Shown here: piece after piece, positions 1 to 64,000 of the stretch
How the letters are laid out: each line of letters opens with the position of its first letter
Numbering within the stretch: the stretch's first letter is position 1
From: a virus
Length of the DNA: 64,000 nt
IMG/VR virus record: IMGVR_UViG_3300009502_001313
Coordinates: 38,941-102,940 of that record
Reading direction: 5' to 3' (one strand)
Notes under the pieces: generated by a model
Told to the model about the DNA's origin: nothing
Database searches by the model: none
Seen by the model: the letters and a program-made list of their open reading frames with translations, nothing else
Program-made: the position numbers and the translations under genes

Positions 1-2
1 AA

Positions 3-44
3 GAATCAGAGCTTATTCAACAAGGAAAGGACGAACTGTCATGA
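3..44 (+). CDS. C-terminal tail of an upstream gene, probably the transketolase N-terminal subunit (partial)
   Basis: An open frame enters from the left edge and stops with TGA at 42-44, giving the tail ESELIQQGKDELS. The stop overlaps the ATG of the next gene as ATGA, which is typical of translational coupling. Split transketolases are usually encoded as an N-terminal (TPP-binding) subunit followed directly by the C-terminal subunit. The identity is inferred only from this position; the visible residues are too few to assign a family. Confidence 0.45.
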   Translation, partial: ESELIQQGKDELS

Positions 45-1015
45 GTGTTACCCAACGAGATTTATTTTTAATGGAGCTTCTAACTCTAGCTAAAAAGGAT
101 AAAGATGTAATTCTAATTTCTCCGGATATGGGAGCACCGGCGTTAGACAAATGGAGAGAAGAAGTTCCAAATCAATTTTTCGCAACCGGCATTTCAGAAC
201 AGAACTCCATCAATGTAGCGGCAGGGTTCTCTAGCCGTGGGAAAAAGGTATATGTTTATTATATGGCATGCTGGTCGGCTCGATGCTTCGAGCAGATTAG
301 ATATTCATGTGCAATTGCTCAAAACCCTATTACCATTCTAGGAGTGGGAGTCGGACTAGGATATGCACCAGCGGGTGCCGCCCACAATCCGACAGATGAT
401 ATGGCGTATATGCGAAGCATATGCGGAATAGAAATTTATTCTCCCGCAACCAATCCCGCAGTCAAACAATTGGTAAAATATACGTATAAAAACCGAAAAT
501 TGATTTATATAAGACTTGAACGAGCATACGATACCGCTTTGGATGTGTTTTATGAAAAAACATATGATGCCACCACCGAAACACAGTATAATGGATTTGA
601 TATGGAAAACAATCAAGGAGTGTTTCCATTGAAAGACGAAGGATGCCGCACAAAAATTTGTTTGGTTACTTCAGGATATCTATTAAGTCGAGCACTTAAA
701 ATTACTAAAACAATCGATTGTAACGTATTTGATGTATTTCAAATCAAACCCATTCCGGTTGTACTAGATAACTATTTAAAACACGCTGAGTTGGTTGTAA
801 CATTAGAAGAGCAAACATTAAACGGGGGAGGATTTTCCTCCGTTATTGCAGACACCATTGCCGATAAAAATCTTCAATGTAAACTCAAACGCTTTGGTCT
901 AGAAGAAGGCTATATTTTAGGAAATGGCACGAGAGATGAAATGTTAGATGCACATGGATTATCAATTGAAAAAATTACGGAATTCCTTACTCTTTATCAA
1001 AATCAAACATATTAA
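41..1015 (+). CDS. Transketolase, C-terminal subunit (pyrimidine-binding and C-terminal domains)
   Basis: The 324-residue product matches the second half of transketolase/DXS-type enzymes. An N-terminal pyrimidine-binding domain carries the GISEQNSINVAAG segment, whose Glu is the family residue that activates the thiamine diphosphate ring. A C-terminal transketolase domain contains LVTLEEQTLNGG. It would pair with the subunit whose tail precedes it (ATGA overlap) to transfer two-carbon ketol units in the cytoplasm. The length fits a stand-alone C-terminal subunit. The next gene starts 2 nt after its stop, so it lies in one transcription unit with a radical SAM enzyme and glycosyltransferases. 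That suggests synthesis of an unusual sugar rather than central pentose metabolism; this role is inference. Confidence 0.85.
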   Translation: MSVTQRDLFLMELLTLAKKDKDVILISPDMGAPALDKWREEVPNQFFATGISEQNSINVAAGFSSRGKKVYVYYMACWSARCFEQIRYSCAIAQNPITILGVGVGLGYAPAGAAHNPTDDMAYMRSICGIEIYSPATNPAVKQLVKYTYKNRKLIYIRLERAYDTALDVFYEKTYDATTETQYNGFDMENNQGVFPLKDEGCRTKICLVTSGYLLSRALKITKTIDCNVFDVFQIKPIPVVLDNYLKHAELVVTLEEQTLNGGGFSSVIADTIADKNLQCKLKRFGLEEGYILGNGTRDEMLDAHGLSIEKITEFLTLYQNQTY

Positions 1016-1016
1016 C

Positions 1017-3476
1017 ATGGACATCTTATTTGTAATACCATCAAATGACCGGGTTTATCAAGAACTGAAAACAACCTATTCTTCTATTGAACCACCCACT
1101 TGGGGTTTACTACTTGCCGAGTCGTGTCGTTCCGTAGGACATGAGGTTGGCATTCTTGACATGAATGCGGAGAACCAATCTCACGAACAGGGACTTCAAA
1201 GGATCAAAGAACTAAATCCCAAATGGTTATGCTTCGTTGTCTATGGACAAAACGTAAATGCCGGAACAGTGAGTATGTATGGGGCGACACAATTGTCTAA
1301 ATATCTCAAATCTAGTGATTGCAAAATCCCGAACATATTCGTAGGTTCCTATATGCAGGCTCTTCCCATCAAAGCTCTGCAAGACGAGCCGAGCATTGAT
1401 ATTGTTCTAACTAACGAAGGCGTCTATGCATTGTGGGCACTCGCCGGTATTCAAGCGACAACGGACCCGTCAACCTTGGGACAAATTAACGGAATTGGAT
1501 TTCGAAAAGACGGAAAGCCTTTTTTAACGGCACCTGGAAAGATTGTGCCTCAAGAACGAATGGACATTGATCTTCCCGGCTATGCGTGGGACTTGTTACC
1601 AAAGAAAGAAAAACCCTTTGATCTTTATAGGGCTCCCATGTGGCACGCTAACTACGATGCTAACCTCCGAACACCCTATGCTACATTATTTTCATCATTT
1701 GGATGCAAATTTGGGTGTAATTTCTGTTTATCTGCGGGCACGAAAATAACTCTTTCACATGATAAGAATAAAAAAATCGAAGATGTAAAAATCGGAGATA
1801 AACTCTTAGCATGGGATGAAAATAAATTGGAAATTTCTGAAACCGTTGTAATAGTGTCTAACAATCTACGTTCCGAAAAAATATATCATATTAAACTAAC
1901 CGATAATAAAATCGTGAAATGTACCGGAGAGCATCCATTTTATAACGATGGAACGTGGGTAAACGCAGAAAATCTTAAAATAGGAGATAAAATACTTGTA
2001 GTTGATGCAAACGACAAAAATATATTCAGAATGAAGCATTATAATCCCATGTTTGTCAATGAAACCCGGTCTAAAACTTCCAAAACAAGCAAAGAACGAT
2101 TCATTACGGGTAAAACAATTCCACATCTTTGTACAGAAAAAGGACGAGAAATGGCATCTAAAATGGCCCGAGAAAAAATGTTATCTGATGCTAATCCGAT
2201 GTATTCACGAAAAAATCAAGATAAAGCAAGTGAACGATTTTTAAAAGAAAAAAATCCCAAATGGGACGGTGGAAAATGTGTAAAATTTAAACCATATTAT
2301 CTAAGCAAAAACAGACGAGTGAGAAAATCCGTTAAAATACGTGATAATAATACATGTCAGGAATGTAAAAAAACGACCGGAAAATTGGATGTTCACCACA
2401 TTGATTATAATAAGTATAATAATCAAACTTCAAATCTTATAACTCTTTGTGCCAGTTGTCACTCAAAAACTAATTTTGATAGAGGTTTTGGGGGTAAAAG
2501 ATATACAAAAATAATGTTAGAAAAGGCTATAAACTGCCCCCATTATGTTAGAATTGAAGATATAAAAGTTATAGACGAAAATACTGAAACGTTTAATTTA
2601 CAATGCGAACCTCATAATAATTTTTATGCAAACAACGTTTTGACCCATAATTGCATGATTAATATCATCAACCGAAACGATAATGACCCTATCGGTGTAG
2701 CATCAAACTACAAAGGTATGCGGTATTGGTCTCCGGAATTTATATTGAAACAGTTTGATAAACTCCATGAGATGGGAGTTAGCACTATTCGCTTATGCGA
2801 CGAAATGTTTTTACTCAATTCTAAATACTATGTGCCTATCTGTGAAGGACTTGCCAAAAAAGAATACAGTAAAGACCTCCTTTTATGGGCATATTCACGT
2901 ATCGATACTGTATCCAAAGACCCCGGCGTTTTGAAACTTCTTCGTAAAGCGGGATTCCGATGGTTATGTCTCGGAATTGAAAGCGGAAGCCAAAAAATTC
3001 GTCTGGAAATTTCTAAAGGAAAATTCTTAGATGTCGATATTCGGGATGTAGTAAAAAAGATAGAGGAAGCAGATATTGAAGTCTTGGGAAACTATCTTTT
3101 CGGACATATAGGGGATGATTATGAAAGCATGAAAGCTACATTGGATTTGAGCCTTGAGCTTGCCACCCGTGGATGGAATGCGTATGCAGTGATGCCATTA
3201 CCGGGAAGCCAAATCTATAAAGAAGCACTGGATAAAGGAGATGCGATGCCAACCGACTATTTGGGATTTTCCTTTCATGCATATGAAACGTTTCCAATGC
3301 ATACCAACCATTTGAGTAATAAAGAAGTATTGAAATTCCGAGATGACGCCTTTTTAACGTATCATACAAATCCTAAATTTTTAATTAGAATAAAAGAAAA
3401 ATTCGGACAAGCGGCAGTGGATAACATTTTACAAATGACTAAAATCAAACTACAAAGACAACTTCATGATAAATAA
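1017..3476 (+). CDS. B12-binding-domain radical SAM protein interrupted by an intein
   Basis: ATG 1017 was chosen because it lies 2 nt after the transketolase stop; an in-frame upstream start at 948 would overlap that gene by 68 nt. The first about 230 residues resemble the cobalamin-binding domain of B12-dependent radical SAM enzymes. The radical SAM core then begins with a CX3CX2C cluster motif (FGCKFGCNFC). An intein (1725-2651) splits that motif before its third cysteine. The mature extein would be about 510 residues and carries downstream core segments such as LCLGIESGSQ. The substrate is unknown; the setting among glycosyltransferases suggests methylation or rearrangement of a sugar or cell-surface precursor. 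It overlaps the next gene by 11 nt. Confidence 0.85.
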   Translation: MDILFVIPSNDRVYQELKTTYSSIEPPTWGLLLAESCRSVGHEVGILDMNAENQSHEQGLQRIKELNPKWLCFVVYGQNVNAGTVSMYGATQLSKYLKSSDCKIPNIFVGSYMQALPIKALQDEPSIDIVLTNEGVYALWALAGIQATTDPSTLGQINGIGFRKDGKPFLTAPGKIVPQERMDIDLPGYAWDLLPKKEKPFDLYRAPMWHANYDANLRTPYATLFSSFGCKFGCNFCLSAGTKITLSHDKNKKIEDVKIGDKLLAWDENKLEISETVVIVSNNLRSEKIYHIKLTDNKIVKCTGEHPFYNDGTWVNAENLKIGDKILVVDANDKNIFRMKHYNPMFVNETRSKTSKTSKERFITGKTIPHLCTEKGREMASKMAREKMLSDANPMYSRKNQDKASERFLKEKNPKWDGGKCVKFKPYYLSKNRRVRKSVKIRDNNTCQECKKTTGKLDVHHIDYNKYNNQTSNLITLCASCHSKTNFDRGFGGKRYTKIMLEKAINCPHYVRIEDIKVIDENTETFNLQCEPHNNFYANNVLTHNCMINIINRNDNDPIGVASNYKGMRYWSPEFILKQFDKLHEMGVSTIRLCDEMFLLNSKYYVPICEGLAKKEYSKDLLLWAYSRIDTVSKDPGVLKLLRKAGFRWLCLGIESGSQKIRLEISKGKFLDVDIRDVVKKIEEADIEVLGNYLFGHIGDDYESMKATLDLSLELATRGWNAYAVMPLPGSQIYKEALDKGDAMPTDYLGFSFHAYETFPMHTNHLSNKEVLKFRDDAFLTYHTNPKFLIRIKEKFGQAAVDNILQMTKIKLQRQLHDK
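1725..2651 (+). other. Intein with HNH homing endonuclease inside the radical SAM cluster motif
   Basis: This is an in-frame 309-residue insertion. It starts with Cys1 (CLSAGTKITLS, block A-like) and ends VLTHN followed by Cys+1. A block B-like segment CTGEHPFYNDG is visible. The middle holds an HNH nuclease with CQEC, DVHHIDYN and LCASCHSKTNF. Removing it rejoins GCNF to CMIN and rebuilds the third iron-sulfur cysteine. The +1 residue is itself the cluster ligand, so the unspliced protein should not bind a normal [4Fe-4S] cluster. Confidence 0.93.
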
Positions 3477-4365
3477 AAATAGATTTACAATGCAAATTTC
3501 TTGGAAAGACGTAAAAGTAGTTAATGAAACTTTAACGTCTATAGAAAATGCATATAAATATTCAACCGCCCCTACCGAATTTATTCTAATTCTAAACGGA
3601 CAAACAAAAAATTACATGGACACTCCGATCAATGATCCGGAAGAACAATGGATTCATTTCATGAGTCATCCCTTTGTTAAACACTGTGAGATTGTTCATA
3701 TAACAGACAAAGATCCGATTTTTGGACCCCCTTGCGTTAAACGAGAGTTTTCAATAAAAAATGGACTCAATTATTGGGGAGACGCAGATTGTTTACTTCC
3801 ATTGGAATATTTTTATATATCGGAAACATTTGACAAACAATGTAAAACTCGCCCATATATTTTAACATTTGCCGCCAGAAAAATGTGGGGAGGATGGGAA
3901 CCAATAGAACATTGTTCTATTCAAAACATAAAAAACGAAGATATAAAAGATGGATTTATGCGATTCGCAGATCCAATTTCATTGGAAACACTTTACGCAT
4001 TTAATGAAAAATGGGGAGACCCAACCATTATAACTATACCTTTTGTAGTACCCGGACAACCATTAAATACAATCGAATCCCCCGCATCCGTCTTATCGGA
4101 CCAAATGCCGGATAATTTATACTGTCCAGATTTGTTAATAGGACACGATGATTATTGCCTCCAATGGTCTAGATTATATCATAAAATTCCACAATACCAT
4201 GTAACAAACATACTCAAAGGACATCACAACACTAGTCCTCTTAAAGATTATAATATTGTAAGAGATTATACCGGATACAGATGCAATATGTTTAACGATA
4301 GATTAAATCTAGAAAGAGAGCTTTTACTCAAATGGGTTGGTAGATTGTTTAACCTTCCCAAATGA
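3466..4365 (+). CDS. Glycosyltransferase-like protein
   Basis: This 299-residue protein has the look of a GT-A fold enzyme: an N-terminal strand-rich half, then a WGDADCLLP segment where a metal-binding DxD would lie. The start at 3466 overlaps the end of the radical SAM gene by 11 nt, and the following GT2 gene begins 14 nt after its stop. No signal peptide or membrane segment is visible. The family assignment rests on the DAD motif and the neighbouring glycosyltransferase, so donor and acceptor are unknown. It could instead be a glycosyltransferase-fold protein without activity. Confidence 0.5.
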   Translation: MINKNRFTMQISWKDVKVVNETLTSIENAYKYSTAPTEFILILNGQTKNYMDTPINDPEEQWIHFMSHPFVKHCEIVHITDKDPIFGPPCVKREFSIKNGLNYWGDADCLLPLEYFYISETFDKQCKTRPYILTFAARKMWGGWEPIEHCSIQNIKNEDIKDGFMRFADPISLETLYAFNEKWGDPTIITIPFVVPGQPLNTIESPASVLSDQMPDNLYCPDLLIGHDDYCLQWSRLYHKIPQYHVTNILKGHHNTSPLKDYNIVRDYTGYRCNMFNDRLNLERELLLKWVGRLFNLPK

Positions 4366-4379
4366 TATAAAGAAAATTT

Positions 4380-5633
4380 ATGAATAAATTGGACCAAATA
4401 TCTTTAATACTACCCAGTAGAAATAATTTAAAATATTTACAATGGGCATATAATTCCATTAGAAAAAATATTAAATATAATGTTGAAATTATAATGTTAG
4501 ACGACGCTTCCACCGATGGAACGTGGAAATGGATGAACGAAAAACAACAACTCGATTCGAACTTAAAAATCTCAAGAAATAATGGCCCAGAACGAATTGG
4601 CCACACGGTTTTATATGATCGAGGAATAGATTTATCAACTAAACCCATTGTAGGTATATTTCATGCCGACATGTATATGGGAAGTAATGCATTGGAAAAT
4701 GCCCTTAATATTTTGGAAGAAAATATGGTAGTCACTCTAACAAGAGTAGAACCGCCACTTCATCCCCCAGATCCATCTAAACACATTGCCGATTTTGGAA
4801 TGGAACCGGAACAGTTCCAAGAGGATGCTTTTTTAAATTTTATTAAAAAAAATGAATTAACAAATAAAAAAACACAAGGATTTTTTGCTCCTTGGATAAT
4901 TCACAAAAAAGATTTTTTATCTATAGGAGGACACGATAAAAGAGTCTTCGCACCCATGGAATTAGAGGATAGCGACATTGGAAATAGATTTTTATTAAAA
5001 GGATATAATTTAATACAAATACATTCGTCTTTTGTATATCACATGACTTGTCGAGGTAGTCGATTTAAAGACGGTATTAAAATAATCCAAGAAATACCGG
5101 TGAGTTCAAATAATATATGGAAACGAGCCCAAGATTCGGATGAATATACTAAACTTCGTCAAAACAAATTTCGGGAATGGTGGAGAAAATGGCATTCTGA
5201 TGTTTTACATGATGCAAATATGCTACCTATTGTCAACCCCCGATATGATACCGGATTTGTCGTAAAAAACTGTCCATACAAACTGATTGAATTCATTGAA
5301 CCATGGTGTGATACCTTATTTCTAGAATCGCCAGACAATATTAAACGCTATATTGAACAGGAACAACCGCATACAAAATTCGATCTTTCAAAACGAATAC
5401 TTCCATCTACGTCGAATTATTCAAATGATATCATCGTGAGATTCGATGCTACACATTTTAATCAATCGCAAATGAATATCATTAAACAATTCCCGCCTTT
5501 GATTAAAGATTCCGGTGAAATCGGAATAATGGAATACGACATCTTTACTTTTGATATTCGTAATATCAATCAAATTGAAAAAAAACTAATACATGCCGAC
5601 TCGCCATGGTATGTCAACCAAATCATAGAATGA
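4380..5633 (+). CDS. Family 2 glycosyltransferase
   Basis: The 417-residue protein opens with a classic GT2 N-terminus: ISLILPSRNN, then IIMLDDASTDGTW (nucleotide-binding Asp) and FHADMYM in the DxD position. A later APMELEDSDIGNRF segment matches the ED-type acceptor motif of the family. It would transfer a sugar from a nucleotide donor in the cytoplasm. The C-terminal about 130 residues do not match the core and may bind the acceptor. Its stop overlaps the next ATG as ATGA (5630-5633), so expression is probably coupled to the methyltransferase. Confidence 0.85.
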   Translation: MNKLDQISLILPSRNNLKYLQWAYNSIRKNIKYNVEIIMLDDASTDGTWKWMNEKQQLDSNLKISRNNGPERIGHTVLYDRGIDLSTKPIVGIFHADMYMGSNALENALNILEENMVVTLTRVEPPLHPPDPSKHIADFGMEPEQFQEDAFLNFIKKNELTNKKTQGFFAPWIIHKKDFLSIGGHDKRVFAPMELEDSDIGNRFLLKGYNLIQIHSSFVYHMTCRGSRFKDGIKIIQEIPVSSNNIWKRAQDSDEYTKLRQNKFREWWRKWHSDVLHDANMLPIVNPRYDTGFVVKNCPYKLIEFIEPWCDTLFLESPDNIKRYIEQEQPHTKFDLSKRILPSTSNYSNDIIVRFDATHFNQSQMNIIKQFPPLIKDSGEIGIMEYDIFTFDIRNINQIEKKLIHADSPWYVNQIIE

Positions 5634-6425
5634 CTATCCTTGACACTATTTCAAATGAAAATACCTGCGTCGATCTTGTTCATGAATATTTCAAAGAGAA
5701 ATACTCTAAAGATGATGTAAAAACATTGCTTTATCAATTCAACAAGATGGGAAATCTCAACGTCCGGAAAGGGGTTGAGAAACTATCGGAAGAATGGAAT
5801 AAATTAAAAAATCACGATAATATAACTATTGAAAATTGGTATAAAGAAACCGATTTTTACATCTTTGATTTATTACCATGGAATGCTTGTTCAATGTTTA
5901 CAGATAAACTAGGTTTCATTTATAATGCAATAGAAAATTACAAAATAACTTCGCTGGTGGATTATGGGGGGAGGACTGGGTATTACGAGCTTTCTTCTTA
6001 AAGAGAAATTTCCAGACCTACATATTCTATATTGTGATTTTAAAACTAGTCATCAATATAAGTTCTGTGAATTTTTAATGAAAAAATTTGGAATTGCCGG
6101 AATCCAAATGATCGATGTAGATGATTTTTTAAAAGGACCGGCAACTCATTACGACGCCATTCTTGCGATGGATTGTTTTGAACATATTCCGGATTTAAAT
6201 GCTACGGTAAAAAATCTGACAGGACGTACAAATCTACTCATTCACGATAGCACTTTCAGTGTGAATGAAGCCCAACCTCAACATGTAAATGCTAAAGGAA
6301 ATGTATGGTTTATCGATATAATGTTAAAACATAACTTCTTCATGCCCGAAAATGATTTCCGGATATTTAGAAGGTTTCGAATGATAGTAGAAAACAACTC
6401 CTTAGCCATGGCATTTTATCTTTGA
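5630..6425 (+). pseudogene. SAM-dependent methyltransferase, split by a frameshift in a G6 run
   Basis: Two overlapping frames together encode one methyltransferase. The first runs from ATG 5630 (ATGA overlap with the glycosyltransferase) to a stop at 6001; the second covers 5964-6425. The break lies in GGGGGG at 5966-5971. With five Gs the text reads LVDYGGGLGITSF, a textbook SAM-binding motif I, followed by an acidic motif II (YCDF) and DAILAMDCFEHI as motif IV. Removing one base leaves 795 nt, exactly 265 codons. It is either a read/assembly error, a real inactivating mutation, or slippage. The role is probably O- or N-methylation within the sugar cassette (inference). Confidence 0.75.
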
Positions 6426-6433
6426 GGGAGCAT

Positions 6434-6466
6434 AAAACCCATCTCCTTTAGGGGATGGGATGAATG
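6434..6466 (+). repeat. Left-end hairpin of the TnpB element
   Basis: An imperfect hairpin (CCCATCTCC-TTTA-GGGGATGGG) lies between the methyltransferase stop and tnpB, where the left end of an IS200/IS605-type element is expected. A related sequence occurs at 40741-40774. Confidence 0.6.
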
Positions 6467-6536
6467 CGACCCATTGAAAATGAAGATATTTACAAATAAA
6501 ATAACTTTTTGTAAATCTTCGATATACTTATACTTG

Positions 6537-7784
6537 ATGACAACAAAAAGAATAACCAGAGGATATAAGTTTCCAGTTCTTCCAACCGAAGAACAAAAGA
6601 CCTTCTTTGCTAAATCCTTTGGCTGTTCCCGTTTCGTCTTTAATTACTTTCTTAATGCCCGAAAAGACCATTACCTCAAAAATGGAAAAGGAATAGGATA
6701 CAACGATACGGCTAAACTTCTTGTGGCATTGAAAGAGGATAAAGATACTGAATGGTTGAACGAAGTCAATAGTCAATCTCTCCAACAATCATTACGACAA
6801 CTTGATGTAGCATACCAAAGGTTCTTCAAAAAGATTGCGTCCTTCCCATCTTTCAAATCCAAATACGATAAACAATCATTCTGTATTCCTCAACATTTTA
6901 CTTTTGAGAATGGACTATTGACTATTCCTAAATTGAAAGCAATTAAGGTAAACCAACATAGACCATTTGGAGAAAACTATGAGATTTGTTTCCTCACCAT
7001 TTCCAAAACCAAAACTAACAAGTATTTTGTATCATTCATTGTTGAGGAAGATTTCACACTTAAAGTCAAGGAGACAAATAAAAGTGTAGGTATTGATTTA
7101 GGATTGATTGACCTGATGACTTTCTCCGATGGTAAAAAGATTTCCAATCCAAGAATAGCAAAGAAATATCGAAAGAAACTGGAATACCAACAAAGACAGC
7201 ATTCCAAGAAAACAAAGAAAGGTGAGAATAGAGAACGAGCAAGAGTTAAGTTAGCAAAAACATACGAAAAGATAACTAATGTAAAAATGGATTATACTCA
7301 TAAACTTACTAATGATATTGTCAAAAACAACGCAATAATCTGTATGGAAGATTTAAGTATAATCAATATGATGAAAGACCATAGGAGAGCAAGGTCAATA
7401 CAAGAAGTATCTTGGTATGAGATTGTTAGACAACTCAAATATAAGAGTGAATGGAACGATAGGAAGTTCATCCAAGTGGATAGATGGTTTCCATCTTCTA
7501 AAACCTGTAATGATTGTGGATACATAAACCAATCATTAAAGAAGGGTGATAGAGAATGGGATTGTCCTATTTGTAACATTCATCACGATAGGGACTATAA
7601 TGCGTCCCTGAATATATTAAAACAAGGTTTGTGTGGTTTGGGAATCAAATCGCACGATAAACAAAAACGTGGGGAGGCGTCGAGGATGGTATCTGGTAAA
7701 ACAGAGAGAGTAATCAAGTCTGTGAACCACGAAACTCAGAAACTAATCAAGCGGGGAAACCCACTTGCTTTAGCGGGTGGGTAG
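6537..7784 (+). CDS. tnpB: TnpB, RNA-guided nuclease of an IS605-type element
   Basis: Start ATG 6537 gives MTTKRITRGYKF, the usual TnpB N-terminus; an in-frame TTG at 6474 lies too far inside the left end. The 415-residue protein has an intact split RuvC site: D187 in VGIDLGL, E271 in CMEDLSI and D353 in HHDRDYNAS. A zinc ribbon (CNDC...CPIC) lies between the last two. By family knowledge it forms a complex with an omega RNA transcribed from its 3' end and the right end, and cuts the empty donor or target site. Its last codons lie inside the right-end hairpin, as in other TnpB elements. All key residues are present, so it is likely functional. Confidence 0.92.
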   Translation: MTTKRITRGYKFPVLPTEEQKTFFAKSFGCSRFVFNYFLNARKDHYLKNGKGIGYNDTAKLLVALKEDKDTEWLNEVNSQSLQQSLRQLDVAYQRFFKKIASFPSFKSKYDKQSFCIPQHFTFENGLLTIPKLKAIKVNQHRPFGENYEICFLTISKTKTNKYFVSFIVEEDFTLKVKETNKSVGIDLGLIDLMTFSDGKKISNPRIAKKYRKKLEYQQRQHSKKTKKGENRERARVKLAKTYEKITNVKMDYTHKLTNDIVKNNAIICMEDLSIINMMKDHRRARSIQEVSWYEIVRQLKYKSEWNDRKFIQVDRWFPSSKTCNDCGYINQSLKKGDREWDCPICNIHHDRDYNASLNILKQGLCGLGIKSHDKQKRGEASRMVSGKTERVIKSVNHETQKLIKRGNPLALAGG

Positions 7785-7789
7785 TTCAT
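7753..7789 (+). repeat. Right-end hairpin of the TnpB element (probable omega RNA 3' region)
   Basis: The hairpin CCCACTTGCTTTAGCGGGTGGG is followed by TAGTTCAT and overlaps the tnpB stop. The 37 nt ending in TTCAT differ at one base from 57649-57685, beside the tail sheath gene. Confidence 0.75.
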
Positions 7790-7815
7790 GATATAACTGA
7801 AACTATTTATGATTA

Positions 7816-8244
7816 ATGAATATTTTTCTATTCAGCATATCATTAATTATTGTGAAATATATCTGTGAAAATGATTGGGACAAATTTCTTAAAAACTCTA
7901 TGATATTTACTATTATAAATAGTTCTTGTCTTTTGGCATTTGTATTACTAATATTTTTCCGGACAGAAGCATTCGTAGAATATTGCCAAGTTTTTCATCT
8001 TAATTTCTTATCTAATTATAAAGATTATTACGAAAAAAAGAAAGATGATGTCACTTTAACTTATCACGGATATCTTCGTCAATATCATAACAATTTTTTC
8101 ACCCGACTCATCACTTGTCCAATATGTGTAACCGTATGGTTATGTATTGGTCTAACATTATGGACGGGGCATCTGATTATATTTCCTATAGCCTTTTTCG
8201 GAGGACTTATCCTTTTTGGTATTGTCCATAAGCTTCTAAATTAA
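7816..8244 (+). CDS. Small membrane protein with a CPIC motif
   Basis: This 142-residue protein has hydrophobic stretches near residues 1-15 and 27-50, and two more in the C-terminal third (about 104-138). A TCPICVTVW segment opens the third stretch. The pattern resembles phage membrane proteins of the DUF1360-like type, which carry a cysteine motif at a membrane edge. It starts 26 nt after the TnpB right end, and the next gene follows 1 nt after its stop. Function is unknown. Confidence 0.65.
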   Translation: MNIFLFSISLIIVKYICENDWDKFLKNSMIFTIINSSCLLAFVLLIFFRTEAFVEYCQVFHLNFLSNYKDYYEKKKDDVTLTYHGYLRQYHNNFFTRLITCPICVTVWLCIGLTLWTGHLIIFPIAFFGGLILFGIVHKLLN

Positions 8245-8245
8245 T

Positions 8246-8536
8246 ATGGATATACGAAATGTCACTGAATTTCGAAACTTTGTTAATTCAAATCAATTAA
8301 GAGGATTACATAAAGATATCGAGGCAGTTTCCATTTGTGTAATGGAATACGAACGAGAATGTAACTGCTGGAAAAACAACGATCGACAAAAAATTTATGA
8401 AAATTGTAAATCTCTTTACACGAAAGCAGTAGGAACTGTAATTAACTCATTCAAACCACATTTTTTAAGTCATGTTTCAGATCAAAACCTTACATTCTAT
8501 CTCAGTGGAAGACCTATAGGAACAATGCGCCGGTGA
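8246..8536 (+). CDS. Hypothetical protein
   Basis: This 96-residue soluble protein begins 1 nt after the stop of the membrane-protein gene, so the two are probably co-translated. It is mostly helical in composition with scattered cysteines (ECNCWKN). Its last 23 nt overlap, tail to tail, the 3' end of the dNMP kinase gene on the other strand. I recognise no family. Confidence 0.6.
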   Translation: MDIRNVTEFRNFVNSNQLRGLHKDIEAVSICVMEYERECNCWKNNDRQKIYENCKSLYTKAVGTVINSFKPHFLSHVSDQNLTFYLSGRPIGTMRR

Positions 8537-9182
8537 ACCACGCACAAGAATCCAATGCTTTCCGAACTTCCATTTTAAAGTCGATATCCTCAATTGCCTG
8601 TCCCGGTGTTAATCCCTTAGATTTCCATTCTGATTTATAATCAGACATTTCTTTTACTAAAGGATCATTAATACGTTCCTGTTCATTTGGAGCCTCAAAA
8701 AACTTTTTTGTCTCATTGAAGTCACCCCCACCCATATCATGACATTCGCCATAGGAAGCCATTCTCCAAGCTGATATATGAATAAGATACCCTCCCAACG
8801 AATGAACCCATTCCGCTTCATTCGGATATCTCACGTCGGTTATAATAGCAACATCAACATCATGAGCAATGTCAACATCATTCGCATCCACTTTAATCTG
8901 GGTATCTACCCCTCTGATCCATCGTTTAGGATCACGTTTTCGCCAAAATGTAGTTCCATACCATACGAGGAAATCACGAATATCTTTTTTTGTTTCTTCG
9001 TCAGTGGTCCACGGACTAACTCTACACATATCATGTAGAAATGGAGCCACTTCTTTTTTTAGTTGTTCAGCGAAACTATATCGTTTTGCATTAATGCCAT
9101 TCTTAGCTAAAATATTTATGGCAATAGAACAAAAGGTATCTTTTCCCACACGAGCCAAACCGGAAACTGCCAATACTTTCAC
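8514..9182 (-). CDS. Deoxynucleoside monophosphate kinase (T4 gp1-like)
   Basis: The 222-residue protein starts with a P-loop (SGLARVGKDTF, residues 7-17) and continues with features of phage dNMP kinases, including VAIITDVRYPNEAEW. This family phosphorylates dNMPs to dNDPs to feed viral DNA synthesis and, in phages with modified DNA, can handle modified nucleotides. The start is GTG 9182, whose last two bases are shared with the TGA of the clamp-loader gene (GTGA overlap). It ends convergently with the plus-strand gene 8246-8536. Confidence 0.85.
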   Translation of the reverse strand: MKVLAVSGLARVGKDTFCSIAINILAKNGINAKRYSFAEQLKKEVAPFLHDMCRVSPWTTDEETKKDIRDFLVWYGTTFWRKRDPKRWIRGVDTQIKVDANDVDIAHDVDVAIITDVRYPNEAEWVHSLGGYLIHISAWRMASYGECHDMGGGDFNETKKFFEAPNEQERINDPLVKEMSDYKSEWKSKGLTPGQAIEDIDFKMEVRKALDSCAWFTGALFL

Positions 9183-9724
9183 TTATAATCCTTTTTGTTA
9201 AATAACTGTTCTACTTCGTTATCATTCAGACCCATTGCTTGACATAAACCAACCAATTGTTCTAACCCTTCATTAGTAGCAACTAGCACATTTACATATT
9301 CATTGGCCTGTCTTTTTGAGATTTCAAACTTTTTAGACACCAGATTTAATAAATCTGGACTATGTTTAATAATTTTGGTTTTAATCCAAGGAACCCATCT
9401 ATTGTTTTTCGGGGTCAATGAAATTAAAAGAGTATAAAATTGTGGCGAAGGTATTCTATCAAAATAACGATATAAGAAGGCCATTTCACCCACACAATCA
9501 TCATCCATTGATAATGCCCGAAGAAGCATGAAATGATTAAAGGATTTCTGGTTTTCTTCGGAAAGGTTATTGAAATAATCCGGGGCTTGAACACCCCGAA
9601 TATGTTTCACATGATCAAACAACGAGAGTTTAGCTGAGTTCTCTACGTCGTTCGAGTTGCGTAGCGGCTTTAACGGCTTCTTTGGTTTTACCGGTAGTGA
9701 TTCTCTTTGCGTCTTTGATTTCAT
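9179..9724 (-). CDS. 62: Sliding-clamp loader small subunit (T4 gp62-like)
   Basis: The 181-residue protein resembles T4 gp62, the A subunit of the phage clamp loader that works with the ATPase gp44. The recognisable part is FNHFMLLRALSM followed by a helical segment ending RWVPWIKTKI, the usual gp62 order, at the usual size (T4 gp62 is 187 residues). The first about 40 residues are basic and proline-rich and lie in a region that also codes, in another frame, for the previous gene. ATG 9724 is the only Met before the conserved part. It is coupled to the dNMP kinase by a GTGA overlap. Confidence 0.7.
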   Translation of the reverse strand: MKSKTQRESLPVKPKKPLKPLRNSNDVENSAKLSLFDHVKHIRGVQAPDYFNNLSEENQKSFNHFMLLRALSMDDDCVGEMAFLYRYFDRIPSPQFYTLLISLTPKNNRWVPWIKTKIIKHSPDLLNLVSKKFEISKRQANEYVNVLVATNEGLEQLVGLCQAMGLNDNEVEQLFNKKDYK

Positions 9725-9917
9725 GTTCTAACTTTGTAAACTTTTTTCCAATAATTCCAAAATTCTCTACAATGGCACGTTCACCCTCTCGAACCTTTGC
9801 TTTCAAAGCAGTATGATCCCCCACTAAATTTTCAAACCGCTGTTGATATGCCCACAGAAGATAACCTACAACCATGATAGATATAAAACTAATAGTAAGA
9901 AATAATTCAACAACCAT
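9630..9917 (-). CDS. Single-pass membrane protein with coiled coil
   Basis: This 95-residue protein has one N-terminal membrane segment (about residues 3-23) and a charged helical remainder likely to form a coiled coil. It starts 2 nt before the stop of the next small gene (9920-10090), and its last 95 nt overlap the start of the clamp-loader gene in a different frame. No family is recognised; small phage membrane proteins of this shape often sit among replication genes. Confidence 0.55.
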   Translation of the reverse strand: MVVELFLTISFISIMVVGYLLWAYQQRFENLVGDHTALKAKVREGERAIVENFGIIGKKFTKLEHEIKDAKRITTGKTKEAVKAATQLERRRELS

Positions 9918-9919
9918 AT

Positions 9920-10090
9920 TTACGGTTCATCCGAAAATTCCGGTGGTTCTGGAACTTCTAATGAATCTTGATTAGACGGAGGTCTAAATTTAAACTTTTC
10001 TCCCTCGTACTCTCGAAGTTTACGACTCTTATTACCGGACCTGTCCTTTTTAGGACGCCTAAAATCATTTTTTCTAAATGTTCTCCCCAT
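9920..10090 (-). CDS. Small basic hypothetical protein
   Basis: A 56-residue frame runs from ATG 10090 to TAA 9920-9922. The product starts MGRTFRKNDFRRPKKDRSG, is very rich in Lys and Arg in its first half, and ends in an acidic Pro/Glu tail. It lies directly downstream of a good TTGACG-N17-TATAGT promoter (10124-10152) and directly upstream of the membrane-protein gene. These features support a real gene. Function is unknown; the composition suggests nucleic-acid binding. Confidence 0.6.
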   Translation of the reverse strand: MGRTFRKNDFRRPKKDRSGNKSRKLREYEGEKFKFRPPSNQDSLEVPEPPEFSDEP

Positions 10091-10123
10091 ATTGTATATT
10101 TTGTATTTGGTTCATATTTACTA

Positions 10124-10152
10124 ACTATATCACATTTACATTAAAACGTCAA
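10124..10152 (-). promoter_or_regulatory. Sigma-70-type promoter
   Basis: On the minus strand TTGACG (10147-10152) and TATAGT (10124-10129) are separated by 17 nt. It points at the small basic protein, membrane protein, clamp-loader and dNMP kinase genes. Confidence 0.6.
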
Positions 10153-10181
10153 CTTTTATATGTTTTTTGTTCATTTTATTC

Positions 10182-10189
10182 TATTTATA
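10182..10189 (+). promoter_or_regulatory. TATTTATA motif before the plus-strand gene at 10193
   Basis: CTATTTATAG ends 3 nt before ATG 10193. The same octamer, always in gene-sense orientation, precedes at least ten minus-strand genes; this is the plus-strand example. Confidence 0.4.
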
Positions 10190-10192
10190 GAC

Positions 10193-10516
10193 ATGCTTAA
10201 AGAACGAGTATTAAATCCATCCAAAAAAGATTTCATTCATGGAACTATGTTTAATTTAGTATTCCTTGGAAAGGACGCAGTATTATATGATTCCGATTGG
10301 GGAGATCCCATTATTTATGCATCAAAAGGAACAGTTCGAGGGAATTTTAAAAATCCAAAATTATTTTCCGCACTCATAGATCAAAACGATGGCTCCTCAT
10401 ACTTAGAAAAAATAATTACTTTATATGTTTATCGCATGCAAGGGAACGGTGAGATAAAAAAAATTGGAACTCCACTTACGGGCAAGGCGGTTGATATTAA
10501 AGTCCCAAACTACTAA
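10193..10516 (+). CDS. Hypothetical protein
   Basis: The start MLKERVLNPSKKDF at 10193 was preferred over an in-frame ATG at 10160, because the TATTTATA motif lies directly before 10193 and the upstream residues are only hydrophobic filler. The 107-residue product looks like a compact beta-rich soluble protein. It is one of only two plus-strand genes after position 8536, and ends convergently (20 nt overlap) with the gene at 10497. No family is recognised. Confidence 0.55.
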   Translation: MLKERVLNPSKKDFIHGTMFNLVFLGKDAVLYDSDWGDPIIYASKGTVRGNFKNPKLFSALIDQNDGSSYLEKIITLYVYRMQGNGEIKKIGTPLTGKAVDIKVPNY

Positions 10517-10703
10517 TATCATATAGGGCATCCAAACAAACAATGATGTGGGCAGATTCGTTATAACCTTCCATATCATATTCCAATTCAGTATCTTCTT
10601 TTGATAGATTGGTATAAATCATTTTATTTTTTTTCTTCGACCATATACCATACACCCGAATAGACATTCCTTTTTTAGGATTTTTTCTTTTTTTAACGGG
10701 CAT
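10497..10703 (-). CDS. Small hypothetical protein
   Basis: The product has 68 residues with a Lys-rich N-terminus (MPVKKRKNPKKG) and a mixed remainder. The start is an ATG preceded by an AT-rich leader. It overlaps the 3' end of the plus-strand gene 10193-10516 by 20 nt and follows the gene 10734-11099 in the same direction. Its coding status rests on length, position and composition. Confidence 0.5.
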   Translation of the reverse strand: MPVKKRKNPKKGMSIRVYGIWSKKKNKMIYTNLSKEDTELEYDMEGYNESAHIIVCLDALYDISSLGL

Positions 10704-10733
10704 ATGGTATATGGCGGGGTGATATAATAATTC

Positions 10734-11099
10734 TTATACTGGCAACAGTTCCGATTTAACCGTCGGTTTTGGTACAAAAGCAGCAACCATCGGCGCAATT
10801 TTCAATTTAGCGAGACGGTTCTCTTCAACCAAAATAATTTGCCGTGATTTAGTGGAATCTAACATTACCTGAGAAATAGGCGTAAACGCAAATACCTTCC
10901 GAGGTCTTCCTTGAAGGCCAGTTATATAACCGATTTCCCCAGCTCTACCATTTTCAATTTCCTTAGTAAGGCGAACTCGTAAAGTAATAGGTTTTGCATT
11001 CTTATTTGCTGCAAATACGTCTTCAATTGTAAAATACGGCGTCTTTGGCCAGTTTACATTAAGACTTGTCGTGTTTTTTCTTTCTTTATTTTTATTCAT
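10734..11099 (-). CDS. Hypothetical protein
   Basis: This 121-residue basic protein has a central segment (PITLRVRLTKEIENGRAGEI) that looks like a small beta-barrel, perhaps SH3/KOW-like. That resemblance is weak and no function is claimed. It is the first gene behind a strong sigma-70-type promoter at 11129-11157, so it is probably expressed early. Confidence 0.6.
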   Translation of the reverse strand: MNKNKERKNTTSLNVNWPKTPYFTIEDVFAANKNAKPITLRVRLTKEIENGRAGEIGYITGLQGRPRKVFAFTPISQVMLDSTKSRQIILVEENRLAKLKIAPMVAAFVPKPTVKSELLPV

Positions 11100-11128
11100 A
11101 ATTTTTACGGTTTATAATTATCAAACTA

Positions 11129-11157
11129 ACAATATCACAGACCCTATAAAATGTCAA
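11129..11157 (-). promoter_or_regulatory. Sigma-70-type promoter
   Basis: On the minus strand TTGACA (11152-11157) and TATTGT (11129-11134) are separated by exactly 17 nt, about 30 nt upstream of ATG 11099. Confidence 0.7.
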
Positions 11158-11166
11158 CACTTTTTT

Positions 11167-13278
11167 TTACTCTTTCAAAAAAAGTTCGTTGATTGATGTT
11201 GCTAATGCAGTGACACTGTTTATATCTAAAAATCTAGCATCCCGTCCATACATGAGTTGAAAGTTCTTTTTGGTGTTATGACCATCCCCGATCCAACTAT
11301 TACATGTTTCATCTTGAATATAATAACTAAGTATATGTATTCCTTGCCTACGGATTTTATTTACTTGATTTTTGGTATGTTCTACTCCGTTTTCATCCCC
11401 ATAATTGAAAATTTGACCTGTTAACGGAGATTTCATAGCAAAATAAGGTTCGCCATCAGAGATATTAAGAAAATATCTATCTTCCTCATCGGGTGCCGCC
11501 TTTGTAAACAAATTCATTATTGCATGAAAAGCCAGCCCCTCCGGAGTGCATCCACAGGGACAAAGATATTGAAACAAATTTTTTACTTTGGAAAATTTAT
11601 CTACTTGAGAATCATATGCCTGAACTACATAAGGCATCTCTACTCCACTAACCGTTTTAGTGGCACGAAAAGAAACGGTGACATGAATGTTATCCACCAT
11701 GGAGGTTGCTTTACAAACAGCCACACACATCGTTATTGTATCATTCCATTTTTTACCGACCATTGATGTACTGGCATCAACGGTAATATGTAAACTTCCT
11801 TTGGAATATTTAGAGATATTTATTTTCTCAAAAATATCTTCCGAATCAAATCCAGCCGAATAAATTAATCGTTTATTAATTTTCCCATAACGTTTTCGAA
11901 TTTCTTTATTTCGATTGGATTCTCTACGAATAATCAGTTTCCGACCCAATTTATTTCCCAACAAAATTCCTTTTTGCACCGCCTCCGCCATTGCGTTATC
12001 AGGTCTAATATTGCCATCTCCATCTTTCCAAGCATTAACCATGGGGAAAACTTCCTTCCCGGCTTCAATCAACTCCATAGTAAGTTTTTTTACAACTACG
12101 CAGCCGATCCGAAGTGTAGCATCGTTCCCCGACATTGTTACTGGTACATATACGAGTTCAATACCGTGTTTTTCAATCAAATCCAACATCTTTTTCTGTA
12201 AATCGCCAAGTTCCTGCTTAGAGGTATTTCCATGAACGTAATGAATTTGTTTGTCCACGGACTGTTTAACTTCTTTTGGAAGTTCTTTATCCGCAGATTT
12301 ACTTGTCTGAGATGTTGCCGATTTGTTTTCATCATCAATATCTTTGGGGCGTTGAGCCAATGCATTCGCAATATCTTGCATTGTTCTATCTGAATCGCTT
12401 TTTTCTTTATTTTTCTTCTCATTTGCATTCGGTCGAGTATCTTTAAAGAAAGAATTGACATCTATCCGCTTATTTTGAGAACTGGGAGACGGTGTTGGGA
12501 TCGACTTATCGTGATACAATTGTAAATTTTTAAGCACGATTTCAACCACCTTGAACGATACGGCAATGCGTTGTGAGGTGTTAGTTAACCGAGAAATCGA
12601 AGATATATTAATTGTTTTTGCTATATCTTCAAGTCCCGGCAAGGACATCAAATCAGTTAAAGGATTAGTAAAATTAACAATTCGAAATTCGTAAGAGGTA
12701 AGGCTAGGATGGCGATAATCATTGCTAAGTAAAAGCTGATCAATAACTGAGGTATTAAAACAAACATTATAAGATTCCTCATAATATCCAATATAGCCTG
12801 GCACCCGAGATATAACCCAATCATCGATGTACCAATCTTCCACGATGTTAAACATCGTTTTTAAAAATCGCTCCATCGTTATCCGGCGAATATTATTCTT
12901 TTTGCAAAAATCCCAAATAAGTTTTGGAGTATTAAATGGAATAGTTTTGGCCAAATCAAAATCAGTAAGAACCGTGTGTGCCGCCTCATGTAAAGCCAAC
13001 CCAACCGCTTGATCGAAATCCTTGCGACGTTTAATTGCAGTCGTAATATAAATCTCTTTACCACCAATATTATAACTTTCTCCAACAGACTTAAAATAAA
13101 CTGGAATAGTTATCCCCGTTAAAATGTCTACGTAATTCGAGATAATTCGTCGAACCGATGCCAATTGAATTAAATCAATTGAAAATGCACCATCTGGATT
13201 TTCGGAACTAGTATCAATATAATTCGAATAGGTTTCCTGTTCTAACCAAAAATCCGAATAAATTGGATTATCACTCAT
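11167..13278 (-). CDS. VWA-domain protein with HEAAH metallopeptidase-like motif (partner of MoxR ATPase)
   Basis: The N-terminal part of this 703-residue protein contains ALHEAAHTVL, a zinc-type HExxH-like signature seen in CobT/VWA-type phage proteins. The middle (about 270-350) is charged and low-complexity. The C-terminal third is a von Willebrand A domain with the MIDAS motif DASTSM. Its ATG overlaps the stop of the MoxR-like ATPase gene (ATGA), the classic arrangement of MoxR/VWA pairs. In such pairs the ATPase remodels a target that the VWA protein binds through Mg2+. The target in this phage is unknown; related pairs act in metal insertion and enzyme activation. Confidence 0.75.
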   Translation of the reverse strand: MSDNPIYSDFWLEQETYSNYIDTSSENPDGAFSIDLIQLASVRRIISNYVDILTGITIPVYFKSVGESYNIGGKEIYITTAIKRRKDFDQAVGLALHEAAHTVLTDFDLAKTIPFNTPKLIWDFCKKNNIRRITMERFLKTMFNIVEDWYIDDWVISRVPGYIGYYEESYNVCFNTSVIDQLLLSNDYRHPSLTSYEFRIVNFTNPLTDLMSLPGLEDIAKTINISSISRLTNTSQRIAVSFKVVEIVLKNLQLYHDKSIPTPSPSSQNKRIDVNSFFKDTRPNANEKKNKEKSDSDRTMQDIANALAQRPKDIDDENKSATSQTSKSADKELPKEVKQSVDKQIHYVHGNTSKQELGDLQKKMLDLIEKHGIELVYVPVTMSGNDATLRIGCVVVKKLTMELIEAGKEVFPMVNAWKDGDGNIRPDNAMAEAVQKGILLGNKLGRKLIIRRESNRNKEIRKRYGKINKRLIYSAGFDSEDIFEKINISKYSKGSLHITVDASTSMVGKKWNDTITMCVAVCKATSMVDNIHVTVSFRATKTVSGVEMPYVVQAYDSQVDKFSKVKNLFQYLCPCGCTPEGLAFHAIMNLFTKAAPDEEDRYFLNISDGEPYFAMKSPLTGQIFNYGDENGVEHTKNQVNKIRRQGIHILSYYIQDETCNSWIGDGHNTKKNFQLMYGRDARFLDINSVTALATSINELFLKE

Positions 13279-14198
13279 TTATTTTTATTAGTAGGATCAT
13301 TGAGTGGTGTTTTTGCTCCCGGCTTAGAAATATATCCCTCAATAATTTGTTTTATAAATATTTTTTCCGATTCGACTCCGCCCTCATCACTGTAATCCGG
13401 ATAAATAGCCATTTCAGCTATTTCCGCAAGAGTAAATCCATCTTCAATTAACTGAGCCATTTCAAGAACTGCTCCCGTTGGAATAAAACAAGAAAGCCGA
13501 GGTTCATCTTTTTTTAATTCAGTTATGGTCTTATGCGCAATGTCACAAATATTCCATGTCGGAGACCCTTTATCTATAGTTAAACCGGGATACAAAATTT
13601 TTATCAAATGAAGAAGTTCATCTCGGTTCAAAGGTAGCATTTCGACCTTCACTGGAAACCGTGCCGCCATTGCCCGATCTAAGGTTCTTGTAGAAGTATA
13701 TTCACTCCCAATATTAGAAGTTGCAATAAAACACACACTATCGTCCACTTTTATAACAGGAGAGTGTTCATCCTCATCCAGTCGTAAATACCGTTGAGTG
13801 GAATCAAGAGTTGGAATAAGAATGTTCCAAAAATCATGACTCCCTCTGGTTAATTCATCTAGCAATACAATAGCATTTTTCGTTTGAATAGCTTCGACAA
13901 ATTGAGATTTACAAAATAATGTTCCAGTATCTTTTTTAAATACGGTATTTCCTATCAATGTCGCCCTAGCATCTTGCCCGCCACCACAATTGAAAACGAA
14001 AAATGGCAACTGTAACACCTCTGCTGCGGCTCTAGCAACACTGGTTTTGCCACACCGAGTATGACCTACAAATAAAATATTTTTACGTCGATATACCGCC
14101 CACAATAAATATTTCCATTTTAAATCACTGATAATAAGGGTCCGAGGTTTCAAAGAGCTTGCTTGCACAAGCAATTCCGAGATTTTACTAGTTTCCAT
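13275..14198 (-). CDS. MoxR-family AAA+ ATPase
   Basis: From ATG 14198 the product has 307 residues; an in-frame TTG at 14234 would add 12 residues but lies against a terminator hairpin. Motifs are a Walker A GHTRCGKTS, a Walker B AIVLLDEL, sensor 1 FIATSN and an arginine region LDRAMAARF, all in the usual MoxR order. It is a cytoplasmic chaperone-type ATPase. The 4-nt overlap with the VWA gene indicates a working pair. It is the first gene after a terminator, so a promoter may lie at about 14200-14240, though none is clear. Confidence 0.85.
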   Translation of the reverse strand: METSKISELLVQASSLKPRTLIISDLKWKYLLWAVYRRKNILFVGHTRCGKTSVARAAAEVLQLPFFVFNCGGGQDARATLIGNTVFKKDTGTLFCKSQFVEAIQTKNAIVLLDELTRGSHDFWNILIPTLDSTQRYLRLDEDEHSPVIKVDDSVCFIATSNIGSEYTSTRTLDRAMAARFPVKVEMLPLNRDELLHLIKILYPGLTIDKGSPTWNICDIAHKTITELKKDEPRLSCFIPTGAVLEMAQLIEDGFTLAEIAEMAIYPDYSDEGGVESEKIFIKQIIEGYISKPGAKTPLNDPTNKNK

Positions 14199-14242
14199 TT
14201 GATGTAACCTAGCAGAAAAACGAACAGTTGTCAATCAAAGAA

Positions 14243-14269
14243 AAAAGCGCACCAACCGGGTGCGCTTTT
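14243..14269 (-). terminator. Rho-independent terminator
   Basis: AAAAGCGCACC and GGTGCGCTTTT form an 11-bp stem with a 5-nt loop. On the minus strand it is followed by a T-rich run, and it lies 20-46 nt after the stop of the gene 14289-14999. It could work on both strands. Confidence 0.85.
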
Positions 14270-14288
14270 CGGGTCTGGTTAACCGAAA

Positions 14289-14999
14289 TTAGGTTTGTTT
14301 CACGGTCAATTTGGTGTTGGGTTTATGTCTACGCAACTTTACGGGAGTGGTTACTTTATGTTGATCTTGTTTTTTAAATTTCTCAACTTCTTTCATTGGT
14401 TTATCTGGCAAATCATCTTCGTTCGTCACTTGATCTTCCACATATCGTTTATCTTTATTCTTTTCTTTAGAAAACGGCTTATCCGTAGACATTGTTTTCG
14501 GCTTATCTTTTTGGTTTAACCCCTTGTCTGTGGCTGGAATTTGATCTTCTCTATTTCTCCACGATTTGTCTCTAGCCTTTTCCACACCTGTATGTGTTTT
14601 TTGAGATAAATTATTTTTAACAAAATCAAGAACCTGTTTCCAATTTAATCCGGTAAAGAAATAACGATCTTCATTACGAGGCATATATACTATTTTATAA
14701 TTATCCTCCCACAGCGGAGTAATCCAAACATATAACATATCTCCGCCGTTAATGGTTAAATCATCATGATCATTCCATGCAACAATGAAACTCTTATCAA
14801 CTGCTTTCACTGCTTTAGCAAGCTGATCCTGCATTTCTTCTTTAGTATCAACATCACGGGAATTTGGGTCAGATGGAAATACCTTATCTTTATCTTTTGC
14901 ATCAACGTTTAATCCATTATTGTCCATTTCGGGCACTCGTTTAGAGATTTCTTCGTTGAGAATTCGACGAACCATGTTCTGAAAAATAGTTTTGTTCAT
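14289..14999 (-). CDS. Hypothetical protein with capsid-targeting-like N-terminus
   Basis: The 236-residue protein begins MNKTIFQNMVRRILNEEI, an amphipathic helix of the kind shared by five other proteins in the window. A compact domain follows (about 50-130, with DMLYVWITPLWEDNYKIVYM), then a long Lys/Asp-rich disordered tail. A TATTTATA motif lies 8 nt upstream and a strong terminator follows. The leader suggests incorporation into the virion head and proteolytic maturation; that role is inference. Confidence 0.65.
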   Translation of the reverse strand: MNKTIFQNMVRRILNEEISKRVPEMDNNGLNVDAKDKDKVFPSDPNSRDVDTKEEMQDQLAKAVKAVDKSFIVAWNDHDDLTINGGDMLYVWITPLWEDNYKIVYMPRNEDRYFFTGLNWKQVLDFVKNNLSQKTHTGVEKARDKSWRNREDQIPATDKGLNQKDKPKTMSTDKPFSKEKNKDKRYVEDQVTNEDDLPDKPMKEVEKFKKQDQHKVTTPVKLRRHKPNTKLTVKQT

Positions 15000-15007
15000 A
15001 TTATAAC

Positions 15008-15015
15008 TATAAATA
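15008..15015 (-). promoter_or_regulatory. TATTTATA motif
   Basis: Minus-strand GATATTTATAG lies 8 nt before ATG 14999. It is one of the recurrent gene-sense copies. Confidence 0.4.
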
Positions 15016-15042
15016 TCACTTCATTTCCCTAAAATAGTAATA

Positions 15043-15783
15043 TTATTCTTTACTTTTTGGAAGCAGTGGACTCCCCGTAGTTGGCACATTGACCCCAATT
15101 AATCTCTGTTTCCATAGCATAAGTTCATCATATTCTCTATCATTTATCTTTGTTCTTATGCCTTCAAGATTTAGGAGTTTTCCAGCCAGCATATCGAAAT
15201 ATAACTCATTTTTTGATTGAATCCCTTTCAATTCAACTCCCAACATTGCAACTTTAGCTTCTATAAGCGATTGCACAAATCCCAATTCTTCATGAAAATG
15301 TTTTCGAGTTTCGCCAGCTTCCAGAATATCTCGATCTACATGAGTTTTTAATTCCCGTTCATTAGTTGAAATATGTTCTTTTATCTGCATTTCAAGCCGA
15401 TTAACCAATGCTAATCCAACCGGATGCATGTCTAGCTTGATATGCTCAACCATCGAATTATTGGCTTGGGCAATAGTTTCTTTATTATTTTGAGTTTGTT
15501 GATTGAGTGGCCAAAAAACCGCAGATGCAAGAGCCATAATAAAAAAACCTATGCTAACAAACAAAGACCAATCGGTTTTTTTGGGAGCTTGGGCGGTAGT
15601 AATGGCAATCGTCAACTCCCCCATTTTATTATCTAGATTTATTGCATTTTCTCGCATGGAAATAGCAATATCATTGACATTCTTCGTTAGAATATCAAGT
15701 CCGGTTTCGAGTCGCACAACCCGAGGTTCCAACTGGGAATCGTTCATCATATCAATAATTCGTTGTTTTTTTCTGATCGCCAT
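15043..15783 (-). CDS. Membrane-anchored coiled-coil protein
   Basis: ATG 15783 is preceded by a good ribosome-binding site (AAAGAGGTG); the in-frame TTG at 15789 is less likely. The 246-residue protein has a coiled-coil N-terminal half, one membrane segment (about 72-94, SLFVSIGFFIMALASAVFW) and a second helical, coiled-coil half rich in Glu and Lys. No enzymatic motif is visible. The topology resembles phage proteins anchored in the host inner membrane. Function is unknown. Confidence 0.65.
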   Translation of the reverse strand: MAIRKKQRIIDMMNDSQLEPRVVRLETGLDILTKNVNDIAISMRENAINLDNKMGELTIAITTAQAPKKTDWSLFVSIGFFIMALASAVFWPLNQQTQNNKETIAQANNSMVEHIKLDMHPVGLALVNRLEMQIKEHISTNERELKTHVDRDILEAGETRKHFHEELGFVQSLIEAKVAMLGVELKGIQSKNELYFDMLAGKLLNLEGIRTKINDREYDELMLWKQRLIGVNVPTTGSPLLPKSKE

Positions 15784-15843
15784 ACACAATTCACCTCTTT
15801 ACTGGGTAATTTTGATCCATCGTTACATAATATGATGGGTGAT

Positions 15844-15851
15844 TATAAATA
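15844..15851 (-). promoter_or_regulatory. TATTTATA motif
   Basis: Minus-strand ATATTTATAATC lies 60 nt before ATG 15783, just outside the IS607-type element. Confidence 0.35.
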
Positions 15852-15879
15852 TGTACAGTTGAATAAAAAACATGACATT

Positions 15880-17181
15880 TTATTCTTTTTTATGAAGTAG
15901 GGACTGTAAACTCCTACCATCTAAATCATAGAATCCATCTTCCCTCCACATAAACCCATCTTTTCTATTGAGATTTAGATTTCGTAAATCATACGGGATT
16001 TCGGGAAGACTTATTTCGTGGTTTTTTGCTGCATTTAAATCAGCATCCATCGTGTTTCCACAATGTTTACATGAATAAATTTTTCCTTTCCGATTCGATT
16101 TACGAACATTTCCACAGCAACTACATCTCTGAGACCTATAAGTTGAAGATTGATAAATTAACCTAATTCCTCGATCTTCACACACCGACTCTATCTTGTC
16201 TCTAATTAATGTATTTTGCCAATGAGAAAGTTTCTTACTTGTTCGATTTTTATATCCAATATTCCGGATTTCTTCTAAATTTATTTGCTTTATATTATCC
16301 AAATTCAAATGATTTATTGACCAATTAACAAAATTTTCTTGATGATCCTTTGCTCTTTTAAATGCATTCGATCCACGGGTTTTTTTCAACACAGTATTCA
16401 ATATTGAATCTAATGAATGTCCGTGATTATCAGTCAATAATGTTGTAATTCCATTGCTACAAGTCAGCACCGTTTTCAATCCCTGATCACATCCAATAAT
16501 ATTTCCTTCGTCTCTCAATTTAGGGATATCAATCTCCCATCTAATATCAATTGAATTATTTTTAACCAGAAATGAATTTAACATCTTCCCTCTATTCATT
16601 AATCCAATAGAATGACGGTCAAATTTTACGGGAATTTTAATCTTGATTTTATTTGTTGTTAAACATTTAAACTGAAGAAACCCATTAAAATCATTGGATT
16701 CCGGGGTAAACATAAAATCCGCACAAATAGAATTTAATTCCATATTAGCAATATAACCATTTGGTTTTTGTGGAATATTTTGTTTAATTTTACGGATTAA
16801 TAATTTAAGACTTTTCTTTGATTTTCCAGATAATTTATGCTTATTGAAAATATAAATTCTTTTTCTTTGTTTTTCTAACGATGCCTTAATCATTCCCATC
16901 GCCTGAGTCATACAACACTTGAGCAATCTTCCTGATAGATTTGTAATTAATCCCGAATTACTAATTATATTGGACGTAACAAATTGAGGAGCATCATACT
17001 TATTATTCTTAATATCCATCATGTGAATAATATTTTTGTCATCGGTCCACGAGTAAGGAGTTATCCACAAATAATCGATAAAATGCTGTAAGCATCTTCG
17101 GTATTCTTTAAGAATAAAGTTTAAATTCTCCAATTTTATATTGTTCGAGAATTTAATTGTATGTTTACTTGATTTGATCAT
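15880..17181 (-). CDS. tnpB: TnpB of the IS607-type element
   Basis: The 433-residue protein has an intact RuvC triad: D232 in IIGCDQGLK, E303/E304 in NLEEIRNI and D381 in MDADLNAAKN. A four-cysteine zinc ribbon lies at about 363-384. By family knowledge it is an RNA-guided DNA endonuclease whose guide RNA comes from the element's right end. The N-terminal half is much diverged from the IS605-type TnpB at 6537, so the two elements entered independently. The start overlaps the tnpA stop as ATGA. Confidence 0.88.
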   Translation of the reverse strand: MIKSSKHTIKFSNNIKLENLNFILKEYRRCLQHFIDYLWITPYSWTDDKNIIHMMDIKNNKYDAPQFVTSNIISNSGLITNLSGRLLKCCMTQAMGMIKASLEKQRKRIYIFNKHKLSGKSKKSLKLLIRKIKQNIPQKPNGYIANMELNSICADFMFTPESNDFNGFLQFKCLTTNKIKIKIPVKFDRHSIGLMNRGKMLNSFLVKNNSIDIRWEIDIPKLRDEGNIIGCDQGLKTVLTCSNGITTLLTDNHGHSLDSILNTVLKKTRGSNAFKRAKDHQENFVNWSINHLNLDNIKQINLEEIRNIGYKNRTSKKLSHWQNTLIRDKIESVCEDRGIRLIYQSSTYRSQRCSCCGNVRKSNRKGKIYSCKHCGNTMDADLNAAKNHEISLPEIPYDLRNLNLNRKDGFMWREDGFYDLDGRSLQSLLHKKE

Positions 17182-17774
17182 TTTACAATTTCCAATTGAT
17201 CGGTCATATTTATAATTTCTTTGATTTTCTTGGTTTTATTATACGCCTTTCTCATTCCGTACAATCTGGCACAGAAAGAATAAATTATGGATACCAAGTC
17301 TTTTATCAAATCCTTATCATCTTCTTTATCCATATGAATTACTATAATTTCTGTTCCTAATTTCTTTGATAATTGCTCGATATAATTAAATCCAAAACGA
17401 GTCAATCTATCTTTATTCTCTACAACAATTCTGGTTGGATTGCTATCAATCATTGTCCACAATTGTTTTCTTTTATCATTCATACCAGAGGCAATCTCTC
17501 TATATATTTTTGATATTTGCCAACCGTTTTTAACACAGAACTCTTCACATCGTTGAACTTGGTATTCCAATTCTGCTTTTCTGGAGTGATTTGAAACTCT
17601 ACAATAAATTACGGTTTTAATTTCCTTCTCTTTGATATTTTCATCATCATAAACTAATATAGTTCCGGTTGATAACTGTTTTGTTTTGGCAGGAAAATTC
17701 CCTTCTTTGAACCATTTCCAAGCAGTTTTATATGTTACACCGTATTGTTTTGCCCATTTAGACAATTTAATCAT
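17178..17774 (-). CDS. tnpA: IS607 transposase TnpA (serine recombinase)
   Basis: The 198-residue protein has an N-terminal MerR-like helix-turn-helix (residues 1-45, with TYKTAWKWFKEGNFPA). A small serine resolvase domain follows, beginning VIYCRVSNHSRK with S61 as the predicted nucleophile, and later containing VENKDRLTRFGF. The length and domain order fit IS607 TnpA, which catalyses transposition with little target specificity. It is coupled to tnpB by overlap. Confidence 0.9.
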   Translation of the reverse strand: MIKLSKWAKQYGVTYKTAWKWFKEGNFPAKTKQLSTGTILVYDDENIKEKEIKTVIYCRVSNHSRKAELEYQVQRCEEFCVKNGWQISKIYREIASGMNDKRKQLWTMIDSNPTRIVVENKDRLTRFGFNYIEQLSKKLGTEIIVIHMDKEDDKDLIKDLVSIIYSFCARLYGMRKAYNKTKKIKEIINMTDQLEIVK

Positions 17775-17899
17775 GAATATACATATATGTTACAAATATG
17801 AAAACGTATAAAAAATGACAAAAAAGTATAATTTAATCTACCAATGAATTACACAATATTACAAACTGTATAAAAGTAAGACAATATTTGTATGAACAA

Positions 17900-20800
17900 T
17901 TAATTACATTTACTCCAGCCGCATTCTTTGTTGGAACATGTCTTACAACCTTCTATATAAATCAATTTAGATCCACATTGTTGACATACTTCAGATGTTA
18001 TGACTTTTTCTCCCTCTTTGATATAATGTTTTAATACTCTAGCAACACACCGTTCAAAATCAAGAAAACCAACACTATTTTCTTTTGATAACTGATCGGC
18101 TACTATTTGTAATGGAGTACCATGCCTTAAACTCATTGAAACCAACCGTGAAAGCGTTCCCATTTGGCCACCAAAAATGATTCCTATATCTTCTAAACAA
18201 ATTTTTTCTTCACCATTAACAGTTAATAAATCGTATTTTCCTTTATTAACTTTTTTAATAAACCCGGTCTTGTGTTTCTCAAAATCTAACTTATTTTCAA
18301 TGTCTTTGGTTACAAAAATTTCATATACCGTTCCCGCCAACTTGCCTACTAACGCAACAAAACGTTCTTTTTTACCATTAATAACTACCGCCATTTCATG
18401 AATATCACAAGGAAGCAATTCCGGACGTTTTGGGGCATCATGACGTTGGACATATGTCTCCGCCTTTAATTCTTCCTTATGCACTAAAACACCTTCTCGA
18501 CTGCCATCTCTATATACAGTGACTCCAATAACTCCCAATTCATGAGCTTTAATAAAAACATTTGAAATTTCTTCTTCTTCACAATCTTTAGGCAAATTTA
18601 TTGTATTGTGAGATATAATATTATCTATTAAATAATTGTGAGTATCCTCTACCTCAATGTCATATACCTCATTTGAGGAATTTTCTATCGATACAATTTT
18701 TAACAAATATAAATTCTTATCCCAATCACATAATTCCAATAAAGAATTATTACTTCTCATACTCCTATATTTATTACGTCTCAACGTTCGAAGTGAACCA
18801 TAATATTTTCTATCTAAATTCTTATAAGATAATTTTTTTAATTTTTCCGGGACGGGTATAATATTGGAATATTCCAATATTTTGTTTTTATGCAATTCAA
18901 TTGGTTTAAAGCAATGATAATCAACATCAACCCCGTATGTCCAATTAGATAACCTTCCAGTTTTAACAAATGCATCCGATTTTCGTGGTTTTAACCCAAG
19001 TTCGCAACACATCTGAAACACAGAATCTACCAAATGTTTAGAATATCCTTGGTATACCATCAATTTGTTTCCAGCAATATATCCATCCAATGTTAATCCG
19101 TTTATGAAACTTATTTTTTCCAACTCCGACCCGTTTATTATTTGACTAGGAACCTTTTTACTAATACAATTATGTCCATCTAATAAGTTAACGATATATC
19201 GACACAATTTCCGTGATGTTATATAAACGGAACGAGTATTTTTAGTTCTCTTATCATATTGAACATTTACCATTTTTACTTTAAATATTTTTTTACACAA
19301 TTCAGAAAAAACTTTTTCCACCTCATCATCCGCCGTTGTTATTCCGACATTCCCCGTAATTTCCACTAAATGTCCATCGGATGCTATCATTCCCAGAAAT
19401 AACGCCAAATCACTGTCCATTTTAATTGGAAGAAAAATTAAATTACTATTCGTGTTATCCTCAAAATCCGTTGATATCGGTAAATGTCCTTCATTATTAG
19501 TTTCATATTTAGATGATCTACAATACACATAATCATTAACATTTAAGTTATCAACAGGTGTCCATCCATCATTTGTTAATAGTTTATGTGTATTAGCAAA
19601 TTCGATTATATTTCCATTATTAAATCGTATTATTTTTGTTGGTTTAATTCCCCCAGAATAATGTTTGGTAACTTGTTTCCAATCTCCGTTCATATCTTTT
19701 ACCTTCACATCTAATGAACGATCAAACTTATCATCACCCCTAGCAACTCCTAAATCTTCTATATTTATTATTCCTTTATTTGTTAAAATTTTGGTTCCTT
19801 TAGCAACACATTTACTAACTGAAAGAGAAATATTATTCGCCATCGCTGCCAAAACTTTAAGGTGCCATTCTGGGGTAATATCTCCCGCTACTTTGAATAC
19901 ATTTTGTTCTGTTTTTGTAAGATATTCACATCCTTGACAACTCCCAGCATGATCGGATACATAATCATAAATCTTCTCAGAATTTTCTTTATAATTAGTT
20001 TCAACAAACTTCTTAAAAACAGGATCTACTAAATAAACCTTTTCATATGTTTTATTTTCCTTTTCAATCTTACGAGTAAAAACAAGACCAAATACTGGTT
20101 CACCGCTGCTAGAACAATCAGCAATATAGGAGATTGTATTATGATTAATAATTCCATTCGAAGTTAAATATGTATGATCCTCATTATTTATTTCAATGTC
20201 AAAGGTTTTAATTTTTTCTCTAACGACATCCGCAACTTTAAGATGAAACATTTTATGCAATTCGAAAGGAAAATCCAAATTGACATATTCAAGTGCTTCA
20301 TTCAGAATATCCCGATTAAACCAAACCAAATCATTGCAATGATTTCTACAAATATTGCCATTGAATTTCTGATACAACGAATGTTTAGACGATAATTTAG
20401 TTTTAATTTCCGAACGACATCTTATAGATTCATCATAAGTCAGATAAATTTTTTCGAAATCGATGGTATACTTAAAATCCGCTAACAATTTCTTTTTTCT
20501 ATCGCTTAAAAATCCTATTTTATCTCTAAATGCCAAATTACTGGCTTTATAATCAATTCTAAGGGAAAACATTACATCATTAAATCCTCCCGTGCCTTTT
20601 ATCAATTTGCGAATACTCGAACGAATGCCGAGATATGTTAAAAGTTCCTGGACTTCAAGTGTTATATGTTCAAACTTGGAAGAAAAAGTAATAGATCCGT
20701 TTGAAATACTACCATCAGTTTCAAACAATCCCCGTAAATATGCACAAATAACTTTCTTCGGAGATCTGAAAATAAGTTCTGGAACATGATATATATGATC

Positions 20801-23800
20801 GGACTTTTCCTTCACACTCGAAATATTATCCTTTTTTGCCAACCCATTTTTAACTAAAAAATTTCCAATATTTATCGAATGAATGGAAATTTCATACATA
20901 TTTTTATTTTTTGCCTTGGAAATATAAGAATCTATACCAAACAAATTTTTTGTCAATGTCTGTATATAAAGGGCAAAATCATAATCCTTACTATCTGCGG
21001 GAAACCTGATTCCATCTATCTTCCCATTTTCAGATCTAAATTTCGTGCTCCCATCTCCAGTGAATATGCCCATCCATTCCGCAAATTTTTCGTTTAATTT
21101 AGATGGGAGAATATTATCAGAAGAATTGAAATGATTACTCGCATTAGAACAATCAAGTTCCAGTTCCTCACTGGTTTCCGTCGAACTATTTTGCGATAAA
21201 ACAACAATATCTCCGACCTTAATATCAGGAGAGAATTCCCACGAATATTTTCCATCTTTTAAAATTCGAATTCTATGAGTAGAAGATGTTTTAATCCGTC
21301 TTCCATCTTCTAATCGTATAGAATATCCGTTGGTTTCACCATTATTAAAAAATGCAGATAGTTTATTTTCGGCATCTTCACTCGCCACTAACATTTCGGG
21401 AACATTATAATTAAATTCCTTTTCTCTCGGATGTTCCGCAACAATGTCTTTTATTTTTATAAGTCCTGCATTTGTAATAATTCGTGTATTTTCTTCAATA
21501 CATCCGGTTGGAGCAATAGAAGTAAGACAACTATTATAAATACCGTATTTTTTGATATCAGATGCTAATTTTTCAACACTAATTCCCATGAATTCTTTTT
21601 CGACGAAGAATCGTTTGCTAGCATCCATAAAAATATCATAATCAAAATATGGATACTTTTTCTTATATTCTTTCGCCATTTCCACGCTTTTACGCATAGC
21701 AACTAATGTTTGAAACCTACAAATTTTTTCCGCCAAATTAGCGGCAGCAAGTGAATCAAAGGGAATTCTCAATTCATATAATAAATGAGCAAATCCCATA
21801 ATACCTAACCCGATTGGTCTAACATTCAAAGTTTCTTTTCTAATTTTTTCAATAGGATATCGATTGTTATCAATAACCCCATTCATATACACTACTGATT
21901 CATCAACGGCAACTTCAAATGATTTCCAATCAAATTCGTTATCTTTAATAAATTTATGAAGATTAAAAGATGCTAAATTACACGAAGTATATGGAATATG
22001 TACATATTCCGAATTTCCACTTAGAATACCGCTTTCGGTAATAAAAAATCCGACTCCCGGAACTGTAATACACCCCACATTCTCAGTTGAATATAAACGA
22101 ATAGAATCTATTTTTACTTTCTGCCCATCATCTAGTAAAACATAATCGCCTTCTTTAAGGAAACGCAATTCTTTAAGTTCATAAATGCCGTTATCAATGG
22201 ACGTAACCAACTTATGATTATGAGTGATATAAAAAATTTCTCCTGTTGAAAACGCAACCGCATAAACCTCTGCAACCCCTGCATTAAAGTAACCACAGGT
22301 GTCAGTAAACTCTCCATCGGGCAGAAGTATTTTATCTTTAGAGGTTATCTCTTTGATTTCTTTAATTCCATTTGAGGTTTTTACATATAAGGATTTACTA
22401 GAAGCAAAACAGCAGGGATTTGAAAAAATATTACGAGTAATGTGTTTACAAGTACAACGATCCGCCGCAATTTCTCCATTAAAAATACCGGGCTCGGCTC
22501 TTTTCCAAGCATTATGAATAATTTTATCCCATAACATTTTATAAGTATATAGTTGCCCAGAATTATCTTTTAATTCATTTTCTTGACCATCTACTACATT
22601 CCGAACTTTAAACACCTTGTTGGGACTTTGTTTTAATACCTTGTAAAAAGCAGAATCTACCCATACAGAAAAATTGCTTCGGGTATATTTGGTAGTATCC
22701 TCAACTTTCGCATCAATAAATTGAAGAATATCGGGATGGTAACAATTATGGACAAAAACATCATTTGCTACAAAATTATTGTATTCCGGAACAGAAATAT
22801 CATATACATCTATTTCATCTCCTTCTTCAATACAAATAACTTTATGATTAGAAAATTGATTTTTAAATCCATCTTTATAATGTCTTTTATAATCTTCACC
22901 CAAAAAACCAGCATTCCTAACTATTTGATTTTTTCTTTTTTCTCTTAATTTGTTTTTTATTTCTTCGGATTTTTCTATACCATAAAATTCTTCCCACGTT
23001 TTTCCTTTTTTGATTTTTGCTAAATTCTCTCTTCCTTTATATGTCATTTTTTCTAAATTATCAGGATCATTATTTAAAGAATTTCCATCTATATGATGAA
23101 TTATTTCAGAGTCATCATCGAATCCATTATTATCATTTAAAATAGTATTCGAAATATTCCCATATTTATATTCCGACACCGCAATATGTTCTTTAATTGA
23201 ATTTCCTTTTGTTATGTCTAAAACATATTCAGCTCTATTTTTTTGTTGTCCCTTTCTAAAATATATTCGTTTATGTAAAACAGAAACACTATCTCCCAAT
23301 ACTAAATCCCCAGCATTTTTATATGTATAATTTGATAATAATATTTTATGATCTGGAGTACATTGTAAATGGGAATCATTATCAAATTTAATTTTAATGG
23401 TTTTTAGTTTTCCGGTTTTCCACACTTTATTGGATTTTTGTATTTTTATATTTCCTTTCAAATCCGTACAATACACAATTGGAAATTTACCAACCAAATC
23501 TTTTATTTTGATTTTTCCATTTAATGTTGAAATTAAAGTTTCTCCAGAAACACAGGAAAGCATCGACATACCTGCTCCTCTACGTTTACCACCCTGTCTA
23601 ATTCCATCTAATACAGAATCGAATATTTGAATGAATGCCATCACTCCCCCCGAATTAGCACTGATGGTTTTTACATTTTCATTCGATCCTCTTAGTTTTG
23701 AAAAATTAAACCCCACTCCTCCAGCCGCTTTTGTAACAAAAGCGGTATCCTTCATGGAATTCATAATGTCTTCAATGCTATCTTCAATATCCAAAATAAA

Positions 23801-24016
23801 ACATGAAGACAAAGTCCCATTTCTTTCTCCCTTGGTATTAAGATTCATCAATGTCGGAGTACTAGGTATAAAAACTCTATTGAGAATATATTCGTGCATT
23901 TTAGAATCTAAAACAGATAACCTTTCTGTCATTTGACTCCAGGAACTTTCGGATTTTAAATAATACCGTTCTTGTAATATCTTTTCTATATGTGGCTGTA
24001 ATTTTAGAGTTTCCAT
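17900..24016 (-). CDS. nrdJ: Adenosylcobalamin-dependent (class II) ribonucleotide reductase with four inteins
   Basis: The 2038-residue precursor contains a 778-residue class II reductase split by four inteins. Extein landmarks in order: SSCFIL, RRGAGMSMLS/CYHPDI, NPC/SEYVHIPYTSCNL, SIAPTG/TISYIADCSSSGEP, SVSK/TINLPKD, and a C-terminal zinc-binding tail (CQQCG...CSNKECGWSKC) seen in NrdJ. It would reduce ribonucleotides to deoxyribonucleotides using coenzyme B12, without oxygen-dependent radical generation, to feed phage DNA synthesis. All four inteins must splice for activity, as each sits in a conserved substrate or active-site segment. No accessory beta subunit gene is present, as expected for class II. 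The IS607 element lies downstream. Confidence 0.93.
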   Translation of the reverse strand: METLKLQPHIEKILQERYYLKSESSWSQMTERLSVLDSKMHEYILNRVFIPSTPTLMNLNTKGERNGTLSSCFILDIEDSIEDIMNSMKDTAFVTKAAGGVGFNFSKLRGSNENVKTISANSGGVMAFIQIFDSVLDGIRQGGKRRGAGMSMLSCVSGETLISTLNGKIKIKDLVGKFPIVYCTDLKGNIKIQKSNKVWKTGKLKTIKIKFDNDSHLQCTPDHKILLSNYTYKNAGDLVLGDSVSVLHKRIYFRKGQQKNRAEYVLDITKGNSIKEHIAVSEYKYGNISNTILNDNNGFDDDSEIIHHIDGNSLNNDPDNLEKMTYKGRENLAKIKKGKTWEEFYGIEKSEEIKNKLREKRKNQIVRNAGFLGEDYKRHYKDGFKNQFSNHKVICIEEGDEIDVYDISVPEYNNFVANDVFVHNCYHPDILQFIDAKVEDTTKYTRSNFSVWVDSAFYKVLKQSPNKVFKVRNVVDGQENELKDNSGQLYTYKMLWDKIIHNAWKRAEPGIFNGEIAADRCTCKHITRNIFSNPCCFASSKSLYVKTSNGIKEIKEITSKDKILLPDGEFTDTCGYFNAGVAEVYAVAFSTGEIFYITHNHKLVTSIDNGIYELKELRFLKEGDYVLLDDGQKVKIDSIRLYSTENVGCITVPGVGFFITESGILSGNSEYVHIPYTSCNLASFNLHKFIKDNEFDWKSFEVAVDESVVYMNGVIDNNRYPIEKIRKETLNVRPIGLGIMGFAHLLYELRIPFDSLAAANLAEKICRFQTLVAMRKSVEMAKEYKKKYPYFDYDIFMDASKRFFVEKEFMGISVEKLASDIKKYGIYNSCLTSIAPTGCIEENTRIITNAGLIKIKDIVAEHPREKEFNYNVPEMLVASEDAENKLSAFFNNGETNGYSIRLEDGRRIKTSSTHRIRILKDGKYSWEFSPDIKVGDIVVLSQNSSTETSEELELDCSNASNHFNSSDNILPSKLNEKFAEWMGIFTGDGSTKFRSENGKIDGIRFPADSKDYDFALYIQTLTKNLFGIDSYISKAKNKNMYEISIHSINIGNFLVKNGLAKKDNISSVKEKSDHIYHVPELIFRSPKKVICAYLRGLFETDGSISNGSITFSSKFEHITLEVQELLTYLGIRSSIRKLIKGTGGFNDVMFSLRIDYKASNLAFRDKIGFLSDRKKKLLADFKYTIDFEKIYLTYDESIRCRSEIKTKLSSKHSLYQKFNGNICRNHCNDLVWFNRDILNEALEYVNLDFPFELHKMFHLKVADVVREKIKTFDIEINNEDHTYLTSNGIINHNTISYIADCSSSGEPVFGLVFTRKIEKENKTYEKVYLVDPVFKKFVETNYKENSEKIYDYVSDHAGSCQGCEYLTKTEQNVFKVAGDITPEWHLKVLAAMANNISLSVSKCVAKGTKILTNKGIINIEDLGVARGDDKFDRSLDVKVKDMNGDWKQVTKHYSGGIKPTKIIRFNNGNIIEFANTHKLLTNDGWTPVDNLNVNDYVYCRSSKYETNNEGHLPISTDFEDNTNSNLIFLPIKMDSDLALFLGMIASDGHLVEITGNVGITTADDEVEKVFSELCKKIFKVKMVNVQYDKRTKNTRSVYITSRKLCRYIVNLLDGHNCISKKVPSQIINGSELEKISFINGLTLDGYIAGNKLMVYQGYSKHLVDSVFQMCCELGLKPRKSDAFVKTGRLSNWTYGVDVDYHCFKPIELHKNKILEYSNIIPVPEKLKKLSYKNLDRKYYGSLRTLRRNKYRSMRSNNSLLELCDWDKNLYLLKIVSIENSSNEVYDIEVEDTHNYLIDNIISHNTINLPKDCEEEEISNVFIKAHELGVIGVTVYRDGSREGVLVHKEELKAETYVQRHDAPKRPELLPCDIHEMAVVINGKKERFVALVGKLAGTVYEIFVTKDIENKLDFEKHKTGFIKKVNKGKYDLLTVNGEEKICLEDIGIIFGGQMGTLSRLVSMSLRHGTPLQIVADQLSKENSVGFLDFERCVARVLKHYIKEGEKVITSEVCQQCGSKLIYIEGCKTCSNKECGWSKCN
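18605..19810 (-). other. NrdJ intein 4 (LAGLIDADG type)
   Basis: Residues 1403-1804 (402 aa) start CVAKGTKILTNKG and end NIISHN before Thr+1. LAGLIDADG-like motifs are FLGMIASDGHL and FINGLTLDGYI. Splicing restores SLSVSK-TINLPKD. Confidence 0.93.
20138..21502 (-). other. NrdJ intein 3 (LAGLIDADG type)
   Basis: Residues 839-1293 (455 aa) start CIEENTRIITNAG and end GIINHN before Thr+1. Two dodecapeptide-like motifs are visible (WMGIFTGDGST and LRGLFETDGSI). Splicing restores SIAPTG-TISYIADC, the most conserved loop of the enzyme. Confidence 0.93.
22013..22411 (-). other. NrdJ intein 2 (mini-intein, Gly-Asn end)
   Basis: Residues 536-668 (133 aa) start CFASSKSLYV and end GILSGN before Ser+1. 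No endonuclease domain fits in this length. The penultimate residue is Gly instead of the usual His. Splicing rejoins NPC to SEYVHIPYTSCNL, matching the conserved NPCGE-type segment of reductases. Confidence 0.85.
22745..23554 (-). other. NrdJ intein 1 (HNH type)
   Basis: Residues 155-424 (270 aa) start CVSGETLIST and end VFVHN before Cys+1 of CYHPDI. A block B-like CTPDHKIL is visible. An HNH-like segment, IIHHIDGNSLNNDPDNLEKM, indicates a homing endonuclease of the single-HNH type. Confidence 0.9.
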
Positions 24017-24131
24017 GTATTTTTATATTTATAAATTTTTATCTGCAAAGAATAACTATATCCGACATTTTCAATTTCACATTTTTCATTTTTAAAAATA
24101 TGAACAAATTATTCTGTTTCCGAAAACAATA

Positions 24132-25520
24132 TTAATCCGAATCACTACCCTGCATGGAGTCATACAGCGTTTTAGTCAATTTCTTAATACTTTTCTCACC
24201 GTCTTTCATTTTCTTTTTAAGCAACATACCATCGGCAGAAGCTTCCTCATATATACTAACATGACCATTAGATGGATCGAATTTACATGGAAAAGTCATG
24301 CCATCCGCTCCAAATCGGTTTTTCATAACATGAATACGTCCAACATTTTGTTGTTTATCTTCCATTTTCCTTGAAAGCGAAAGAATAACGTCTCCCGTCA
24401 TTATTTTACGATAAGAATCCGCCACGTTTCCCGCCTGTAATACATCCATTTCATGACCTTGCCGGTTGCTCTGCGAAGCACTCCAAACCGGAATTTGAAG
24501 TTCTCCTGCAACCGCACGAAGTTCCTCATATACCGACCCCGCTTCGGTATAACTGTTAGCATTCTTATCTGGAACAAATGGACGAAGAATATCTGCATAA
24601 TCAACCACTAACATATCTATTTTTATTTGCTGTAACATTTGAAACCGATCAATAAATAGTCGTATACTCTGAGGACTAACTGTCTTCAAAGGATAATATT
24701 TAATAAAAAGTTTACCTGGGATTTTTTCGATTGCCTTTTTAACGGCATCTACATGATTGCGGATGGTCTGAAACCCTAACCCAGTAAAACAAGCATCATA
24801 TCGAAGACCAACATAATTCTCATTTAATTCTAACGTAACATGTAAAACATTCTTTCCTTGTTTCATCGCTTCAGTTCCAAATCGACATAACAACCATGTC
24901 TTTCCAGAACCAGCGGGTGCAACCACAAAACCAAGTTCTCCTTTACCCAATCCGCCATCAATAAGTTGATCAAGCAAGTCCCAATTCGTCTTAATACAAT
25001 CCCTCGCAACATGAGACATTCGTTTATCAACGTCCACCATATAATCATGTCCGAGATTTCGTTCCATTCCCGCTTTCAATGCAGTATCAACAGTGCTTTT
25101 AATAGCATCATAATCTTGCTGTTTAAGTAAATCAACCGATTTGAGAATAGCTTTGGCAAGCGTCCTACTTTTACAGAATTCAAGAAATTGATTTTCAATA
25201 TACTTTAAATCGGTGTCAGTCGAATGATCATATATAATACCTAATAAATCCGCAACCGATTGTTTAAGAAGTTTCAACTGATCATCGATGGCTTTAATTT
25301 CAACCGTGAATGCCAGGGCGGTAGGAATATCCCGATATAACATAAAATATTTTACCGTTTGTTCCACCACCCATTTCTGTGCGGATGTTTCAAAGAAATC
25401 CGGAGATAGCATATCTACTACTCGCTCCAAAAATGCTCTATTTGTCAATAATGCGGTAAGGCATTTATTCTGAAATTCCGTTCCAAACTCCTTTAAATTA
25501 CCAAGTTCTTGTTCTTCCAT
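24132..25520 (-). CDS. 41: Replicative DNA helicase, DnaB/T4 gp41-like
   Basis: ATG 25520 gives 462 residues; an in-frame GTG at 25553 is also possible, and neither has a clear Shine-Dalgarno. The N-terminal third resembles the helical DnaB N-domain. The RecA-type motor has the P-loop FVVAPAGSGKTW, a Walker B region IDMLVVDYADIL and a later SASQSNRQG segment typical of DnaB helicases. It would unwind DNA 5' to 3' at the phage replication fork and recruit primase. It lies between the reductase and RNase H genes in a minus-strand replication block. Confidence 0.88.
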   Translation of the reverse strand: MEEQELGNLKEFGTEFQNKCLTALLTNRAFLERVVDMLSPDFFETSAQKWVVEQTVKYFMLYRDIPTALAFTVEIKAIDDQLKLLKQSVADLLGIIYDHSTDTDLKYIENQFLEFCKSRTLAKAILKSVDLLKQQDYDAIKSTVDTALKAGMERNLGHDYMVDVDKRMSHVARDCIKTNWDLLDQLIDGGLGKGELGFVVAPAGSGKTWLLCRFGTEAMKQGKNVLHVTLELNENYVGLRYDACFTGLGFQTIRNHVDAVKKAIEKIPGKLFIKYYPLKTVSPQSIRLFIDRFQMLQQIKIDMLVVDYADILRPFVPDKNANSYTEAGSVYEELRAVAGELQIPVWSASQSNRQGHEMDVLQAGNVADSYRKIMTGDVILSLSRKMEDKQQNVGRIHVMKNRFGADGMTFPCKFDPSNGHVSIYEEASADGMLLKKKMKDGEKSIKKLTKTLYDSMQGSDSD

Positions 25521-25654
25521 ATTGAGATTCTGTATTTCTGTTGAAGATATCACTTATTACACAAAAGTCCACTTATAATAAGTCCGATGCGATTTTTTTG
25601 CGTCAAAATCCATCGGAACGACTGATTGTATTTTATTTCAAAGATTTGAAATAA

Positions 25655-25801
25655 TTACTCAAAATCTTCTGAAGCTGGGGTAAGCATTTTGGCTTTTTTG
25701 AGGGACTCTTCTTGGAAGACTTCTTTACCGGCTTGTTTTTTCCATTCGTGTTTTTCATGTCGTTTATGTTGCCGTTTTAATTTTAATTTATAAGTTTTCA
25801 T
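25655..25801 (-). CDS. Small basic hypothetical protein
   Basis: A 48-residue frame starts at ATG 25801, which overlaps the RNase H stop codon as ATGA, and ends at TAA 25655-25657. The product MKTYKLKLKRQHKRHEKHEW... is very basic in its first half. The coupled start and the tight position between two replication genes support expression. No family is recognised. Confidence 0.6.
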   Translation of the reverse strand: MKTYKLKLKRQHKRHEKHEWKKQAGKEVFQEESLKKAKMLTPASEDFE

Positions 25802-26874
25802 AGTATCGATCTTGCCATTGAATCTAAACCGGAAAAAGTTTCATTAATCCAAGTCTGGTGGTTAGGAAGATTATTCCATAACTTATCTTCTGTAATAAGT
25901 TTAATCATACCATACCTATCCAAACGAGGAATTTTTGATTTGGTTAAACAATCATTAATATTTAATTGAGAAAAAGTGGACGCAATTGAATCTTTTAACT
26001 GCATCAATTGATAATTTCTTTCTAATATTTGTTCTCCCTCCACTATTTTTTCATAAATCTTAACTTTTCCTTTATTTTGTTGAGCATATCCTACTATATA
26101 TTTTACATCTCGGGGGGTAGGATCGGACATAAAAGGAAAATACTTTATAACGGTTTTAATTCCTATTCCTTTAATCCCGTTAATATTATCGGAGGGATCG
26201 CCATCCATTGCCCGAAACAATACAAAATTATTAGGATGAATTCCATATTCGTGAAGCACTTCAGCCGGTCCAAACATTATTTTTTTAGTTGGGCTCCAAA
26301 CTTTTACTCTATCAGTAACAAGTTGCAGAAAGTCTTTATCGGACGACATGATTATAACGTCCGATTCTTTAAAGAATTCATTGGTACAATATGCAATTGA
26401 ATCATCTGCTTCAATTCCATTAGAAATTAAAACATTAACTGGAAGATGTTGAAGATATTCCGCCAAACGCACAAGTTGTTTTAGCTTGCTAGCCTCTTCA
26501 CCCTCCTTTTCCGATAATTCTTCATATGTCCGATTAAGTCGAATCGAACTTTTGCGATGCATCTTATATTCAGGATATATTTTGCGTCTTTTTTCAGACC
26601 CGCCGTCTCCGTCGAAAATAATGACGCAACGAGTAGGTTTAATAGACTTAATAGCATAGCCTAAGGATTTTAAAGACCCCGCAAGTCCTCCGGTATGCAA
26701 TCCGTCGTCGTTCATCATTGGATTTGCATTCCAACATCTTAAATATAAATTTAACGCATCTACCAAAAGAATTTTATCATTTACCTTCCGATTTAATCCC
26801 TGATCAGGAACTAAATCATTTTTGAATTGAGAAAATAAACCGAATGCCCTTGCATTCTCTTCTTTGGACGGCAT
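25798..26874 (-). CDS. rnh: 5'-3' exonuclease / RNase H (T4 Rnh, FEN-1 family)
   Basis: This 358-residue protein follows the FEN/T4 RNase H order: ILLVDALNLYLR with the first metal Asp, CVIIFDGDGG, then EADDSIAY, IMSSDKDFLQL and DGDPSDNINGIKGIGIKT, a helix-hairpin-helix DNA-binding segment. All acidic residues of the two-metal site appear present. It would remove RNA primers and 5' flaps during lagging-strand synthesis. The stop overlaps the next small gene. Confidence 0.9.
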   Translation of the reverse strand: MPSKEENARAFGLFSQFKNDLVPDQGLNRKVNDKILLVDALNLYLRCWNANPMMNDDGLHTGGLAGSLKSLGYAIKSIKPTRCVIIFDGDGGSEKRRKIYPEYKMHRKSSIRLNRTYEELSEKEGEEASKLKQLVRLAEYLQHLPVNVLISNGIEADDSIAYCTNEFFKESDVIIMSSDKDFLQLVTDRVKVWSPTKKIMFGPAEVLHEYGIHPNNFVLFRAMDGDPSDNINGIKGIGIKTVIKYFPFMSDPTPRDVKYIVGYAQQNKGKVKIYEKIVEGEQILERNYQLMQLKDSIASTFSQLNINDCLTKSKIPRLDRYGMIKLITEDKLWNNLPNHQTWINETFSGLDSMARSIL

Positions 26875-26879
26875 ATGAA

Positions 26880-27104
26880 TTATATTATCGACAATATTGA
26901 TCGGTGTAACTGATATTTAATATTCGAATATTCCAATCCTTCTCTCATTTTTTTCAACTTTTTTCTGGCAATGCCTCTAGATGGAAATATTTTTACAATA
27001 GCTCTTCCATCCGAGAGATGCTTTGTAATAGTCCAACAAAATACTTTCTTGTTTTTACAATTTGTTGAATTTACGTGTTTTATTTTCAATTTAGAAATTC
27101 TCAT
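26880..27104 (-). CDS. Hypothetical small basic protein
   Basis: The product has 74 residues, starts MRISKLKIKHVNSTNCK, and is rich in Lys/Arg with a short beta-rich middle. It lies between uvsX (ends 2 nt upstream) and RNase H (starts 5 nt downstream), so it is almost certainly part of the same message. No family is recognised. Confidence 0.55.
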   Translation of the reverse strand: MRISKLKIKHVNSTNCKNKKVFCWTITKHLSDGRAIVKIFPSRGIARKKLKKMREGLEYSNIKYQLHRSILSII

Positions 27105-27106
27105 AA

Positions 27107-28711
27107 TTATTCGACAGTCTCTTTTACTTTTTCTTCATCTTTGCCATCTCCTTCTAAATGCTCTACCGATTCATCTATTTTGGAGTTTGCGGGACGATAT
27201 ACCATGATATAATTATCACAAATGGATTTATAAACTTTTTCTTTGAATTCGGGCTGTTCATTGGCGACACGAACAAATTCATTCGCATTAAGAATTTGAT
27301 TATCACACATTTTAAATGTATATCCCGCTTTTGTGCCGGTAATCAATCCATGATCTTTCATGTAATCCAACCAACTTGCGAGATTTTGAATACCGCTATC
27401 ATAGTGGATATCAAAAGACGCTGTTCGGAAAGACGGGCCGAATCGAGTCTTTGTCACTTGAGTTTGAATAGTTCTACCAATTACTTCTTTTTCTTTAGTA
27501 GATACTCGACCAACATTTTTAGTTCTAACTCGCACACTTGCCGCATACCGAAATGCCATACCTCCCGGTTCCAGATAGGGGTCACCAAATGATACTGCTT
27601 TAAGATTTTGTCGAAGTTGATTTGTGAATACCGCACAAATCCGTTGTCGAGCAATAAGTCCATTAAGTTTTCTCATTGCTAAAGAAAGCAGTTTAGATTT
27701 ATCGGTTCCATACCCAGCGGCATCATAATCAGCTTCAAGTTCTTTCTTTGTAGGAACCGAGGCGATTGAATCCGTAATAATGGTAACTAATCGATCGGGA
27801 TTTTCTTTTCTAGTCTCTCCGATAATAGCTTCCAAATGCCCAAGCATCTCTTCCAAATAGGAACAAGGTACATAAAGAAGATCTTTCACAGAAACGCCCA
27901 ATGCGGTCCAAAAATCAGGAGCCGCAGCGTATTCCGGATCAAGCATAACTGCAAATCCACCTTTTTTCTGCGTCTCTGCAATAATGTGAGCACATAGTAA
28001 AGATTTCCCGGAATTATGATTTAACATTCCATTACCAAAATAACAATGATCGGGATGATCGACCGTAATATCAACAATGTTATGTTTTCCTATCGGAAAT
28101 ATTTCTGTAACTTTCCAAAAAGATAATGCGTTTGTATATCCATCTTCACGATAAAAAATAGAGTGTCTTCCTGGAATCAAATCTTTACATTCCACCCAAC
28201 CGTCATTAGTAAAAAACCGGTGTTCACGGCTTACTTTAATACTATTTCCGTATTCAGTAAATACTTCAAATGTATCAAGTAATCCCTTTTCTACATATTT
28301 TGTGATTTTAACAAATTCCTCTTTTACAGTTAAAACCGCCACAGGGATTCCTTGTTCCATCAAGGGTTTTACGTCACCAATTTTAAACTTATTTAAGATT
28401 TTTACATCATCGCCAATTCTTACTGCAATTTCGGTATCTTCGGTGACACAGGATTCGAGCCCATTGAATTCAGAAATTCTCCCGGCAGGAAGACCGGCAT
28501 TTGGTCTATTACAAATAGCCAAATCTAACATGGTGCATCCAGTTGATACCCAATCAATTACATTGGAGGGGTCTTCTTTCTCATCCAAAAAATAAGCTAC
28601 TTTTTGACCATCCTTTTGTCGGCCATTAAGAGCCTTTTGAAGAAAAGTAGCCAACTTATCTCGACTTGCGGTTTCATCTTGTTCTACGTGAGTTGATTTC
28701 GTTTTTGCCAT
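27107..28711 (-). CDS. uvsX: UvsX/RecA-type recombinase with an intein in its P-loop
   Basis: ATG 28711 (MAKTKSTHVEQ) was chosen because an in-frame start at 28744 would place the terminator hairpin 28730-28760 inside the gene. The 534-residue precursor contains a 146-residue intein; the spliced product is about 388 residues, the size of UvsX. Extein motifs are the Walker A formed only after splicing (GLES/SGKS), LVTIITDSIASV as Walker B, and AVFTNQLRQNL in the L2/switch region. It would catalyse strand exchange and recombination-dependent replication with gp32. It ends in an acidic tail, as in UvsX. Confidence 0.92.
   Translation of the reverse strand: MAKTKSTHVEQDETASRDKLATFLQKALNGRQKDGQKVAYFLDEKEDPSNVIDWVSTGCTMLDLAICNRPNAGLPAGRISEFNGLESCVTEDTEIAVRIGDDVKILNKFKIGDVKPLMEQGIPVAVLTVKEEFVKITKYVEKGLLDTFEVFTEYGNSIKVSREHRFFTNDGWVECKDLIPGRHSIFYREDGYTNALSFWKVTEIFPIGKHNIVDITVDHPDHCYFGNGMLNHNSGKSLLCAHIIAETQKKGGFAVMLDPEYAAAPDFWTALGVSVKDLLYVPCSYLEEMLGHLEAIIGETRKENPDRLVTIITDSIASVPTKKELEADYDAAGYGTDKSKLLSLAMRKLNGLIARQRICAVFTNQLRQNLKAVSFGDPYLEPGGMAFRYAASVRVRTKNVGRVSTKEKEVIGRTIQTQVTKTRFGPSFRTASFDIHYDSGIQNLASWLDYMKDHGLITGTKAGYTFKMCDNQILNANEFVRVANEQPEFKEKVYKSICDNYIMVYRPANSKIDESVEHLEGDGKDEEKVKETVE
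28013..28450 (-). other. UvsX mini-intein
   Basis: The 146-residue insertion starts CVTEDTEIAVRIGDD and ends GMLNHN before Ser+1. A block B-like VSREHRFFTNDGW is visible and there is no room for a homing endonuclease. It lies between GLES and SGKS of the Walker A motif. Confidence 0.93.
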
Positions 28712-28729
28712 AATATAAATTAAATGAAA

Positions 28730-28760
28730 TCGGGAGTCTACCATATAGATAGACTCCCGA
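28730..28760 (-). terminator. Rho-independent terminator after gene 32
   Basis: TCGGGAGTCTA and TAGACTCCCGA form an 11-bp perfect stem with a 9-nt loop. It lies 14-45 nt downstream of the gp32 stop, followed on the minus strand by T-rich sequence. It would separate gp32 expression from uvsX. Confidence 0.85.
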
Positions 28761-28774
28761 ATTGTTATCTATGA

Positions 28775-29674
28775 TTACACCTTTGCCGTAGCAGCATTAG
28801 CAAACATTTGCTTGAATTTTGCTTTCATGTCTTCCGGCGAAAGGGCAACAGATGCAGCTTTTTCCGCCGATGGAGACACAACTGCGCCAGTATCGTTCTC
28901 ACTGGGTTCAGTCGGACTCAACGTTTTTGCAGGAGCAGAGGTTTCATCTACTTCTACATTCCCACCCTGATCAGTGGGAACCTCCGATTCAATCTCTGGT
29001 GCTTGATCATTATCAGGGTTGATATGATTTTCAAATTCCTGCTTGAGTTCAGCATAATTTGGCTCGGTAAAGAGCGTCATAACATCCACTTGATCCTGGA
29101 TTTTTGCCATCAAGTCATTATTAGAGGGGTCAACCGCAGGCGTCTTCTTAAAACGTACATCAATCTTAGTATCGGGATACTTCTTACCAGTAGGTGGAAG
29201 TTTCGTGAACTTAATAATAAGATCATTTCCATTTTCGAGGTCAGTAATATCGCCGATGTCAGGATTGCTCATCTTCTCTAAGATGGCTTCGTACACAGTC
29301 TTTCCAAACCCCCAAAACTTTACGCCCTGATCCTCTTGTCCACGTACAATAACGGGGACATAGGTCCGAAGCTTGGGTTCATACGATTTAGATAGAACCC
29401 AATTCTCTTTAGAACCGGTACCACGCAACTTTTCACAAAACTCCAGAACGGGGTCTGGATTTCCATTTACGCTAGGAGAAAGAAACGTTTTAGTAGTTCC
29501 GTTAGCTTGCCTGTAATAATAAAACTTCAATTCAGTGAATGGATTTTCACGATTGAATTTATATGGAAGAATACGGACTTTTTGTTCCCCTTCAGAAGGT
29601 TTCCAAAATTTGGAACTTTGTTTGTTTTTACCTTGTAAGGCATCCAACTTGTTTTTGATGAAATCTAAGTTCAT
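28775..29674 (-). CDS. 32: Single-stranded DNA-binding protein, T4 gp32-like
   Basis: The 299-residue protein has the gp32 layout: a short N-terminal cooperativity segment, an OB-fold core starting QSSKFWKPSEGEQKVRILPY, and an acidic, Pro/Ser-rich C-terminal region ending in a short helix. The Zn-binding His/Cys cluster of T4 gp32 is absent, as only one Cys is visible; other T4-like phages are also known to lack it. It would coat ssDNA and coordinate UvsX, helicase and polymerase. It has its own terminator, consistent with high separate expression. Confidence 0.85.
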   Translation of the reverse strand: MNLDFIKNKLDALQGKNKQSSKFWKPSEGEQKVRILPYKFNRENPFTELKFYYYRQANGTTKTFLSPSVNGNPDPVLEFCEKLRGTGSKENWVLSKSYEPKLRTYVPVIVRGQEDQGVKFWGFGKTVYEAILEKMSNPDIGDITDLENGNDLIIKFTKLPPTGKKYPDTKIDVRFKKTPAVDPSNNDLMAKIQDQVDVMTLFTEPNYAELKQEFENHINPDNDQAPEIESEVPTDQGGNVEVDETSAPAKTLSPTEPSENDTGAVVSPSAEKAASVALSPEDMKAKFKQMFANAATAKV

Positions 29675-29838
29675 TTGTTTATTTCTTATATTTAATTAGT
29701 TAATTAGGTAATCGAGTCAAATCGTTAACTAACATGTTAAGTCTCTAACTCTGTTACCTTTTATACATAGAGACGATATCAGAAAAAACGTTTTTCACAA
29801 CTTATTTTATCCCGAAAGCAGTTATTTTTTTGAAAAGA

Positions 29839-30234
29839 CTAACTCCGATGGATTTTCAGTGGGATAATTCGTACTGAAATATCACCGGTTATAATGAGAG
29901 AATTCGCATAAAGCTTCCAATTTACCTGATATGTTCTATCGAATGAGCCATTTTCTTCTTCAATAAGACGATTCATACTATTAAGCGTATATAATACATT
30001 AAATTCTTTTTTCCGGTGAATAAGAATAGTATTGGGAAATTTAGGAGCGTCCCGGCGCATATTAAGGACGTTATAGGTTAGAAAAATTTCTTTGGGATTT
30101 TTAATATTAGAAAAAACGAATACTCGTTTATTATATATTTCATAGAAAGAAAGGATTTCTTGAATTATTTTTTGAAAATCAGCTACCGTTGAAAAGGTAC
30201 ACAATAATTGTCGGTTATCTTGAAACATTGTCAT
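29839..30234 (-). CDS. Conserved-looking hypothetical phage protein
   Basis: This 131-residue soluble protein has an alternating strand/helix pattern and a C-terminal segment (YQVNWKLYANSLIITG) resembling small unknown proteins of T4-like phages. It starts 10 nt before the stop of the gene 30245-31225, in the same direction. No catalytic motif is visible and no function is assigned. Confidence 0.55.
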   Translation of the reverse strand: MTMFQDNRQLLCTFSTVADFQKIIQEILSFYEIYNKRVFVFSNIKNPKEIFLTYNVLNMRRDAPKFPNTILIHRKKEFNVLYTLNSMNRLIEEENGSFDRTYQVNWKLYANSLIITGDISVRIIPLKIHRS

Positions 30235-30244
30235 AACTGCGAAT

Positions 30245-31225
30245 TTATCTTGGAATTTCTTTTAGTTTTATTACCAGCATCCCAGATAATGATTGTATCT
30301 TAATTAAAGTTTGTCTATTTAACGTAGGATCATTCTTATTATTAGCATCTTTGGAATACGTATTAATTACCTCTGCTATTGTAATCGCATCCCCACTCAT
30401 ATTCTGGAGTTCAGTAATTGGAGATGGTCGAATTTCCTGTTGATTATTAGTATTATCACCCCGCATCATTTGTTTTACGACCTGTGCTTCCGCCGATCGC
30501 TGTTGCGGAGTTTTTTTAGTATCAAAATTAGGAGGAGGAACAGGAGCCGCTGCTCCGGTTGGCGCTGGCGCTGGTTCTACAGATAGTCCTTGTCGATCCG
30601 ATCCCGCCGACTGTTGATCCGATGGCGGCAACAATGATACCGCAGCAGGGGAAGATGTCGCCGATGGAATATTGGATGCAGGAAGTTGACTTGCACCTTG
30701 CGCTGGTGCAGGTTGCGGTTGCGGAGGCGGTTGCGGAGGCGGTTGCGGTGGCTGCGGAGGCGGTGGCTGCGGAGGCGGTTGCGGTGGCTGCGGAGGCGGT
30801 GGCTGCGGAGGCGGTTGCGGTGGCGGAAAAAGATTTTGAGATGGAGCATCCGTCGCTGGTTGTCCTTGCGCAGGCACTTGAGGCTGACCTTGTGCAGGAG
30901 GCTGTCCCCCGGCAAACATATCTGTCTTTCCGAGTGTTGGATCTTTCTCAAAATGCGTCCCTCTTGCAATAGCTCTGGCCTTATGTTGAGGAGTAGGAAA
31001 TGTTACCAACAGCCCATCTCGGTTGTACGCCTGGCGCTCCGGGTATTTTCCCTCGATAAGTTTATTATGAATCGCTTTGGCATCATTAACGGGGATTTGA
31101 TGTTCAGTTGTAAGGTTTTCCAATAACGCTTCCATGTGAAGTGAATTGGACATATCGAAAATTCCATCTGGAATGCGTTCATCCAAACAGACTTCGTTTA
31201 AAATTTGATCAATGATATTAGACAT
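30245..31225 (-). CDS. Pro/Gln-rich probable virion protein with capsid-targeting-like leader
   Basis: The start is taken as ATG 31225 (an in-frame TTG lies at 31231), giving 326 residues. The leader MSNIIDQILNEVCLDE resembles those of five other proteins here. A motif RQAYNRDGLLVTFPTP...ARGTHF follows, a segment I associate with structural or unknown proteins of marine T4-like phages. A PPPQPP-type tract (encoded at about 30700-30830) and a helical C-terminal part complete it. TATTTATA lies 21 nt upstream. Probably a head or internal protein; that is inference. Confidence 0.6.
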   Translation of the reverse strand: MSNIIDQILNEVCLDERIPDGIFDMSNSLHMEALLENLTTEHQIPVNDAKAIHNKLIEGKYPERQAYNRDGLLVTFPTPQHKARAIARGTHFEKDPTLGKTDMFAGGQPPAQGQPQVPAQGQPATDAPSQNLFPPPQPPPQPPPPQPPQPPPQPPPPQPPQPPPQPPPQPQPAPAQGASQLPASNIPSATSSPAAVSLLPPSDQQSAGSDRQGLSVEPAPAPTGAAAPVPPPNFDTKKTPQQRSAEAQVVKQMMRGDNTNNQQEIRPSPITELQNMSGDAITIAEVINTYSKDANNKNDPTLNRQTLIKIQSLSGMLVIKLKEIPR

Positions 31226-31246
31226 GTTCAAGAGACATTATACGAT

Positions 31247-31254
31247 TATAAATA
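31247..31254 (-). promoter_or_regulatory. TATTTATA motif
   Basis: Minus-strand GATATTTATAATC lies 21 nt before ATG 31225. Confidence 0.4.
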
Positions 31255-31283
31255 TCTCCTAAAATGCCAAAAGCAAATGAAAA

Positions 31284-32639
31284 TTATACTATCAAATCCA
31301 TATCATGATAATTATCTCCCATATAAACCTTCGTAGGGAATTTCCCATCTAGACTCATCTCTTCACGAATTTCTGTCAAAATGTTTCCGTCATCTAAGCA
31401 ATAATCTATTAAAAAAGAATCATATGTGTATAAAACGCATTTACTTCTTTTATTTCTTAAAAGATTATTCACCATTCCCAACACCGGAATGGAAATCTCT
31501 CCTTCCACTGCCTGCATAATATAATTAAATATAGTAGCGGGCTTAGGTTCTTTAACATGTTTATTGGAAATTCGGCGTTTAAATAATGGAGTTTCAACAT
31601 ACCCATATTGATTGAAAAATCCCCAATGATAATCAATGAAATCCTTTAAGTGGGCCAAATATTTAATATGAGCATATTCCGATTGAACTCCGCCAAAAAA
31701 TTGTCTAAAAGTAATCTGTTTTGCATTGGCAATATCAGTTTCATCGACTTCTTTTTTATTAAAATAAAGCGTAGCAAGATATTCGTAGATATCGATTGAA
31801 GTCGAAATCGGATAATGAGTTAATAAAGAAACAATTCGAGGATGAAAAGCAGAATAATCAATTAAAATAAGTTTACCGTTATCACCAAATCTAGAAATAA
31901 ATGCTTTTCTAGATCCATCTTCTTTATTTAAAGCAGCGTAATTGATACCCCCAAATCGATTAGACGGTCTTCCCGTGGCAGTATAAACATTATATTGAGT
32001 ATATACCTTCCCTGAATTTATACATATATCCCCAAAATGCTCTCGAAATATCGCCGGATTTATCGCCAGTCCTTGGCTTTCGACTTCTGCTAACGGCTCT
32101 ATTATCAGTCGATTAAATTGTTTAAATGAGTCCCCGATATTAGACATCTTTTTAATACTTTTTTCACAGACCTCCGCCAATTCAGAAAAAGATTCCAGAT
32201 GTTTTGTTAGCGGAACAAGCTTACCGTAGTCGGGTCTATCCGAAAAATTTCTGCGAATAAGAGAATGTGCCGGTGTATCAAACTCACTTAATTCTAGAAT
32301 TTTATTATTGGATAAATATCCTATCATTCCTACATCATACGTCTCTTTAATTGGAATTAAATGAGAAAATGCTTTTTTATCAACCGCCCATTTAATTCCT
32401 TGCAACTGGTCGAGGGTATCTATAATCGATTGATGATCAACTGGCTTCGGGGTTTTTATATCCGGATGATTGAACCCATAATAATAAGTTTTTCCTTTGG
32501 ATAAATTCCGAATGAATAACAAACAGGGGGAATTACGGGCAGAATGAACATTATCATGAAGAGGAATCACATGTAACAGCAAATCGTCGTTTATTGACGT
32601 GCTGATAAATTGAAACCATTGTTCCCACGATTCGATCAT
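31284..32639 (-). CDS. Short family A DNA polymerase-like protein
   Basis: The 451-residue protein carries family A polymerase palm/finger motifs: YTATGRPSN and NYAALNKEDG before motif A (LILIDYSAFHPR), a motif B-like KQITFRQFFGG, and motif C as YTYDSFLIDY (the usual HDE replaced by YDS). The N-terminal about 190 residues match no exonuclease I can recognise. Family A enzymes are usually 600-900 residues, so this is a reduced or diverged form. It could be a repair or auxiliary polymerase; no family B gp43 gene is in this window. The Asp of motif A and of motif C are kept, so catalysis is possible. Confidence 0.7.
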   Translation of the reverse strand: MIESWEQWFQFISTSINDDLLLHVIPLHDNVHSARNSPCLLFIRNLSKGKTYYYGFNHPDIKTPKPVDHQSIIDTLDQLQGIKWAVDKKAFSHLIPIKETYDVGMIGYLSNNKILELSEFDTPAHSLIRRNFSDRPDYGKLVPLTKHLESFSELAEVCEKSIKKMSNIGDSFKQFNRLIIEPLAEVESQGLAINPAIFREHFGDICINSGKVYTQYNVYTATGRPSNRFGGINYAALNKEDGSRKAFISRFGDNGKLILIDYSAFHPRIVSLLTHYPISTSIDIYEYLATLYFNKKEVDETDIANAKQITFRQFFGGVQSEYAHIKYLAHLKDFIDYHWGFFNQYGYVETPLFKRRISNKHVKEPKPATIFNYIMQAVEGEISIPVLGMVNNLLRNKRSKCVLYTYDSFLIDYCLDDGNILTEIREEMSLDGKFPTKVYMGDNYHDMDLIV

Positions 32640-32680
32640 TTTAGGAACTTTACCGTACTTCTCAGAAATCTCAACTTTTT

Positions 32681-35461
32681 TTATTTGCCGCTTGCAGGCA
32701 CTTCTTTAGGCGGCAGTCCTAATTTATCTCGCATGTATCCACGCAGCGGAATAATACCGGCGACGATATTTGTTACCCATTGACCACCTTGAATAGTATC
32801 TTGAACATTCACAATACGAAATACAATATTTTCTTCGGAATAGGGGTCGGGCAATCCCCTAACTCTGAACATCCCAAACGTGCGGAGTCCCGCAATCCCC
32901 TGAATCGTAAACTCCGCTTGAATATTAGGCATAATTCCGGTATATTTAGGATTATATTGTTCATCTTCATCATCTAATAATAAAGACAACAAATCTGAAT
33001 TGTTTTTTGGAATAGCGAGCCGAACAATTAGAACTTTTCCGTCGGGTTTTTTACTAGACATCTGAAGTACTTCTGCACTAATTGGTTTTAATCCTTGGAT
33101 TTGTGCCATTGTTTTTTGATGCGAATCACTTCCAAACCGCTCACTGCGACCTTTATTAGAAGACACATCACTAGAGCTAAAAAGTCTATCTTTAAATTTA
33201 GGATCTAACAAAGATGCCTCATCGCTCAATACTATTTTTTTTGTATTATTCGCAGCTACTTGAGCATATATAGTTCGGATAGCTTGAGCATTACTTAACA
33301 TGGGCCTAAAAACCATTGATTTAATTAAACTATCGGCACCATAATAATCAAATGTATAAACCTTTTCCCCTTCATTTCCGGTATATTGAGTCATATTCTG
33401 ATCAATTATTTTCATTTTAGCTACGTTACCGGTAGAATGTCTACCCGTCGCCGCAGTTATTTTAAAATCCCAAAAATTCGCCGCAGCACCGTTTATCAAT
33501 TTAAAAAGTTCTTCATATAATTTTTCATAAAATACTCCGGGATCAAGCCCCTTTAACATATTTTTAAATGCCTCTGTATTAATATATAAATTTTTCAAAA
33601 GACCCGTAAAATATGCAGGTCTTTTTCTAGAATTATTTTCACCGTCCGTAATATCATTATATTCCTCTTTGAACGGGAAATCAAAAGGGGTTTTACGTAT
33701 CGATTTTTGACTAAGTACGCTTCTATTAGAATTAATAAACTGAGAAAGATCATCTCTTTTCGTATCCCCCATCGGATAAACGATTTTTCGCAATCTATGA
33801 TCGGCATAGGATATATCAGAGGGTGTTCTATTCGGATCTAATGGCGTGTTAGAATATGGTTTAGAGACCGAAGTTACTTTAAATGCAGCTTGGTATTTTT
33901 TTGCATCGGCATCTTCTTTATTTGCATCATATCCGAATTTACCTTCAAAATATTTAGGAGCAACTGGATTAGGTATCAAAAGATTACTGCTATTAGTAGA
34001 AATAAGATTGGGATGCGCATTAATAATACAATCGTCTATATCAATGCTAAACATCGGAGCATCTTTTACACCTATCAATCCCGATGAATGATAATTAATA
34101 ATCTCTACGATTAATCCCATGTTTATCCAGCACGATTTAATATCGGAATTGGAATAATCCCAATCATTTAATTCAGAATAACTAGCAATATAACCACCCA
34201 TAGGAGAACTAGATCTGACCCTTTTTCTACCATTAAAAATTCCAAACAAATATTCCAAGTAATTATCAGGATGAGCGATTTTAATATATTTAATAAAACT
34301 CTCCATCGGATTTACGAGAGGAGTTTCCGGATTAGAAGATTGAGATTTAACAGGTTCCGCCACAGGCATTTCGGGGGGCATTAATCCCGCCCATACCGGA
34401 TTCATTAAGAAAAGCGGAGAAGGAATAGGAGCAGCATTTTTTTTCGCTTCGAATTGCGTAATAACTTCTTGATTAGATTTACCAACAGTATTCAAAAAAC
34501 TATTGATAGCTTTATCTCCATCATCTTCTTTTGTATTCACTAAACTAATAAATCCATCAACATAACTGTCTACAAATTGTCTCAAAGAGTCAATAACTCT
34601 GGACTCGGATTTTATTTTTCCCTTATCGGAACCTGTATCGGGTATTTCGGTATCTTTTTCAATCATATGTGAGTTAACCGCCAATCCCGCCCAAAGCCGA
34701 TCCTTTGTAGTAATTTCAGTTCTACATTTAATTTTATTTCCATCTATCGACCACTCAAAATTTGTTATAATTCCAAACACCACTTCATAGTTTCCTTTGG
34801 AATCTAAAACATTATCAGTATACAAAGAATATGGATTATTAAAAAGATAAGAAAGGTTATCTGTTTTAACCAAATCCAATAACGACAACGGGTTAAAATG
34901 ATTCCATCCCCACTCAACAATAACTGAAATACCCGGTACCAAAAAATAAGGAGTCATATATTCCAATTGCTTGGAAGAAAAACACGTCCATTCAATATTA
35001 ACCCGCCGCAAAATTTCTTTTTGAATAGTAGCAGATATTTTTTCAATTTCTGGAACCGGAACATGAATTGGATAATTATTATTAATTAAACTATTATCAA
35101 CTATATGTGGCATTCCATTCGGGGTATATCCAATAATACTCTCATTGCTAGATCCATCTCCGCTTTTAACTCCGGTATTGAATCCATATGTAGAATAAAA
35201 ATCTTTCCCTCCATATAGAACAAATCCCGGTTTATCCTTATTCTTATTCTTGTTCTCCAATCCATATCCATTTGAACATACCCTGACCCATGAAGTCATC
35301 GGACCTTTATAAGAATTCCAATCATCGGTATCTGCCTTCCAAGTTGCACCGGAATTTTCAATATAATTTAAACTTCTGTTAACCGAACGCCGATTAAGCT
35401 CGGTTTGTATCGCATTGTCCCAGCAATGTGGTTCCCATGGAATTAGTACGAGTGAACTCAT
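32681..35461 (-). CDS. Large virion protein, probable baseplate/tail hub component
   Basis: This 926-residue soluble protein has no signal or membrane segment. Strand-rich segments such as YMTPYFLVPGISVIVEWGWN and a C-terminal IRFRVRGLPDPYSEE-like stretch resemble large baseplate proteins of T4-like marine phages. It heads a block followed by the LysM-type gp53-like protein, another large baseplate protein and the tape measure. The assignment is by context and general resemblance, not by a diagnostic motif. Confidence 0.55.
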   Translation of the reverse strand: MSSLVLIPWEPHCWDNAIQTELNRRSVNRSLNYIENSGATWKADTDDWNSYKGPMTSWVRVCSNGYGLENKNKNKDKPGFVLYGGKDFYSTYGFNTGVKSGDGSSNESIIGYTPNGMPHIVDNSLINNNYPIHVPVPEIEKISATIQKEILRRVNIEWTCFSSKQLEYMTPYFLVPGISVIVEWGWNHFNPLSLLDLVKTDNLSYLFNNPYSLYTDNVLDSKGNYEVVFGIITNFEWSIDGNKIKCRTEITTKDRLWAGLAVNSHMIEKDTEIPDTGSDKGKIKSESRVIDSLRQFVDSYVDGFISLVNTKEDDGDKAINSFLNTVGKSNQEVITQFEAKKNAAPIPSPLFLMNPVWAGLMPPEMPVAEPVKSQSSNPETPLVNPMESFIKYIKIAHPDNYLEYLFGIFNGRKRVRSSSPMGGYIASYSELNDWDYSNSDIKSCWINMGLIVEIINYHSSGLIGVKDAPMFSIDIDDCIINAHPNLISTNSSNLLIPNPVAPKYFEGKFGYDANKEDADAKKYQAAFKVTSVSKPYSNTPLDPNRTPSDISYADHRLRKIVYPMGDTKRDDLSQFINSNRSVLSQKSIRKTPFDFPFKEEYNDITDGENNSRKRPAYFTGLLKNLYINTEAFKNMLKGLDPGVFYEKLYEELFKLINGAAANFWDFKITAATGRHSTGNVAKMKIIDQNMTQYTGNEGEKVYTFDYYGADSLIKSMVFRPMLSNAQAIRTIYAQVAANNTKKIVLSDEASLLDPKFKDRLFSSSDVSSNKGRSERFGSDSHQKTMAQIQGLKPISAEVLQMSSKKPDGKVLIVRLAIPKNNSDLLSLLLDDEDEQYNPKYTGIMPNIQAEFTIQGIAGLRTFGMFRVRGLPDPYSEENIVFRIVNVQDTIQGGQWVTNIVAGIIPLRGYMRDKLGLPPKEVPASGK

Positions 35462-35492
35462 ATCATTTTCAAAATATTTATTTGATTTTTTT

Positions 35493-35789
35493 TCATTGAT
35501 TTAATTGTTTGAATGTATTGAGAACAGAAATGATATCGGTAGGGATACGTAATTGTAATCCCGGTTCAATACTTAATCTTCCTTTTCCTATATTATTTAT
35601 GTTGGCAATAATCCACCAAAGCGTTGAATCGTTATAATACTTAAATGCCAATGTATCTAATGACTCAGTTTCACTTGCAGTAATATAAATATCACTATCA
35701 GACAAAGGAACAGGAGGATAAATAGTGGTTTTATACACCTCTTTCCCATCCCACCTCTTCCCAGATAAATTATTTGAATATCGGTTCAT
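35493..35789 (-). CDS. 53: LysM-domain baseplate wedge protein, T4 gp53-like
   Basis: The 98-residue protein contains a LysM-like fold: ETESLDTLAFKYYNDSTLWWIIANINN, then a PGLQLRIP ending. This is the hallmark of gp53-type baseplate proteins in contractile phages, where it helps lock the wedges. It is placed between two large baseplate-type genes in the same orientation. Confidence 0.75.
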   Translation of the reverse strand: MNRYSNNLSGKRWDGKEVYKTTIYPPVPLSDSDIYITASETESLDTLAFKYYNDSTLWWIIANINNIGKGRLSIEPGLQLRIPTDIISVLNTFKQLNQ

Positions 35790-35794
35790 TTATT

Positions 35795-38071
35795 TTATGA
35801 CTGTCTATTATAAACAACCATAGATTTATGAAGTTCCGTGGGAAATTCATTATCTGGTATTGTTTTTACATTAAATTTTTCATCATATTGTTCGTTGTGT
35901 GGAGCATGACCAAAATGAGCCGCACCGACAATTGCTCGTTCCTTCTCAAGAAGATATGCATTAACAGAAATTTCCATGGTTCGTGGAAGCTGGCCATAAT
36001 TCATACCCACCTTGGGAGATTTTATGTAATCAACTAAATAAGACCATTCGGTTGAATTTTTTTCATTTAGAGTTTCCCAAGACGTATTTTCCGGAATAGT
36101 AATACCTAACGAACCAATAACTACCGGTTGATTTTTATACATGTCTCCAATCGTAATCATTACCATCGGAGGAACCATAAATCGAGTATATGTTCCACTA
36201 GAATCATTTTTATTATCTCGCCGTGTATAAGATGCCGGTTTTACTAAACTCATAAGATAATTAACTCGTTGCCACGTTGGAGCCATTTCTATAAGACTTC
36301 CAATATGAACCGTGAAATTGAATGCTAGAGATCGGTTAAATCCGCCATAGGAATATACTTTATCTGCTCTTCCAATAAAAGTAAGTTCTTCCCAATTAAC
36401 GGAATCGGTTTCTTGTAGTCCTTTTATAGTAGCTCGAAATGGAATATATTTCTGGTTAACTATATCATAGAAATAAAATGCAATGAGATCGTCTTTATAA
36501 GGATTCCATTCAGTCCACTCCACTATTCTTCGATTTTCTATTTTAAAACTACCATTTGATTTTCCTCTATTTTTATAAGACCCATCTATAACCATAAGAG
36601 TATTGATGCCATCAAACTGACCAGTACCTCCCATTTTAAATGATTTTTCGGTAGCGTCAGTATGTTGGTTTTCTAACACTCTAACTTTACCCGCCCGATA
36701 TGCAGCTAACGTAAACAACTTTGTTTTGTCATTTCCAAAGTGTTTTGGATCACCTATATTCTTCACCGACATTAATCTATCATAACCATCTATATCGGGA
36801 TATGCGGATGGAAAAACTCCATTGTCTGGAATGGAAGTAAGCGAGGGAAAGGTATAAACCTCGCTTTTTCTTAAAGTTTTAAGTCGGTCATATAAAATCT
36901 CTGCTAATACCCTGGCTCCCTTTGGATCGGTCATCTTAGAAGGATATTGCGACTGTTTCCCCGTTTCCTGAAACATTCCCCACTGAACCATCATACTCGA
37001 TGCGAAATATTGCCCATCTTGATCCGTCGCTTTCATTCCAATTGCATTCTCATATCGAATGCCAGGGTGTATCGGATCAGTACTAGGTTCAATAGACCAT
37101 CCAAATTTAATACCATTTTGAAGAGTTTTACTATAAGTTTTGGTATTTTGAAGATACCGCAACCCATTGAACGTTGTATATGCTATTCCACCATGCATCA
37201 TATTATCCTGATCGGCAATGCGTATTCCGCCCTTATCACCGGCTATCCATCTCTGATGAAATTTAATAAGTTGTGAGGTTCCACCATAGTCAAATGCCCC
37301 TCCCCATGAACCATCATCAATCATCCATCCATAGGACTTTTCGTCGGAACGAACTTTTATTCCCTCTTGACGTGCAGGTATAAAATTATTAAATGTTTTT
37401 TTAATAAAATCCGATAAAAATCCTCCGCCAGTTGCCGGTGGTCCCCACTTACTTCTAAAAGTTGCCAGTCCTGCGTTAGCGGTATCGGCTCTCAATAGTC
37501 CTTTTCCACCGGATTGCGCCGTTACGCTATTACGAGAAAGAGCAGACATTCCAACCGTTCCGGATGGGGCGGTTGGAGAATTACCTAGCCCTAATACCCC
37601 TCCCACCGCAGAGCCAACACTACCCAATAAGCTTCCCAATAAATTACTGGTATCTATATTTCTTTGGGGTCTGATAATAAAGGATGCTGCTACAATAGGG
37701 GAAGTAGGATTCCAGATACGAGTTTCATTAAATGCGTTTCCGGTTTGAAGTAAGAATTGTTTACCGATCCACAATACTCCTTGTCCGGATATCATGAATT
37801 TAGTTATTCTTTTAACATCATTAAGCGCATGTTGAACGTAATCTATCAGGTAACAATCACTACTTTTAGGACCATCCGGATAAACATAATTAAACGGCTG
37901 GGTCGATTTTATTCCCATGAAAGTATCGGTTCCATACGGAGATAATCGATGATAAAGCTCTTTTTTATTTTTGTCGTATAAAATACGAATTTTTCCCGGT
38001 GAAGGAACCGTAGGATAATTTGCCGGAACTTTCAACAAGGGAATTAACGGGATGGGTGATTGGTTTGCCAT
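35795..38071 (-). CDS. Large tail/baseplate structural protein
   Basis: The 758-residue protein has a glycine-rich linker (about 142-170) and a C-terminal region with YGGFNRSLAFNFTVHIG and VMITIGDMYKNQPVVIGSLGITI. Such segments look like baseplate proteins with gp6/gp25-associated or LysM-neighbouring roles in T4-like phages. It starts 19 nt after the tape measure stop, and a TATTTATA motif lies 4 nt before its ATG. Exact function is not resolved. Confidence 0.6.
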   Translation of the reverse strand: MANQSPIPLIPLLKVPANYPTVPSPGKIRILYDKNKKELYHRLSPYGTDTFMGIKSTQPFNYVYPDGPKSSDCYLIDYVQHALNDVKRITKFMISGQGVLWIGKQFLLQTGNAFNETRIWNPTSPIVAASFIIRPQRNIDTSNLLGSLLGSVGSAVGGVLGLGNSPTAPSGTVGMSALSRNSVTAQSGGKGLLRADTANAGLATFRSKWGPPATGGGFLSDFIKKTFNNFIPARQEGIKVRSDEKSYGWMIDDGSWGGAFDYGGTSQLIKFHQRWIAGDKGGIRIADQDNMMHGGIAYTTFNGLRYLQNTKTYSKTLQNGIKFGWSIEPSTDPIHPGIRYENAIGMKATDQDGQYFASSMMVQWGMFQETGKQSQYPSKMTDPKGARVLAEILYDRLKTLRKSEVYTFPSLTSIPDNGVFPSAYPDIDGYDRLMSVKNIGDPKHFGNDKTKLFTLAAYRAGKVRVLENQHTDATEKSFKMGGTGQFDGINTLMVIDGSYKNRGKSNGSFKIENRRIVEWTEWNPYKDDLIAFYFYDIVNQKYIPFRATIKGLQETDSVNWEELTFIGRADKVYSYGGFNRSLAFNFTVHIGSLIEMAPTWQRVNYLMSLVKPASYTRRDNKNDSSGTYTRFMVPPMVMITIGDMYKNQPVVIGSLGITIPENTSWETLNEKNSTEWSYLVDYIKSPKVGMNYGQLPRTMEISVNAYLLEKERAIVGAAHFGHAPHNEQYDEKFNVKTIPDNEFPTELHKSMVVYNRQS

Positions 38072-38075
38072 ATGT

Positions 38076-38083
38076 TATAAATA
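38076..38083 (-). promoter_or_regulatory. TATTTATA motif
   Basis: Minus-strand CTATTTATAAC lies 4 nt before ATG 38071, in the tape-measure/baseplate gap. Confidence 0.4.
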
Positions 38084-38090
38084 GTAAATC

Positions 38091-40673
38091 TTATGTCGTC
38101 ATTACACCATATCCCTTTTTGTACTTAGTCATCCTATCCATCTGAGCACTTACAAGCATACCATCCATATTAACCGCAATTTTACCCGCAGTTAAATCTG
38201 CATTTAAATTACAAAGCTCTTTTAAAATCGCCGCCAAAGTCGTGGAATTTTGTTGCTGTTGTTTTGATTCTTCTAAAGTAGGAGGAATCGTGGGAGTAAT
38301 AGGGGGGGATTTAGCAGTAACCGCTTCCGTCGTAATTGCCGTCGGAATTAATTCCGGTGTAGTAATTTTCTTTTCTAATACACCCAAATTTTCTAACGCC
38401 CCGGTATATCCACCCCGAATACCCTTTGCTAAATTTTTTCCAACAAATGGTATCTTCTCTAATACCCATGCGAAAAATTGACGAAATGGACTGGTCAATA
38501 CATCCAATAGTTTTGCCCCACCCCCAATAATTCCACGAATAACGGATAACATTAACTCCGATGCCGAATGCCCTCCCATCCTATCCATAATCCATGTATA
38601 AGCATCCTTAAATGGCGAAAGTAAATGATTCAAAATTAATCCTTTTACTGCAATTATACCATCAACAATTCCTTGTGACATAACCGAAGGAGAATTTCCA
38701 ACGAAAATAGACTTAATCCATTCCCATGCATCGACAAATGGCTGCCAAAAAGTATCCACAATTGCTTTTCCAATAGACGCAAGCGAAAACCCTTCCGTGC
38801 TAATACGTTTAAAAAGATTACAAAGTAAAGTCAGTCCAGTAATAATCCATCCTACTACTGGAATAAATTCAAAAAATGGAGCAAAAGTTTTTGCAAAAGA
38901 GAAAACTTTAAAAACGACAGAAAATGCTTTTCCTATTTTCGCAATCCATTTAGAGAGCGTGGCACTAAGTTCTATTCCACCTTTAAATAGTTCCCACGCC
39001 ACCATGAATTCATCTCTAAGTGTACGAGCACCAATTGCTATACGGCCAATCCGTGAAGATAATACTTCAACGAGTTTTATTACGGGCATCAGGACTGGTC
39101 CCAACGCAAGAATTACTCCCGCAATTTTCATAGTGGCATCAAGAATAGGAAACAACGTAGCCGTAGCTTGAAGTAAAAGTTTATTCCATTGCTGCTGTAA
39201 TGCCGCAATTCTTTCTTGATTTGCCATTTGTTTTACTTGAAGCTCCCGTTGAAGTCCAACGTTTTTCAAATCCCCTTCCCGTATTCCTTTTAATCTTTCA
39301 TATTCTCTAACTTCATCTTTTAACCCATCTATATTTCTGGCTTCTTCAAGCTGTCTTTGAGCCTGTATCATTTTTAATAATTCATCGGTAGACCTACCCG
39401 TTGCAGCAGCAAATGCATCCATCTGAAATACATCCAAGTTTTCAAAATTAATATTTTTAGCAATACGAAGTATTTCTTTTGTAGATCCAACCAGATCCCT
39501 TCGATATGCTAACTCACGAGCTTTTTGAAGATTAATGTTTCTGCCAACAAGAACCGATGCATCCATTTCCTGTTGAATACTCTCCGTGAAATTAAGCAGA
39601 TGTCTACTGGCATCTGCCATTTTATTCAGAGTCGTTCCCAATACTCTTGCTTCTACTGCCGCTTTTATTAATTGTCCCGGCATTCGAGAAACCATTGATA
39701 ACGCATTCCCAGATAATTTAGATACATCCTGCATAACCATATTAAGCGGAACCCCCGCTGCTGCGGATAATCTACTGGCAAAATATGCAATATGTTTATT
39801 AGACTGAGCGGTGGTTTTACTAATAGCAGAAATATTTCTGAGAAACCCAGCCGTAGCATCTTCTGCAACCCCAAGCTGCGATTTAAAAATTGCGGTGGTT
39901 TCAATCAGATCTTTAGAAATCTTCATCGTTCCACCAAATTCATTTGCCAATGCCTCCGCCGCAACAACTGCACCCTCTATAGTAACCCCAATACCTACAA
40001 AACTAACATAAACACTTTTAATATTATCGGATATTCGCTTTGAATCCTCTCGGAGAAGTCCCATTTGAATACGGAACTTTGCCATTGCTTTATCAAATTC
40101 TAAAAATTTAGTTACAGTATACTCAATAATTGCCGCAAATCCTGCCGCCCGCACCAACCACGATTTCGGAATTATATCCATTTTTTTAATCCATTTATAG
40201 TGATTTGCCTGAAGCTTAAATATATCTCCCAATTTACCAACATAATCCAATGCACCCTCAAATTTAGCCGTCTCTTCATCTTTTCCTTTTTTATCCAACG
40301 CAAGCAACTCTTTAGCTGTCTCAAGCTGTATTTTTTCTATATTATTTAAGGCTTTTACATCTCGTAAGTGCGATTCTATCCCTTTCCGTTTTGCGGTTAA
40401 TTGCTTTTTTTCCTTTCCTTCTTCAACTTTTTCCGCCGCATGCATTTTAAAAAGCTCATCTCTAAGTTTTATTTCTAGGTTAAAATTATTACCGATTAAA
40501 TCAAGCCTCGCTTTAACATTAGCTAAAAGTTGCTTATCCATACTCGCTTGTTCTTTCGACAATAATTCGGATTCTTGTCGAATCTTTACAAGCTCTCGTT
40601 CAAGCGCAACTTTTTGCTCTGTTACTTCATTTTCAGTTTTATCTCGATCTTGAGTTGTACCTTTTTTTGCCAT
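38091..40673 (-). CDS. Tail tape measure protein
   Basis: The 860-residue protein has a long coiled-coil N-terminus (about 1-140), a TMP-like helical core with Ala/Gly-rich repeats (about 190-420) and hydrophobic helices near 500-660 (for example FIPVVGWIITGLTLL). A Thr/Pro linker follows, then a short end. This is the usual profile of a tape measure, which sets tail length and is ejected into the host envelope. The upstream neighbour (hub/chaperone) and downstream baseplate genes agree. Confidence 0.8.
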   Translation of the reverse strand: MAKKGTTQDRDKTENEVTEQKVALERELVKIRQESELLSKEQASMDKQLLANVKARLDLIGNNFNLEIKLRDELFKMHAAEKVEEGKEKKQLTAKRKGIESHLRDVKALNNIEKIQLETAKELLALDKKGKDEETAKFEGALDYVGKLGDIFKLQANHYKWIKKMDIIPKSWLVRAAGFAAIIEYTVTKFLEFDKAMAKFRIQMGLLREDSKRISDNIKSVYVSFVGIGVTIEGAVVAAEALANEFGGTMKISKDLIETTAIFKSQLGVAEDATAGFLRNISAISKTTAQSNKHIAYFASRLSAAAGVPLNMVMQDVSKLSGNALSMVSRMPGQLIKAAVEARVLGTTLNKMADASRHLLNFTESIQQEMDASVLVGRNINLQKARELAYRRDLVGSTKEILRIAKNINFENLDVFQMDAFAAATGRSTDELLKMIQAQRQLEEARNIDGLKDEVREYERLKGIREGDLKNVGLQRELQVKQMANQERIAALQQQWNKLLLQATATLFPILDATMKIAGVILALGPVLMPVIKLVEVLSSRIGRIAIGARTLRDEFMVAWELFKGGIELSATLSKWIAKIGKAFSVVFKVFSFAKTFAPFFEFIPVVGWIITGLTLLCNLFKRISTEGFSLASIGKAIVDTFWQPFVDAWEWIKSIFVGNSPSVMSQGIVDGIIAVKGLILNHLLSPFKDAYTWIMDRMGGHSASELMLSVIRGIIGGGAKLLDVLTSPFRQFFAWVLEKIPFVGKNLAKGIRGGYTGALENLGVLEKKITTPELIPTAITTEAVTAKSPPITPTIPPTLEESKQQQQNSTTLAAILKELCNLNADLTAGKIAVNMDGMLVSAQMDRMTKYKKGYGVMTT

Positions 40674-40698
40674 ATTAATATATTATTCGATATACTGT

Positions 40699-40706
40699 TA
40701 TAAATA
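40699..40706 (-). promoter_or_regulatory. TATTTATA motif
   Basis: Minus-strand GTATATTTATAAC lies 25 nt before ATG 40673 (tape measure). Confidence 0.4.
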
Positions 40707-40740
40707 TACCGGCACTTCTCTTTTATCGCACTCTCGCCAG

Positions 40741-40774
40741 AAAACCCATCTGCTTCCAGTGGATGAGATGATTG
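40741..40774 (+). repeat. Relic resembling the left end of the TnpB element
   Basis: With one gap, 28 of 34 positions match the left-end hairpin at 6434-6466 (both begin AAAACCCATCT and share GGATG and GATGA). No tnpB is adjacent; the copy lies in the gap between the tape measure and hub-type genes. Confidence 0.45.
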
Positions 40775-40788
40775 AAATGATAAAATAA

Positions 40789-40995
40789 CTATTTAGCAGA
40801 AGATTGCCGAGCAACAAATCCAGGAACTGTTCCCGGTGATTTTTTACTGGTAGATGCCCCTTCAGAAACTCCCCGAGATTTATCCATATCTTTACGTTCT
40901 TTTTCTTGTTTCTTTATTGCAATGCGAATAAAAAGACCCCGAAGATATACCGGCATAGTATAGAGATCATAGAAGCTATAACCCCGCTCAACCAT
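40789..40995 (-). CDS. Out-of-frame C-terminal extension of the hub-type gene (YTMP motif)
   Basis: This frame encodes ERGYSFYDLYTMPVYLRGLFIRIAIKK, a segment typical of tail assembly/hub proteins just upstream of tape measures. The frame is open upstream of ATG 40995 through DEYRISVYEQIDG back to the T7 run (plus-strand A7, 41044-41050) inside the preceding gene. Skipping one T fuses the two into 353 residues (1062 nt). It is either a programmed frameshift product, a separate small gene, or the result of a homopolymer error. Confidence 0.6.
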   Translation of the reverse strand: MVERGYSFYDLYTMPVYLRGLFIRIAIKKQEKERKDMDKSRGVSEGASTSKKSPGTVPGFVARQSSAK

Positions 40996-41029
40996 TCCAT
41001 CTATTTGCTCGTAAACGGATATTCTATAT

Positions 41030-41851
41030 TCATCCGTTAGGCCAAAAAAAGGAGACGCTTAATGGAACGTCCTCCCTCCTTTCAACTCCGCATGAACTGC
41101 ACACAAAATCAAAACTCATGTCAACATCCGGTGTCATAGTGCGAACATAATTTCTTAATGCTAAACTATCCCCCGCTCGCATCTCATCCACAAACTTCCG
41201 AATAGCACTTTTATCCGCATTCCCGTCCAATGCAATAATATATGATTTAAGACGGGTAGTAATTTCACTCGTAACTTCTTTAGAGATTTTTGTAAGAGCT
41301 TTTAAATCAGCATCAATAGCATCTTCATCTTTTTTGGTAAGTAATTTAAACGTCACTACCCGTTTAGATACCGGCAACGTAAACTCAAATTCATTTGTCC
41401 CTTTCGGATATTTTTCAAAATCAAATGGCTTGTTATCCATTTTTCCGAGATCAATAGTTAAAGAATTGTCAACACCACACTTAGGACAAGTGATATTAGC
41501 TTTATATTCGTCTCCATATGCCATACGACGAATAGCCACAAAAGCAGCATTTCTATCACAATTTAACATGTCTTCAGAATGAATTGCTTTTTCTACTATA
41601 AGCGACTCCAATACCTTATCTAGAACAATGCCTTTTTGAATAAGATTTTTAGAAGTAAGAATATCTTCCTCTCTTGCTGTCATTGGCTTTAATTCCAATG
41701 TACCCGCCGAAAGAGGACTGTCAGAAGAATAAAACCATCCTTTTGATGGGATGTTGATTGTTTCTGTAGGAAATGTAGATTCCTGCTTGGTCGATTGCGA
41801 TGCAGCGGGACGAACTCCCGGTCGAGTAAGGGTAACGATTTGATCATTCAT
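41030..41851 (-). CDS. T4-type baseplate hub protein (gp26/T4_baseplate-like)
   Basis: The 273-residue protein resembles the T4_baseplate family (hub gp26 type): FPTETINIPSKGWFY, ELKPMTAREEDILTS, a Cys4 site (CPKCG at about 145-150 and CSSCG near 260), and PFDFEKYPKGTNEFEFTLP. The Cys pairs suggest a structural zinc. It lies directly before the tape measure, as in many contractile phages. The stop follows FFWPNG just after a T7 run; one base less would continue into the 40789-40995 frame. Confidence 0.8.
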   Translation of the reverse strand: MNDQIVTLTRPGVRPAASQSTKQESTFPTETINIPSKGWFYSSDSPLSAGTLELKPMTAREEDILTSKNLIQKGIVLDKVLESLIVEKAIHSEDMLNCDRNAAFVAIRRMAYGDEYKANITCPKCGVDNSLTIDLGKMDNKPFDFEKYPKGTNEFEFTLPVSKRVVTFKLLTKKDEDAIDADLKALTKISKEVTSEITTRLKSYIIALDGNADKSAIRKFVDEMRAGDSLALRNYVRTMTPDVDMSFDFVCSSCGVERREDVPLSVSFFWPNG

Positions 41852-41911
41852 AATAAAACTTATCTATCTGTTGCTAATATATAGTCAACAATTAGACTTT
41901 TACAAAAAATA

Positions 41912-42262
41912 TTATGGCGATTGTAACGATTGTTGTCGTTGTAGTGCCTGTATTTGTTGTTTTAACTTAGGAAGCTTTGTCCGTTTATTTAGTTCAGTTC
42001 TTTTTTCGTCAGCTTTCGCTTGATCTATACCTTGAGCATATTCTTGTTTGGACAATTTAAGAGCCTTCCTAGTAGCGTCTTTCTTATCCCGTGCTACTTT
42101 CCGTTGAGTTGCAATATCAATAGGAGTAACAGGGGAAGAAGCGTTATCGGGAGAAGATTGAGACATCGAATCCACGGGGTCCGAGCTAGAAGCTAATTCG
42201 GTCATAATTTCTTTTACCAAATGTCCTAAAAGCTCTTTAAATTGCGATTCTTTAATAATCAT
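41912..42262 (-). CDS. Small Lys/Gln-rich protein with capsid-targeting-like leader
   Basis: This 116-residue protein starts MIIKESQFKELLGHLVKEIMTEL, an amphipathic helix like those of five other products here. A Ser/Pro-rich stretch and a very basic helical tail follow (DKKDATRKALKLSKQ...). Internal head proteins of T4 have just such a leader plus a basic body. It is placed 1 nt after the gene 42263-42988, which has the same plan. Function is inferred only. Confidence 0.55.
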   Translation of the reverse strand: MIIKESQFKELLGHLVKEIMTELASSSDPVDSMSQSSPDNASSPVTPIDIATQRKVARDKKDATRKALKLSKQEYAQGIDQAKADEKRTELNKRTKLPKLKQQIQALQRQQSLQSP

Positions 42263-42988
42263 TTATTTTCTTCGGGCTTCTCTAAGAGCTTCCCCAATCA
42301 TAGATGAAACCATATTTTTTAAACTATTACTCTCATCGATGCTTGGAGCCTGAGTTTTAGAAGCAGTCTGAGGACCAGTCTGAGGCGTTGTTAACCCTGG
42401 TTCTGGTTCATTGAACGCCGTCTGAGGATGTTCCGCCGATACTCCAGATGGCACACTTAAACTTTTGGCGGCTTGAAGTGTGGGTGCCCAATGTATAGAA
42501 ACCGTTGCATTTTCAGAATCATCCGACGGAGTTCCAGTAGATGCCTCCGGACTGGATTGCTGAGAAGGTGACCATGGTTTCGTTCCTACATAAAGATAAA
42601 CGAATGGCACTTTTCCACTTAAAACAGCATCAACCTTTTGACGAGCAGAAATAGTAAGCATAACTCGGGGACCACCACTTCTAGCTGCAATATTATAAAT
42701 TCTCCGTTCATTGTTTCCTTGATCTCCCGGTTTAAGATCTTGCAATGGAACCCCCTTATAATCAGGCTGTAATGCTTTCTTTGGATCAACAAACCATACC
42801 CCTTTTATTGCTTTTGCCGGTTTCGGAGCCCCCTGAGGAGACGCCGGAGGAATTGCTAATGTATCTGCGGTTCCCTGCCCACTTGCAGGCGGGGCGGGTG
42901 CTCCTGCGGTATCATCCGCCTCAGAAACGTTCGCTAATACTTCTTTTACACACTTCCGAATAATATATTCCAGTAATTCTTTTTTCAT
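42263..42988 (-). CDS. Pro/Ala-rich protein with capsid-targeting-like leader
   Basis: ATG 42988 (MKKELLEYIIRKCVKEVLANVSEADD) was chosen; an in-frame start at 43087 would run through hairpin E. The 241 residues comprise the leader, a Pro/Ala linker, a compact middle (GVWFVDPKKALQPDYKG...VMLTISARQKVDAVL) and a low-complexity tail ending in a basic helix. Probably virion-associated; no enzymatic motif is visible. Confidence 0.55.
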   Translation of the reverse strand: MKKELLEYIIRKCVKEVLANVSEADDTAGAPAPPASGQGTADTLAIPPASPQGAPKPAKAIKGVWFVDPKKALQPDYKGVPLQDLKPGDQGNNERRIYNIAARSGGPRVMLTISARQKVDAVLSGKVPFVYLYVGTKPWSPSQQSSPEASTGTPSDDSENATVSIHWAPTLQAAKSLSVPSGVSAEHPQTAFNEPEPGLTTPQTGPQTASKTQAPSIDESNSLKNMVSSMIGEALREARRK

Positions 42989-42997
42989 AATTTTGGA

Positions 42998-43042
42998 GGA
43001 AGGAAATCCCAATGGCTTTAGCCTCGGGGAGGAATTCCTTCC
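42998..43042 (+). repeat. Hairpin E, IS200/IS605 right-end-like
   Basis: An outer stem GGAAGGAA/TTCCTTCC encloses an inner GGC-TTTA-GCC and a CGGGGAGGAATTCC tail, resembling IS1341-type right ends. No tnpB is adjacent. Confidence 0.45.
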
Positions 43043-43047
43043 ACTAT

Positions 43048-43055
43048 TATAAATA
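43048..43055 (-). promoter_or_regulatory. TATTTATA motif
   Basis: Minus-strand CTATTTATAAT lies 59 nt before ATG 42988, beyond hairpin E. Confidence 0.35.
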
Positions 43056-43121
43056 GAACAACATCTCCGAAAAAGTGTCAACCACAAAAATATTTTAACC
43101 GCACTCCCAATATGAAGAAAA

Positions 43122-43146
43122 CCCCCGAAAGTATCGCTTTCGAGGG
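43122..43146 (-). terminator. Rho-independent terminator
   Basis: Minus-strand CCCTCGAAAG pairs with CTTTCGGGGG around a 5-nt loop and is followed by TTTTC. It lies between the nuclease gene and the leader-protein genes. Confidence 0.65.
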
Positions 43147-43182
43147 CTCTGTATATAGACTCCGCTGATAATAACTATATAT

Positions 43183-43211
43183 CAACTACCCCACCTGAAG
43201 GTGGGAGTTTA
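43183..43211 (-). repeat. Hairpin F, IS200/IS605 right-end-like
   Basis: Minus-strand CCCACCT-TC-AGGTGGG is followed by GTAGTTGA, close in form to the GGGTAGTTCAT right end at 7753-7789. It is an orphan end with no tnpB nearby. Confidence 0.45.
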
Positions 43212-43349
43212 TAATACTTCTAAACTCTTAGAAGATTTACATACAATAGGCTGATTGATTGCAGCCCCGTTAATTTATATAAACTAACAAAAAATCAATG
43301 TCATCATAACTGTGTCTCCGTAAACGGAGTGCCTTTTATGACTGTATCA

Positions 43350-43378
43350 AATATATAGTATAAAACAAAAAAAGTCAA
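43350..43378 (-). promoter_or_regulatory. Sigma-70-type promoter
   Basis: On the minus strand TTGACT (43373-43378) and TATATT (43350-43355) are separated by 17 nt. It is directed toward the 42988 gene, but the terminator at 43122 lies between. Confidence 0.5.
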
Positions 43379-43382
43379 TTTA

Positions 43383-45383
43383 TTATATCGTGGCAATTCC
43401 TCCCTTACCTAAAGGAAGGGATTCCTTGCCACAAAAAGGTTGACTATTCCATTCGTATTTAGAATTCCCACAATCCCAGATTCGATCATATCCATTTAAC
43501 TGCATATTCTCCCACTCGGTTAATTCTGGATCAAATATATCTAATTTTTCATTTAATATATTCTTTCTAAATCCGAAACGATGATATCGGATAGCATAAC
43601 CCGGCTTAAAATACCAATAATTTGGTTTAGTTTCTTTTTTAAACAAAAATCCGAGTTTTTCATACATTTTTCCGGTGCTCCAACGTTTATCGGAATATGA
43701 AAATATTTTTACAGGGGAGTGGATTCTAATAAAATGTGTAAACAATTTAGATGCTCCTCCAACAACCACTTTTGATGTAGCATATCTTAATAATTCATAT
43801 TCTCCTGGCATAGACACCGATCTTCCCAAACTAAGTCGTGGCTTCCCAAAAGTCATAATTGCCACCAATATACTATTTTCATCAAACAATCCCAAATTAA
43901 CTAATGAAGAGCATCCTCCCTGAATATGATTTTTATTTAAAAAAGCATTCGCAAGTTTAGATGTAACAACTTGTATCGAACACTGTCTCGCATATATTTT
44001 ATTTGTGGATAGGTTTAGAATATGTTGTAACCGAACTTGAACAATATCCCGGTTATTTTCCCATTCATCCTCAAATATTGTAATTAATCTAATTCCCTTA
44101 GATTGACATCGTTCTAACTTATCCAAATGATATAATTTAGATTTTTTACCATTAGATTCAGAATGCCAGAATAATCCATTATATTCTATAGCCAATGCCT
44201 TTGAAGGAATATAAATATCCAATTCTCTATTACCAAGAACACTTCTATCCTTTTCTATAATCTCTTCTCTCAAAACAATAGAATGAATATATGAAACTAT
44301 TTCTTTTTCGGCATATGAAAAACCGGCGATATTAGGATAGCATATTAAACATCTCGGATGTCCATTTCCATCGAAATGATCTTGAAAAACATTGCCACAT
44401 TTTTTACATTTAACTGAATATAAAAACTCAGACGAGGATCCTTTATATTCATCAACCGTAAATAATACTTCTATATTATCTAATACCCGCTTTGAAGAAC
44501 ATAGCAATTTATAATTGTTTTTTCTTACAATTTCTGCTATTTTATTTCGAACCTCTTCAATCTGAGTAGGATATTCAACTCCAAATTTCTCCTTATAGTG
44601 TGCCTTTATATCTTCTTTAATTGTCAGATTCTGAAATGGATTTTTAACTCCATATTGTTTTAAATATGATTGTATCTTATTCTCTTTAATATGAGAAGAT
44701 TGAGAAGGATTTTCTACTCCATAACGAAGTAGATTTGTTTGCTTTATCTTTTCCTTAACCGACTCCGATTGCCATGACCATTTCTTTCCATATCGCTCCA
44801 AATTAACTTGTTGAATTTTAACAATTACTTCTTTAGCCTTACTAGCATTATCTACCCCATATTTTTCTAAACAAGTCTGCTTTGCCTTTTCCGGATTAAC
44901 ATATGTCTCATTTCCGTACACTTTTAATTTAGTACATTTAATTTTTTCCAGCCGTTCTTTATTGTTGGCAGTAAACAAAGCACTACATTTATTAGAACAA
45001 AACCTTCCATTCCTCTTTTTATATGCCCAAAAATCCTCATTACATAGTTCACATTTTTTTTGTTCCCATATATTAATATCCTTTTCAACATGAGTCATCT
45101 TTATAGATCGAACACTGGCAGTACTTACATTCGCACATTTAGAAGAACAATATTTTCTATACCCATCCTTTATATTAAGGAATTTGGTGGAAGACTTACA
45201 TTCCACACAAATTCCACAGTTAACTCCTGATTCATAATTTAACCACTGATAAATTTTTTCTGAAAATGAACCCCCAGAAAACTTTTCATTTATTTCATTA
45301 TAAAATAACGAATGTTTTGCTTTTATTATTTGAACAAATGAATCTTTATTACTTTTTATAAGATTCAATATAATGGTCTTCAT
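43383..45383 (-). CDS. Homing-nuclease-like protein: zinc fingers, six YGV repeats, Vsr-type nuclease, GNAT-like C-domain
   Basis: In order, the 666 residues hold a Cys-rich N-terminus (CGICVEC...YCSSKC), a second Cys4 finger (CELC...FCSNKC) and about six repeats built on YGVxNPSQ. A zinc ribbon (CKKCG...CLIC) follows, then a PD-(D/E)XK/Vsr-type core (RELDIYIP, AIEYNGLFWHSE, FEDEW) and a C-terminal domain with HIQGG and a GGASKLFTHFI segment of acetyltransferase-like look. Related nucleases of phages are homing endonucleases. The C-terminus runs into hairpin D, unlike its paralogs. It is 2 nt from another family member, inserted beside the tail tube gene. Confidence 0.75.
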   Translation of the reverse strand: MKTIILNLIKSNKDSFVQIIKAKHSLFYNEINEKFSGGSFSEKIYQWLNYESGVNCGICVECKSSTKFLNIKDGYRKYCSSKCANVSTASVRSIKMTHVEKDINIWEQKKCELCNEDFWAYKKRNGRFCSNKCSALFTANNKERLEKIKCTKLKVYGNETYVNPEKAKQTCLEKYGVDNASKAKEVIVKIQQVNLERYGKKWSWQSESVKEKIKQTNLLRYGVENPSQSSHIKENKIQSYLKQYGVKNPFQNLTIKEDIKAHYKEKFGVEYPTQIEEVRNKIAEIVRKNNYKLLCSSKRVLDNIEVLFTVDEYKGSSSEFLYSVKCKKCGNVFQDHFDGNGHPRCLICYPNIAGFSYAEKEIVSYIHSIVLREEIIEKDRSVLGNRELDIYIPSKALAIEYNGLFWHSESNGKKSKLYHLDKLERCQSKGIRLITIFEDEWENNRDIVQVRLQHILNLSTNKIYARQCSIQVVTSKLANAFLNKNHIQGGCSSLVNLGLFDENSILVAIMTFGKPRLSLGRSVSMPGEYELLRYATSKVVVGGASKLFTHFIRIHSPVKIFSYSDKRWSTGKMYEKLGFLFKKETKPNYWYFKPGYAIRYHRFGFRKNILNEKLDIFDPELTEWENMQLNGYDRIWDCGNSKYEWNSQPFCGKESLPLGKGGIATI
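43390..43432 (-). repeat. Hairpin D, IS-end-like sequence overlapping the nuclease 3' end
   Basis: GTGGCAA/TTGCCAC form an outer stem, and the inner AAGGGAGG-type arms enclose a CTTTAGG loop. In the minus sense this has the form of an IS1341-type right end. It encodes the last residues (KESLPLGKGGIATI) of the nuclease. Confidence 0.55.
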
Positions 45384-45385
45384 AT

Positions 45386-46495
45386 TTATTTAAAACTTAA
45401 TGTTCCACAATCCCAACATTCATACCCACCAAATAGTTTCTTTTCCGGCATACTTTCTCCTACTAATTGATATTTTTTATTCTGAAAAAATACTTTATTA
45501 AAAATCCTTCTATCCACCTCAAAACTTCCATCGAAATTAAATTTATCCGATAAAATCGATGATAATAGATTCTTTGTAGCATCATTCCATTCATTTTCAA
45601 ACAAATGAATCAATTTTATATTTTTATCTTCACATTGTATAGTTTTATTCAAATGATAATATTGATTCTTTCTTTTACACGAATGCCAATATACACCATT
45701 ACATTCTACCGCCAACTTTATCGAAGGAATGTATACGTCTAATTCCCCTCGAATCACATTTCTAACATTTGGAAACACAATCAATTTCGTATTTTGAAAA
45801 AAATCCGTGACTTCATCCTGAAAGCCGGAATTAGGATGACATCGCCAACAAATCGGTATTACTCCCCATTGTAAATGATGATGGAAAATATTTTTACATA
45901 TTTTACACCTAAATTTCAACATTCTGTCTTTTATATTGGTAAAACTATCTATATCAAATAATGCCTCTATTTCAGATCCAAGTCGCTCCCCATTCTCACA
46001 CTGATCAATAAATGCTTTTCTCCGATCTTCTTTTAAACGATACAGAATGGAACTTCGGTGACAATCAATATATTTTTTTGCATTTCTTATACGCTTTTCT
46101 TTTACCGCTTTAATCCCAAATGGACTGCTAACTCCATATCTATTAAAAAACGTCTGCTTCTTTTTTTCTTTTATAGAAATATCTTTAGAAACATTGTCAA
46201 CTCCATACTTTTTTATAAAACCACTTTTTATACGCTCTCTAATTTCTAAATTCTTATTTACACATCTATTCGAGCAATATTCTCGATACCCATCATTTAT
46301 TCCAATAAACGGTGTCTGATTCCTACATTCCTTGCAAACTCCTCTAATTCCATGCTTGTAAAAATACAACTTCTCCGAAAAAGTGCTTCCATCTAACTTA
46401 AAAATTTCATCATATAATTCTCTGTGATATCTTTTTATGAAAAAAGAATAACAACTTTTATTCTCTTTTATTATTTTATCCAAATCAATTAACAT
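45386..46495 (-). CDS. Homing-nuclease-like protein, short member (two YGV repeats, Vsr-type nuclease)
   Basis: ATG 46495 aligns with the start of the neighbouring paralog; an in-frame TTG at 46513 is the alternative. The 369 residues contain an N-terminal Cys finger (CKEC...YCSNRC), two YGV repeats, a zinc ribbon (CKIC...CWRC) and the nuclease core (GELDVYIP, LAVECNGVYWH, LFENEW). It ends with a short YECWDCG tail, without the large C-terminal domain of the paralogs. A sigma-70-type promoter lies just upstream. The core Asp and Glu are present, so it may be active. Confidence 0.75.
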   Translation of the reverse strand: MLIDLDKIIKENKSCYSFFIKRYHRELYDEIFKLDGSTFSEKLYFYKHGIRGVCKECRNQTPFIGINDGYREYCSNRCVNKNLEIRERIKSGFIKKYGVDNVSKDISIKEKKKQTFFNRYGVSSPFGIKAVKEKRIRNAKKYIDCHRSSILYRLKEDRRKAFIDQCENGERLGSEIEALFDIDSFTNIKDRMLKFRCKICKNIFHHHLQWGVIPICWRCHPNSGFQDEVTDFFQNTKLIVFPNVRNVIRGELDVYIPSIKLAVECNGVYWHSCKRKNQYYHLNKTIQCEDKNIKLIHLFENEWNDATKNLLSSILSDKFNFDGSFEVDRRIFNKVFFQNKKYQLVGESMPEKKLFGGYECWDCGTLSFK

Positions 46496-46518
46496 ATCAC
46501 ATTCTGGTTTCAAACATA

Positions 46519-46547
46519 ACTATATACCATTGACGTGAAAGTATCAA
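46519..46547 (-). promoter_or_regulatory. Sigma-70-type promoter for the nuclease genes
   Basis: On the minus strand TTGATA (46542-46547) and TATAGT (46519-46524) are separated by 17 nt, about 20-50 nt upstream of the 45386-46495 gene. The two nucleases thus have their own promoter behind the tail tube terminator. Confidence 0.6.
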
Positions 46548-46562
46548 GAATTTTCAGAAAAA

Positions 46563-46591
46563 AAAAGACCGGCGAAATTTGCCGATCTTTT
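46563..46591 (-). terminator. Rho-independent terminator after the tail tube gene
   Basis: AAAAGACCGGC and GCCGATCTTTT pair around GAAATTT, flanked on both sides by A/T runs. It lies 47 nt downstream of the tail tube stop and could work in both directions. Confidence 0.85.
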
Positions 46592-46637
46592 TGCTGATGT
46601 AGGGATGTTATAAGTATCTGAAAATACGATAGATATA

Positions 46638-47129
46638 TCAATATTGTAAAATTGCGTAATCCACCGATAAAGTGCAGGTTGCAAGCAGAGCATCACCACC
46701 ATTGGTCCAATCGAGGGTACCGCCGTCAAATGAAATAGGGAATGCTCCTACAAGTTTCCATTCCTCTACTTTATCACCAACAGGACCAACCACATTAATA
46801 ATTACATCTTTTTTATAAAAGTCCATGTATCCGTCCCTCCCGGTAACAGACTCGTGCGATAGACGGAACCATTCAAAAACCGATTGTGCGGCAGATGGAA
46901 CGATAGCATCATACATTTCAATAGTAATTTCTTCCCATTTCGTCTTTCCTTTGTAATAACGTTGAACGTTAATATGATCTAACGTCATTTTTTCAGAAGA
47001 CCATTTTGGGCGATCTGTTTTTCGGATAAGAAATGCCGGAATACCGTCAATATACATGATGAACCTGTTCTGTGTTTTTGGTTCATACATTGTAAAGAAT
47101 ATTTCATTATTAGTTAATAAATCTGCCAT
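46638..47129 (-). CDS. 19: Tail tube protein, T4 gp19-like
   Basis: This 163-residue protein matches gp19-type tube proteins in size and layout: KTQNRFIMYIDGIPAFLI near the start, then WEEITIEMYDAI, and a terminal DWTNGGDALLATCTLSVDYAILQY. It polymerises into the inner tube of the contractile tail. A strong terminator follows. It is flanked on both sides by nuclease genes, which appear to have targeted this locus. Confidence 0.92.
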   Translation of the reverse strand: MADLLTNNEIFFTMYEPKTQNRFIMYIDGIPAFLIRKTDRPKWSSEKMTLDHINVQRYYKGKTKWEEITIEMYDAIVPSAAQSVFEWFRLSHESVTGRDGYMDFYKKDVIINVVGPVGDKVEEWKLVGAFPISFDGGTLDWTNGGDALLATCTLSVDYAILQY

Positions 47130-47133
47130 AGAG

Positions 47134-47480
47134 TTACCCTGCCTTTTCTAAGACATTCTTACATTGTTTATTTGCGGCGTTATACCGCCAGAATTTTTTC
47201 GGCTAAGAATGTCTATAATTTTATTTTGCCGAATTAAATCTTTTTGTTTTTGATGGGTTTTGTTATGATATTTAGAATCATATTCCACAACCACATTATG
47301 TTCTTTATCGTATCCATCAATATAGAACAAATCTTTTTCTGTATAAACCTGATAATTAGGTTCAAATTCAAATCCTAATCGATTCCATTTTACCAAAAAT
47401 TCTAACTGACCCTTATCCACAGATTTTCCTAAATATTTGGTTTCGGATAGAGCTTTCATATGTTCAGACACTTTACTCAT
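47134..47480 (-). pseudogene. Small PD-(D/E)XK nuclease-like gene with a homopolymer frameshift
   Basis: The present frame stops at 47148 (110 aa). One extra T in the T6 run 47194-47199 (plus strand) gives a 115-residue protein ending RKKFWRYNAANKQCKNVLEKAG, with the stop 4 nt before the tail tube ATG; the corrected length is 348 nt, exactly 116 codons. The core YIDGYDKEHNVVVEYDSKYH resembles Vsr-like nucleases, and FWRYN is a usual ending for such folds. A TATTTATA motif lies 5 nt before the ATG. Confidence 0.6.
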
Positions 47481-47485
47481 TCAAA

Positions 47486-47493
47486 TATAAATA
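47486..47493 (-). promoter_or_regulatory. TATTTATA motif
   Basis: Minus-strand GTATATTTATAT lies 5 nt before ATG 47480. It could serve the small nuclease and the tail tube gene behind it. Confidence 0.4.
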
Positions 47494-47568
47494 TACGAAA
47501 TATGGAAAAATATTGACTTCCTCATTGTTTTGTATAATACTTACCATTATACGAACCAAAGGCATATT

Positions 47569-49074
47569 ATGTCAAGACCCAGAATAAATCCATTAACAAT
47601 TGATAAGACCTGTCCCACTTGTAATAAACTATTTACTATCTCCTATCGGAAAAACCGCCAAAGATTTTGTAGTAAGTCCTGTGCCAATCACGATACTGCG
47701 GTATTAGCAAAAATGCGACAGAGTCAATTAGCAACGTATGCTAATAATTATGAAGGAAAACATCCAATGGAGATGGAAGAGACAAAAACGAAATTTAAAA
47801 AATCGATGATGGAAAAATATGGAGTAGAATGGTATGGGCAGCATAAAGATTATAATAATAAAGTAAAAGTGACAAAAAAAGAGCGGTATGGAAATGAGAA
47901 TTACACAAACCGAGAAAAAGCAAAAAAAACTTGTATAAATAGATATGGGGTGGATAACGTATGTAAATCGGATAAAATAATGAAAACTCGAATACAAGCG
48001 AGAAAAACCGCTCATTATACTTATTTGCTTGAATTTTGTGAAAAGGAAAATCTTACCCCATTGTTTTCTTTAGAAGAATACAAAGGATATCATTTTTCAT
48101 TTTGTTATAAATTTATTTGTAAAAAATGTGGATATATCTTCAACAGTACCGTTTACAATCTCGATAATTTATTTTGTGGAAAATGCGATCCAACTCGGCA
48201 ACCTACTTTAGAAAACAGATTTTTTGATTTTCTCACAGCCTGTTCAGTTGGAATAATAAAACGAAGAGACCGAACGATTTTATATGGAAAGGAGCTAGAT
48301 TTTTTAGTTAAAGATAAAAATACCGCATTTGAACTTAATGGTTTATATTGGCATTCCGAAAATGCGGGTGGCCACATTAAAAGCTATCATTTGAATAAAA
48401 CCAAAGGGTGTTTATCTCATGGAATCTCGCTTATTCATATATTTGAGAATGAATGGAGGGACAAACCGGAGATTATTAAATCTATTATCAGGAATAAATT
48501 AGACGATCCCATTAACCTTAGAAAATTACATGCCAGAAAATGTGAAATCAAAACGGTGGAAATCAAAGAAAAAGATATGTTTCTCACCGGGAATCATTTA
48601 CAAGGAGCGGATAAATCAACGGTAAAACTAGGATTATATTCAGATGAAAAACTAGTATCTTTAATGACCTTTCGCAAATCCTCCAGATTTGATAAAACCA
48701 GCGAATGGGAAATGTTACGGTTCTGTAACAAACTAAATACAATAATATCGGGCGGAGCAAGTAAGTTATTTTCTCATTTCGTAAAAATTTATAATCCTAC
48801 TTCTATCGTGTCTTATAGCGATCGGAGATACTTTGATGGTAATCTTTATTCTATTCTAGGATTTCATTTTATAAGTAATACACCGCCATCATATCATTAT
48901 ATCTCTAAAGATTATAAATATTTAATGAATCGAATGCAATTTCAAAAACATAAACAGAAAAACAGACTTCCATTATTCGATGCTTCTTTATCAGAATGGG
49001 AAAATATGAAAAATAATGGTTTTGATAGAATCTGGGATTGCGGTCATTCAAAATGGATTTTTACCCAACCGTGA
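47569..49074 (+). CDS. Homing-nuclease-like protein on the opposite strand
   Basis: ATG 47569 (MSRPRINPLTIDKTCPTC) was preferred to an in-frame TTG at 47530. The 501-residue protein has an N-terminal Cys finger (CPTC...FCSKSC), about three YGV repeats and a zinc ribbon (CKKCG...CGKC). The Vsr-type core is KELDFLV, AFELNGLYWHSE, IFENEW, and the same C-terminal domain as its paralogs is present (NHLQGADKSTVKLGLY; GGASKLFSHF). It runs against all neighbouring genes and meets the nucleotidyltransferase gene tail to tail, 1 nt apart. Confidence 0.75.
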   Translation: MSRPRINPLTIDKTCPTCNKLFTISYRKNRQRFCSKSCANHDTAVLAKMRQSQLATYANNYEGKHPMEMEETKTKFKKSMMEKYGVEWYGQHKDYNNKVKVTKKERYGNENYTNREKAKKTCINRYGVDNVCKSDKIMKTRIQARKTAHYTYLLEFCEKENLTPLFSLEEYKGYHFSFCYKFICKKCGYIFNSTVYNLDNLFCGKCDPTRQPTLENRFFDFLTACSVGIIKRRDRTILYGKELDFLVKDKNTAFELNGLYWHSENAGGHIKSYHLNKTKGCLSHGISLIHIFENEWRDKPEIIKSIIRNKLDDPINLRKLHARKCEIKTVEIKEKDMFLTGNHLQGADKSTVKLGLYSDEKLVSLMTFRKSSRFDKTSEWEMLRFCNKLNTIISGGASKLFSHFVKIYNPTSIVSYSDRRYFDGNLYSILGFHFISNTPPSYHYISKDYKYLMNRMQFQKHKQKNRLPLFDASLSEWENMKNNGFDRIWDCGHSKWIFTQP

Positions 49075-49075
49075 A

Positions 49076-52000
49076 TTATATCTTTGGCTTACCTAAAAAA
49101 GTCTCTTTTAAAATCTTATTTATCATTTCTTCAACAATTTTAGGAGTTTTAGAAGCATTTTTACTTTTAACTTGCCATCTTCGGGTAGAACCATCCGGAT
49201 TAATTATTTTTAATCTATCTTCTTCTGGGTTACCGGCCCCATAACCTTCTTCAAAATGCCTCGGTTCACTGGATTTACCATATGCCTGATCACGGTCTCC
49301 ACCAAACCCGACCATTTTCGATTTTGTTTTTTCACCGGGAGATGGAGGGCGCATTTTTGCCGCCATTCTCATATTCGTTCCCGGTATAGGAATGGAAACT
49401 GTATTAGCATTTTTTTCTTTATCCCATGCCACCCAATCAATTGTACTTTCTTCCAACCCTTTATTGATAAATTTACTTCGGTCTTTTATCTCTTGCTTAA
49501 TCAAATACAATGCCTTTAATTTAATCCGCATCCCTTCTTGTTCTTCAGAGGTTCGTTCTGGACGTTTCATATATTCATTATAAAAACGTTCAATTTTATT
49601 TTTTAAACCCATAAGATTATCCATTGTTAACTCGTCAAATGGAATATCGGTCAAATCGATTGCCCGATTTGGTAATGTGGATTTTATATCTCGCTGAGTT
49701 ACCTCTTGATAAATCTTAACCGTATCTCCGGTTTGAAAATTAAACTCCTTGCCGTTATATATTAAATTTTTATGGCGTTCAATTGCTTTATCTTTTAAAA
49801 GTTTCAATTGACCAGAACTCACTTTACCCGTAGCATATATTATATTTGGAGTCTCCGCTATTCTTAGAAATCCTTTATTAAATAAAGCAGATGCAGTTCT
49901 ATCATAATCAATATCATCTTCTTCTCCACCGGGACTTAACGGTTTACTCGGTTCTCCAAGTAATTCTCTAGCTCCTATAAGATGTCTTTCCGTTGGATGA
50001 AACTTACCACTGGAATCCATCCAAGATCTAGAATTTCCGTCATATTTTTTTCCCTCTTCCATTTTTCTCATTTTACTATTCAAATCTTTATAAAATGTGC
50101 CGGTCTGAGGTTGTCCTTCGGTAGCGGCTGGATTTGGACCAGCAGAAGTTGGATCAAAACAATCTTTAACGGTCATCTTTTTATCATAAATTTTATTATA
50201 ACATTGTTTTATTTTTTCAAGATAGCCACGAGAACGAAGAATTTTGAAAACAAGATTCTCCGAACTAAATTCCCCTTGTTTATCTAATCCGGCCTGCCGA
50301 TATTCTCTCAAACCATCTAAAATCCGTTTGAGCATTTTCTCGTCTTCCTGTTTAATAGCGTTATCAATTTTTTCAACCCACGTAGAATATTTCTTTTGAA
50401 TGAGTAATTTATCTACATTAATATTTTCCGGAGATGGTTTTTTAACCCAATCATCATGAATCAGTGAATAAACTCCGGTAGCACTATTATTTTCTTGAGC
50501 GTCTTGAATATAAAGCTCTACTTTATGTCCTTTGACCTTAACCTCATGTTCCAGGTTCCACCTACCAGAAAGAGAGCGGAAGAATTTTTCTGAATTCTCC
50601 GGATGCATAGATAACGTGACACTATCTACTACAATATGAACATCCAGATCACTTTGAGAAGTCCAATTATAATTAGCACCGGACCCTAATAGACAAACAT
50701 CTTGAACTTTAGATTTAAGCTCGGTATCGACATAAAAATCAAAAGCTATTTTCAATAAAGCAGTTTTAACTTCTGGATTTAATTTATTTTCATTCCGCCA
50801 GAGGTCCGGACAAAGAGTTTTATTATAAATCTGAACTTTTTCTTCCGCAATCGCAGGAAGTCTCCCTTTATATCCAGCATATGAACCGGCTCCTTTTTCA
50901 AAAGGAGCAATTTTCTCGGCACCCGTTTTTCTATAAGCAGCTTTAGAAGCTTCACGATTACTAATTTTTCCAATCGATTTTTCGAGTTCCTCAATTTCAT
51001 CTTCTACCGCTTTTTTATCCGATCCCGTTTTTAAATGAAGAGTCGCCTGAAGTTCGGCTATCTTTTTATTTATTTCATCAACCTTCGCTTGTTCTTCCGG
51101 AGATAAAATCAGAGATTTTGTTGTTTGTACACTTCCCGGCCATGGTTTTAACCCTTCTCTTCTAGCTGAAGTTCCAAATTCAATTTTAAAATCATTGATA
51201 TTTAAATTTAACTCATTTTGAAAAAATTCCTCAATCTCTTTAAAATAAGGACGAATCTGATCTTCACTGGCATAAAAAGAACATATCATCTTTGTTGTCC
51301 ATGCTCGACCACGAAGAAATCTATCGTTTGAATTACTATTAAATGGATTGGGAAAATCGGGAGTTGCGTATAGTTTAATATCCGAGTGATATGCCGCTCC
51401 CGTATTGTTCCGAATAAAGAAAAACTTTTTCTTTCCAATGCTAGCATCCTCAATACAATACCATGCAATAGCAGGACTATTTTCTCCAAAAAATGCCAAT
51501 TCCGTTCCGTCTGTACCGTAAACTGTATCGGGGTCTTCTTTCAAAAGTCGTCTAATTTGTTCTTGAAGTGCCGGAAGACTTCCAGCATATCTAGCCAATG
51601 CACCGCCACCTCCTTTTGCACGTTGTTTTTCAATTTCCGGACGATACACTTTTCTCGATGGACGAACAATGAGTTTTCTCTGCTTTTGTAATTTATTTAT
51701 AATTCTTTCATATCGGCGTCTTTTAAACAGTGGCACTCCCGCTGCAAGTCTGGAATACAAATCCTCAAGAGATTGATCTATTTTATTCAATTCAGCCTGT
51801 TCGTATGTCGATAATTGTCTTTGCGCCGGTGGCTTTTCTCCAGTTATATCTGCTACATTTGTTTTAAGAATCCTAATATTATCTTCAACTTCATCCCTTT
51901 CTTCGTCCCGTTTTAGATGAAGAGTTGCTTGTAATTCTGCAATTTGTTTATTTAAAGTTTTAACGGTTTGCTCCTGTTCAGGAGTTAATTGTTTTGGAGC

Positions 52001-52477
52001 AGATTTAACAACTCCATTTCCCAGCCATGGTTTAAGACCTTCGATTTCCGAAGATCCACCGAAATCAACGTTGAATTCATTAATATTTAAATGAAGCTCG
52101 CTTGTGAAAAAATCTTCAATCTCTTTAAAATAAGGTTGGATTTCTTGTTCACTCGAATAAAATGAAAGAATTTTTAATTTAGTCCATGCTCGACCACGAA
52201 GAAACCGATCACTCCCCGCCCATGGATCTGGGAAATCAGGAGTTGAATCCTGTTTAATTTTATTGTGAGCTGCGCTCCCATTATCATTTCGATAAAAGAA
52301 AAACTTTTTCTTTCCAATTGACTCATCATTAATACAAAAAAACGCAATAGCAGGTTGATTGGGAGTATCATGTCGAACGATTGTCATCCCACTTTGATCC
52401 GTGACCGTATCGGGGTCTTCTAAAAGTAAAACTTCTTTGATTATATCATCAATGGCATGTGTTAATTTATCTCTCAT
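49076..52477 (-). CDS. Large leader-bearing protein with duplicated domain and nucleotidyltransferase domain
   Basis: The 1133-residue protein starts MRDKLTHAIDDIIKEVLLLE, a capsid-targeting-like leader. Residues about 20-215 and 324-515 are a clear duplication: both contain DPDTV, IGKKKFFF, RFLRGRAWT, PYFKEIE and IAELQATLHLK, and the second copy is again preceded by a leader-like helix. A polymerase-beta-type nucleotidyltransferase site follows, GSGANYNWTSQSDLDVHIVVD, with G598-S599 and D610/D612. The remainder (700-1133) is of unknown fold. A plausible role is a head-packaged effector that modifies a host molecule after injection, by analogy to T4 Alt; that is inference. The NTase motif itself is directly visible. 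Confidence 0.75.
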   Translation of the reverse strand: MRDKLTHAIDDIIKEVLLLEDPDTVTDQSGMTIVRHDTPNQPAIAFFCINDESIGKKKFFFYRNDNGSAAHNKIKQDSTPDFPDPWAGSDRFLRGRAWTKLKILSFYSSEQEIQPYFKEIEDFFTSELHLNINEFNVDFGGSSEIEGLKPWLGNGVVKSAPKQLTPEQEQTVKTLNKQIAELQATLHLKRDEERDEVEDNIRILKTNVADITGEKPPAQRQLSTYEQAELNKIDQSLEDLYSRLAAGVPLFKRRRYERIINKLQKQRKLIVRPSRKVYRPEIEKQRAKGGGGALARYAGSLPALQEQIRRLLKEDPDTVYGTDGTELAFFGENSPAIAWYCIEDASIGKKKFFFIRNNTGAAYHSDIKLYATPDFPNPFNSNSNDRFLRGRAWTTKMICSFYASEDQIRPYFKEIEEFFQNELNLNINDFKIEFGTSARREGLKPWPGSVQTTKSLILSPEEQAKVDEINKKIAELQATLHLKTGSDKKAVEDEIEELEKSIGKISNREASKAAYRKTGAEKIAPFEKGAGSYAGYKGRLPAIAEEKVQIYNKTLCPDLWRNENKLNPEVKTALLKIAFDFYVDTELKSKVQDVCLLGSGANYNWTSQSDLDVHIVVDSVTLSMHPENSEKFFRSLSGRWNLEHEVKVKGHKVELYIQDAQENNSATGVYSLIHDDWVKKPSPENINVDKLLIQKKYSTWVEKIDNAIKQEDEKMLKRILDGLREYRQAGLDKQGEFSSENLVFKILRSRGYLEKIKQCYNKIYDKKMTVKDCFDPTSAGPNPAATEGQPQTGTFYKDLNSKMRKMEEGKKYDGNSRSWMDSSGKFHPTERHLIGARELLGEPSKPLSPGGEEDDIDYDRTASALFNKGFLRIAETPNIIYATGKVSSGQLKLLKDKAIERHKNLIYNGKEFNFQTGDTVKIYQEVTQRDIKSTLPNRAIDLTDIPFDELTMDNLMGLKNKIERFYNEYMKRPERTSEEQEGMRIKLKALYLIKQEIKDRSKFINKGLEESTIDWVAWDKEKNANTVSIPIPGTNMRMAAKMRPPSPGEKTKSKMVGFGGDRDQAYGKSSEPRHFEEGYGAGNPEEDRLKIINPDGSTRRWQVKSKNASKTPKIVEEMINKILKETFLGKPKI

Positions 52478-52485
52478 ATTTAAAA

Positions 52486-52623
52486 TTAATCTTTCACGTT
52501 GAGATTTTCATTTTCTCTTTCTGCGATATTAACGGCTTGCATCCATCCTTCATCACCAAACTCTTCATCGATGACTTCTTGAACACATTCTTTTATTAGG
52601 GCGTTTAAATCGGCGGCTTTCAT
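52486..52623 (-). CDS. 45-residue protein consisting mainly of the leader helix
   Basis: ATG 52623 to TAA 52486 encodes MKAADLNALIKECVQEVIDEE followed by an acidic tail. The first 20 residues match the leader pattern of five larger proteins, and it lies directly upstream of the nucleotidyltransferase gene. TATTTATA is 6 nt before the start. It may be a small internal head protein or a decoy for the prohead protease. Confidence 0.6.
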   Translation of the reverse strand: MKAADLNALIKECVQEVIDEEFGDEGWMQAVNIAERENENLNVKD

Positions 52624-52629
52624 TATGTC

Positions 52630-52637
52630 TATAAATA
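52630..52637 (-). promoter_or_regulatory. TATTTATA motif
   Basis: Minus-strand GATATTTATAG lies 6 nt before ATG 52623. Confidence 0.4.
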
Positions 52638-52656
52638 TCACTCAGAAACAGATTGA

Positions 52657-53214
52657 TTAGATTGATTCAACGATTTCTCGGAGTTTAATATTACCGACAG
52701 AATATTTCTGAAGCTCATTGATTGTATTTTGCCAAGTCGAACCAAAATGAAGAATACCAACTCCACCGCTTATGCGCCATTGCTTTATAGTCGTATCTTT
52801 ATCATCTACCAAAATACGATTGGGTCCGGAGTGCCTAGACTTGAGGCTTGCAAAAGGTACAATGATTATATGTTTTTTAGGAATATACGGAGCATTCTCA
52901 GCCAACCAGGTCATTTTTCCAATTTGAACTTTTTTAAATCTATTCCAATCTGTACCAGTTCCAGCAGAAGACAAAATCCGAATTGATTTGAAATGATTAA
53001 AAACAAATGAAAGTAATTCTTTTCCTCCCGGCATCCACTTCAATGATTCCCAGAATGTGTTTCCACGAGATAAAAAAAGAGAAGTTTCTTCGGTTCTGCC
53101 GTGTAATGCTCTATATTCATCCCCAGTCAACCCCCCCGATAATTTCTTGAACCCGGTATCAAAATCCGTGATCACACCGTCCATATCTAAAAAAATTACG
53201 TGTTCGCTTTGCAT
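52657..53214 (-). CDS. HAD-superfamily phosphatase (5'-nucleotidase-like)
   Basis: The 185-residue protein has the HAD motifs in order: motif I IFLDMDGVITDFD, motif II ILSSAGT, a Lys in the SLKSRH region, and motif III/IV as ILVDDKDTTIKQW. The size and cap resemble 5'(3')-deoxyribonucleotidase-like phage proteins. It may dephosphorylate nucleotides or sugar phosphates. It lies between the virion-type gene 53470-55575 and the leader-protein genes, with the tandem repeat array just upstream. Confidence 0.75.
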   Translation of the reverse strand: MQSEHVIFLDMDGVITDFDTGFKKLSGGLTGDEYRALHGRTEETSLFLSRGNTFWESLKWMPGGKELLSFVFNHFKSIRILSSAGTGTDWNRFKKVQIGKMTWLAENAPYIPKKHIIIVPFASLKSRHSGPNRILVDDKDTTIKQWRISGGVGILHFGSTWQNTINELQKYSVGNIKLREIVESI

Positions 53215-53316
53215 ATAAAAACTCGATAATAAATAAAATAAGTTGACTTTTTAATTTTTCTCTGTACACTGTACTGTACAAACAGTATATATGTTCTATG
53301 TTTTAAACAGTTACTA

Positions 53317-53324
53317 TATAAATA
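53317..53324 (-). promoter_or_regulatory. TATTTATA motif
   Basis: Minus-strand copy lies 102 nt upstream of ATG 53214, immediately left of the tandem repeat. Confidence 0.3.
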
Positions 53325-53325
53325 C

Positions 53326-53448
53326 TAAGTACTTGTACTAAGTACTTGTACTTGTACTAAGTACTTGTACTAAGTACTTGTACTAAGTACTTGTACTAAG
53401 TACTTGTACTAAGTACTTGTACTAAGTACTTGTACTAAGTACTTGTAC
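53326..53448. repeat. Tandem array of a 13-bp repeat (TAAGTACTTGTAC)
   Basis: Nine copies of TAAGTACTTGTAC lie head to tail with one extra TTGTAC after copy 2. Each unit contains the palindromes AAGTACTT and GTAC. The array fills the gap between two minus-strand genes. A TTGACA on the minus strand (53468-53473) and a TTGACT on the plus strand (53243-53248) flank it. Possible roles are protein-binding iterons, an origin, or slippage-grown satellite. Confidence 0.9.
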
Positions 53449-53469
53449 TAATATGTACAGGAAAATTTG

Positions 53470-55575
<2,106 letters not shown>

Positions 55576-55649
55576 AATAATTTACCTATTAATATATAGC
55601 ACTCCACCCGCCCATTATTCGACCGGTGAAGCAATTTGATCATATTCTT

Positions 55650-55689
55650 ATGAACTCACCCCTACGCTAAAGACGTAGGGGTGGTTCAT
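55650..55689. repeat. Hairpin C, IS200/IS605-end-like palindrome
   Basis: ATGAAC-CACCCCTACG-CTAAAGA-CGTAGGGGTG-TTCAT forms a near-perfect stem. The CTTTAGCG loop (minus strand) and terminal TTCAT are shared with the TnpB right end. It lies 17 nt after the stop of the nuclease gene 55706-57523, with ATTTGAT on each side. Confidence 0.6.
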
Positions 55690-55705
55690 TATTTGATATG
55701 TTAGA

Positions 55706-57523
55706 TCAATCTGAAATTGGCGGTTTCCATATGTATTTATAATTCCCACAATCCCATATCCGATCATATCCGTTTAATTGCATATTCTCCCATTCAGTCA
55801 AGTCTGGATCAAATACAGATAATTTTTTAGAAAGTTGATCCTTACGAAAATTAAATCGATGATATCTGATTCCGGTTTTATCAAAATACCAATATCCCGG
55901 TTCGGTTTTACTATTTAAATTAAATCCTATTTTAGATAAATAACATTTATTTAAATTTGAATATCTACGATCAGAATAAGAAACGATTTGTTTTGGTGAA
56001 TGATTTTTTATAAAATAATTTAAGAATTTTCCCGCAATGCCAACCACATTTTTGTTTCCAATGCAAAATCTATACATTTCATAATGCCCCTCCTCGCTTT
56101 TATTGTTTCCAAGTGCTTTTCGTAATTTTCCAAATGTCATAACTGCTACCAATTTATTATTATGAAATGCTCCCAGTCTAATTGAAGAATTATCGGTTCC
56201 TTGTAAATGATTATTCTCAAGAAAATCATTTTTAACATCAAAATTAATAGAGGAGATTATGCATTTTCTAGCATATATCACCTCATTGTTGCATCCCAAT
56301 AAATGTTTTAATTTCGATTTAATTATATCCTGTTTATCAAACCACTCATCTTCAAAAATATGTATTAACTGTATATCTTTTTCTTCACATTTAATTGTTT
56401 TTGTTAAATGATATTTTCTTTCTTTTCCTCCACTCACCTCACCGTGCCAGTATAATCCATTGTATTCAATCGCTAGTTTTAGTTTCGGTATATAAATGTC
56501 CAATTCGAATCCATTTAATACATTTCTATTATTAATTTGAATTTCCTCACTATATATGGATTTTATAAAATCTAAAATTTCACGGTGTGGTTTTGTTATT
56601 GATGATGGATAACAATTTGGACATCGGGGAACATGACCACAATTTAAATGATCCGAGAATAAAACTAAACAAGTGTTACATTGAAATTTATATTTAGTTT
56701 TATATTCCGATTTTTTTAATTCATCGATAGTAAATAATGGTTTCGCTTTATTTTGTAGTCTATTTCCCAAGGATATCTTTTCCCAAAAAAGATTTTTTTG
56801 TAATTCTGACATCTTTTTTTTGTTACTATCCAATTGTGAAATGTTATCTACTCCATATTTTTCTTTTACCGTTTTTGACGCTTTATTATAAAAATTCAAA
56901 GTTCCGTATTTTTCCAATTTCGTTTTATTTGATTTATCATTGAAGTTTAAAGTACCATATTTTTTTAGTTTTGTTTCTATCGCTTTATTATTAATAATAT
57001 CCAATTGCATGGCAAATTCTTTACCATATTTTTTTAAATTAGTTTCTTTTATTTTATTAATGTTATTATAATTTCTATCTCCATATTTTAATTGTTTTGT
57101 GTTTTGTGATTTTTGTATAATTTCTGGTAAAGACTGTGTGAATTCTACCCCATATTTTTTTAGATTATTATGCGTTAATGAATTCATCCTGGCTTCATTT
57201 CTTCTGTCTGATGCCACATATTCCTTTTCACATTTTATAGAACATAATTTATAACGATGCGAACTTTTTTGAACGATAAATAGATTATTGCAATTTACAC
57301 ACATTCGCTCAATTTTATTTATTTGCCTCTGATATTCGTTGACGCAGATATTATTACAGAACTGTTTTTTATTACATGATGATATTCCTATAGTTTTTTT
57401 ACAAAACTTACAATATATTTCTGGAGAGGTTTGATAAGCTGTTTTACAGGTTATTGAACAAAACTTCTCAGTTGCATCGTTTTTTAATCTTTTTTTACAT
57501 TGATTACAGTGATTATATGGCAT
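55706..57523 (-). CDS. Homing-nuclease-like protein: Cys fingers, six YG repeats, Vsr-type nuclease, GNAT-like C-domain
   Basis: The 605-residue paralog of 43383-45383 has several N-terminal Cys pairs (CNQCKKR, YCKFCKK, CVNCNNLF). About six repeats follow, with YGVEF, YGDRN, YGKEF, YGTLN twice and YGVDN. Then come a Cys segment (CNTCL...CPNCYP), the nuclease core (ELDIYIP, AIEYNGLYWHGE, IFEDEW) and a C-terminal domain with NHLQGTDNSSIRLG. It is inserted between the tail sheath gene and 53470-55575, bracketed by hairpins C and B. Both core acidic residues are present. Confidence 0.75.
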   Translation of the reverse strand: MPYNHCNQCKKRLKNDATEKFCSITCKTAYQTSPEIYCKFCKKTIGISSCNKKQFCNNICVNEYQRQINKIERMCVNCNNLFIVQKSSHRYKLCSIKCEKEYVASDRRNEARMNSLTHNNLKKYGVEFTQSLPEIIQKSQNTKQLKYGDRNYNNINKIKETNLKKYGKEFAMQLDIINNKAIETKLKKYGTLNFNDKSNKTKLEKYGTLNFYNKASKTVKEKYGVDNISQLDSNKKKMSELQKNLFWEKISLGNRLQNKAKPLFTIDELKKSEYKTKYKFQCNTCLVLFSDHLNCGHVPRCPNCYPSSITKPHREILDFIKSIYSEEIQINNRNVLNGFELDIYIPKLKLAIEYNGLYWHGEVSGGKERKYHLTKTIKCEEKDIQLIHIFEDEWFDKQDIIKSKLKHLLGCNNEVIYARKCIISSINFDVKNDFLENNHLQGTDNSSIRLGAFHNNKLVAVMTFGKLRKALGNNKSEEGHYEMYRFCIGNKNVVGIAGKFLNYFIKNHSPKQIVSYSDRRYSNLNKCYLSKIGFNLNSKTEPGYWYFDKTGIRYHRFNFRKDQLSKKLSVFDPDLTEWENMQLNGYDRIWDCGNYKYIWKPPISD

Positions 57524-57602
57524 ATATGGTTACAATGTTATTGTGCATGATGATATATATCAAAAAAAGAAAGAAACCACAATTTATTATAATGACAGAA
57601 AA

Positions 57603-57630
57603 AATCCTGACTCATTTCTAAGTCAGGATT
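57603..57630 (-). terminator. Rho-independent terminator after the tail sheath gene
   Basis: AATCCTGACT and AGTCAGGATT make a 10-bp perfect stem, followed on the minus strand by TTTTTT. It lies between the sheath stop and the nuclease start. Confidence 0.88.
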
Positions 57631-57648
57631 TTATAACTATTGCTCGGG

Positions 57649-57685
57649 GGGGAAACCCACCTGCTTTAGCGGGTGGGTAGTTCAT
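57649..57685 (+). repeat. Hairpin B, orphan copy of the TnpB right end
   Basis: 36 of 37 nt match 7753-7789, including CTTTAGCGGGTGGG and the terminal TAGTTCAT. It ends 5 nt before the sheath stop codon. No tnpB is adjacent. Confidence 0.75.
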
Positions 57686-57690
57686 CAGTG

Positions 57691-60600
57691 TTATGCGCTT
57701 GCACCAAAACTGGCACCTGTGCTTAAAATATTAAAATCGAAGATGATAAATTCGGCTGATTTCACAGGTTTCAGATAAATCTGTCCATACAATACGTTCT
57801 GATCGATTAAATCTGGGGTGTTATTGGTATCATCCATTACCACTTGGAAAGCGTACAAACCGGATCTTTGTTGGATGCTTTGGAGGTAAGGATTAACGAT
57901 TGACAAGAATCTATTTCTTGTTGCGGCGGTATTTTGTTCAAAGACCAAGTATCTTGCGGATGAGGCGAAGAATTTTTTGATTTCGATGAGTAATCGGCGG
58001 ACATTGATTCTATCGAGAGCGGAGGCTTTAACTTGGAGAGTTTTCTGACCCCACACTACAATACCTTGACCGGGGAATGCGGCGATAGGATTAACTTTTC
58101 CTTCGTAGAGATCGTCCCGTTCTGCATGAGTTGTGCGATCAGTTACTTGGATTGCTTTAGGAATTCCGCCACGGTTTAGACCGGCAACTGCCCACCATTC
58201 GCCCGCTACTTTATCATTAGCAGCATAGACACCGGGAAGAAGAACCGAGGGTGGAACGGTGATGATTTTGTTAGTATTGGTATCTTTGATTTTCACCCAA
58301 GGATAATAAGCACCGGCGTAATTGGTATCGAATTCTGCGGCTAAGTTAATGACTGATTCGATTTGTCCACCGCTGGGATTGCCATCATCGGCATAGAGAT
58401 CCAAGATATAAAAACAATCACCACGAGCTTCACACATATCAACTACTAGAGTAGTAACATATGGATGACTATCATAGAGAACACCGGGAGTTACGATCAT
58501 GTTAATATCGAATTCATCGGCATTTCCGAGAGCGGCGATACATTGTTTATAAGCAATTGATCCGGCTGAATTGATATTTGTGCAATCAAGTCCTTGGGTA
58601 TTACCTGGGATAATATTTCCGCCAACATTAATAGGAATTGCAGGAGATTGACCATCAAATCCACCCTGAAATCCGAATATGAATTTACGCATTTTAACGT
58701 AAGTTGATTCCACGGCTCTGTCTAATATTGCGGGAATGATATTTGTTCCATCCAGCAGACTTCCGGAATTAATAGGGGCTTCGATTACTCCGCCATTAGT
58801 AATATCCATATCCAGAGCAAAGTTAGAATTCTGTCCAACGCTGCTATAGGTTCCGCCTTTACCATCGAATTGGGGAAGTGGTGCGAAATACTGTTTATTA
58901 TCTTCAGCGGTTCCTACGCCAGTAGATGAAGTAGGATATAATGCTGCCAGTGAATTTTCGGCACCGGTTGGAGCACCGTCGAAGTTTATACCAGATGGGT
59001 ATTTACCGGGACTAACTGAATATACTGATGCTTTAGTATATCGCATTGGAGGGCACCAATATCCCGCTGAACTATCAACTGGCAGTGCGTATGCTTCGAA
59101 CCCATAAGGGACTGCTGTAATAGGCCACGGAATATCATTCATTTCAATACGGATATATTTACTGTTATTAGTATAGGTGCCGTATTCCAGAATTTTTCCA
59201 TTGAAGTCAATGAAATTGAATCTATCGCCGATTCTACGAGCAACAAAGTTTGAAGAATCTGGATCAAGAGTCAAATTATTAAACTGCTGGAGGATTTGTG
59301 GTTTTTTATCGGTATCACTATAATCACGAACCGAAAGAGTGAAAGTACCCCAATCCGTTCCGGAGACTGTTCCGGCTAATTTGATATTACTTATTTCAAT
59401 CTTATAGGATCTATTAGTATCCGTTCCATCGCTCATTGTGAGCACTCGGAAAAGAACGAACCGAGTTGGAGTGCCGCCATTCCAAGGAGAAATTTCTTGT
59501 GAAATAACCCAAGGAGTTGCTGCATTAGTTAATCCGAACTGACAATCGCCTTCATTTAATTTCAATGAAAATTCATCGGTGAAGTTCATTGGTTGACCTT
59601 TGAAGGTATCATCGGGCAATACACTTCCTGAAATATACCATCGCAATGGATCGGCAGTTACGGTTCGGATAGTATTTTCGAATATTTTATAGGTATAAGC
59701 CGCTTCTCGTTTTGTTCCTGCCGCATAAGTTGCAATATTTCCGGCGGTAGGATCATCTCCAAACACCGTAGTAATATATTTTGTAGAACCGGCATCGAAT
59801 GAGAAAGCATAAGTTCCGTATGGAGCGGTACTATCCGTAGATTTCAAGGTTAAATTATAATCGATTGGAATTTCAGTAGCACCCGCAATATTACTTGCAG
59901 TTACCATTGTAGATCCATTAAAACCAGCCGCTATCAAGTTACTATTTACTGGAGAGTTTTGAGTATCTGCCAGAACTGCTAAAACTTTATAATCTGCATT
60001 ATTTGTCTTCCAAGTTCCGTCGCACGGATTATAGGTTGGAGTACCATTCGATTGGAATTCTCCGGTATATTTTCCGAATCTACCTTTAATTAAGGCATCC
60101 AATTTATATACTGCGCCTTCACATTCGCCAAACGACTGACTGATGTATGAAGATGATGCAAATTGAGTTCCCGGTCCAGTGGTGTTGGGGTCGAAAGGAT
60201 TATTCCACGGTTCACCGATGCCCGTAATACTATTGTTAGTTGTGACTAAATTACCTACTATCGATCCAGATTGTAATAGTTCGTTTAAGATAGAAGAAGA
60301 CGCTACATTGACGCTAATATCTCTCCATGCTAATGCTTGAGATATTGGAAGTTTTACCGCAACATTTCCAATATAAACATTTTGTCCATAATACATTGAA
60401 CTTCCCGTTCCATGTCCTGCTGCTTGCGCACTTGCTGACCCGGCAACATCTGCGAATTGTACGGTAAACGAGGAAGAAAATACTACAGCGCCGGTGACAT
60501 ATGTATTAGTAAGATTTTTTTCTTGTACTGAAATATTATCGAAACTAGCAGATAATGTAGTTCCGACAATGGCATTAGTAAGAGCTATATAAGTAGTTGA

Positions 60601-61347
60601 TCCTTGAGCAACGAATGAAGCGGTTCGGTTAGCCCAAATATTAGGACCAACTCCGGATTCACGAATATCGTCAATATCACTTGCGCCCGCAGTAGTTCCG
60701 ATTTTAATATTTCCGCCATGTGTATCGGATCCTGACATGAATGAATAATATAAATCATATGATTTATCTAAAGCAGTTGCAAATGATTGCGTTACGAGAC
60801 CACTTCCGGTTATTACTAAATATGAATCAACGACATTAAAGCCACCATTTCCAGAATGATCCCATCCGGAGGTATCGGTAGTAAAAGTTCCATTAGTTAT
60901 AAGTTGAGCCGCCGTGTTGTCGGTATTCCATGAATTTAAAACAAAGACGGGATTTAAGAGCCATGTTTTGTCGAAATTAGTATAACCGGCATCTATGGCT
61001 CGGGTCCATTCGCCTTTGATAGCATAAATGACGAATGGGAATTGCTGTTCATATCCAGTAAGAGCACCGACACGACAAACGGTGACGAATCCTTTTTCTA
61101 TCAGGTATTCTTTGGCGGTATAGGGTCCATAGTATACTCCATCGGCGACCCCGAATTGACTTTCTAGGTCGGCGACACTCTCTACAATAACCGGAGTAAA
61201 TCCTGGTCCTTTAGGGAATGGGGCAACGATTACTGCGCCGATTTCCGCAACACCTTGGGCTAATCCTGAGAGGTCGTTTTCTTTTGTAAAAACGCCGGGA
61301 CTTACGATGGGGGAGGGGGTATATCCTCCATTATTGATTGTAGGCAT
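57691..61347 (-). CDS. 18: Tail sheath protein, T4 gp18-like, enlarged by inserted domains
   Basis: The N-terminus (SPIVSPGVFTKENDLSG) and C-terminus (FASSARYLVFEQNTAATRNRF...GQIYLKPVKSAEFIIFDF) are typical of contractile sheath proteins. At 1218 residues it is almost twice T4 gp18 (659). Residues about 148-276 form an inserted jelly-roll-like module (NGTFTTDTSGW... ASFDNISVQE) of the CBM4_9-like type, and the stretch to about 880 holds more strand-rich inserted material. The core would contract to drive the tube through the envelope; insertions would decorate the outside. A terminator and orphan hairpin B follow. Confidence 0.93.
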   Translation of the reverse strand: MPTINNGGYTPSPIVSPGVFTKENDLSGLAQGVAEIGAVIVAPFPKGPGFTPVIVESVADLESQFGVADGVYYGPYTAKEYLIEKGFVTVCRVGALTGYEQQFPFVIYAIKGEWTRAIDAGYTNFDKTWLLNPVFVLNSWNTDNTAAQLITNGTFTTDTSGWDHSGNGGFNVVDSYLVITGSGLVTQSFATALDKSYDLYYSFMSGSDTHGGNIKIGTTAGASDIDDIRESGVGPNIWANRTASFVAQGSTTYIALTNAIVGTTLSASFDNISVQEKNLTNTYVTGAVVFSSSFTVQFADVAGSASAQAAGHGTGSSMYYGQNVYIGNVAVKLPISQALAWRDISVNVASSSILNELLQSGSIVGNLVTTNNSITGIGEPWNNPFDPNTTGPGTQFASSSYISQSFGECEGAVYKLDALIKGRFGKYTGEFQSNGTPTYNPCDGTWKTNNADYKVLAVLADTQNSPVNSNLIAAGFNGSTMVTASNIAGATEIPIDYNLTLKSTDSTAPYGTYAFSFDAGSTKYITTVFGDDPTAGNIATYAAGTKREAAYTYKIFENTIRTVTADPLRWYISGSVLPDDTFKGQPMNFTDEFSLKLNEGDCQFGLTNAATPWVISQEISPWNGGTPTRFVLFRVLTMSDGTDTNRSYKIEISNIKLAGTVSGTDWGTFTLSVRDYSDTDKKPQILQQFNNLTLDPDSSNFVARRIGDRFNFIDFNGKILEYGTYTNNSKYIRIEMNDIPWPITAVPYGFEAYALPVDSSAGYWCPPMRYTKASVYSVSPGKYPSGINFDGAPTGAENSLAALYPTSSTGVGTAEDNKQYFAPLPQFDGKGGTYSSVGQNSNFALDMDITNGGVIEAPINSGSLLDGTNIIPAILDRAVESTYVKMRKFIFGFQGGFDGQSPAIPINVGGNIIPGNTQGLDCTNINSAGSIAYKQCIAALGNADEFDINMIVTPGVLYDSHPYVTTLVVDMCEARGDCFYILDLYADDGNPSGGQIESVINLAAEFDTNYAGAYYPWVKIKDTNTNKIITVPPSVLLPGVYAANDKVAGEWWAVAGLNRGGIPKAIQVTDRTTHAERDDLYEGKVNPIAAFPGQGIVVWGQKTLQVKASALDRINVRRLLIEIKKFFASSARYLVFEQNTAATRNRFLSIVNPYLQSIQQRSGLYAFQVVMDDTNNTPDLIDQNVLYGQIYLKPVKSAEFIIFDFNILSTGASFGASA
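60520..60906 (-). other. Carbohydrate-binding-module-like insertion in the sheath protein
   Basis: Residues about 148-276 read as a single beta-sandwich: NGTFTTDTSGWDHSGNGGF, then VTQSFATALDKSYDLYYSF, then FVAQGSTTYIALTN and SASFDNISVQE. This order (NGxFxxxxxGW start, DNIxV end) is typical of CBM4_9-like modules. Confidence 0.6.
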
Positions 61348-61379
61348 ATTTGATCCTTATATTATAATTGTTCACTAAA

Positions 61380-61387
61380 TATAAATA
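61380..61387 (-). promoter_or_regulatory. TATTTATA motif
   Basis: Minus-strand CCTATTTATAT lies 32 nt before the sheath ATG, which also has an AAGGATC ribosome-binding site. Confidence 0.4.
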
Positions 61388-61522
61388 GGAACCAATTTTT
61401 GGAAAGATAAATTAATTATATAATTTTTATTTTTCCGAATCGAATATGCATTCTCAATTCAGTGTGATCACCCGTCACTTGATGGATGAGCTATAAGCAG
61501 GACTATTCACTGCGAACTTTTT

Positions 61523-61831
61523 TTACGGTGCAGTTGCGGTTGGGGTAGGAGGCAGATTTTTCTCTGGAGTAAAGGATCCATCGGCGAGGTTAAGTTGTCC
61601 AGCGCCATATTTTTCCATTAATTTCTCAAGCAGAGAAGTTTCGTCAGTTTGGAGAGCGATATATTCCTCTTCGGTTTTGGTTTCCCGAGTTTCCAATTCT
61701 TTGACTAATCTCAATAGGTGCATGCGTTCTAGCCGAAACTGACCGAACAGGAAGACTTTTCCTTGAAATTTATCCTGCAAATTTTTGATTTCTGCAAGCT
61801 CTTCGGTGGTAAACTTTATTTTTTCGCTCAT
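61523..61831 (-). CDS. Conserved-looking small helical phage protein
   Basis: This 102-residue protein starts MSEKIKFTTEELAEIKNLQ, is helical and probably coiled-coil through residue 75, and ends KYGAGQLNLADGSFTPEK plus a short Pro/Thr tail. Proteins with this KYGxGxLNxxxGxFTP ending are common beside sheath genes in marine T4-like phages; function is not known. It lies between the tail fibre block and the sheath. Confidence 0.65.
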   Translation of the reverse strand: MSEKIKFTTEELAEIKNLQDKFQGKVFLFGQFRLERMHLLRLVKELETRETKTEEEYIALQTDETSLLEKLMEKYGAGQLNLADGSFTPEKNLPPTPTATAP

Positions 61832-61986
61832 ATTTTTTAATTAAACTAGTAATTTATATAACTTTTTAGTTGTTTTTCGGCATTTACACCGGAAAATCTA
61901 ATATCGTTATCGATTATTCAACCAAGAATATGTATTATTCAAAACTGGAAAAACAACTTATTTTTATGATTATTTGACATTTTATA

Positions 61987-62760
61987 TCAAAAATTGTCAT
62001 TGTCTATACAAGTCCATAAATATGAGGTACTTGTTAGAGTATTTCTATATCCTATACCGGTTGCGGATGGAGTTACACTGGCATTGGCTACTCTTAAATC
62101 TACATTTCCATTACCACGTAAATTATAAGTTATTGCATTATAAAGTAGATCTCCATATACGATATCGATCATATTTTGATCTAGTGCTGTTCCATACGCA
62201 TCCAAGATTCTCAATGCAGAACAATCACGTACATTTAAATTTGTTAACGCCGAAGCCGTATGCACGTTTAATGATGCCAGTGGATTAGTACTGCAATTTA
62301 AATATATTAATGAGGTTTGAGTATGTAAATCCAATGAAGTGAGTTGATTATTATGACATTCCAATTGATCTTGTACTAAACAACTACCTAATGTTAATAC
62401 TTGTAATTGATTGTGGTGGCAAAGTAAAACAGAGAGCGTAGTAATTTTTGAATAACTTAAATCCAATGACGTTAAATTATTAATATCGCAATAGAGATAA
62501 TCGATATTTGGGCAATTTAATATGCTTATATAACTTAGATTGCACGATACCGCAAACAGATATATAAGATTGGGACATCTAGTAGCATATAATCTTCTCC
62601 AATGAACGTTGCTAATATCAACTGTATTAGATACAATATTAGCATTTAAAGTTCTTTGTACTGCCGGCGGATTTACTCCATAATTAAAATCGATAGCTAA
62701 TACACTTCCACTGTATACATTTTCTCCTACGAAGGCGGCATCTGATAATGATCCAAACAT
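61987..62760 (-). CDS. Leucine-rich-repeat tail protein
   Basis: The 257-residue protein has irregular repeats of about 20-23 residues (NLTSLDLSYSK, NQLQVLTLGS, NQLTSLDLHTQ, NPLASLNVHTA, ALTNLNVRDC). These have the form of bacterial leucine-rich-repeat proteins. A strand-rich N-terminal part and a short C-terminal part cap the array. It lies 12 nt from the tail fibre stop, in the same direction, so it is likely a tail tip or receptor-binding accessory. There is no signal peptide, consistent with a virion part rather than a secreted protein. Confidence 0.7.
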   Translation of the reverse strand: MFGSLSDAAFVGENVYSGSVLAIDFNYGVNPPAVQRTLNANIVSNTVDISNVHWRRLYATRCPNLIYLFAVSCNLSYISILNCPNIDYLYCDINNLTSLDLSYSKITTLSVLLCHHNQLQVLTLGSCLVQDQLECHNNQLTSLDLHTQTSLIYLNCSTNPLASLNVHTASALTNLNVRDCSALRILDAYGTALDQNMIDIVYGDLLYNAITYNLRGNGNVDLRVANASVTPSATGIGYRNTLTSTSYLWTCIDNDNF

Positions 62761-62772
62761 ATTATTTTATTT

Positions 62773-64000
62773 TTATACTGTTACGGCGATTGCTACTATT
62801 ACATCGGTTTCATTGGTACCGAAGCAAGTAAAGCTTGCTATTAATGATTCATCGGCGGCTAGGCTATTGGGATGGGGTTGAGTTAAGTATTGCCAGTCTT
62901 CATTCCAGCGTAACAATCTTGAATAAGAGGCAGAGACGTATATTACGGTTGAGCTAACGGCGGTTCTATTTGAAGAGGTAATAAAATATAAATTTCCAGC
63001 ACCGGCAGTTACTGCAATATAAGGCATAGTAAAATTTACTGATTGTGTTTGTGCGGAATTATTAACTAATGTATATACATTTGACGGAGTTGATGAAGCG
63101 GCATTTGAGGCATAGGATGCCGTTATAGCAAAGGATGAACTAACTGCTCGGGAAGCGGTTCCATAAAATAAAGAAGCGGTGATTACACTACATGATATAT
63201 TACCAACTACATCTAATTTATTTACCGGGGCGAGTGAACCAATACCAACGGCACCACTGATTATTAGTCCATTAGATGGTGGGGTTGTGGTTACATATGT
63301 ATCATTTCCAATTGACACTCCACCGGCAGTATCAATTTGCATGCGATTAGTTCCCGCTGTATAAAATGCTAAATCATTGACAGAAGCATAAAATCCAATA
63401 TTAGCTCCGCCGCCCGCATCCAGCCATTCAAGATATCCACCGGCATTTGGTAGTCTAATATTACCAGCTACTTGCAATTTTGCTCCTGGATTGGCAAGTC
63501 CGATACCGACATTACCGCCATTTAGAATGGTCATTTTAATATCAGTGCTATCCCAATTATTCATTGCAGTTCCACCTGCCGCACTCGCACTGGTGGTAAA
63601 AGTAATATCTCCGGCGGTACCCAGTCCATTTAACCGAACTGCGGTTGAAGCTCCGGTAACTATTTTTTTCCAACCTCCGTCATAATACGCATTATTTGCA
63701 ATAGTAGTTTGATTGCCGACAGTACTTTGAATTACAAACCGATCGCCGATTTGGAAGGTTCGGTTTGTTGAATCTGCTCCTATTGGGGTAGTTGTACCAA
63801 TTCCTACATTACCGCCCATATAAGAAACATCTGTTCCAATGGCACGCCAAGGGTAGGATGAGCTTATAGATGCACTGGCCCATGATGCACTAATAGAACT
63901 GGAGGCATAGATTGCCCCAATAGAATATAAACTCGATGATGCCCATGATGCACTAATAGAACTGGAGGCATAGATTGCCCCAATAGAATATAAACTCGAT
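62773..64000 (-). CDS. Tail fibre protein (partial; N-terminus beyond the right edge)
   Basis: The frame is open to the right edge, so the ATG at 63819 is internal; 408 residues are visible. They contain a 21-residue repeat near the edge (SLYSIGAIYASSSISASWAS) and two VGIG-type motifs (NVGIGTTTP and NVGIGLANPGAKLQVAG). Ser/Ala-rich linkers (SFAITASYASNAAS) follow, and then a C-terminal domain with IAVTAGAGNLYFIT. VGIG...KLxVxG repeats are typical of phage and bacterial fibre or adhesin stalks. It probably recognises the host surface together with the leucine-rich-repeat protein. Confidence 0.8.
   Translation of the reverse strand, partial: SSLYSIGAIYASSSISASWASSSLYSIGAIYASSSISASWASASISSSYPWRAIGTDVSYMGGNVGIGTTTPIGADSTNRTFQIGDRFVIQSTVGNQTTIANNAYYDGGWKKIVTGASTAVRLNGLGTAGDITFTTSASAAGGTAMNNWDSTDIKMTILNGGNVGIGLANPGAKLQVAGNIRLPNAGGYLEWLDAGGGANIGFYASVNDLAFYTAGTNRMQIDTAGGVSIGNDTYVTTTPPSNGLIISGAVGIGSLAPVNKLDVVGNISCSVITASLFYGTASRAVSSSFAITASYASNAASSTPSNVYTLVNNSAQTQSVNFTMPYIAVTAGAGNLYFITSSNRTAVSSTVIYVSASYSRLLRWNEDWQYLTQPHPNSLAADESLIASFTCFGTNETDVIVAIAVTV
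63878..64000 (-). repeat. 63-bp in-frame repeat in the tail fibre gene
   Basis: Two adjacent copies of a 63-bp unit (63878-63940 and 63941-64000, the latter cut by the edge) are identical over the visible 60 nt and encode 21-residue repeats. More copies may lie beyond the edge. Confidence 0.85.

Follow-up and report, generated by a model that had tools for sequence, protein, structure and literature searches.

The window, that is, the whole stretch of 64,000 nucleotides of viral DNA analysed here, carries on its minus strand one uninterrupted reading frame of 2038 amino acids, nrdJ, in which five extein segments alternate with four inteins (Table 1). A preliminary description had taken it to encode a four-intein class II ribonucleotide reductase and had counted 1260 intein residues against 778 of enzyme. 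The boundaries give the same totals, and the assignment is borne out by the TIGR02504 (NrdJ) model, whose curated cut-off of 399.95 bits is passed only after intein removal (397.1 bits with the inteins, 499.9 bits after their excision).

Table 1. Features of nrdJ and two further intein insertions in the window (a slash marks each splice junction)
Feature	Position	Strand	Description	Basis
nrdJ	17900–24016	minus	class II ribonucleotide reductase precursor, four inteins, 2038 aa	single ORF
Extein 1	23555–24016	minus	aa 1–154	aligned to intein-free orthologue L005
Intein 1	22745–23554	minus	aa 155–424, 270 aa, HNH endonuclease, SMLS/C...FVHN/CYHPDI	Pfam models; same-site relatives L036/L116, L041
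Extein 2	22412–22744	minus	aa 425–535, last residue the radical cysteine of NPC	
Intein 2	22013–22411	minus	aa 536–668, 133-aa mini-intein, NPC/C...LSGN/SEY	fold model
Extein 3	21503–22012	minus	aa 669–838	
Intein 3	20138–21502	minus	aa 839–1293, 455 aa, LAGLIDADG, APTG/C...INHN/TISY	Pfam models
Extein 4	19811–20137	minus	aa 1294–1402	
Intein 4	18605–19810	minus	aa 1403–1804, 402 aa, LAGLIDADG (marginal score), SVSK/C...ISHN/TINLP	
Extein 5	17903–18604	minus	aa 1805–2038, C-terminal part and cysteine-rich tail	
RecA/UvsX intein	28013–28450	minus	146-aa mini-intein in Walker A motif, GLES/C...HN/SGKS; empty in L005	
Radical-SAM protein intein	1725–2651	plus	309-aa HNH intein inserted ahead of the third Cys of CxxxCxxC in a B12-binding radical-SAM protein	counted from ORF start

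The spliced product and its intein-free orthologue

In the spliced product PF02867 gives a single unbroken match (positions 1–523). Continuous alignment of the extein to an NrdJ structure had been set beforehand as a check, and the 778-residue protein aligns with Thermotoga maritima NrdJ (1xje) with zero gaps at all four junctions. Asn263, Cys265 and Glu267 fall on residues 320, 322 and 324 of the Thermotoga enzyme; we take this Asn, Cys and Glu to be active-site residues there, and Cys265, in the motif NPC, to be the radical cysteine. The insertion of the inteins into conserved reductase segments, as first described, is likewise supported.

An intein-free orthologue (L005) is present on another phage contig. 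It is exactly 778 residues long and matches the spliced protein gaplessly at all four sites, with 83.2% identity in DNA and 88.2% in protein. L005, a single contig, is the only close relative free of inteins, and so parsimony has to decide between gain of the inteins in one lineage and their loss in the other. One might suppose that the phage has come to do without the reductase, so that inteins have piled up in a gene that is degenerate or dead, and the intein-bearing nrdA of Campylobacter phages is indeed described, in the available portion of PMC3653736, as degenerating. We regard this as highly improbable here: the frame is open throughout its 6 kb, the active-site residues are intact and, at a dN/dS of 0.067 against L005 (an average over both branches), the extein is under strong purifying selection.

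A second IMG/VR record, of 368,758 bp, has the gene without a single base difference; the two records need not come from separate samples. No other reductase catalytic subunit was found in the 369-kb record, so that all four inteins would have to splice before the phage could make dNTPs with an enzyme of its own, much as had been proposed for the dNTP supply; the host has a reductase of its own.

Four inteins of different types

All four inteins possess Cys1, a terminal Asn, a block-B His and a Cys, Ser or Thr at the +1 position; from intein 1 to intein 4 this residue is Cys, Ser, Thr and Thr, as originally listed. Block B reads TPDH, THNH, SSTH and ANTH in inteins 1 to 4, the Thr being kept in the first two; Ser takes its place in the third and Ala in the fourth. 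Thr-x-x-His is typical of, but not universal in, this block. The types first assigned agree with the domain matches. Intein 1 matches the intein N- and C-terminal models and HNH_3 (26.9 bits, cut-off 24.8), and inteins 3 and 4 match an intein splicing domain together with LAGLIDADG_3, at 69.7 bits in intein 3 and, slightly below the cut-off of 22.5, at 21.7 bits in intein 4. PF14890 is above its cut-off in these three inteins.

Intein 2, which ends in Gly-Asn, scores only 22.0 bits with PF14890 (cut-off 35.8), and it is this shortfall against the curated threshold of the Pfam intein model that might suggest that at least one of the segments is a natural reductase insertion domain, kept in the mature enzyme. 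The presence of a 778-residue orthologue at 88% identity without any of the four segments argues strongly against this, as do the position of intein 2 directly after the radical cysteine and its possession of Cys1, THNH, a terminal Asn and a +1 Ser. An AlphaFold model built from a five-intein alignment (pLDDT 72.8; the four alignment partners are themselves inteins) was also compared with the PDB. That search returned 776 matches with E up to 10, and all 50 of those listed are inteins, intein-like domains or hedgehog Hint domains. A model from the single sequence was discarded as poor (pLDDT 46). The predicted structure of this mini-intein is thus intein-like, and we consider retention of any segment in the enzyme to be extremely remote, in keeping with the initial view that none is an insertion domain.

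We are highly confident that nrdJ, carried by a T4-like jumbo phage, encodes a functional class II reductase that depends on AdoCbl, and that inteins of four distinct lineages have invaded the gene. It would be translated as a single 2038-residue precursor from which each intein would excise itself by means of Cys1, the terminal Asn and the following Cys, Ser or Thr, to leave the 778-residue enzyme. Inteins 1, 3 and 4, with their retained homing-endonuclease domains, may spread by cutting intein-free nrdJ in co-infecting phages, and intein 2 presumably lost its endonuclease or never had one. Splicing, enzyme activity and continued endonuclease cutting are what we infer from these sequence features.

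Kinship of the inteins and load of the phage

Judged by their sequences, the four inteins show no close kinship to one another; inteins 3 and 4, for example, share 22.7% identity. Intein 1 is closest to the same-site inteins of two other viral reductase contigs (42% and 37% identity), its best match within its own genome being at 30%. Partial relatives of it occur at two further loci (L042 and L043). The reductase of one of its same-site relatives, L041, lies in several pieces. Sites 1 and 3 are also occupied by inteins in other viral reductases, site 3 by an intein in L049 that is either split or broken in frame and by a mini-intein in the NrdA of Campylobacter phage PC14, and other viral reductases have an intein one residue before site 2 (NP/C). 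Site 4 carried no intein at any other locus among those sampled. Because the inteins are mutually unlike, and because sites 1 and 3 themselves, and site 2 to within one residue, are occupied in other viral reductases, separate invasions by homing are the best reading of the sequences, and to this extent the independent invasions proposed at the outset are upheld.

At site 1 the +1 residue is Ile or Val in all 15 scored intein-free members of the clade, and is replaced here by the required Cys; the intein thus goes together with an altered residue (Ile to Cys) in the mature enzyme. By profile, intein 2 comes nearest to the Campylobacter mini-intein of site 3 (probability 95), as against 53 for the NP/C inteins of its own clade, and its derivation by a one-residue slip from the common NP/C intein is therefore unsupported.

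When inteins 3 and 4 were used in protein scans of viral_contigs, only the same phage was recovered. In the named phage collection their best matches were mostly DNA polymerase inteins of Staphylococcus and Bacillus phages, together with terminase inteins, at below 30% identity; intein 1 gave eight matches, also below 30%, and two of the records concerned served as comparison genomes. One scan of genome_contigs gave two distant reductase loci.

The 369-kb record, effectively identical to the phage of the window, contains 15 inteins in nine genes, which include nrdJ and the genes for terminase (with one split intein among its inteins), portal, prohead protease and RecA. Recent copying of inteins between genes of this phage was considered and rejected: the best-scoring pair, both in terminase, is only 28% identical over 382 residues. 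The next kind of pair is 38% identical over 101 residues.

Could the inteins confer a benefit? They might be kept in nrdJ as a post-translational switch which delays dNTP synthesis until conditions, for example the redox state, are right. Cys265 immediately precedes Cys1 of intein 2, which would suit a redox cue, the insertion sites lie at active-centre motifs, the phage also has inteins in its genes for packaging, the capsid and recombination, and condition-dependent splicing is described for the mycobacterial DnaB intein in the accessible part of PMC6195587. Nevertheless, selfish spread with no benefit would explain both the sporadic occupancy of sites in related nrdJ genes and the retention of endonuclease domains, and we think such a switch very unlikely. 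Equally speculative, and given little credence by us, is its extension to all 15 inteins as a joint gate on the phage life cycle, governed by a shared signal, for instance redox state, with the load maintained and not just tolerated; were it true, splicing would have to precede dNTP synthesis by NrdJ, recombination by RecA, and the steps of head assembly and DNA packaging that involve terminase, portal and prohead protease.

Whether or not the inteins bring any benefit, this reductase with its four inteins, together with the orthologue that lacks them and specifies the same 778-residue product, constitutes a natural experiment, in which filled and empty sites allow tests of the cost of four inteins and of homing by three endonucleases.

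Comparison with known intein-bearing genes

Four inteins in one reductase are already known: the ribonucleotide reductase of Trichodesmium erythraeum has as many (Liu, Yang and Meng 2003, as cited in the available portions of PMC1635734 and PMC4649490). That gene is cyanobacterial and, by the same accounts, has three group II introns in addition, whereas nrdJ belongs to a phage, is one open frame and has a close intein-free relative. Among phages, reductase inteins are recorded in Campylobacter phages, SPbeta, P1201, c-st and ocean-metagenome nrdJ fragments, with at most two putative inteins per gene in the part of PMC3653736 available, against four in one class II gene here; the reductase intein of Campylobacter phage PC14 shares site 3 with our phage. 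The split intein NrdJ-1, with native exteins NPC and SEI and an obligatory +1 Ser (PMC13123727, from an extract of that paper), has the same local context as intein 2, NPC/SE with +1 Ser. The likeness is one of context and not a comparison of intein sequences, and intein 2 is one continuous mini-intein where NrdJ-1 is split.

Four independent invasions of one phage gene had been called unusual. In view of Trichodesmium (PMC1635734, as far as its available text goes) and of the inteins at or near sites 1 to 3 in other viral reductases, this holds for the reductase itself only with qualification; what stands out is the intein load of the whole phage. The highest count for one phage that a limited literature search found in print is three, the upper figure per genome for a crAss-like group dense in introns and inteins in the consulted section of a 2021 paper (PMC7886860). 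With five times that figure, the present phage should be useful for learning how such loads are tolerated. It is not alone, since Salicola phage SCTP-2, which likewise has several inteins in essential genes, gave 11 intein-model matches in 7 open frames, as compared with 15 inteins in nine genes here, and heavy intein loads are therefore not confined to this phage.

The nrdJ gene and its predicted spliced product

In the unspliced open frame of nrdJ, which encodes a class II ribonucleotide reductase (table), the NrdJ model matches piecewise and three stretches of intein model PF14890 lie over threshold. Cutting at four Cys...Asn/Cys, Ser or Thr boundaries (the slash marks an intein boundary or insertion point) removes 1260 residues and leaves 778, the same intein and enzyme lengths as in the preliminary description. 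The spliced protein scores 499.9 bits against TIGR02504 vs 397.1 unspliced (cut-off 399.95), matches all 523 positions of PF02867 unbroken, and aligns with the Thermotoga maritima NrdJ structure (1xje) without a gap at any junction. Counted from this alignment, the junctions (sites 1–4) fall after T. maritima residues 216, 322, 492 and 597, site 2 directly following the radical cysteine.

An IMG/VR scan with one extein piece as query gave two loci: L004, base-for-base identical to the window gene, and L005, on a 32-kb contig, encoding a 778-residue NrdJ with no inteins. The latter contradicts the alternative that one of the segments is a natural insertion domain of the reductase. It aligns gaplessly with the spliced window gene (83.2% DNA and 88.2% protein identity), and since dN is 0.071 and dS 1.05 (ratio 0.067) the enzyme has evidently been maintained by selection. 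Both phages have the order recA, exonuclease gene, dnaB, nrdJ, L005 having two additional ORFs ahead of dnaB. Protein identity is 88% for NrdJ, 60% for DnaB, 53% for RecA and 45% for the exonuclease; judged from these sequences, the greater likeness of NrdJ could reflect exchange of nrdJ between lineages or merely slower change. Directly 3' of the window gene lies a transposase pair, and a further TnpB-like ORF is found in the window.

Features with coordinates
Feature	Position	Strand
nrdJ, 2038 aa, single open frame	window 17900-24016	minus
Transposase pair: serine-recombinase-like ORF (198 aa, by eye) and TnpB-like ORF (433 aa, PHROG transposase)	window 15880-17774	minus
Further TnpB-like ORF	window 6474-7784	
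Free-standing homing-endonuclease-like gene (phrog_3339) and two DUF7487 genes	window 43383-45383; 45386-46513; 47530-49074	minus; minus; plus
Terminase large subunit, early-split intein (N-part about 33 aa)	L013:566-6706 = G001 60566-66706	
Direct repeats of 7,102 bases, identical, at the two ends of the 368,758-bp record	L010:1-7102; L028:1657-8758	
Interrupted nrdJ of another locus	L055:7001-10384	

Four inteins of separate lineages

All four inteins (I1–I4, in order along the protein) possess Cys1, the block-B His, a terminal Asn and Cys, Ser or Thr as the following extein residue (+1); the block-B Thr is confined to I1 and I2. I1 (270 aa) carries an HNH_3 domain and I3 (455 aa) a LAGLIDADG_3 domain. 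I2 (133 aa), which ends in Gly-Asn, has a weak sequence score and gave no endonuclease match with domain models; its structural model, built from an alignment with four other mini-inteins, has a pLDDT of 72.8, and the 50 PDB rows listed by a fold search are inteins, intein-like or hedgehog Hint domains. The types first assigned from sequence thus stand, that of I4 (402 aa) through a marginal match to LAGLIDADG_3. I3 and I4 are 22.7% identical and the best-scoring pair among all inteins of this phage, both in the terminase, reaches 28%, which marks them as separate lineages rather than recent copies of one another, in line with the independent invasions first proposed.

All PF02867 matches in the 369-kb record, a second record of this phage, lie within NrdJ, and no NRDD match was found there; phage-made dNTPs would therefore need all four inteins removed. 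The earlier claim that dNTP supply depends on four splicing events holds in that restricted form, splicing itself being what we infer to occur.

A tree built on 66 loci (of 81, 76 were long enough, and near-copies were removed) places the window nrdJ and L005 as sisters, so each intein was either acquired in the window lineage or lost in that of L005. Gain, with three inteins keeping endonuclease domains, is the simpler reading.

Insertion sites in other viral reductases

The comparison sample was drawn from at least 566 reductase loci: the 80 most similar to extein 1, with L041 added from an intein-1 profile scan. Because loci were picked by similarity, the counts should not be read as frequencies across phages in general. 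No phage among the 80 other than that of the window has four inteins; L060 has two. At least 16 of the 80 have an insert at NP/C, one residue ahead of the I2 point, with the radical Cys as +1 (L087 was counted from coordinates only, and the close pairs L085/L087 and L072/L078 are included); in L122 this insert begins with Ser. I2 itself lies at NPC/S, given in PMC13123727 as the native context of NrdJ-1, which, unlike I2, is a split intein.

Site 1 inteins occur in L036/L116 (with near-copy L037) and L041. At site 3, Campylobacter phage PC14 NrdA has a mini-intein, and L049 has an intein that lies in two frames and is either split or frame-broken; L041 has an intein like that of L049 one residue past this site. 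None of the 74 other loci spanning site 4 has an insert there. The NrdJ of L041 (IMGVR_UViG_3300025842_000040) has three interruptions near sites used in the window gene: the site 1 intein, the N-part of an NP/C intein followed by a stop, and the two-frame intein. The metagenome that gave the 369-kb record also contains a second viral contig, L048 (IMGVR_UViG_3300025162_000116), whose NrdJ is 53% identical over extein 1 and carries a different intein, at NP/C.

For 77 intein-free loci, the +1 residue at site 1 is mostly Val (44) or Ile (26), with Cys in 4 and Tyr, Phe and Ala in 1 each. All 3 carriers scored have Cys, which would have a chance probability of 0.0004 for independent loci, an assumption that does not hold here. 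In the clade of the window gene (L045-L060, 15/16 scored, L055 not scorable) none of those scored has Cys at +1. L075, the tree neighbour of L116, has Cys without an intein; the intein may therefore either settle on Cys alleles or bring Cys along. The codon is TGT in the window and ATT in L005, and for the window's phage bringing Cys along is the likelier route. In L055 nrdJ is interrupted after SQGGAR by a LAGLIDADG-like frame (by eye) that shows no motifs of an intein and may represent a group I intron.

The intein load of the phage

All 64,000 bases of the window align to the 368,758-bp record with one mismatch. The end repeat of that record (table) is not mentioned in its listing among virus records, where ends are given as IMG/VR classes them. 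The record's T4-like portal, terminase and prohead protease genes, together with those for tail sheath, UvsX/RecA and DnaB, indicate a tailed phage. Intein models and profiles from the inteins found here reveal 14 continuous inteins and one split intein in nine genes: terminase (3), portal (2), prohead protease (1), RecA (1), NrdJ (4), a papain-like peptidase (1), a radical-SAM/B12 protein (1) and two glycosyltransferase-like proteins (1 each; one assigned by a marginal PF00534 match, the other by eye). With profiles that include the phage's own inteins, no additional intein matched below E 0.5 in this record.

The N-part of the split terminase intein follows LVLDE and the C-part ends SSN/CAFIEK, with a DUF7487/homing-endonuclease gene between them; this layout is similar to that of 'fractured genes' and AceL-TerL. 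Two LAGLIDADG inteins also interrupt the terminase, and the final one has His-Gln at its C-terminus. The two DUF7487 genes of the window share the domain of the nuclease between the terminase halves.

Among 25 comparison records, picked for related reductases or inteins, 15 match the intein model and 10 do not. Salicola phage SCTP-2 has 11 matches and the 77,435-bp record of L060 (G016) nine, so intein-rich phages exist elsewhere; the window's phage has 16 in 369 kb, two of them the repeat copy. In the open-licence papers searched, Zeta crAss-like phages are described with up to three inteins per genome (PMC7886860). The preliminary description called four inteins in one gene unusual; a Trichodesmium reductase with four, as cited in PMC1635734, takes the novelty from the number itself. 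What is new is the four-intein arrangement, like that of Trichodesmium in number, in a phage class II gene, within a phage whose intein load is unusual.
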